Assembly: GCA_019237135.1 (NCBI GenBank)
Contig: JAFAHQ010000100.1
Coordinates: 1 to 35,633 of the forward strand
Length of the DNA stretch: 35,633 nt
Direction of reading: 5' to 3'
Source: Alphaproteobacteria bacterium
Lineage (GTDB): Bacteria; Pseudomonadota; Alphaproteobacteria; ATCC43930; CGMCC-115725
How positions within the stretch are numbered: the first letter of the stretch is position 1; each line of letters starts with the position of its first letter. Made by a program: the position numbers and the translations under genes. This document shows positions 1 to 35,633 of the stretch, one piece after another. A model generated the notes under the pieces. The model ran no database searches. It saw only the letters and a program-made list of their open reading frames with translations, and had not been told where the DNA came from.

Positions 1-137
1 ATCTCGCCGTCGATTGGTAGAAGGACGATGTGGCCGCGATCATCGCGCTCTACCATAAGCGGCTGACGGAATTCATGGAGACCACGACCGGGGCCGAAAC
101 TGGTACCAAGCGATTAGCGGCGATCCTTGGTGCTTCT

Positions 138-200
138 CTAATCGGCCGAATTGGCTCCCTGATGGGCCGAATTAATTCCCTGTTCGGTCGGGTAGGGAAT
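138..200 (+). repeat. Three degenerate 21-nt tandem units (LIGRIGS-LMGRINS-LFGRVGN in one frame)
   Basis: ATCGGCCGAATTGGCTCCCTG / ATGGGCCGAATTAATTCCCTG / TTCGGTCGGGTAGGGAATTGG; in frame these read as three 7-aa units; units 2 and 3 can also pair (GGGCC..AATTCCC with GGGAATTGGCCC). Confidence 0.55.
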
Positions 201-299
201 TGGCCCCTTAAGTGGTTGATCTCACGATAGCCAACTCAGGTTTTTCGGCCCCGATATTGACGTTTAGCCAGTATCTTCCCGTCGACCAGGGATCCGGGA

Positions 300-716
300 T
301 CACGAATCGCGCTTTAGGATCTCGACGGTGCCCGCAGCGGGATCGACGCGCAGTTCGTCGCCGGTGCGGAAGAGCCGGGTCACGTCGGCTTCGAACCGAT
401 CGACGAGGGCAACACCAGCAAAAGCCGCCCCCTGGGCGATGATCGGGTTGACCCGGTTGAAGATCAGTCCCAGGGGCACGATCCGCCGCGCCGCCATGTC
501 GTGTAGCATCCAGGCGGTAGCGACCCCGCCTTTGGCGCCGTCGAGGACGAGGATGCGGTTGACATAGCTCTCACCGGCGAGCTTGTGGCTCGGGCGCGAG
601 AAGATCCCGCGGCTGCGGTCGAGATCGTAACGCGCGCTGAAATTGTCGGCGGCGACGAGCGCCGTGCCGCTGACCGCGGGTCCGATGCCGGGATGGCAGC
701 GCAGCACGATCGGCAT
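300..716 (-). CDS. Aconitase X small (swivel, DUF126-type) subunit
   Basis: 138-aa ORF; SGTALVAADNFSARYDLDRSRGIFSRPSHKLAGESY...GAKGGVATAWML...PLGLIFNRVNPI typical of the DUF126/AcnX swivel domain; directly downstream of the large subunit. Confidence 0.85.
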   Translation of the reverse strand: MPIVLRCHPGIGPAVSGTALVAADNFSARYDLDRSRGIFSRPSHKLAGESYVNRILVLDGAKGGVATAWMLHDMAARRIVPLGLIFNRVNPIIAQGAAFAGVALVDRFEADVTRLFRTGDELRVDPAAGTVEILKRDS

Positions 717-1949
717 CTACAGCACCTTCCCGGCCACCGCCGAATCAACGCAACGCTCAAGGCTCGCCAGGCTCGACCGGTAGCCGTAGCCGCCCAGGAT
801 ATTGACGAGCTTTGCCGAGTTCGTCATCAGGCGGGTCCAGCCATTCGCCTCGGCCATCTCGCGCGCATAGCTCTGGTAGAAGCAGATCCCTTGGGCGACG
901 ACCCCACCCGCCGCCTCGATGCGGGCGGTCAGGCCCATCCGGTCGGCGGCGTGCTTGATCTCGGGAGATGTCGCGACGATGACCGTCGTGTCGGGATGGA
1001 TCTGCCGGCCGTCCAGGGCGTCGGCCACGGCTGCGATTTCGTGGAGCGACAATTGCGGCGCCGCAAAAACGACGACGTCGAGCTTGTCACCCGGCGCCGA
1101 ATAGCGGGCGAGAAAGGCCGCGATGTCGGCCGCGCCGATCGGGATCGGATCGGGCGGAGCAACGGCAAGCACCGGTTCCTCGGTGGTGATGCCGGGCATG
1201 TGGAAGAGCGCCACCGACCCGAAGCTCGCCAGGGCGGCGCCAAAATGCTTCAGGGCGTCCGAGCCCGGGGCCGCCGCCAACCCCTCGATCAACGGGACCT
1301 GCCAGTAGGAGCAGCAGGCCTCGCCGACGATGCCGCCCAGCGCACCCCACTCGCTGAGGTCGCGCGGTGCCGCCGTGAGCCGGAACCGCCGGGTGGCGCG
1401 GCGGCTCGCGTCGAGATGGTAGCCGTAGCGCGGGGTCCGGCCGGTCAATGCCGCGGCGAGCGCGGAGGGCCCGCCTTCGAAATTACTGCGGGACCCGAGC
1501 ACGCTGTTCGCATAGATGACCGCTCCGGTATCGCCATAGGCGACGTGCTCGCCGCGGAGCGGTGCCATCACCGTCTGATAGTTGATGCAGGTGTCGGTCA
1601 TCAGCACGCCGAAGGCGGAGAGTGCCGCGATCGCTCGGCGCTCGAGCGCCGCCATCGCAGCGCTCTGGCCGAGCCGGCGATAAACCGCGAAATCGATCCC
1701 GCGCGGATCGGTAATCGCCGGTACCCGGACCCGCCGATCGGGCTCGGGGGCGGCGGCGAGACCTTCGAGAAAGCGCACGCCGGCTTCGCCCAGGGATTCG
1801 GTATCGGCCATGACGTGCGCTTGGCCCACCGCGATGAAATCGGCGGCGTCGAAGAACTCGCCGATGACGATCTGGTGGGCGATCGCCCAGCGCCGCGGCG
1901 CGCCGAGCTTGCCCGCCAACATCGCTCCTTCCTCGTCGCTCAGCCGCAT
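717..1949 (-). CDS. Aconitase X catalytic (DUF521-type) subunit
   Basis: MRLSDEEGAMLAGKLGAPRRWAIAHQIVIGEFFDAADFIAVGQAHVMADTESLGEAG... AcnX-like; alternative GTG start at 1982 overlaps the CoA-transferase stop (GTGA). Confidence 0.85.
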   Translation of the reverse strand: MRLSDEEGAMLAGKLGAPRRWAIAHQIVIGEFFDAADFIAVGQAHVMADTESLGEAGVRFLEGLAAAPEPDRRVRVPAITDPRGIDFAVYRRLGQSAAMAALERRAIAALSAFGVLMTDTCINYQTVMAPLRGEHVAYGDTGAVIYANSVLGSRSNFEGGPSALAAALTGRTPRYGYHLDASRRATRRFRLTAAPRDLSEWGALGGIVGEACCSYWQVPLIEGLAAAPGSDALKHFGAALASFGSVALFHMPGITTEEPVLAVAPPDPIPIGAADIAAFLARYSAPGDKLDVVVFAAPQLSLHEIAAVADALDGRQIHPDTTVIVATSPEIKHAADRMGLTARIEAAGGVVAQGICFYQSYAREMAEANGWTRLMTNSAKLVNILGGYGYRSSLASLERCVDSAVAGKVL

Positions 1950-1978
1950 CGACAAAGCCTTGATCCGACTGACGCCGG

Positions 1979-3208
1979 TCACTCGGAGCCGATCACGATC
2001 TTGCGGGCAAGGAGATCGTCGATCTCGGGCTCTGCAAACCCGGTCTCCCGCAGAATCGCGCGCGAGTGCTCGCCCAACCGCGGCGCCGGATGGCGCAGCG
2101 CGCAGTCGGCGTCGCCAAACCGCACCGGCGGCCGCCCCATGCGGATCGACCCTTCCGAGGGATGCTCGACCAGCGGAAAGAAATCGACGGCGGCCAGCTG
2201 CGCGTCGGCCGGCAATTCGGCGAGCGGGTTGACTGGTCCGCACGGGATGTCCGCGGCCTCAAGCTTGGCGAGCCAGAATGCGGTCGGCTCAGCGTGCACG
2301 CATTCTGCGACCAGTGCATAGAGCTCGGCGATGTGGCGGCTGCGGGTCGGCGCGTCGGCAAGGCGCGGATCCTCGGCGAGCTCGGGCCGCCCGGCGATGC
2401 GGAAGAAATCCCTCCAGTGCCGGTCGGTGTAGGGGAGGATGCAGATATGCCCGTCCGCGGTGCGATGCGGTCGCCGGTCGGGGGCGAGCATTCGGGCATA
2501 GCCGGGCGGCCCGATCGGCGGGTCGAAGGTCATCCCGCCCATATGCTCGGCCATGACGAAGGCGGTCATCGTTTCGAGCATCGGCACTTCGATGGCCTGG
2601 CCTCGGCCGGTGTGCGTACGCTGCAGCAGCGCCGCCATCACCGCATAGACCATGGTCAGCCCAACTGTCTTGTCACCAATCAGGGTGGGGACAAAGCGGG
2701 CCTCGTCGCCCGTCGCCATCTCGAGCGAAACGAGCCCGCAGCCGCCCTGGATGATGTCGTCGAAGGCCGGCCGGTCGGCGAGCGGGCCGTTCTGCCCATA
2801 GCCCTGCGCCGAGCAATAGACGAGCCGCGGGTTGGCCTCTTGCAGCCGCTCCCAGGTAAAGCCGAGCCGGGTCATCGCCTGCACGCGCATGTTGTGCATC
2901 AAGACGTCGCTCTGCGCGACGAGTGCCAGCAATATGGGCACCGCTTCGGGCCGCTTCAGATCGAGCACCAGGGAGCGCTTGTTGCGATTGAGATTGAGGA
3001 AGACGTGGCCCATGTCGCGATGCCTGGCAGGACCGGCATAGCGCATGATGTCGCCGTCGGGCGATTCGACCTTGATCACCTCGGCACCGAGATCGCCGAG
3101 GATTTGCGTCGCCAGAGGCCCGAGGACGACCGTCGTCAGGTCGAGCACCTTGATCCCGGTGAGCGGACCTGGTCTCGCAGCGCTCACCCTGGCATCAGGC
3201 TCTTGCAT
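1979..3208 (-). CDS. CaiB/BaiF (family III) CoA-transferase
   Basis: GPLTGIKVLDLTTVVLGPLATQILGDLGAEVIKVESPDGD..., NLNRNKRSLVLDLK..., family III CoA-transferase motifs. Confidence 0.93.
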   Translation of the reverse strand: MQEPDARVSAARPGPLTGIKVLDLTTVVLGPLATQILGDLGAEVIKVESPDGDIMRYAGPARHRDMGHVFLNLNRNKRSLVLDLKRPEAVPILLALVAQSDVLMHNMRVQAMTRLGFTWERLQEANPRLVYCSAQGYGQNGPLADRPAFDDIIQGGCGLVSLEMATGDEARFVPTLIGDKTVGLTMVYAVMAALLQRTHTGRGQAIEVPMLETMTAFVMAEHMGGMTFDPPIGPPGYARMLAPDRRPHRTADGHICILPYTDRHWRDFFRIAGRPELAEDPRLADAPTRSRHIAELYALVAECVHAEPTAFWLAKLEAADIPCGPVNPLAELPADAQLAAVDFFPLVEHPSEGSIRMGRPPVRFGDADCALRHPAPRLGEHSRAILRETGFAEPEIDDLLARKIVIGSE

Positions 3209-3261
3209 TGCCTGCCTCCACCCCGTACCCCGTTCTCGCCCCGATCCGAAGGAGGAAGGCG

Positions 3262-3603
3262 ATGCCGGTGACGATGTACCACAACCCGCGCTGCAATACC
3301 TCGCGCAGGACCCTGGCGTTATTGCGCGAGAAGGGAGTGGAGCCGACCATCATCGAATATTTGAAGACGCCTTATACGGCGGCGCAGCTGAGGCAGCTCC
3401 TGGGCCAGCTGAAGATGCCGGCGAGCAAGCTCGTGCGGAAGAAAGAAGCTGCCGCCGCCGGCATCGATCCCACGGCGTTGCCGGAGGACGCGCTGATCGA
3501 GGCGATGGCAAAGAACCCGATCATCGTCGAGCGGCCGATCGTCGTCTCGGGACGGAAGGCCGCCCTCGGCCGCCCGCCAGAAGCGGTGCTCTCGGTGCTG
3601 TAG
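3262..3603 (+). CDS. arsC: ArsC-family arsenate reductase (glutaredoxin type)
   Basis: MPVTMYHNPRCNTSRRTLALLREKGVEPTIIEYLKTPYTAAQLRQLL; AGGAGG upstream of ATG. Confidence 0.85.
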   Translation: MPVTMYHNPRCNTSRRTLALLREKGVEPTIIEYLKTPYTAAQLRQLLGQLKMPASKLVRKKEAAAAGIDPTALPEDALIEAMAKNPIIVERPIVVSGRKAALGRPPEAVLSVL

Positions 3604-3611
3604 CCCGGACC

Positions 3612-4418
3612 TCACGGGGCGGGGGTCTGCGCCGAATACTCCGCAGCACAGAACGTGCCGCCCTGATAGCGCTCCGCGATCGGGTCGATCGCCCGACCGG
3701 CCGCGGCCGCCAGCACAGCCTCGGCAAAGGGTTCCGAACCGTCCTGTGGCCGGTAGCCAAGCCGCTCTGCGTTAGCGTTGTCATACCACGAGCGCCGATT
3801 GTTCGAGACGCCGTAGACGATCTCGTAACGGATGTCCGGATGTTCCAGGCCGATGCGCACGAGCTGGGTGTAATCGCGCGGGCTGATCCAGATTGACAGC
3901 CGGCGTTCGTCGATCGGTCGCGGCCCGAAATTGCCGATGCGGGTGCACAGAAACCCGATCCCATGCTTATCGGCATACAGGCTGGCAAGCGCTTCGGCAA
4001 AGGCTTTGCTGACGCCGTATCGGCTGTCCGGCCGCGGCACCACCCGGTGGTCGATCCGATGCTCGCGCGGATAAAAACCGACCGCATGGTTGCTCGTCGC
4101 GACGACAATGCGCTTGACCCGGGCTCGTCGCGCCGCCTCGAATAGGTTGTATGTGCCGACGATGTTCGATTGAAGGATCGGCTCCCATTCGTTCTCGCCC
4201 GAAATACCTCCTAAATGGACGATGCCGTCGACATCGGCGACGATGCGCTTGACCCCGGCTAGGTCCGAGAGCTCGGCGTAACCCACTTCCTCCCCGGCTC
4301 GCGCCGCCGCAAGCGGCACACGATCAGAGAGCCGCAAGACCGGATAGACCTCTTGCAGGCTCTCGCGCAGCGACCGGCCGATGCCCCCGCCCGCACCCGT
4401 GATAAGCACTCGATGCAT
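3612..4418 (-). CDS. NAD-dependent epimerase/dehydratase, uronate dehydrogenase-like
   Basis: MHRVLITGAGGGIGRSLRESL Rossmann start, DGIVHLGGIS, YGVSK motif; overall pattern like bacterial uronate dehydrogenases; AGGAGG upstream of the ATG. Confidence 0.85.
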   Translation of the reverse strand: MHRVLITGAGGGIGRSLRESLQEVYPVLRLSDRVPLAAARAGEEVGYAELSDLAGVKRIVADVDGIVHLGGISGENEWEPILQSNIVGTYNLFEAARRARVKRIVVATSNHAVGFYPREHRIDHRVVPRPDSRYGVSKAFAEALASLYADKHGIGFLCTRIGNFGPRPIDERRLSIWISPRDYTQLVRIGLEHPDIRYEIVYGVSNNRRSWYDNANAERLGYRPQDGSEPFAEAVLAAAAGRAIDPIAERYQGGTFCAAEYSAQTPAP

Positions 4419-4766
4419 TCCGCTCCTCCTGGTGCTCTCGAACCCGTATGTCGCGCGGCGGGTCATGGCACGCCGAGCGCAGCCGCTTCAACCGCCTTCT
4501 CGGTCATTCATCGGTTGTCAAGCGAGTGGTCACAGGATGGCAACCGTGCAACCCGATGATACCAGTCCAAGACTAGACCAGATCCCGAATACCGATGCAC
4601 CTCTGTCAAGCGAGCCGTTCGCTTTTGCCGCTTTGGTGCCGCGAGGAAGCCAAAGGCAGTGACCGTGCAAAGGTCTGAGCCAAGCTTCGATGGCGATCAC
4701 ATGCCAAAAATGCGGCTACGGCGTCAGGATATCGTTAACAACGGGACCGAAAAACCGACAACTACA

Positions 4767-4795
4767 TTGCACGGTGAGCGCCTTGGTGCTATAGC
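4767..4795 (+). promoter_or_regulatory. Candidate sigma70-type promoter of the EPS operon
   Basis: TTGCAC - 17 nt - TATAGC about 110 nt upstream of the export gene start. Confidence 0.35.
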
Positions 4796-4905
4796 AAGTA
4801 GTACCTAGCCGCGAAACGAGATGATCGGGGGCAGCAGTTTCGCACCGGCCATTTGCTGACGGTTAATATTCGTTGAGGTTTGAGAACGCTGGATAGGAGC
4901 GCAGA

Positions 4906-5520
4906 GTGCATCGCACGGGTTTTCGCGCTATCGCAGCGGTCACTGCGCTTATCGTCGCCGGGTGCGGAGGCGGGCCGACGCTACCCCCGGCACCGCCGGC
5001 GTCATCACTGCCCTCCGCTGAGTACCGAATTGGTCCCGGCGACAACATAAACATCTTTGTCTGGCGCAATCCGGAGTTGTCGCTGACCGTGCCGGTCCGG
5101 CCCGACGGTCGCCTTTCGATCCCGCTGGTCGAGGACGTCGTGGCCATCGGCAAGACGCCGACCGCTCTCGCTCGCGAGTACGAACAACTGCTCGGCAAAT
5201 ATATCAAGGAACCTCTCGTCACCATCATCGTAACAGGCTTCGGCGGCCCGATCCCCGACCAGGTCCGCGTCATCGGTGAAGCTGCGCAACCACGCGCGCT
5301 TCCATATCGAGCGGACATGACGTTGCTCGATGCGATGATCGCAGTCGGCGGTCTCACGCGATATGCTGCCGGGAACGACACCGTGCTTATACGGACTGCC
5401 CAGGGCGAGCAGAATACCTATTCGGTCCATCTCAATAGCCTGATCAGAGATGGCGACATCGACAGCAATGTTGCTCTTCGTCCTGGCGATATTTTAATTA
5501 TTCCGCAGCGACTATTTTAG
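4906..5520 (+). CDS. Polysaccharide export outer-membrane lipoprotein (Wza-like; XrtA-system type)
   Basis: Lipobox-like IVAGCGGG, YRIGPGDNINIFVWRNPELSLTVPVRPDGRLSIPLVEDVVAIGKTP; GTG start. Confidence 0.92.
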   Translation: MHRTGFRAIAAVTALIVAGCGGGPTLPPAPPASSLPSAEYRIGPGDNINIFVWRNPELSLTVPVRPDGRLSIPLVEDVVAIGKTPTALAREYEQLLGKYIKEPLVTIIVTGFGGPIPDQVRVIGEAAQPRALPYRADMTLLDAMIAVGGLTRYAAGNDTVLIRTAQGEQNTYSVHLNSLIRDGDIDSNVALRPGDILIIPQRLF

Positions 5521-5623
5521 ATGTGTCGAGCCTTCCTGTGACGGATTGTCGGCACAAGGCTAACCGATCCGAGTGAAATTCGCCGGGGATTGTCGTGCCC
5601 GTTCAACACTATAGGAGCCGGTC

Positions 5624-7204
5624 ATGAGGTGGATACCCTCGCAAGCCATGCCGATCGTGCAAGCGATGTGGCGTCATCGATGGTTTGCCGTGGGTACCGC
5701 TTGGCTCGTTTGCACCGCTGGTTGGATCGGCGCCGCTTTTATACCGACGAGATACGAATCAACGGCGCGAGTCTATCTTAATGCCGATCCGCTCTTGACC
5801 CCGCTCCTGCGTGGGCTGGCGGCGGACACCGACCCTGGCCGCCATCTCGATTTCATGCAGCGCACTTTGTTGAGCCGACCCAATCTGGAGCAGCTAATTC
5901 GCCTTACCGATCTCGACACCGGGATCCAGACCCCTGCAGAGAAAGAAGCGCTGTTCAAACGCCTGGCGAGCGATATTTCGGTGGCACCGGTCACTTTGAA
6001 CCTACTAGCCCTCTCCTACCGCGACAGCGATCCGGTCTTGGCGAAGAATGTCGTGCAGTCGCTGCTGACAATTTTCGCCGAGAAGATGGCCGGCAGCAGC
6101 CGAGCCGAGATGGACAGCGCACAACGTTTCCTAGACGACGAGATCGCCTCTTATCGAGACCAATTGCGCGCTGCCGAGAAGCGCCGGGCCGATTTGGCTG
6201 ACAAATATCCGGATATCGTTCGAAACCGGTCGCCGGACGCGCCGGGGGGCGACGATGCCGGCGTCAATCGGCTTGAACAAGCTCGTGCGGCGGTGGCCCA
6301 ACTGAAGACCGACCTCGCCGATGCCACCAGCAAGCGAGACGCGATTCAAAAAGAACTCGCAGGCGTACCTACAACGCTGACCGTCGACCATGGCCCCCAG
6401 GTGATCGTTACCGGTGGCCACCTGACACCGATCGAAGAGCGGCTACAGGAGCTTCACCGAAATCTCGACACCTTGCTGTTGAAATACACAGAGGAACATC
6501 CGGATGTGAAGGCTGCCCGACAGTCCATCGTCCAGCTCGAGGCCGAGGCGAAGTCATCGGGCGGGGGTGCCGGACAAGCTGGTAACGCGGCAAACAAGGG
6601 ACAGATCGCCAACGGCGCCTATGACCAAATCAAGGTCAGGCTGGTTGACGCCGAGGCTGCCGTCGCCGCCGTGCAGCGCCGTCTTAGCGAGGCTGAGACC
6701 CAACAGACGAAGATCGAAAAGATTGCGCAGTCGGCACCTGGAGTGCTGGTGCAAGCTCAGGACCTTGACCGTGACTACAGCGTTCTGAAGAGCAATTACG
6801 TGGCACTTGTGACCCGGCGCGAATCGACGACAATAGCTAATGCCGCCGATACCAAGACCGAAAAGATCCAATTTCGCATTGTCGATCCGCCTCAGGTGCC
6901 GATCGTCCCGGCCGCGCCGAACCGGCCGTTACTCGTGACAGTGGTGCTCGCTCTCGGTATTGGCGCCGGCTTGGCAGCACCTCTGTTGGTAATGCAACTC
7001 GACCGCTCCTTTGCCACGCTCGGTCAGCTGCGGAACCTCGGGATCCCAATTTTAGGAAGCGTGTCGCGGCTTTCGATTGGTGCGGCTCAGCGGCGTGCCG
7101 CGCTGCAATTGATCGGAGTTACCGCGAGCGCTTTAGTCCTGGTTGCAGTGTACGGAACGTTGCTCATGCTCAGCATCGGCCTCCATTCAGTAGGCGTATC
7201 GTAG
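5624..7204 (+). CDS. XrtA-system polysaccharide chain-length determinant (Wzz/GNVR-like)
   Basis: N- and C-terminal TM segments, coiled-coil centre, PPQVPIVPAAPNRPLLV before TM2; location in the XrtA locus. Confidence 0.9.
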   Translation: MRWIPSQAMPIVQAMWRHRWFAVGTAWLVCTAGWIGAAFIPTRYESTARVYLNADPLLTPLLRGLAADTDPGRHLDFMQRTLLSRPNLEQLIRLTDLDTGIQTPAEKEALFKRLASDISVAPVTLNLLALSYRDSDPVLAKNVVQSLLTIFAEKMAGSSRAEMDSAQRFLDDEIASYRDQLRAAEKRRADLADKYPDIVRNRSPDAPGGDDAGVNRLEQARAAVAQLKTDLADATSKRDAIQKELAGVPTTLTVDHGPQVIVTGGHLTPIEERLQELHRNLDTLLLKYTEEHPDVKAARQSIVQLEAEAKSSGGGAGQAGNAANKGQIANGAYDQIKVRLVDAEAAVAAVQRRLSEAETQQTKIEKIAQSAPGVLVQAQDLDRDYSVLKSNYVALVTRRESTTIANAADTKTEKIQFRIVDPPQVPIVPAAPNRPLLVTVVLALGIGAGLAAPLLVMQLDRSFATLGQLRNLGIPILGSVSRLSIGAAQRRAALQLIGVTASALVLVAVYGTLLMLSIGLHSVGVS

Positions 7205-8092
7205 ATGGCAGAATCGATTGGGTTGATCGAACGCGCTGCGGCGCTGCTGCGCCAACGGGACGCGAACGAATCTGCCGCGTTGCCGCCAACCGACGGAGAG
7301 GCCGGTACTAGCGACAGTGGCCCGGAACTGGTTCTTGATCGCGGCCGTCTCGCCAATTACGGGATCACCATGCCCTCGTCGGCACGATCGCGAACCGTCG
7401 AGGAGTTCCGCCTCGTAAAGCGGAACCTGATGACCCAATTCTCGCACGGCGTCTCGAGCGAGGATCAGCGATCCAGCCGGCTGATCATGGTAACGAGCGC
7501 TCGGCCGGGCGAAGGCAAGACATTCATCTCGCTCAACCTCGCTCTTGCTTTCGCCTCGGAGAGAGATGTCAAAGCGCTGCTGGTCGATGTCGATACGCAA
7601 CACTCGACCCTGCGGACAATCCTTGGGATCTCGGGGCAGGAAGGTATCGTCGACGTATTGGCGGGAAACCGCGAATTATCCGAGATGCTTATCCAGACGA
7701 ATGTCCCAAATCTGATGATCCTCCCGGCCGGCCGGGGCGGCCCGCACGTCCCGGAGCTGTTTTCGAGCAATCGCATGGCGATCCTGATGGCCCAAATGAC
7801 ACGGCGCTTCGCCGATCACTACATCATCATCGACACCCCACCCTGCATGGCGAGCAGCGACGCCGCCGCGCTTGCGCCGCTGGTTGGACAGATCGTCTTT
7901 ATCGTCGAGGCGCATCATACGCAGCAGGTGGAGATCGAAGCGAGTCTGAGCATGCTCAGCGCCTGTCCCCGGATCAGTCTTCTCCTAAATAAGACCAATG
8001 CGATGGCGGGCGAGCATTTTGGCTCTTACCAGTATTATTATTATTCCCAAGGTCGTGAGAGTGATGTGCTGCGCTCGGAAAATCCCGCGTAA
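7205..8092 (+). CDS. XrtA-associated tyrosine autokinase (CpsD/CapB type)
   Basis: Walker A SARPGEGKTFISLNLALAFA, LLVDVDTQHSTL, IIIDTPPC, C-terminal Tyr cluster QYYYYSQGRE. Confidence 0.92.
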   Translation: MAESIGLIERAAALLRQRDANESAALPPTDGEAGTSDSGPELVLDRGRLANYGITMPSSARSRTVEEFRLVKRNLMTQFSHGVSSEDQRSSRLIMVTSARPGEGKTFISLNLALAFASERDVKALLVDVDTQHSTLRTILGISGQEGIVDVLAGNRELSEMLIQTNVPNLMILPAGRGGPHVPELFSSNRMAILMAQMTRRFADHYIIIDTPPCMASSDAAALAPLVGQIVFIVEAHHTQQVEIEASLSMLSACPRISLLLNKTNAMAGEHFGSYQYYYYSQGRESDVLRSENPA

Positions 8093-9932
8093 TTTCACCG
8101 CGGCGCGCGCATATCGGCAATGGCACGTCGGTTCGACATTCCTTTTCGTGTTGCTGGCGGGCGGGACGCGGCCGATGCCCGCAGTGGCGCAGGGCGGACC
8201 GGAAACCCCGCCTGCCGCGGGTGGTGGCCCCGCCGGTGGAGGACCCGAAACTCCGGCGGTTACCGGTGGCGCTCCGGCGGGAGGGGGACCCGATATCCTG
8301 CCGCTTGTACCGGGAGGAGGGTTCGGTTTTCCAAATCCGCTCAACCCGCCGGGGGCGATAAATAATGCGGCTCCTCCGGTAGCGGCGGGAGCACCCTTCA
8401 ATCCACTCGGTCTTACACCCCTCGGGTTTGGTGTGGTGCCGTTGCAGGCGAACGACCCAAACGCGCCCGCCTATCTGATCCGACCCTATGCGTCGGTGAG
8501 CGAAACACTGACGGACAACGCGCACTATGTGCATTCCCCCCGGGACGCCGCCGCCTACACCAACCTTTCACCCGGGGTGTCCTTCTCGGCCGACACGCCG
8601 CGGCTCCAAGCCGTGCTTACTGGTAGTTTGAACACCGCCTTGTACATTCCGTCCTCCTCGAATTTGAACCAGGTCTATGGTTCTCTCTATGCAAACGGCT
8701 TTGGAACGATCGTGCCTGACGCTCTTTTCGTCAATCTCAACAGCTTCGTTACCCAGTCGACCACTCTGCCTGGCTTCGGTTTCCAGAATCTATCCCGGCT
8801 ACCGACAAACCAGCAGACGCAGGTTTACTCTAATACCGTCTCTCCTTTCTTGCGGAAGTCGTTCGACGGTCTGGTCGACAGCGAATTGCGGTATACCTTT
8901 GGCTCGACGAATTACGGGGGAAATACGGCGGTTGTGGCCTCCCCTCTGGGAACCCCGACCACCACCCTTGCCTCCAGCACTTTCAACGAAGGTACGTTTA
9001 TCGCCGCTACCGGCCAGGATATCAGCCGTACGCTCTCCCGGCTGACGCTCGACGCCTCGAACTACAACTCCGGCACGACGAACCAGAACTCCCAGGTCGG
9101 CGCATTCAACGATCTCGAGTATCGGATTACGCCGCAGATCGCCGCGCTCGCGCGGGTCGGCTATCAAAACATCCAATACCCGCATGCCCCGGCGGCGACG
9201 TTCGTCGGCCCGACTTGGCTGATGGGCGGGGCTCTCGGTAGTTACGCTATCGGCGGTTATGGGGCGGGCCCAGGGTACCTCGCCTTACAATACGGGCGGC
9301 AACAGGGTGTGTATGGTTTTACCGGGTCGGCCCAGTATAACATCACCCCGACGATGGTGTTTACTGCCAGCCTGGTCCAAGGAGTCAGCGGGCAGTCGCA
9401 ATACCTCGCGAGTACCATCGCTAGCTCGACTCTGGATCCCTATGGGTCGATCGTTGATGAGTATTCGGGTCTGCCGACCGCTTTCTACACCCCGGGGCTG
9501 GGTCTGTCGAACAATGTTTACAGGCAGCATTTGCTAAATTTTGGCGTGACCGAAACGATCGAACGCGACCATTATACGCTGTACGGCACAGCCTCCAACT
9601 ACCAGTCGCTGACGCCCCCAATCACGGCTCCCACCAAAAGCGTCGGAGTGAATTTTAGCTGGGGTCGCGATATCAGGCCCGACCTCAACGGCTATGCTTC
9701 TCTCGGCTATTACAATTCTTCAAACGTAGTTACAGTAACAGGCGGGAACCCCTTCGGCAGCTTGAATACGCTAACTGGATCTCTCGGCGTCAACTATCTT
9801 TTTGCGCAGAATCTGACCGGCTCAATTCTCTATAGTTTCTCGTATCAACCCAATGGCTTTGGCGGCACCACGGGGCGCGGCGCGGACGTCGTGGTCAATC
9901 AGTTGACTTTTTCACTCAGCAAGGCATTTTGA
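8064..9932 (+). CDS. XrtA/PEP-CTERM system-associated outer-membrane beta-barrel protein (TIGR03016-like)
   Basis: Signal-like N-terminus, Gly/Pro-rich linker, then repeated beta-strand-like segments ending in LTFSLSKAF; start overlaps the autokinase end. Confidence 0.8.
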   Translation: MCCARKIPRNFTAARAYRQWHVGSTFLFVLLAGGTRPMPAVAQGGPETPPAAGGGPAGGGPETPAVTGGAPAGGGPDILPLVPGGGFGFPNPLNPPGAINNAAPPVAAGAPFNPLGLTPLGFGVVPLQANDPNAPAYLIRPYASVSETLTDNAHYVHSPRDAAAYTNLSPGVSFSADTPRLQAVLTGSLNTALYIPSSSNLNQVYGSLYANGFGTIVPDALFVNLNSFVTQSTTLPGFGFQNLSRLPTNQQTQVYSNTVSPFLRKSFDGLVDSELRYTFGSTNYGGNTAVVASPLGTPTTTLASSTFNEGTFIAATGQDISRTLSRLTLDASNYNSGTTNQNSQVGAFNDLEYRITPQIAALARVGYQNIQYPHAPAATFVGPTWLMGGALGSYAIGGYGAGPGYLALQYGRQQGVYGFTGSAQYNITPTMVFTASLVQGVSGQSQYLASTIASSTLDPYGSIVDEYSGLPTAFYTPGLGLSNNVYRQHLLNFGVTETIERDHYTLYGTASNYQSLTPPITAPTKSVGVNFSWGRDIRPDLNGYASLGYYNSSNVVTVTGGNPFGSLNTLTGSLGVNYLFAQNLTGSILYSFSYQPNGFGGTTGRGADVVVNQLTFSLSKAF

Positions 9933-9939
9933 AACGACG

Positions 9940-10932
9940 ATGTACGCCGAGTTTTATGGGCTTACTGCACAGCCATTTCAGCTTACTCCGGATGCACGCT
10001 TCTTTTTCGAGAGCACGGTGCACCGGCAGGCGATGGCCTATCTGGTCTACGGACTTCATCATGCCGAGGGTTTCATCATCATTACCGGTGAAGTTGGCGC
10101 TGGCAAGACGATTCTCGTCGAAAATCTGCTGTCAACAATCGATCGAAGCAGTTTTATCACCGCCAAGATCGTGACAACCCAGCTTGCTGGCGATGATCTT
10201 CTCCATCTGGTCGCCGCCGGTTTCGGCATCGCCAAAGAGGGCCTCGCAAAGGGGCCGCTGCTGCAGCGCATCAGCGATTTCGCGCTGGCTCAGCATCGCA
10301 ACGGCAAGCGTGTGCTATTGATCGTCGACGAGGCGCAAAACCTGTCCTTTGAGGCGCTTGAAGAGCTGCGCATGCTGTCGAACATCTTTTTTGATCGGAC
10401 GATGGCGTTGCAGAGCTTTTTGCTCGGTCAGCCTCAGTTCCGTGCAACACTTGGCAGCCCGCGCCTCGAGCAACTGCGGCAGCGGGTCACGGCCGCTTAT
10501 CATTTGGGTCCGCTAGGCGAAGGCGAGAGTAGAGCATATGTCGAGCATCGGCTGCGGCGGGCCGATTGGAAAGGTGATCCGCATTTCAGCGAGGATTGCT
10601 TTCCGTTGATCCACCAGCGTACCGGCGGCGTGCCCCGGCAGATAAATACGCTCTGCTCGAGGCTCCTTCTCTTTGGTTTCCTGGGAGAGCTGCATACATT
10701 GACAGCCCATGCCGTAGAAAAGGTCGCCAATGACCTACGGGAGGAGATCGCCCTCGTGACGGCGCCGTCAGCGGTCGCCGAATCTCCCGCCGAGCTCGTT
10801 GGCAGGGAGGAGGCTCTCTCGCAACTTACCCGCCGCCTCGGCGTGCTGGAGGACAGCGTCCATAGGCACGGACGCGTGATCAAGCGCGCCATCGAGATCG
10901 CGGCGAGCTACCTGCAGGGTGAACGACCGTGA
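9940..10932 (+). CDS. XrtA/PEP-CTERM system-associated AAA ATPase (TIGR03015-like, ExeA family)
   Basis: MYAEFYGLTAQPFQLTPDARFFFES, Walker A GEVGAGKTILVENLL, Walker B LLIVDEAQNLS. Confidence 0.93.
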   Translation: MYAEFYGLTAQPFQLTPDARFFFESTVHRQAMAYLVYGLHHAEGFIIITGEVGAGKTILVENLLSTIDRSSFITAKIVTTQLAGDDLLHLVAAGFGIAKEGLAKGPLLQRISDFALAQHRNGKRVLLIVDEAQNLSFEALEELRMLSNIFFDRTMALQSFLLGQPQFRATLGSPRLEQLRQRVTAAYHLGPLGEGESRAYVEHRLRRADWKGDPHFSEDCFPLIHQRTGGVPRQINTLCSRLLLFGFLGELHTLTAHAVEKVANDLREEIALVTAPSAVAESPAELVGREEALSQLTRRLGVLEDSVHRHGRVIKRAIEIAASYLQGERP

Positions 10933-11909
10933 GCGCGGCCAAGACGCTTCAGCGTAGAACAACTGAAGAGAGGGGTTCGCCTACTCCCTCCACGGATCCG
11001 CGCGAAGCGACGGGTCTGCGTCGGGGCGTCACGAACGCAATGACGATTGACGTCGAGGACTATTTTCACGTTGAAGCTTTCGCTTCGACGATCGATCGCA
11101 AGGACTGGGATCATCTGCCGCAACGGGTCGAGCGCAATACCGAGCGCATTCTCGAGATTCTTGCCCAGTGCGGCGCTCAGGCGACCTTCTTCGTATTGGG
11201 TTGGGTTGCCCAGCGGCACCCTGCGTTGGTGCGACGGATCATTGCGGATGGGCACGAGCTTGCAAGTCACGGATCCGATCACATGCGGGTTGATCGGCTG
11301 TCGCCCGAAGCCTTTCGCGACGATGTCCGCCAAAGCAAGCGTGTTCTTGAGGATGCTGGTGGTGTACTCGTGCGTGGTTATCGGGCTCCGACCTTTTCGA
11401 TCAGCCGCGATAGTAGCTGGGCTCACGACATCCTATTGGAAGAAGGCTATCGCTATAGCTCAAGCGTGTACCCGTTCAAGCATGACCTCTATGGGATTCC
11501 CGGCGCGCCTCGCACCGCTTTCGCGCCGATTCCGGGACTTGTTGAGGTGCCTCTGACCACGGTTCGTATGTGTCGGATCGACGTACCGGCCTCCGGCGGC
11601 GGGTATTTCCGGCTCTTTCCCTACCTGCTGACCCGGTGGTTGCTGGATCAAGCCAATCGGGGCAACGGGGCGCCCGCTGTCTTCTATCTGCATCCTTGGG
11701 AAGTCGATCTGGACCAGCCCCGTCAGCGTCAAGTCCCCCTCCGGTCGCGGTTTCGCCATTACCTCAACCTCGGTTTGACTGAGCATCGGTTACGCCGTCT
11801 GCTCGGCGATTTCAGATGGGCACGCATGGACCGTCTCTTCCTGGCCGATGGCGCAGAACCGGTTCCGTTGATTACCTCATGGATGGATCGCAAGTCACGG
11901 TCTCGGTGA
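10929..11909 (+). CDS. XrtA-system polysaccharide deacetylase (DUF3473-containing, TIGR03006-like)
   Basis: MTIDVEDYFHVEAF, ATFFVLGWVAQRHPALVRRI, HELASHGSDH, YRAPTFSI; GTG start overlaps the previous stop. Confidence 0.93.
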   Translation: MSAAKTLQRRTTEERGSPTPSTDPREATGLRRGVTNAMTIDVEDYFHVEAFASTIDRKDWDHLPQRVERNTERILEILAQCGAQATFFVLGWVAQRHPALVRRIIADGHELASHGSDHMRVDRLSPEAFRDDVRQSKRVLEDAGGVLVRGYRAPTFSISRDSSWAHDILLEEGYRYSSSVYPFKHDLYGIPGAPRTAFAPIPGLVEVPLTTVRMCRIDVPASGGGYFRLFPYLLTRWLLDQANRGNGAPAVFYLHPWEVDLDQPRQRQVPLRSRFRHYLNLGLTEHRLRRLLGDFRWARMDRLFLADGAEPVPLITSWMDRKSRSR

Positions 11910-12925
11910 GACCGTTTCGGGCCGGCGATGAGCGTCGGTGGGACCAGTTCGTCCAGGCCCACGCGAGCGGGACGTTTTTCCATCTTTCTGGATGGAAACG
12001 GGTGATCGAGCGCGCCTTCGGCCACCGCACCTATTATCTGATTGCCGAACGTGGCCCGACGGTTACCGGGGTAATGCCCCTAACCCACGTAAAATCACTG
12101 ATATTCGGGTCATCCCTCATATCGAACGCATTCAGCGTGCATGGCGGACCGATAGCCGAAGACACCCAATCGCTGTGTAAGCTCGAGGTTGAAGCCGTCC
12201 AATTGATGGACGCGCTCGCAGTTCCCGTGCTCGAGATGCGCGATTTTTCCGCCAGCCGCGCCGATTGGTCGAGTAAGAAAGACCTTTACGCTTCATTCCG
12301 TAGGTCACTCGACCCCTCTGTCGAACACAATCTGAAATCGATCCCGCGCAAACAGCGCGCCATGATTCGCAAGGGAATGCGAAACAAATTAAGATCGGAG
12401 ATCGACGACGGCGTAGAGCGGCTGTATCGCGTTTACGCTGAGAGCGTCCACAACCTCGGGACACCTGTCTTCTCGGAATCTTATTTTCGCATCCTCCGTG
12501 AAGAATTTTCGACGTGCTCCGATATTGTTACCGTCGCCTGCGATGGACACGCTGTGGCCTCAGTGCTCAATTTCTACTTCCGGGACGAAGTTCTACCTTT
12601 CTATGGAGGCGGAGTACGCGCAGCACGGGGCCTTTCTGCTAATGATTTCATGTATTGGGAGGTGATGCGAAGAGCGTGTGAGCGGGGCTACCGTAATTTT
12701 GATTTTGGGCGCAGCAAGATTGGCACTGGGTCATTCGCGTTCAAGCGCAATTGGGGCTTTCAACCTAAGCCGCTCATCTATCAATTTCGCTTGTCGCCGG
12801 GAACTCCGATGCCTAATTTGAATCCCCTAAATCCTAAGCTCAGGATGTTTATCGCGGTCTGGAAGCGATTACCGCTGGCTGTTGCAACCCGGCTTGGCCC
12901 CTCTATCGTCAGGGGGATCGGCTGA
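11879..12925 (+). CDS. FemAB-family XrtA/PEP-CTERM system-associated protein (TIGR03019-like)
   Basis: VSVRPFRAGDERRWDQFVQAHASGTFFHLSGWKRVIERAFGH..., FDFGRSKIGTGSFAFKRNWGF. Confidence 0.92.
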   Translation: MDGSQVTVSVRPFRAGDERRWDQFVQAHASGTFFHLSGWKRVIERAFGHRTYYLIAERGPTVTGVMPLTHVKSLIFGSSLISNAFSVHGGPIAEDTQSLCKLEVEAVQLMDALAVPVLEMRDFSASRADWSSKKDLYASFRRSLDPSVEHNLKSIPRKQRAMIRKGMRNKLRSEIDDGVERLYRVYAESVHNLGTPVFSESYFRILREEFSTCSDIVTVACDGHAVASVLNFYFRDEVLPFYGGGVRAARGLSANDFMYWEVMRRACERGYRNFDFGRSKIGTGSFAFKRNWGFQPKPLIYQFRLSPGTPMPNLNPLNPKLRMFIAVWKRLPLAVATRLGPSIVRGIG

Positions 12926-13073
12926 CACGAACAGCACTGCGGCGCTATTCACGGAAGCTTTCTTGTCCGCCTGACCGAGAGGGGGCCGAGCCACGGACAC
13001 GTCCCTTCTGCCAGCTTCCTCTGTCCTACCACCTTACTCAATCATTACGACGCTGGGGCCGTTTCATAACCGG

Positions 13074-14654
13074 ATGAAATCTGTGACAATCCTCCCCTCT
13101 ACCCCAAACGGGCAGCCAATCGTCAGTTCGTTGCTTGCGCCCGGATGGCGGCCGGCATTGATCTTGATAGGCGTAGCGAGCGTCGTTTTCGGCATCGCTT
13201 TCCGGCAAGAAATAATCGGAGCGGTGCGAGTGTGGATCGACTCGACCGCCTACAATCACTGTTTTCTGGTCCTGCCCCTCGCCGGATTCCTGCTTTGGGA
13301 GAGACGAGCGGTTATCTCATCGGTCTCGCCGCACCCGGCTCTGTGGCCGCTGCTGACGATGCCGGCTCTATCGGCGGTCTGGTTCCTCGCGGCAGTTCTC
13401 GACATTCAGGAAGGCCGACAGCTCGTTATGGTGGCGATGTTCCAGGTGGTTCTTCTCGTAGCGCTCGGACCTCGCGTGTTTTGGCAGCTGTTGGCGCCGT
13501 TTCTGTTTCTGTTTTTTCTCGTGCCGAGCGGAGCATTCCTCGTCCCTTCCCTCCAAACGATTACTGCCGATATCGCCGTCGCCGGGTTGCGATTCTTCAA
13601 CATCCCAGTCTTCTCCGACGGCTACATGATCGAAATACCAGAGGGCCCATTCGAAATCGCCGAGGCCTGTGCCGGTTTGCGCTTTCTGATTGCTTCTGGT
13701 GTTTTCGGGTGTTTCTTCGCCGTGGTGATGTACCGGAGCTTTCTCAGACGTATACTGTTTATCATCATGTCTGTCTCGGTCCCTATAGTCGCCAATGGAT
13801 TGCGTGCTCTTGGCATTATCGTCTTGGCTCACCTTGAAGGCAGTGCGGCGGCAGTCGAAGCCGACCACGTCCTTTATGGTTGGCTATTTTTTACACTTGT
13901 AATCATGATCCTGATCGCGCTCGGAATGGCCTTCGCGGAGAAACCTGGCCTGCGCCCCCCGACAAGGTCGACAACGATGCGGAAACTCTCTCTCTGGCGG
14001 CTCGCCGTTGCCGTCTCGGCCGCTGTCCTCCTCGCGGTAACCGGTCCGGCCTACGCGTATCGGTTGGACAGCCTGTTCCCGGCTGCCCAGCTGCCCCGAG
14101 GCGACAGCCCGCACGTTGGTCCATCATGGCATTCCCTATCCGGTACACTCCCGAACTGGCGCCCCTTGGTGCACGGGGCCGATCGTGAATTTCTCGAAGG
14201 ATTTGAGCAACCGGGAGCCGACATCGTCGTCCGGTATGTCGCGCTCTATCGGTTGCACGCGATAGGGAACATGCTAACAACGACCGAAAATCGGCTGGCG
14301 GACGACGGTGAGTGGCGCATCGCCGAACGCGGCGAAACCGCTGTCTCTTTGGGCGGCGAGAAGATTACGGCGACGAGTGCCGAGATCGTCAGCGGACCGC
14401 GTCGCCGGCTCGTCTGGTCCTTCTATATCGTCGATGGACGAGTTTCGGCCCGGCTTCTCGAGGCCAAGCTGTTACAGGCCCGCGCTGTGCTGCTGCGGCG
14501 GGCGCCTGTGGCAGCGTTGGTAGCGATTTCTGCGAGTATGGACGATCCTGGCAATCCCGCTGAGGGACAGCTCGCCCGTTTTTTGGCGGCAAGCCAATCG
14601 TTGCCTCGGTATGTCGACTCGCTTCGCCCAGTTGAGGCGGAACCCGGTGTCTGA
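13074..14654 (+). CDS. xrtA: Exosortase A fused to a C-terminal EpsI domain
   Basis: Polytopic N-terminal part with exosortase Cys/Arg/His motifs (AEACAGLRFL, VANGLRALGIIVLAHLEG, ADHVLYGW); C-terminal soluble EpsI-like domain. Confidence 0.93.
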   Translation: MKSVTILPSTPNGQPIVSSLLAPGWRPALILIGVASVVFGIAFRQEIIGAVRVWIDSTAYNHCFLVLPLAGFLLWERRAVISSVSPHPALWPLLTMPALSAVWFLAAVLDIQEGRQLVMVAMFQVVLLVALGPRVFWQLLAPFLFLFFLVPSGAFLVPSLQTITADIAVAGLRFFNIPVFSDGYMIEIPEGPFEIAEACAGLRFLIASGVFGCFFAVVMYRSFLRRILFIIMSVSVPIVANGLRALGIIVLAHLEGSAAAVEADHVLYGWLFFTLVIMILIALGMAFAEKPGLRPPTRSTTMRKLSLWRLAVAVSAAVLLAVTGPAYAYRLDSLFPAAQLPRGDSPHVGPSWHSLSGTLPNWRPLVHGADREFLEGFEQPGADIVVRYVALYRLHAIGNMLTTTENRLADDGEWRIAERGETAVSLGGEKITATSAEIVSGPRRRLVWSFYIVDGRVSARLLEAKLLQARAVLLRRAPVAALVAISASMDDPGNPAEGQLARFLAASQSLPRYVDSLRPVEAEPGV

Positions 14655-14747
14655 AGTTCCCGATTTCGTGGGCCGCACGTACCAGAGGTGCCAACCCATT
14701 TGACCGACTGGCACAAACTCCGGGCCAGGCCGCAGAGAGCGAGGCCG

Positions 14748-15812
14748 CTAGCCGTCTCCTGACGGACAACTATCTTTCAGGGCCTTCTGAGGAAGGGTGT
14801 CTTGCGACGAACTCCATTGTTCGGCAAGCGCCTTGACTTCAAACGGCGTCGCGGCTCGGCCACCGACCTCTGCCGCGAAGAACTCCAAATACTGCTCGAT
14901 CCGGCGCAAAAAGCCGCCCAAATCCGCCTCGTTCTGTACGTAGGGTGTGTTGCCCGGCGCGAGTGACGAGCTGTGATAACTGAAGCTGAAGACGCGCTGC
15001 CCCTCGTGAAGGAGTGCGCGGGTTAGTCGTCGTTGTTCGTCGAAGGAGATTCCTTCCGGTGTTAGCGTAATGCGCTCGACGAGCCGGAGCCTGGCGAGGA
15101 TTCCGGGCACATGCAACGCCTTCAGGCGCTCGTTCATCGTCAACGCATACGCCAGGCTTCCGGTACGCGCGAGCAGCCCCGTGTAACCGATGGAAAGAGG
15201 TATTTCGAGCAGCGCCGGGGCTTCGCCAAACCAATAGGGATGGGCGCCGCAATGCGAGAAGTCTGGCCCGAACTGGCGCGTAAGATCAGTTCCGGGAACC
15301 ACGCTAAGATCGATCTCGTAGCCGAGTTCGACAAGGATCTGCGCTGTCGCGCGACCTACTCCATAGCGGCCAGCCTTGTAAATGCGCGGCTGTACCCCGA
15401 CGTTCTCTTGGATAATTCGGCTCAGCCGCACTAGTTTTTCGCGCTCGAGCTCAAACGGCAAGTTGCCGGGATAGGAGTTCTCGTCTGTCTTCCGTTCAAA
15501 AAAGGGCGGATTGTCCCAGGGTTGTAAGTGCGCACCGATTTCACATGTGCCCGAGCGATGTAATTCCCGAATAATCTCATAAGCCTCCGGTGTGCTGCTC
15601 ACTGGATAGTCTAGGACATAAGTAGGTCGAACCTGGTATCGCTCGAAGATCCGTTGCACCCTCATTTGAGATTTAACCGACGTCACGCCCATCGCCCGAC
15701 GCGGCCGTTGTCGCGCCCAGTCGAATTCGGCTTCGGTATCGACAACGACAACGACTATCGGCGACTGCTCGGCCGGCCAGTGGATTGTCCGCCATGTGCT
15801 AGGGTCGAGCAT
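14748..15812 (-). CDS. Polysaccharide deacetylase family protein (WalW-like)
   Basis: VVVVVDTEAEFDW, YQVRPTYVLDYPVSS, CEIGAHLQPWDNPPF, VFSFSYHSSSLAPGNTPYV. Confidence 0.85.
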   Translation of the reverse strand: MLDPSTWRTIHWPAEQSPIVVVVVDTEAEFDWARQRPRRAMGVTSVKSQMRVQRIFERYQVRPTYVLDYPVSSTPEAYEIIRELHRSGTCEIGAHLQPWDNPPFFERKTDENSYPGNLPFELEREKLVRLSRIIQENVGVQPRIYKAGRYGVGRATAQILVELGYEIDLSVVPGTDLTRQFGPDFSHCGAHPYWFGEAPALLEIPLSIGYTGLLARTGSLAYALTMNERLKALHVPGILARLRLVERITLTPEGISFDEQRRLTRALLHEGQRVFSFSYHSSSLAPGNTPYVQNEADLGGFLRRIEQYLEFFAAEVGGRAATPFEVKALAEQWSSSQDTLPQKALKDSCPSGDG

Positions 15813-15959
15813 GCCTCACCCGAATGTTCAACGGCTTGCCGATTTGCCGACCAGCCCACGCGCTGCGATTAGATGATATGAAGGCGAGAAGCACTCGTCG
15901 CGACGTAAACCTTTTGACGAACGTGTCACGAGATACGTAAAGAGTCACGTTTCTTTTCA

Positions 15960-15980
15960 ACTGTCTTACAGTAAACTGTA
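15960..15980. promoter_or_regulatory. Iterated inverted repeat ACTGT-CTT-ACAGT-AA-ACTGTA, candidate regulator site
   Basis: Overlapping palindromes in the intergenic region between divergent genes; TACAGT-AA-ACTGTA is perfect. Confidence 0.35.
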
Positions 15981-16039
15981 CCTCGTTCCTGCCGCTATGC
16001 GGCTTACGAAGGACTGGTCGCTCCCTAGCAGCTACGACG

Positions 16040-17188
16040 ATGGCAGCCTTTGCCACAGCGCGCAACGCAGCTCCCTCCCCGTTGTGTCAGCACGTTCTCC
16101 ATGTCTTCCCTAGCTTCGGGGTCGGCGGTGTACCTCTTCGCATGGTTCGCACAATCAATCATTTTGGCAAGCGCTTCCGTCACACCGTGATCGCGCTCGA
16201 CAACAATTTCGAAGCCGCGGGCGGCCTCGCTGGTGATCTCGACGTGGTGCTGTCACCGGTGCGGGCCCAAAAATGGGGGACGGTTCATGCGATGCTCGAC
16301 AGCGCTCTCGTATTGCGGAGGCTGCGCCCCGATCTTCTGATCACCTATAATTGGGGGGCGATCGAATGGGCGATGGCCAATCGATTGCGGCCGGGTTCCC
16401 GCCACATCCACTTCGAGGCCGGCTTCAGCCGGCGTGAGGCGGATTCGCAGATCCCCCGTCGGGTGCTGTTCCGCCGCTGGGCGCTCGCCCGATGTGCCCT
16501 GGTAGTGGTTCCCTCGCGCTTGCTCGAGGATTTGGCCTGCCGCGTATGGCGTTTGCCCATGGAACGCGTGAGGTATGTGCCGAATGGCGTCGATGTCGCG
16601 CGCTTTTCCGCCCCCGCCCGTGATGTCACGCTTGGGTTTGCTCGCCGACCCGACGAACTTGTAATCGGGACGGTCGCGCCATTGCGCCCCGAGAAGAATG
16701 TCGGGCGCCTCCTACGCGTATTCGCAACCCTCGATACTTCGTTCACTGCGCGGCTCGTGGTTGCGGGCGATGGCATCGAGCGGCGCGAACTTGAGCGGCT
16801 AGCGGGTGAACTGAGGATTGCCGACCGTGTCGTTTTTACGGGCCAGATAGTACCCGAGGCGGTCCTTGGCACGTTTGACATATTCGCTTTGTCATCCGAT
16901 ACAGAGCAAATGCCAAACGCTCTGCTCGAGGCCATGGCAGCGAGCAGGGCCATCGCGGCAGTCAATGTCGGCGATGTGAAGAGTATCGTGAGCGAGGATA
17001 ATCGCGACTTCATCGTTCCACGCGACGATATCCCAGCCTTTGCCGCGGCGATCGCAAAGCTGCTTCGAGATCCCGAAAAGCGCCGCGCGCTCGGCCTCAA
17101 GAACCGCGAACGAGTTGTCGCCGCGTTCTCGCAGGAGCGGATGTTCGCCGCATATTCGGAAATCTTCGCCCTTGGAAGACCACACTGA
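16040..17188 (+). CDS. Glycosyltransferase (GT4-like)
   Basis: HVFPSFGVGGVPLRMVRTI, VPNGVDVARF, IGTVAPLRPEKNVGRLL, SSDTEQMPNALLEAMAASRAIAAVNVGDV. Confidence 0.92.
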   Translation: MAAFATARNAAPSPLCQHVLHVFPSFGVGGVPLRMVRTINHFGKRFRHTVIALDNNFEAAGGLAGDLDVVLSPVRAQKWGTVHAMLDSALVLRRLRPDLLITYNWGAIEWAMANRLRPGSRHIHFEAGFSRREADSQIPRRVLFRRWALARCALVVVPSRLLEDLACRVWRLPMERVRYVPNGVDVARFSAPARDVTLGFARRPDELVIGTVAPLRPEKNVGRLLRVFATLDTSFTARLVVAGDGIERRELERLAGELRIADRVVFTGQIVPEAVLGTFDIFALSSDTEQMPNALLEAMAASRAIAAVNVGDVKSIVSEDNRDFIVPRDDIPAFAAAIAKLLRDPEKRRALGLKNRERVVAAFSQERMFAAYSEIFALGRPH

Positions 17189-17232
17189 GGCGCGATGCAC
17201 TTGCAGAATTCCTCACCCCGGGGTCATAAAAG

Positions 17233-19173
17233 ATGTGCGGTATAGCGGGTATCTTCGACTATCGCGGACAGGCCGAGATCGACCGAACCCTGCTTCACCG
17301 CATGACCAATATTCTCGGTCATCGCGGACCAGACGGCGATGGCTATTATATCGAGCCGGGGGTCGGGCTCGGTCACCGTCGGCTAGCCATCGTCGACCTT
17401 GCGACCGGTGATCAGCCGCTCTTCAATGAGAGCGGGACGATCTGCGTTGTTTACAACGGCGAGATCTACAATTTTCAGCCCCTGATGGCTGAACTCGCGG
17501 CGTTGGGCCATATATTCCGAACGCGATGTGATACGGAGGTGATTGTCCACGCCTGGGAAGAATGGGGCACGGAATGTCTCGACCGCTTCAATGGAATGTT
17601 CGCCTTCGCGCTGTGGGATGCGGCGCAAGAAACACTGTTTTTGGCGCGCGACCGGCTCGGCGAGAAGCCGCTCTATTACAGCTTTGTCCCTGACGGCCAG
17701 TTGCTGTTTGCTTCCGAACTGAAATCGCTGCTGCTGAGCAAGTGGGTCAATCGAGAGCTCGATCCTCAGGCGATCGAGGAGTTCTTCTCTTTTGGCTATG
17801 TGCCCGACCCGCGTTCGATCTACCGCGGTGTCCGCAAACTTGCTCCGGCGCATTATCTTCTGGTCCGGCGCGGCGAACCGCCGCCCGAACCTCGTGGCTA
17901 CTGGGACCTGCGGTTTCTCGACAGCATGTCTATGTGTCGCGCCGAGGTCGAAGAAGAGTTAATCACCCGCCTGCGCGAGTCGGTTCGCATGCGGATGATC
18001 GCTGACGTTCCGCTCGGCGCGTTCCTCTCCGGCGGCGTCGATTCGAGCGGCGTGGTCGCAATGATGGCCGGACTGAAGCCCGAGCCGGTCAGCACTTTCT
18101 CCATCTCGTTTGGCACTCGAGGGTGGGATGAATCCGCCTTTTCGCTCGAGATTGCCAAGCGCTATGGCACCGATCACCATGTCAGAGCCGTCGATCCAAA
18201 TTCTGTTGATCTCGTCGACCGACTGGCGACGATTTACGACGAGCCGTTCGGCGACAGCTCGGCGATGCCGACCTTCCGTGTCTGCGCCGCGGCGCGCGAG
18301 AACGTGACCGTCGCCTTGTCTGGCGATGGCGGTGACGAGGTTTTCGCTGGCTACCGACGCTATCGCTGGCATTGTTTTGAGGAGCGCGTGCGTAGCTGCC
18401 TACCGGGAGCGTTGCGCCGCCCTTTATTTGGGCTGCTCGGGGCTGTTTATCCCAAGCTCGATTGGGCGCCACGTCCGCTGCGCGCTAAGGCTACGCTGCA
18501 GGAGTTGGGACGCGATTCAATCGACGCGTATTTCTCGTCCGTCTCGACTTGCAGTGACGAGCTTCGCCGCCGGTTGTTCGCCCCGAACCTTCGACGTGAG
18601 CTGCAAGGTTACAATGCCGCCGAGGTACTAACATCGCACATGACGCAGTGCAACAGCGAGGATGCGTTGTCGCGGGTGCAGTACGCCGATTTTAAGACTT
18701 ATCTGCCGGGCGACATCCTCACCAAAGTGGATCGTGCAAGCATGGCCAACTCGCTCGAAGTGCGTGTTCCGCTGCTCGACCATACTCTCGTCGAATGGGC
18801 AGCACGGCTTCCCTCACATCTGAAGCTGCATGGTCGTGAGGGCAAGTTTATCTTCAAGGCCGCGCTCGAACCGCATGTCGGCAAAACGATCTTATACCGT
18901 CCCAAGCAGGGCTTCGCCGTACCGCTCGCCGCTTGGTTTCGTGGTCCACTGCGCCGTCGTTTGCGCGAAATGCTTTGCGCGCCAGTGCTGAAGGACTCAG
19001 GCCTGTTCGACATGACGACGGCTGGGACCCTGCTCGATCAGCATCTAACGGGTGAGCGCGACCACAGTGCGGCATTATGGTCACTCTTGGTGTTCGAGGC
19101 GTTTCTGCGGCAAGTCCATGGCAGTGCCATCCCAAAAGACATTCAGGCCGAGACGGTTGCGAACGTGGTCTGA
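17233..19173 (+). CDS. Asparagine synthase (glutamine-hydrolysing)-like XrtA-system amidotransferase
   Basis: MCGIAGIFDYRG N-terminal Cys glutaminase, GHRGPDGDG, FLSGGVDSSGVVAMMA, LSGDGGDEVFAGYRRYRW. Confidence 0.95.
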   Translation: MCGIAGIFDYRGQAEIDRTLLHRMTNILGHRGPDGDGYYIEPGVGLGHRRLAIVDLATGDQPLFNESGTICVVYNGEIYNFQPLMAELAALGHIFRTRCDTEVIVHAWEEWGTECLDRFNGMFAFALWDAAQETLFLARDRLGEKPLYYSFVPDGQLLFASELKSLLLSKWVNRELDPQAIEEFFSFGYVPDPRSIYRGVRKLAPAHYLLVRRGEPPPEPRGYWDLRFLDSMSMCRAEVEEELITRLRESVRMRMIADVPLGAFLSGGVDSSGVVAMMAGLKPEPVSTFSISFGTRGWDESAFSLEIAKRYGTDHHVRAVDPNSVDLVDRLATIYDEPFGDSSAMPTFRVCAAARENVTVALSGDGGDEVFAGYRRYRWHCFEERVRSCLPGALRRPLFGLLGAVYPKLDWAPRPLRAKATLQELGRDSIDAYFSSVSTCSDELRRRLFAPNLRRELQGYNAAEVLTSHMTQCNSEDALSRVQYADFKTYLPGDILTKVDRASMANSLEVRVPLLDHTLVEWAARLPSHLKLHGREGKFIFKAALEPHVGKTILYRPKQGFAVPLAAWFRGPLRRRLREMLCAPVLKDSGLFDMTTAGTLLDQHLTGERDHSAALWSLLVFEAFLRQVHGSAIPKDIQAETVANVV

Positions 19174-19266
19174 TCTCCTGCCTTTCTCAGCTCGTCGCGA
19201 TCAAACCAAAATAAACTTAACGCGTGCTAGCGAAGAGCACACCGGAAGAGTATCCTGTCTCACGCC

Positions 19267-19343
19267 GTCCCCGTAGCTCAGTAGGACAGAGCAACAGTTT
19301 CCTAAACTGTGGGTCACAGGTTCGAGTCCTGTCGGGGACGCCA
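19267..19343 (+). tRNA. tRNA-Arg (anticodon CCT)
   Basis: GTCCCCG acceptor pairs with CGGGGAC; GCTC/GAGC D-arm; anticodon stem ACAGT-TTCCTAA-ACTGT; TTCGAGT T-loop; encoded CCA. Confidence 0.95.
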
Positions 19344-19403
19344 CGCGCTTAAAGACTGGGCATTGCTGTCGTTGGAATGAGATCCAGCCGCGGGCCATCG
19401 CTG

Positions 19404-20741
19404 TTATTCTCGCTCGAGCGCGGCGCCCTGCGCTATCTCGGCATAGAAGTGGAACGAGTCCTTGGGCCGCCGCTCGAGCGTGGCGTAGTCGACATGGACG
19501 AGGCCGAACCGCCGGCTGTAGCCGAGCACCCATTCGAAATTGTCGAGCAGTGACCACACGAAATAGCCGCGCACCGAGACTCCGGCCTCGACCGCGTCGA
19601 GCACCGCCCCGAGATAATCGCGCAAATACGCGATGCGCCGCACGTCGCGGATTCGATCGTCTGCTTCGACCTGATCGTGGAAGGCCGCGCCGTTCTCGAG
19701 GATGTAAATCGGCAGATCCCCGCTGTAGCGCTCCTTGACCTCGATCAGCACCGAGCGGAAGGCGCCGGGAGCAATCTCCCAGCCCATCTCGGTAACTGGG
19801 GTCCCCGATGAGACCGGGAGGACGCCAACCTGAAAGGGATGGTCGGGATCGTGACGGACCCGTGTTCGCGTGTAATGGTTGATCGCGAAATAATCCGGCT
19901 TTTGTCTAATGATATCGAGGTCGCCGGGCTCAATGATCTGCTCTAGCTCTGCGACGAGCGGCTCGGGATAGTGTCCGTGGATCTGCGGATCGGGAAACGC
20001 GCGGTTCCATAGCGCGTCGAGCAACAGGGCGGCGGCCTCGTCTTCTTCGTGCTCGCTGGCCGGCTCTCTGGGGTGGAAGTTGTAGATGTTCCCGATCAGC
20101 AGATCGGCACGTTCCGAGCGCATCGCCTCGACCCCCAGCCCGTGTGCTAGGTTCATGACGTGTATCGCCCTCAGCGCGGTCACGCGTCCGCGAATGCCCG
20201 GGGCGTGATCGCCTTCGCAATAACCCTTGAAGCTTGCGGCGTTCGGCTCGTTGAAGGTCGCCCAGTGCTTGACCCGGTCGCCGAGCCGGCGCACCGTCAA
20301 ATGCGCGTAGTCGGCGAACCAGGAAGCAACATCTCGGTTCTGCCAGCCGCCGCGGTCCTCGAGCGCCTGCGGCAGATCCCAGTGATAGAGACAGATCCAG
20401 GGTTCGATGTCGGCGGCCATGATTGCGTCGACAAGACGGTCGTAGAACTCCAATCCCTTTTCGTTCGGCCGACCCCTTCCCTCGGGCAGGATGCGCGGCC
20501 AGGCGGTCGACAAACGATAGGCGCCGATACCGAGCTCGCGCATCAGCGCCACATCCTGCGGCCAACGGTGGTAGTGGTCGCAAGCGACGTCGCCGTTGTC
20601 GTCGCCACAAATTTTGCCAGGGAGATGGCTGAAAGTATCCCAGATCGACACGCCGCGCCCGTCCTCGGCGACGGCACCCTCGATCTGGTAGGCCGCCGTC
20701 GAGGCGCCCCACAGAAAACCATCGGGAAAACTTGTCGCCAT
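19404..20741 (-). CDS. Glycoside hydrolase family 1 beta-glucosidase
   Basis: FPDGFLWGASTAAYQIEGAVAEDGRGVSIWDTF, TFNEPN acid/base, YILENGAAF nucleophile motif. Confidence 0.96.
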   Translation of the reverse strand: MATSFPDGFLWGASTAAYQIEGAVAEDGRGVSIWDTFSHLPGKICGDDNGDVACDHYHRWPQDVALMRELGIGAYRLSTAWPRILPEGRGRPNEKGLEFYDRLVDAIMAADIEPWICLYHWDLPQALEDRGGWQNRDVASWFADYAHLTVRRLGDRVKHWATFNEPNAASFKGYCEGDHAPGIRGRVTALRAIHVMNLAHGLGVEAMRSERADLLIGNIYNFHPREPASEHEEDEAAALLLDALWNRAFPDPQIHGHYPEPLVAELEQIIEPGDLDIIRQKPDYFAINHYTRTRVRHDPDHPFQVGVLPVSSGTPVTEMGWEIAPGAFRSVLIEVKERYSGDLPIYILENGAAFHDQVEADDRIRDVRRIAYLRDYLGAVLDAVEAGVSVRGYFVWSLLDNFEWVLGYSRRFGLVHVDYATLERRPKDSFHFYAEIAQGAALERE

Positions 20742-20792
20742 CGCACTCTCTGGCAAATCGCTGCTGGGATGCATGATGCCAGGGCGTAGACC

Positions 20793-21509
20793 TCAGGCAT
20801 AGAGGTCGGGAGGCAGGCGGGGCGCGGTTCGTCCGCGGGCATGGAGGTAGGACTGCCAGAAAAGACAAGTGGCGACCGAGCGCCACGGCCGCCACGCTTC
20901 GCCGAGCCGCCGCAACTCGAGTTCGCTCGCCCGCGAGTCGAGACCCAGTTGCTCGCCGATCGCGACCTGCAGACCAAGATCACCGGCAGGCCAAATGTCC
21001 GGTCTTCCTAGCGCGAAGAGCAGATAAATTTCGGCGCTCCACCGCCCGATTCCTCGGACGGACAGCAGTTCGGCAAGGGCAGCCTCGTCCTCGGCAGCAC
21101 CGAGCCGAACGAAGTCGAATTTGCCGCCGTCGACCATCGCGGCGAGGTCGCGGGCATAGCCCATCTTTTGGCGGCTGAAACCGCAGGAACGGAGGGTGTT
21201 GTCGTCGAGCGCGAGAAAAGTTTGGGGCACCAGCGGATGGCAGCGATCGAGAAGCTTCGCGTGCATCGCAGCGGCGGCGTCAATCGACACTTGCTGTTCG
21301 AGGATGATGTGCAGCAGCGTGCCGAACCCGTTGCGGCGGCGGCGAAATCGCGGCGGCCCGGCCCGCTCCAATATTTCTGCGAATACCGGTTCGACCGCGA
21401 GTATGGGGATTCCTTCGGCTAAGCCCTCCGGTGTGTAGACGGGGGCGTCGACCCCCTCTTGCGCCCTGCTTGCAGGATCAGGCTCCTGCTGTCGCGATAT
21501 TTCGCCCAT
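20793..21509 (-). CDS. HhH-GPD DNA-3-methyladenine glycosylase II-like
   Basis: LLHIILEQQVSIDAAAAM, LLSVRGIGRWSAEIYLLFALGRPDIWPAGDLGLQ (HhH + catalytic Asp). Confidence 0.92.
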   Translation of the reverse strand: MGEISRQQEPDPASRAQEGVDAPVYTPEGLAEGIPILAVEPVFAEILERAGPPRFRRRRNGFGTLLHIILEQQVSIDAAAAMHAKLLDRCHPLVPQTFLALDDNTLRSCGFSRQKMGYARDLAAMVDGGKFDFVRLGAAEDEAALAELLSVRGIGRWSAEIYLLFALGRPDIWPAGDLGLQVAIGEQLGLDSRASELELRRLGEAWRPWRSVATCLFWQSYLHARGRTAPRLPPDLYA

Positions 21510-21609
21510 GTCCCGTCCCTTTGATACAAATGATCTTATGGCATAGTGGGTTCGAGCCTCCAGCCAGGCTCCACTCGGCGAGAGGGAAAGGGGTGCGCGT
21601 CGGTCCAAG

Positions 21610-22127
21610 ATGGCGATCCTTGCGATTGGGCTGGCCATCTTGCTGCGAGGACTCGCATTGCGGATCTACATGGGCAGCGGCGCCGAGGATCGGCTCGCGC
21701 CGCAGGAGGCCGTGAACATCCCTGAACTGCGCGCGCCGCTACCGAAAGCCAGTTTTCTTGCCTGTCCGTCAGGTTATTGCTCGACGACCGAAGCCATCAC
21801 GAGCCCGGTTTTCGACCTGCCGTGGACCGGTTGCGCGACTATTGGATAGAAATGATATCAGGCGAAGCCCGCGTCGTGCGCATTGTTGCCGATCTCGGAC
21901 CCGGGCGTTACGTTTACATCCAGCATTCGCTGCTATTTCGTTTCCCCGACATCGTGACCGTAGAGTTGATTCCTCTCTGCCTTAGCCGCTCAAGCATTGC
22001 CTTGTACAGCCGCTCTCGGTATGGCGAATACGATTTCGCAAAGAACCGGAAACGGGTGGGAAAATGGCTCTTTCTGTTGCGGAAGATCGCGCGGCCAGCG
22101 GAGCTGAGCCAAGTCCGGGCTCATTAG
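21610..22127 (+). pseudogene. DUF1499-like protein, apparently interrupted by a 1-nt frameshift near 21822
   Basis: Frame 1 gives ...FLACPSGYC...SPVFDLP then junk; another frame gives VDRLRDYWIEMISGEARVVRIVAD...HSLLFRFPDIVTVELIPL...SSIALYSRSRYGEYDFAKNRKRVGKWL; joined they read as one DUF1499-like protein. Confidence 0.75.
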
Positions 22128-22139
22128 GAGCCGCCTCGC

Positions 22140-22946
22140 TTAGTCCCAGAGCCCCGGCCTACGCCGATACGTGCGGCCAGCCGGTGGAACCGAACCGCCG
22201 TGAAACGTTCGCCGGCCCGCAAACGCGTTCGGGGGTAGCGTAGCGAAGGCCCGACTGCGAGGCGGCTGCAACAGCACCATGCCGCGCGGGCGCAACAACG
22301 TGATGAGGATTACGCCGCTGACGAAACCCCCGACATGCGCCCAGAACGCCACCCCCGGGGCTCCGGGTGATCGCGTCAGTCCGCTCAGGAGCTGAAGTGC
22401 AAACCACAGGCCGAGCAATATCCAGGCCGGTATGTTGACGATACGAAAGAAAATCACGATCCAAATAAAAACGTGAACGTTGGCGCTGGGGTAGAGCAAC
22501 AGATAAGCACCGAGAACCCCTGCGATGGCACCGCTCGCCCCGACCATCGGCACGTGCGCTCCGTAGCTGGAAAAGGCCTGGGCCAGCGCGGCCACAACGC
22601 CGCAGCAGAGATAAAAAAAGAGAAAGCGCCAGCGCCCGAGCACATCCTCGATGTTGTTGCCGAAGATCCACAGGAACAACATGTTGCCGATCAGATGAAA
22701 CCAGCCGCCGTGTAGGAACATGCTGGTCAGCAATGTCATCCATGCCGGGATGACCTGATAGGCGGCCCGCGGATGCCACAGACCGAACAGACGGGCCGGG
22801 ACCATTCCATATGTGTAGAGGACCGCGCCCTCGTTCTGCTCGAGTTGCCAAAGGAACGCACCGACGCACAGACCGATCAGCAGATAGGTGACGATCGGGT
22901 CGCGGGCGGTCGGATTGTCGTCATAGAGCGGGACAGCAAAAACCAT
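22140..22946 (-). CDS. Rhomboid family intramembrane serine protease
   Basis: FLHGGWFHLIGNMLFLWIFG, GASGAIAGVLGAY (Ser), AHVGGFVSG (His). Confidence 0.94.
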   Translation of the reverse strand: MVFAVPLYDDNPTARDPIVTYLLIGLCVGAFLWQLEQNEGAVLYTYGMVPARLFGLWHPRAAYQVIPAWMTLLTSMFLHGGWFHLIGNMLFLWIFGNNIEDVLGRWRFLFFYLCCGVVAALAQAFSSYGAHVPMVGASGAIAGVLGAYLLLYPSANVHVFIWIVIFFRIVNIPAWILLGLWFALQLLSGLTRSPGAPGVAFWAHVGGFVSGVILITLLRPRGMVLLQPPRSRAFATLPPNAFAGRRTFHGGSVPPAGRTYRRRPGLWD

Positions 22947-23000
22947 GTCGGGCGACCGCGACGACGCCGAGCCGCGTGAGGAACCGAATCGAGCGGCCCC

Positions 23001-23999
<999 letters not shown>

Positions 24000-24003
<4 letters not shown>

Positions 24004-25202
24004 CGTGTCTCCAAAGCCGTCACCGGGCCCAACCTCTCGGCCCGGTGAAGCCGAGCATTCAGGAAACGTTCCGGTGTAAACGGGTGCACGCTCTCTGGCA
24101 ATCGGCCGGTCAAAACATAGGCACTGATCGACCGGGCCGTTATCGGCGTCAGCAAGATCCCGTTGCGGTGGTGTCCGGTCGCCATCACGAGCCGGTCAAT
24201 CCTGCTCGGACCGAGTATCGGCGCGTCGTCGCGCGAACCTGGACGGAAGCCCACCCAGGTCTCGGCGACCGGCAGCTCCTCGATCGCCGGCACCGCACGC
24301 CAAGCTCCCTCGATCAGCGCGAGCAAGCCGCCCGCCGTCACCGAGTCGTCAAAGCCGCGCTCTTCGACGGTGCCACCGACCACGAGTCGTCCGTCCCGGC
24401 GCGGCACGAGATATCCGCCGCGCGGCAGCCACATCACGTGACGCAATAACGGCGTCTCCGGATCCATGCGTAGCGCCAGCATCTGCCCCTTGATCGGGCG
24501 AACCGGAGGCAAGTGAGAGCGGGGAATGCCACTGATCTCCCGCGACCAGGCGCCAGCCGCCAGAACAATGACGTCCGCCCGATCGTAGCCGCGATCGGTA
24601 ACCACACCGCAAGCGCGCTCACGAGCGAGCTCTACTTCGCGTACGGCGCAGTGCTCGTACAGCACAGCACCGGCCCGGCTCGCCGCTTCGGCCAGAGCAT
24701 GGATGAGAAGGCGATTTTCAACCTGATGATCTCGCAAACTTAGCACCGCGCCTGGGACCCCGGGGCGTAAGTGCGGCTCGCGGCGCCGTGCCTCCGAGCC
24801 CGACAACCAATCGAGTTCGAGGCCTAGGCTCTTTTGAAATTCGTAGGTGAAGCGGAGCTGCTCGGTATCGTCGCGCGTCAAAGCGACGACCATCGTGCCG
24901 TCGTCGCGGTAGCCGATCGAGATCCCGGACACGCCTTCGAGCTCGCGCGCAAAATCAGGCCACAGCCTCTGACTTTCGAGCGTCAGCGCGAGCAGCCTCT
25001 CCTCGCCGGGTTCGGTCTCGACCGCAGCGGCCAGCATCCCGGCAGCCGCCCAACTCGCGCCCCGCCCGGCCTCACCGCGATCATAGACGGTGACCGGACA
25101 GCCGGACTGCGCGAGACGCCACGCAATGCTGAGCCCCATGACGCCGGCGCCGATGACGACGGTTTTCGGGAGAGACGACGAAACAGCAACGGACCGGATA
25201 AT
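24000..25202 (-). CDS. thiO: Glycine oxidase ThiO (start uncertain)
   Basis: KTVVIGAGVMGLSIAWRLAQ FAD motif, WVGFRPGSRDDAPILG, TGHHRNGILLTPITA; no ATG/GTG/TTG in frame between the riboswitch and the FAD motif; ATT at 25202 is a candidate start. Confidence 0.9.
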
Positions 25203-25313
25203 GACGGACTCCCTCCGCCGGGCTCGCCCGGCCAGGTTCAGTGGGTTTGATCTCAGCCGCTCGTACCGCGCGACCTCCGCCGCGCGGCTAGGCGGCACCC
25301 CAGCCTCTCGTCA
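25202..25313 (-). promoter_or_regulatory. TPP (THI-box) riboswitch
   Basis: Minus strand: TGACGAGAGGCTGGGGTGCC...GGCTGAGATCAAACCCACTGAACCTGGCCGGGCGAGCCCGGCGGAGGGAGTCCGTCA; conserved GGGGTGCC, CTGAGA, ACCC, TGAACCTG and AGGGA elements with a closing P1 helix. Confidence 0.88.
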
Positions 25314-25438
25314 ATTTCTGACCGAGGCGTTACCGATTGCAAGGACTTTTTTGGCCGGGAGAGCGACCTCGAAGCCTTAACTACCCACACCTTAAGATAG
25401 CTGCCGTTCCTCCGATTCCGCTCGGATTACCCCCAGGA

Positions 25439-26305
25439 TTACTGCGTTCGCAGAGCGGTAGAAAGCGGTCTGGTTACCGGTTGGGAAAGCCTCGACACAG
25501 CGTCGGGGCTTTGGTGCAAAGACTTCGCGATCTTCCCGTGCGACCACCAATTCCAGGCCAGCGCCTCGGCCAGCTCGCTGGCGAGACAGCCGTAGCTCGC
25601 ATCCGTCATGTGCAGCCCATCAGGGCCAATCATCGGCGCCGGCGCCAGCTGTTGCGTATGATCCCATTCCTTCATGATCTCGAATCGACGAAATAGGCCT
25701 ACATGGTCGCTACGGGCGATCTCTCCGATCACCCGCTCCATCTCGCCCCAAGATGGTCGCGTGAGAACCCGTCGCGCATATTGCAGATCCATCAGGACGA
25801 CGTCGATCCCGACCTCCTTCATCAGCGAGACGCCTTGTCGAATCAATTGCTCGTCGACGGTTAAATCGTCGCGCCTCAGGACCGCATTCGTGCCGACCTG
25901 CCAGATAACCAGGTCGGGATGCTCCGCGACGACGTCACGATCAAGACGGTTCAGCTCTTCGCCGACATCCTGGCCTCCGATGCCGCGGTTAAGAACTCGG
26001 ATCTCGACAGCCGGAAAACGATCCCTCAGCTCCCGATCGAGGCGGCTGGGATAAGTCATGGAGGGGGCGCTCGCGCCGACGCCTAGCGTCGAGGAAGAGC
26101 CCATCGCGACGATGGTCAACGGGCTTCCTTGGTCGATTCGACGGGCACTGCGATCGAGCGCCACCCCGATCTCGGATAGCGCCGGCGACACCGCACAGCT
26201 CGGGACGCCGACGGTCCCTGGTTGCTCGGCCAGCGCCGGACAGAGCGACGTCAGGACCCCGGCAAAGGCCGCAGTGAGCCGTCCTATCGAGAGATGATGC
26301 GTCAT
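25439..26305 (-). CDS. SGNH/GDSL hydrolase family protein (catalytic residues intact), secreted
   Basis: Signal peptide-like MTHHLSIGRLTAAFAGVLTSLCPALA; block I GSSSTLG, block II NRGIGGQD, block III VGTNAVLR, block V DGLH. Confidence 0.85.
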   Translation of the reverse strand: MTHHLSIGRLTAAFAGVLTSLCPALAEQPGTVGVPSCAVSPALSEIGVALDRSARRIDQGSPLTIVAMGSSSTLGVGASAPSMTYPSRLDRELRDRFPAVEIRVLNRGIGGQDVGEELNRLDRDVVAEHPDLVIWQVGTNAVLRRDDLTVDEQLIRQGVSLMKEVGIDVVLMDLQYARRVLTRPSWGEMERVIGEIARSDHVGLFRRFEIMKEWDHTQQLAPAPMIGPDGLHMTDASYGCLASELAEALAWNWWSHGKIAKSLHQSPDAVSRLSQPVTRPLSTALRTQ

Positions 26306-27069
26306 TGGAGCGCCAACTGGATCGCTTCTGCCAGCTTGCGGCCGATACATTCGTAGACGCTTGCTGCTAGGCTCGCCCGCTCGCCCTTGGCTACCCCGTC
26401 GAAATTAAACACGTTCTGCTCGCTCCAATACCGCATCATCTCGAATCGCGGAAAGACATACAACTGGTTAACCTCGCCGACCCGATGAAGGGTGCTCAAA
26501 TAGCGCTCGAAGTCAATGACGGTCACGGTGCTGCGAGAAAATTGCATATCGATGAGAATGATGTCGATGCCGCGTGTCTTGAGTTGGTCGATCCCACCTT
26601 GCAGCGCCGTCGCGAAATCATCGATTTCGACCCCGCGGACGGCATCGGTGGTGCCGGTCTCCCAGATCACTAGGATCGGGTCCTCAGCAATGACATCGCT
26701 TGGAAACCGCTCAAGCATCTGCTCCGCGGTTTGCCGCGGGACCCCCTTATTCACCACAGTGATCGGGACAGCCGCGTACCAGCGGTCAAGTATTTCCTGT
26801 AACCGATGTGGATAGGCAAGGTCGGGTGATCCCGCAGCCCCGCCAGTCGTCGAGGCTCCGCCGATTGCAACGATCTTGACCGGGTTTCCCGCTCGTAGCC
26901 TTTCGCTCAGATGGGGCAAAGCGACTTCGACCCGTATTAACTCGGCCGGAACATCGCACCGGGCGTCGCCGCCGAAGGCGGACGGCAAATACGCAATTAC
27001 CGCGACCCCCAGACCGCCTGCCAGATGAAGCGCCCGCTGGATAAAGCCGCCGGCTAGATGACACCTCAT
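26302..27069 (-). CDS. SGNH-like protein with degenerate catalytic blocks, secreted
   Basis: Co-linear with neighbour (IVAIGGASTTGGAAGSPDLAYPHRL; VIWETGTTDAVR) but block II GIGG->GVPR, block III GTN->GTT, and no DxxH. Confidence 0.75.
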   Translation of the reverse strand: MRCHLAGGFIQRALHLAGGLGVAVIAYLPSAFGGDARCDVPAELIRVEVALPHLSERLRAGNPVKIVAIGGASTTGGAAGSPDLAYPHRLQEILDRWYAAVPITVVNKGVPRQTAEQMLERFPSDVIAEDPILVIWETGTTDAVRGVEIDDFATALQGGIDQLKTRGIDIILIDMQFSRSTVTVIDFERYLSTLHRVGEVNQLYVFPRFEMMRYWSEQNVFNFDGVAKGERASLAASVYECIGRKLAEAIQLALQ

Positions 27070-28217
27070 GATGAGGTCATCCTATTTCCACTATTGCGCG
27101 CCCCTCCAGTCGACAGTGTTCTACCCATGCTTTTATACCAGTCAATCATTTTCGCCGTTAAACACAACGCAAGAACGCCGGCGACGTTGACAGCGAGCTG
27201 GGTTACGATCGTTGAGTTATACTCCGACAAGAGAAAATGACCGAGCGCCGATAACAAAATCCCAAAGCAAAAAACTTCCAACGATTGCTGACCACATCTG
27301 ATCAACGGCTTTGTCAGTGAAGAACTCAAGAATTTAGTGTCGGACGATATTAAAGTTGTGATGATAAACACCGCCGCAAAGAACGGCACGAGCCGGATCG
27401 GTGACAAATTGTTCTTGTTGATCGGCCACAGTTCCTTCAAGAATAGGCCGGGAAACGGATCCCAGATCCCGTGGATCGTCCAGCTGAGCTTTATGATAAG
27501 CCCGGCTGCGGCAATCGCGATTGCAATTAGCAACGGAGCGCTCGTGGAGCGCAGCCGTCGGCCGACCCAGGCCTCGCCGAGACCGAGTGCGGCTCCCGCG
27601 GCAAACAGGAATTGCCAAGCGAGGGGGTTGAAATACCACACATGGCCCTCCGGATAGGCCGGAACAGACACATCAGTGGCCTGCACTATGGCGTAGACGA
27701 GGAACGATGGGATCAGGACCAACAGCAGCTGTAGCCGCAATCCGAGCAGGATCGCCGGGAATATGACCAAAAGCAGGATGTAAAGGGGTAGGATATCGAG
27801 GAAGGTTGGCTGAAACTCGAGCAGGAGCGCCTTGACAATGGCGACGTGCGGCTCTTCGAGAAAGTCGGCAACCCGCATTTCGTCGTTGTACATCGGATTG
27901 TTGAAAGTCGTTACCGTATAAGAAACTTCAGCAATGAAGATCATAAACAGGAAGATATGGGCGACGTAGAGTTGCCATGCTCGGCGCAGAATCTGCGCAG
28001 TGGCGTAAAGTGCGCCCTGTGACGCGAGTGTCCGACCGTAGACAAGGGCGGCAGTATACCCTGAGATAAAGATGAAGACTTCCGCCGCATCATAGAACTG
28101 GAACGCCTGCAGTGTGAAATAGCTGAGAACGTTCTCTGGAATATGATCGATAAAAATGAAGATCAGAGCGAGGCCGCGAAAAAAGTCGAGGCGGAGATCG
28201 CGCGGCTGTGAAGGCAC
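27066..28217 (-). CDS. OpgC-family membrane acyltransferase
   Basis: RDLRLDFFRGLALIFIFIDHIPENVLSYFTLQAFQFYDAAEVFIFISGYTAALVYGR; multiple TM segments; GTG start. Confidence 0.92.
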   Translation of the reverse strand: MPSQPRDLRLDFFRGLALIFIFIDHIPENVLSYFTLQAFQFYDAAEVFIFISGYTAALVYGRTLASQGALYATAQILRRAWQLYVAHIFLFMIFIAEVSYTVTTFNNPMYNDEMRVADFLEEPHVAIVKALLLEFQPTFLDILPLYILLLVIFPAILLGLRLQLLLVLIPSFLVYAIVQATDVSVPAYPEGHVWYFNPLAWQFLFAAGAALGLGEAWVGRRLRSTSAPLLIAIAIAAAGLIIKLSWTIHGIWDPFPGLFLKELWPINKNNLSPIRLVPFFAAVFIITTLISSDTKFLSSSLTKPLIRCGQQSLEVFCFGILLSALGHFLLSEYNSTIVTQLAVNVAGVLALCLTAKMIDWYKSMGRTLSTGGARNSGNRMTSS

Positions 28218-28550
28218 GGCTGGGCCCTCGAACTTGACCGACGATAGGGCATCGCGACGCGGCTACCGTAACAGAAGACGCGCCGATCGTCGACCCGCGG
28301 GGCGCTCATGGGCGCGGTCGGTTTACTCGCCCGACAGTCAGCCACGCGCGCAGCTCTCTGACCGGCTGTTTGTCGGTCCACACTCCTTGATCCACCCCGC
28401 AGACGCAATCGATTAATTTGCAGGCAAACCGCCGTTATCCTGGCCAGTCTGAACGAGAGGGCAAAATTCGCTTGCTCTATCCTCGCGAAGCTGATACGTT
28501 TTGATACACACAGTTACACGGCAGGTAAGAACCTTGACCTGACCTTGCCG

Positions 28551-28575
28551 AAAGAGCCGGCTTTGCCGGCTCTTT
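28551..28575 (-). terminator. Intrinsic (possibly bidirectional) terminator hairpin after scoB
   Basis: AAAGAGCCGGC-TTT-GCCGGCTCTTT perfect 11-bp stem, 3-nt loop, flanked by T-rich/A-rich ends. Confidence 0.75.
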
Positions 28576-28582
28576 TATTCTC

Positions 28583-29224
28583 TCAGGCGAGACCAGAGCG
28601 CACGGCGAAAGATGCCTCGGTCTTCTGTCGTATCTCCTCGAGTGCCACATTGGGCGCCCGCTCCGTCAGTGTCATTCCTCCCCGATCGATCGTGAAGACG
28701 CCTAGATCGGTGATCACCGTGTCGACCACGCCCTTGCCAGTCAGAGGTAAAGTGCAGCGTCGTAGCAGTTTTGGTTCATTGCGTGCGCTATGCTCCATCA
28801 GCACGATGACCCGCTTCACGCCGGCGACGAGATCCATGGCCCCGCCCATGCCCTTGACCATCCGACCTGGGATCATCCAGTTTGCGAGATCACCGTTCTC
28901 GGCCACTTGCATGGCTCCGAGAATCGAAACGTCAATATGTCCTCCACGGATCATCCCAAAGGATTGCGCGCTGTCGAAATAGCTCGTCGTCGGCAACTCC
29001 GTGATCGTCTGCTTGCCGGCATTGATTAGGTCCGGATCCTCTTCCCCTTCGAATGGGAAGGGGCCCATACCGAGCATGCCATTCTCACTCTGCAGCTGAA
29101 CGGTAATGCCTGAAGGGATAAAGTTCGACACAAGGGTGGGGATGCCGATGCCGAGATTGACATAGAAGCCGTCCCTCAGTTCTGCCGCGGCACGGCGGGC
29201 CATCTCATCGCGTGACCAGGACAT
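28583..29224 (-). CDS. scoB: 3-oxoacid (succinyl-CoA:acetoacetate) CoA-transferase subunit B
   Basis: GFYVNLGIGIPTLVSNFIP, QSENGMLGMGPFP (catalytic Glu), GGHIDVSILGAMQV. Confidence 0.94.
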   Translation of the reverse strand: MSWSRDEMARRAAAELRDGFYVNLGIGIPTLVSNFIPSGITVQLQSENGMLGMGPFPFEGEEDPDLINAGKQTITELPTTSYFDSAQSFGMIRGGHIDVSILGAMQVAENGDLANWMIPGRMVKGMGGAMDLVAGVKRVIVLMEHSARNEPKLLRRCTLPLTGKGVVDTVITDLGVFTIDRGGMTLTERAPNVALEEIRQKTEASFAVRSGLA

Positions 29225-29252
29225 GTTGCTCGCTCCTGTTTACTTGACCGCC

Positions 29253-29957
29253 TCAATTGCCACGCTTGCGCACCGTGCGCTGCTCAATGCGCTTTTCAAG
29301 GGGTGTCGCATGTATGATCCGGTCGACAAAGATACCTGGCGTGTGGATGTGATCGGGATCGATAGCCCCTGGTTCGACGAGATGTTCGACCTCCGCGACT
29401 GTCACGCGCCCGGCGGTTGCCATCACCGGATTGAAGTTGCGCGCGGTCTTGCGGTAGACGAGATTGCCTTCGCGATCAGCCTTCCAGGCGTGGATGACCG
29501 CGAGATCGGCGACGAGGCCGCGCTCCATCACATAGCTCTCCGTGTCGAACTCGCGGATTTCCTTGCCTTCCGCGACCGATGTCCCCACACCCGTCTTGGT
29601 AAAGAACGCCGGTATTCCGGCTCCGCCGGCACGGATCCGCTCCGCCAGCGTCCCCTGCGGATTGAACTCGATCTCCAGTTCTCCCTTAAGATAAAGGTCG
29701 GCGAAAAGTTGGTTCTCTCCTACATAAGATGAGACCATCTTTCGAATTTGTCGGCTTTCGAGCAGCAATCCGAGCCCCGCACCGTCGATGCCGGCATTGT
29801 TCGAGATCATGGTCAGCCCGGTCACACCGGAGTCTCTGATCGCTGCGACCAGTATCTCCGGTATACCGCAAAGGCCGAACCCTCCCGACATAATTGTCAT
29901 GCCGTCCCGCAAGAGACCGGCGAGGGCAGCATGAGCATCGGGGTAGACTTTATTCAT
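29253..29957 (-). CDS. scoA: 3-oxoacid (succinyl-CoA:acetoacetate) CoA-transferase subunit A
   Basis: MNKVYPDAHAALAGLLRDGMTIMSGGFGLCGIPE, SNNAG, NPQGTLAERIRAGGAGIPAFFTKTGVGT. Confidence 0.95.
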   Translation of the reverse strand: MNKVYPDAHAALAGLLRDGMTIMSGGFGLCGIPEILVAAIRDSGVTGLTMISNNAGIDGAGLGLLLESRQIRKMVSSYVGENQLFADLYLKGELEIEFNPQGTLAERIRAGGAGIPAFFTKTGVGTSVAEGKEIREFDTESYVMERGLVADLAVIHAWKADREGNLVYRKTARNFNPVMATAGRVTVAEVEHLVEPGAIDPDHIHTPGIFVDRIIHATPLEKRIEQRTVRKRGN

Positions 29958-30987
29958 CAAGCGCTCCTCCGCTAACCCGAAAGAGCGAGCATACTCTCGC
30001 ACCGCCAAACTCCGCCATCCTATCGCAGTGTATCCGGCGCGCCGTGGGTAGAGATTCGGCTAGCCAGCTTTGAGCCGGAAACGCATGGCGTCGCCGTCGA
30101 TCGTGACGTTGCCGGGCGGTTTTGGGTTTGAGATGGCTCACCGTGCTCATCAAGCTGCGCATATCGCGGAGATCGCAATTGGGAACCGGCTGCGGCAGCT
30201 CGACGACGCGGTGGAGCAGCCGTGTGCGGCGGAGCAGGCCAGCCCTGCTGGTGCGCCGCAGCTTGTCTAACAGAGTAATTCAGGAATGCAGCATATCTTA
30301 GACAACGATAAGGCCATTTATAGGAATAACCGATTGTTCGTACAGGTCATCCTGACCGGCCCTTCCGCTCGGGGTCGTGGCGATTGTTCTGTCCTGTTCG
30401 TGCGGGGCACGCCCGGGTCTCATTTTGAGACCTCTCACGGAGCCAAGGCGGGTTCGCCGGCCGGGTGAAGCATAATCGAATTGGCAACACGGCGGTGACA
30501 TCGACAGGAAAGGCGAATGAGCCTGCCGCGCACGTGGGCGCGTCCACTTATAAACTTGCAATTCTTTTTATGACATTATATGATAATTGTGATGCCCGCG
30601 AGCAGGTCGCAGCATAGGTGATGCGATGCGATTTATGTGCCGGAAACGGCGTCGGGCGACCCCGTTCAAAAGGTACGGGACGTCTGCCCGCGGCGTCGTC
30701 TCCGTTGCAACCCAACTGAGAGAAGACCTGAAATTCGCGTGCAAAAGCAGGCGCTAAAGAAGCTAGGAGTCAATGCGCGATTGTATCTTCAGCTTGGCCC
30801 CATACAGCACCGAACAGCGGCCTTGGCCGCGTACGCGCGCTCGGGGACTGATCGCCACCACTGAGCCGATCCGCCGCGCGTTGCTCTGGCTCGGGACGGC
30901 TTGGGCACGCGTGGGGATAGTGAGGCCACCCGCCAGTCGTGAGATGCCGCCAACAATTCCGGAATCTTGCCTCGGATAATAATTTTT

Positions 30988-31015
30988 TTGACAAAACTTA
31001 TATTCCTTTTATAGT
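30988..31015 (+). promoter_or_regulatory. Strong sigma70-like promoter candidate in gene-poor region
   Basis: TTGACA - 16 nt AT-rich spacer - TATAGT inside a conspicuously AT-rich patch. Confidence 0.45.
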
Positions 31016-31703
31016 AAGGAAATCTCGCAATTGTCATGCGAAAAGGAGTCTGCAACCGGTCTCGCGACTAAGCGCCAGCACGAGTGACCGGGCAAGCTTC
31101 CGGGTTTCGATTGCCGGTATGTCGCCCGCGCATTACCAACGGGTCTAGGCGCGGAACGATTTGCACCCAAGTTCTTGCTAAGACTGATCGCCCCTATTTG
31201 GGTTATGTATAGAGGTCGTCCGTATGACTCAACTATTTGGTCCCGCATCGCGACAGCAGGGCCTCCATGCGTCGAGATCGGCCGGGTGCATGTGTGACGC
31301 GCCAGCCACTAAGGACGGCCAGTGTCACGGCGGTCTCTGCATCCGGACTACGCCGGCCGCTGCGGCGGAACGCCGCGGAAATGCTCCTTGAAGCGCGGCT
31401 AATAGGACAGTCAGGAAACTGCCCCAAACCGCAATGGCCAGCGTTAACTTATATTTTCATTGGGATTTTCCAAAATTTAATATATGATGGGCGGTAATGA
31501 GCCGGTTGCCACAATATGTTGTTGGTTCTCGTGAGGGGAAGATGGCTCAGCAAAGGGCGATCCGCAGCGATAACGGTAGGCCGCGGCGTCGCAGATATCC
31601 GCACTCTCGCCACAAAGTGTTGTTACAAACTCGGCGGCGGAGAACATCAGATGTTGGCGCGTGACTGTCCGAGAATGCGTCGTGAGCTTGGCAGGAGGCT
31701 TGC

Positions 31704-31823
31704 ATGACTCGGGAAATCGTAGGTTGCTTTAGCGTCTGCGTGCGTAACAAGAATGCACCAAGATTTACAACTGATTACAGAGAACTGATGAAACGTCTGC
31801 CGGAGCTCGCCGTTGTATCTTAG
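31704..31823 (+). CDS. Putative 39-aa small protein upstream of prkA
   Basis: AGGAGG at 31693-31698 then ATG; MTREIVGCFSVCVRNKNAPRFTTDYRELMKRLPELAVVS; stop 40 nt before prkA. Confidence 0.35.
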   Translation: MTREIVGCFSVCVRNKNAPRFTTDYRELMKRLPELAVVS

Positions 31824-31863
31824 GGTAGCGCGAGTTGAGAGCGGGCAGCGGTTGAGGTGAGAG

Positions 31864-33810
31864 ATGAAATTTGACGATGGGATCTTCGGACTCTATTCGC
31901 GGTTGTATGAGAACCGACGAGAGGTCGAACTCTCGCTCGAGGATTACCTCGGCAAATGCTCCGACGATCCGGCCTACTATGCCGGTGCAGCCGAACGGAT
32001 GTTGCGCGCCATCGGCGAGCCGGTAATGGTCGATACGAGCCAGGAGCCGCGCCTCGGCCGTATCTTCATGAACCGCACTATCAAGGTTTACCCCGAGTTC
32101 TCTGACTTCTACGGCATGGAGGAGACGATCGAGCGAATCGTCGGCTTCTTTAGGCACGCCGCACAGGGGCTGGAGGAGCGCAAGCAGATCATCTATCTGT
32201 TGGGCCCGGTAGGCGGCGGCAAGTCCTCGCTCGCCGAACGCCTGAAGCAGTTAATGGAGAAGGAGCCGGTGTATGTTTTGAAGGCGGGTAACGAGATCAG
32301 CCCTGTCTTCGAAAGCCCGCTTGGCCTGTTCGATCCGGTGATGCTCGGGCCTGAACTCGAGAAGAGTTACGGGATCCCAATACGGCGGCTGACCGGCACA
32401 ATCTCGCCTTGGGCCGTCAAACGGCTCGAGGAGTTCGGTGGTGATATCACCAAGTTCACTGTTGTGCGCCTGCAGCCCTCGCGGCTGAAGCAGATCTGCA
32501 TCGCCAAGACCGAACCGGGCGATGAGAACAACCAGGACGTGTCGAGCCTTGTCGGTAAGGTCGACATCCGCAAGCTCGAGTTTTTCAGCCAGAACGACCC
32601 CGACGCCTACTCCTATTCCGGCGGCCTGAACCGCACGACGCAGGGGCTTATGGAATTCGTCGAGATGTTCAAGGCGCCGATCAAGATGTTGCATCCGCTG
32701 CTGACGGCGACCCAGGAAGGCAATTATGTTGGCTCCGAGAACATCGGCGGCATTCCCTACCAGGGCATCGTTCTTGCGCATTCAAACGAGGCTGAATGGC
32801 AGTCCTTTAAGAACAATCGTAATAACGAGGCCTTTATCGATCGAATTTCCGTTATCAAAGTACCCTACTGTCTGCGCTCGACCGAAGAGCGAAAGATCTA
32901 TGAGAAACTACTGGCGAACAGTGAGTTGGCAAACGCGTCGTGCGCACCGTCCACCCTCGACATACTCGCGCGCTTTAGTACACTTTCACGAGTGAAGCCG
33001 CATGAGAACTCGAATTTGTATTCCAAGATGCGAGTGTATGACGGTGAAAGCCTAAAGGATACTGATCCTCGCGCGAAATCCGTCCAGGAATACCGGGACG
33101 CGGCGGGGGTCGACGAGGGAATGGACGGCATCTCCACTCGCTTCGCCTTTAAGGTTTTGTCGAGCACCTTCAATTTCGATACGCAGGAGGTCGCGGCTGA
33201 TCCGGTTCATCTGATGTACGTGCTCGAGCAGGCGATCTGGCGCGAGCAATTTCCCGACGACGCCGAGAAAAAGTATCTGAATTTCATCAAGGCTGAGCTC
33301 GCGCCGCGTTACGCCGAGTTCATCGGGCACGAGATTCAGAAGGCCTATCTCGAATCATATTCCGACTATGGGCAAAACCTGTTCGACCGGTATGTCGCTT
33401 ATGCCGACGCATGGATCGAGGACTCCGACTACAAGGATCCGGACACCGGGCAGCTGATGAATCGCGAGCTGTTGAACCAAGAGCTGTCCAAGATCGAAAA
33501 GCCCGCGGGGATCGCCAACCCGAAGGACTTCCGAAATGAGGTCGTCAAGTTCGCCTTGCGGGCACGCGCCAACAACGCGGGGAAAAACCCGTCCTGGACC
33601 TCGTACGAGAAGTTGCGCGAGGTGATCGAGCGACGCATGTTCTCGCAGGTCGAGGATCTCCTGCCGGTTATCAGCTTTGGTTCCAAGAAGGATTCCGAGA
33701 CCGAGAAAAAGCACGCCGATTTTCTCGAGCGCATGGTGGCACGCGGCTACACCGAGCGTCAGGTCCGCCGCCTCGTCGAGTGGTACATGCGTGTGAACAA
33801 GGCTGGGTAG
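31864..33810 (+). CDS. prkA: PrkA family serine protein kinase
   Basis: Walker A LLGPVGGGKSSLAERLK; FDDGIFGLYSRLYENRREVELSLEDYL; GLMEFVEMFKAPIKMLHPLLTATQEGNY. Confidence 0.97.
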   Translation: MKFDDGIFGLYSRLYENRREVELSLEDYLGKCSDDPAYYAGAAERMLRAIGEPVMVDTSQEPRLGRIFMNRTIKVYPEFSDFYGMEETIERIVGFFRHAAQGLEERKQIIYLLGPVGGGKSSLAERLKQLMEKEPVYVLKAGNEISPVFESPLGLFDPVMLGPELEKSYGIPIRRLTGTISPWAVKRLEEFGGDITKFTVVRLQPSRLKQICIAKTEPGDENNQDVSSLVGKVDIRKLEFFSQNDPDAYSYSGGLNRTTQGLMEFVEMFKAPIKMLHPLLTATQEGNYVGSENIGGIPYQGIVLAHSNEAEWQSFKNNRNNEAFIDRISVIKVPYCLRSTEERKIYEKLLANSELANASCAPSTLDILARFSTLSRVKPHENSNLYSKMRVYDGESLKDTDPRAKSVQEYRDAAGVDEGMDGISTRFAFKVLSSTFNFDTQEVAADPVHLMYVLEQAIWREQFPDDAEKKYLNFIKAELAPRYAEFIGHEIQKAYLESYSDYGQNLFDRYVAYADAWIEDSDYKDPDTGQLMNRELLNQELSKIEKPAGIANPKDFRNEVVKFALRARANNAGKNPSWTSYEKLREVIERRMFSQVEDLLPVISFGSKKDSETEKKHADFLERMVARGYTERQVRRLVEWYMRVNKAG

Positions 33811-33845
33811 GCGGGCAAGGCACCCATCCGGCCTGGAGGACGGCC

Positions 33846-35135
33846 ATGAACATCGTCGACCGCCGACCCAACCCCAAGGGCAAGAGCCTCAGCAATCGGC
33901 AACGCTTCCTGGGTCGCGCCCGGGCGGAAGTCAAAGCGGCGGTCCAAGAAGCGCTGCGCAAACGCAAGGTGGCCGATGTCGGGCAGGCGGAGAAGGTGGC
34001 AATCCCGACCCGTGGCATTTCCGAGCCGATCTTTCACCATAGCCGACGTACCGGCCGCACCGAGCATGTCGTTCCGGGCAATAAGGAGTATCTCAGGGGC
34101 GACGAGATTCCGCGACCAAACGGCGGCGAGGGGCGTGGCGGCTCGCAGGCGAGCCCGGACGGATCGGGCGAGGATGCATTTGAGTTCACTCTTTCCAAAG
34201 AAGAGTTCCTCGACATGTTCTTCGAGGATCTCGAGCTGCCCGATCTCGTGAAAAAGAGTCTCAAGGAGACATTCGCGGTCGATCTGCAGCGCGCCGGCTA
34301 TACCGTCACTGGCAGCCCGGCCAATCTCAGCGTGCGCCGTACCATGCGCAACAGCTTGGCGCGACGCATTTCGTTGCGGCGACCAAAGCAATGGGAACTC
34401 GAAGCGATCCGTGAGGCGATCGAGAACGCCCGCGCCCGCGGCGCCGACGGGGAGGTCGACAGGCTCATTCGCGAACTCGAACGGCTAGAGCACCGCAGCA
34501 AGATAATTCCCTACATCGACCCGCTCGATGTTCGCTACAACCGGTTCGAGCGTGTACCCCGCCCGAATACCGAAGCGGTCATGTTCTGCCTAATGGACGT
34601 GTCGGGATCGATGACCGAGGCGATGAAGGATCTCGCCAAGAGGTTTTTCATGCTTTTGCACGTCTTTCTGATCCGGCGCTACCGGCAAGTCGATATCGTC
34701 TTCATCCGTCATACGAGCACGGCGGAGGAGGTCGATGAGGAGACTTTTTTCTACAGTCGAGAGACCGGCGGCACCGTGGTTTCGACCGCGCTTGAGAAGA
34801 TGCTGGAGATCGCGCGGGCGCGTTACTCTACGGACCGGTGGAACATCTACGCCGCACAGGCCTCCGACGGTGACAATTACGGGGCAGACAGCGGCCGTTG
34901 CGTGGCACTGCTTGGCGGAGAAGTGCTTCCTCTCTGTCAATACTTCGCGTATGTCGAGGTTGGCGACGGCATGGGAGGTAGTCTGTCGGGTCTGTCGCGC
35001 GACAGCGACCTATGGCGAGCCTACAGCGAGGTCGCGCCCGCACATCCGCACTTCGCGATGCGCCGCGTCGGCGACCCCTCGCAAATTTTCTCGGTCTTCC
35101 ACGAACTGTTTGCAAAAGGGGGCGTTCGTGCCTGA
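33846..35135 (+). CDS. YeaH/YhbH family (DUF444) VWA-like protein
   Basis: MNIVDRRPNPKGKSLSNRQRFLGRARAEVK, MIDAS-like MDVSGSMTEAMKDLAKRFF. Confidence 0.96.
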   Translation: MNIVDRRPNPKGKSLSNRQRFLGRARAEVKAAVQEALRKRKVADVGQAEKVAIPTRGISEPIFHHSRRTGRTEHVVPGNKEYLRGDEIPRPNGGEGRGGSQASPDGSGEDAFEFTLSKEEFLDMFFEDLELPDLVKKSLKETFAVDLQRAGYTVTGSPANLSVRRTMRNSLARRISLRRPKQWELEAIREAIENARARGADGEVDRLIRELERLEHRSKIIPYIDPLDVRYNRFERVPRPNTEAVMFCLMDVSGSMTEAMKDLAKRFFMLLHVFLIRRYRQVDIVFIRHTSTAEEVDEETFFYSRETGGTVVSTALEKMLEIARARYSTDRWNIYAAQASDGDNYGADSGRCVALLGGEVLPLCQYFAYVEVGDGMGGSLSGLSRDSDLWRAYSEVAPAHPHFAMRRVGDPSQIFSVFHELFAKGGVRA

Positions 35136-35633
35136 CACACTCTCGGCAGAGGCGGTACGGCTCGAGGCCTCGGCCCCTCTATACACCGGCCCAAACTGGG
35201 ATTTCGCCGCACTGCGCAGAGTTTACGATGCGGTTGAGCGGATCGCGCTGGATGACCTCGGGCTCGACGTCTATCCCGTCCAGATCGAGGTGATCACCTC
35301 CGAGCAGATGCTCGACGCTTACGCGTCGATCGGTCTGCCGCTGATGTATCGGCATTGGAGCTTCGGCAAGCGCTTCGCGCGCGAGGAAGCGCTTTATCGC
35401 CACGGCCTCCAAGGCTTGGCCTACGAGATCGTCATCAACTCGAGCCCCTGCATCAGCTACATCATGGAAGAGAACTCCATGATGATGCAGTCGCTGGTCA
35501 TCGCGCACGCGGCCTTCGGCCACAACCACTTCTTCAAGAACAACTACCTGTTCAAGCAGTGGACGGACGCAGACGGCATCCTCGACTACCTCACCTTCGC
35601 GCGCGATTTCGTGGCGCGCTGCGAGGATTCGCA
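35128..35633 (+). CDS. SpoVR family protein (truncated by window end)
   Basis: GTG start overlapping the YeaH stop; GPNWDFAALRRVYDAVERIALDDLGLDVYPVQIEVITSEQMLDAY...GLPLMYRHWSFGKRF...YEIVINSSPCISYIMEENSMMMQSLVIAHAAFGHNHFFKNNYLF. Confidence 0.97.
   Translation, partial: MPDTLSAEAVRLEASAPLYTGPNWDFAALRRVYDAVERIALDDLGLDVYPVQIEVITSEQMLDAYASIGLPLMYRHWSFGKRFAREEALYRHGLQGLAYEIVINSSPCISYIMEENSMMMQSLVIAHAAFGHNHFFKNNYLFKQWTDADGILDYLTFARDFVARCEDS

Follow-up and report, generated by a model that had tools for sequence, protein, structure and literature searches.

What does an OpgC-type membrane acyltransferase do when its gene stands beside those of two SGNH-type proteins, and which of the two is a working enzyme? 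The question is raised by a cassette of three minus-strand genes in the window, the whole 35,633-nucleotide stretch of alphaproteobacterial DNA analysed here. A preliminary description had read the cassette as a translationally coupled operon that acylates a periplasmic or surface glycan. Re-reading of the open reading frames confirmed the three genes and the coordinates given for them. The cassette and its downstream border comprise the following features.

27066–28217, minus strand: OpgC (PF10129, TmAT superfamily), polytopic membrane acyltransferase; GTG start, 383 amino acids, 378.6 bits
27066–27069, minus strand: 4-nt ATGA overlap of the OpgC stop and SGNH2 start; conserved junction
26302–27069, minus strand: SGNH2, PF25182 paralogue with a dead active site; 255 amino acids, 213.4 bits
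26302–26305, minus strand: 4-nt ATGA overlap of the SGNH2 stop and SGNH1 start; junction not conserved
25439–26305, minus strand: SGNH1, PF25182 paralogue with the full SGNH residue set; 288 amino acids, 161.2 bits
25312–25193, minus strand: TPP riboswitch (RF00059), downstream of the cassette and upstream of thiO; 39.7 bits, below the Rfam gathering score of 54.3, E = 1.3e-6

In profile searches both SGNH proteins match PF25182 (NonGDSL) above its curated cut-off of 80 bits, and GDSL lipase models match both more weakly. The window belongs to a 77%-complete draft genome, whose single OpgC gene and two PF25182 genes are those of the cassette. Upstream lie CoA-transferase-like genes, across a gap of 365 nt. 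The riboswitch precedes thiO and suggests separate control of the thiamine genes, which would probably leave the cassette as a unit of its own. The thiO ORF begins with a GTG at 25298, inside the riboswitch, and the real thiO start should therefore lie further downstream.

The arrangement was surveyed at two scales. In a class sample of 192 alphaproteobacterial genomes, drawn evenly, profile searches found PF25182 above its cut-off in 21 genomes and OpgC_C in 44. OpgC_C is present in 20 of the 21 PF25182 genomes compared with 24 of the 171 others (Fisher p = 5e-14), and the PF25182 and OpgC genes are adjacent in 19 of the 21. A locus scan with an OpgC alignment covered 84,980 species genomes, one genome per species, and is less biased because the SGNH genes were left out of the query. 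Among its best 80 loci, drawn from a larger set and so a measure of conservation within the window's OpgC subfamily rather than a census, 66 carry OpgC, SGNH2 and SGNH1 in this order and on the same strand; several of the other 14 end at contig borders. Carriers include Bradyrhizobium, Afipia, Tardiphaga, Rhodopseudomonas, Ancylobacter, Azospirillum, Telmatospirillum and Acetobacteraceae; of these, Bradyrhizobium, Azospirillum, Ancylobacter and Rhodopseudomonas have species that are easily handled in the laboratory. The triple is thus conserved beyond close relatives, an expectation of the preliminary description that the survey bears out. Only the cassette recurs between genomes: no flanking genes are shared within about 10 kb on either side, and the recurring clusters of neighbouring ORFs are mostly antisense shadows of the three cassette genes. 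In Azospirillum brasilense the triple lies on a plasmid among transporter and amidohydrolase/hydantoin-type genes, where it is annotated as an OpgC domain protein and two 'GDSL-type esterase/lipase' genes.

The two junctions differ in their conservation. OpgC and SGNH2 overlap in 58 of 73 loci (by 4 nt in 43 and by 1 nt in 15), whereas SGNH2 and SGNH1 overlap by 4 nt in 7 of 65 loci and stand more than 100 nt apart in 38. Both ATGA overlaps previously reported for the window are present there, but across loci only that between OpgC and SGNH2 is conserved, and the overlaps leave translational coupling as a possibility only.

The catalytic positions of the two SGNH proteins were located in an alignment of 90 SGNH1 and 87 SGNH2 sequences, from which all residue counts are taken.

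26093–26095, minus strand: SGNH1 Ser71 codon, predicted nucleophile, block I (GSSST); Ser in 89/90
25886–25888, minus strand: SGNH1 Asn140 codon, block III (GTN); Asn in 89/90
25610–25621, minus strand: SGNH1 Asp229-x-x-His232 codons, block V; Asp in 89/90, His in 88/90
26854–26856, minus strand: SGNH2 Ala72 codon, aligned with the nucleophile position
26647–26649, minus strand: SGNH2 Thr141 codon, aligned with the oxyanion Asn position

SGNH1 has the residues and the fold of an intact SGNH enzyme. Blocks I, II, III and V are all present, with Gly108 of block II kept in 90 of 90 sequences, and the N terminus is signal-peptide-like. An AlphaFold model (pLDDT 88, pTM 0.80) matches PDB entries with TM-scores of up to 0.89 by target length (4rsh) and E-values down to 8e-12, the best matches being acetyl esterases (acetyl-mannan and acetyl-xylan) and TesA-type SGNH hydrolases. 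At one locus (L080, genome G158, about 8814–9614, minus strand), a PF25182 protein beside OpgC has lost the Ser, Asn and His; it groups with SGNH1 in the tree, not with SGNH2, and apparently represents a second, independent loss of the catalytic residues.

SGNH2, which the preliminary description had counted as a second working enzyme, lacks the catalytic set in all homologues examined. In the window the nucleophile is replaced by Ala72 and the oxyanion Asn by Thr141, and the DxxH motif is missing. Across the alignment, the nucleophile position holds Ser in 8 of 87 sequences (Arg in 36, Ala in 26, Gly in 15), the Gly108 position of block II holds Gly in 15, and the oxyanion position never holds Asn (Val in 54). 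In block V, Asp occurs in 3 of 87, and the His position is mostly Glu, Asp or Ala, with His essentially absent. In 74 of 87 sequences a Ser persists beside the position of the lost nucleophile, without the Asn and His partners. A substitute Ser/His active site was rejected, as neither residue reaches 90% conservation at any position over the 87 sequences. The window's SGNH2 keeps Cys38/Cys241, W136, G139, Q176, R208 and M212, and in the alignment a Cys pair (C37/C240), W135, G138, Q175, R207 and M211 are common to both proteins. The shared Cys pair and fold residues identify SGNH2 as an SGNH fold with an erased active site. It also passes the PF13472 cut-off (37.1 bits), and the SGNH part of a modelled OpgC-SGNH2 fusion, described below, matches SGNH structures with TM-scores of 0.6–0.74 by target length. 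SGNH1 and SGNH2 separate at one branch (support 100) into two clean paralogue clades, a split that fits a single duplication. Median omega is 0.20 for SGNH2, 0.28 for SGNH1 and 0.15 for OpgC, which places SGNH2 under purifying selection; a decaying gene is ruled out by its intactness in more than 80 loci and an omega of about 0.2.

SGNH2 is tied to OpgC in several lineages. In two genomes (loci L111 and L150), OpgC and SGNH2 form one ORF of 631–633 amino acids (67% identical), whose end overlaps the start of SGNH1 by 4 nt. The natural fusion at L150 was folded as one chain covering both proteins (pLDDT 89, pTM 0.64). The membrane half is all-helical, and a long last OpgC helix is predicted to run to residue 394 and lead into the SGNH domain, whose orientation is unreliable at this pTM. 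The layout is the same as that of AT3-SGNH proteins, whose periplasmic SGNH domain is accompanied by an 11th helix (PMC9833829). In genomes G109 and G028, SGNH2 stays beside OpgC and SGNH1 lies on another contig. OpgC-SGNH2 occurs with no SGNH1 found in the genome in G104 and in the Acetobacteraceae drafts G192, G193 and G194 (loci L091, L094 and L095); here the pseudoenzyme outlives the enzyme. OpgC accompanied by SGNH1 alone is found in G155, G055, G026, G136 and G058, and most of these one-partner genomes are incomplete drafts. Lineages of both kinds imply that either SGNH partner is dispensable. At L159 (437–5198), a tandem OpgC-SGNH2-OpgC-SGNH2-SGNH1 shows that OpgC and SGNH2 were duplicated together.

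OpgC itself matches OpgC_C (PF10129) over profile positions 1–357 of 358, at 378.6 bits against a cut-off of 21.4. D11, R14, G15 and H25 are invariant in 18 homologues, and a DxxR motif and the His lie in the first membrane helix; D11 and R14 together with H25 are taken as the putative acyl-transfer core.

We propose that OpgC, SGNH2 and SGNH1 work together, at the inner membrane and in the periplasm, as an acyl-transfer module of three parts. Acyl-CoA is bound by TmAT proteins, which bring the acyl group to the outside (PMC9833829, PMC12423673), and by analogy with this superfamily OpgC would carry an acyl group from cytoplasmic acyl-CoA to the periplasmic face. SGNH2, catalytically dead and presumably made in step with OpgC, may serve the latter as a subunit for docking or gating. 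SGNH1, exported and with a full active site, would receive the acyl group on Ser71 and pass it to a glycan. The broad concept already put forward in the preliminary description, in which a membrane donor works with a periplasmic transferase, is supported. Our confidence in the three-part module is kept at a moderate level because either SGNH partner appears dispensable.

SGNH1 might instead work against OpgC in an editing cycle, in which OpgC acylates, SGNH1 removes acyl groups as an esterase, and SGNH2 serves as a non-catalytic glycan-binding subunit. The nearest PDB folds of SGNH1 are indeed acetyl-mannan and acetyl-xylan esterases, and PC-esterases have been suggested to combine the roles of acyltransferase and esterase as a pair (PMC2824669). 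The fold of SGNH1 is equally compatible with esterase and transferase activity, however, and the SGNH domains in the known TmAT pairings, OafB and OatA, are needed for transfer (PMC9833829), so we regard such a cycle as unlikely. Slightly less credible still is canonical succinylation of osmoregulated periplasmic glucans (OPGs) by OpgC alone, with the SGNH genes incidental or ester-trimming. The family name points this way, as does OpgC of Rhodobacter, an OPG succinyltransferase (PMC9558356) of the same membrane family; OpgC is known as a stand-alone succinyltransferase in OPG systems (PMC9558356, PMC4726272). Unlike the cassette OpgC, the Rhodobacter protein lies in an opgGIH operon. In a quick OpgC tree, some of whose branches are long, though not in the clade at issue, one 33-row clade (support 97) unites the window's OpgC with every SGNH2-linked OpgC and also includes two rows with SGNH1 only and three unlinked ones. 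The OpgCs adjoining opgG, which are without PF25182 genes, fall inside a separate 12-row clade (support 99), so the OPG role should not be extended to the window's OpgC, as had been done initially. The window's OpgC has neither opgG/opgH linkage nor OPG backbone genes in its 77%-complete genome, in which no MdoG was found. Among the 192 genomes, 18 of the 21 with PF25182 have no MdoG/OpgG match, and OpgG does not co-occur with PF25182 (3/21 against 20/171, p = 0.72). Nor is so close and recurrent an association with SGNH2 and SGNH1 incidental. OpgG glucans are thus rejected as the acceptor for the cassette's OpgC subfamily, on the clade split and the lack of co-occurrence.

The acceptor first suggested for the module was the exopolysaccharide of the XrtA locus, whose exosortase and sugar genes lie on the same contig at about 10.9–19.2 kb. 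We consider it very improbable that the cassette acylates this polymer. Exosortase occurs in 2 of the 21 PF25182 genomes and 22 of the 171 others (p = 1), which is no co-occurrence. About 11 kb and several unrelated genes (GH1, HhH-GPD, rhomboid, thiG and thiO) intervene in the window, and cassette flanks differ in all genomes, the A. brasilense cassette lying in its own setting of transporter and hydantoin-type genes. A shared operon with the XrtA locus was rejected on the same two grounds of co-occurrence and flanks.

A different glycan is suggested by the class sample. GH17 is present in 13 of the 21 PF25182 genomes and 23 of the 171 others (p = 3e-6, raw counts), and the association holds when counted by family (9/15 against 14/116, p = 9e-5). 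The GH17 matches are mostly partial and lie in long frames (about 900 and 580 amino acids; G026, G072, G152, G171, G184 and others), as would be expected for GT2-GH17 beta-glucan synthases. There is no physical linkage between GH17 genes and the cassette, and no GH17 in the window's 77%-complete genome. The beta-glucan of a GH17-containing synthase is the best lead to the acceptor, and is offered as a lead only. A link to cyclic beta-1,2-glucan synthase (PF06165) was discarded as not significant (2/21 against 4/171, p = 0.13).

Several known systems share parts of this design. AT3-SGNH fusions (OafB, OatA, PglI) likewise combine a polytopic TmAT-type protein with a periplasmic SGNH domain, and in OafB the C-terminal SGNH domain follows an extra helix, as in L111 and L150. 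They use AT3 (PF01757) where the cassette uses PF10129, and in the cassette the linked or fused SGNH is dead while the active one is a separate protein. The alginate (AlgI-AlgJ-AlgX-AlgF) and cellulose (WssH-WssI-WssF) acetylation systems also use a single acyl exporter in the membrane together with two SGNH-type proteins in the periplasm. Their exporters are MBOAT proteins, whereas that of the cassette is a TmAT protein. Both AlgJ and AlgX are active and have a circular permutation (PMC9487903), but the cassette SGNHs keep the unpermuted block order I-II-III-V and one is dead; the cassette operon also lacks a polymer synthase, unlike these systems. PC-esterases (Cas1p/CASD1) resemble the cassette in joining an SGNH-like domain to a TmAT membrane domain, but are eukaryotic, form one polypeptide and keep the catalytic Ser-Asp-His (PMC2824669). 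In the open literature, outside which most subscription journals lie, we found no description of the cassette or of a conserved dead SGNH partnering or fused to an acyl exporter. TmAT-SGNH and two-SGNH acylation systems are already known, and the conserved dead SGNH partner is apparently new.

These results bear first on annotation. The database labels 'OpgC' and 'GDSL-type esterase' mislead, since one of the two 'esterases' is without an active site. At L184 (NZ_CP032347.1, 6899–8471), both SGNHs are labelled 'GDSL-type esterase/lipase family protein', and the OpgC-proximal one is of the active-site-less class. As to how TmAT acyl groups reach glycans, the cassette provides a stand-alone TmAT protein with two candidate partners, one active and one dead. 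We tentatively suggest, as an idea that could well prove wrong, that across the class the duplicated SGNH is an obligate dead subunit of the acyl exporter and may act towards its active twin as a lid, a gate or a platform for docking. Stand-alone TmAT proteins have been suspected of needing a partner, and if the suggestion is right this subunit would be it. The cassette suggests that a dead copy of an enzyme has become a permanent functional component of a machinery that decorates sugars.
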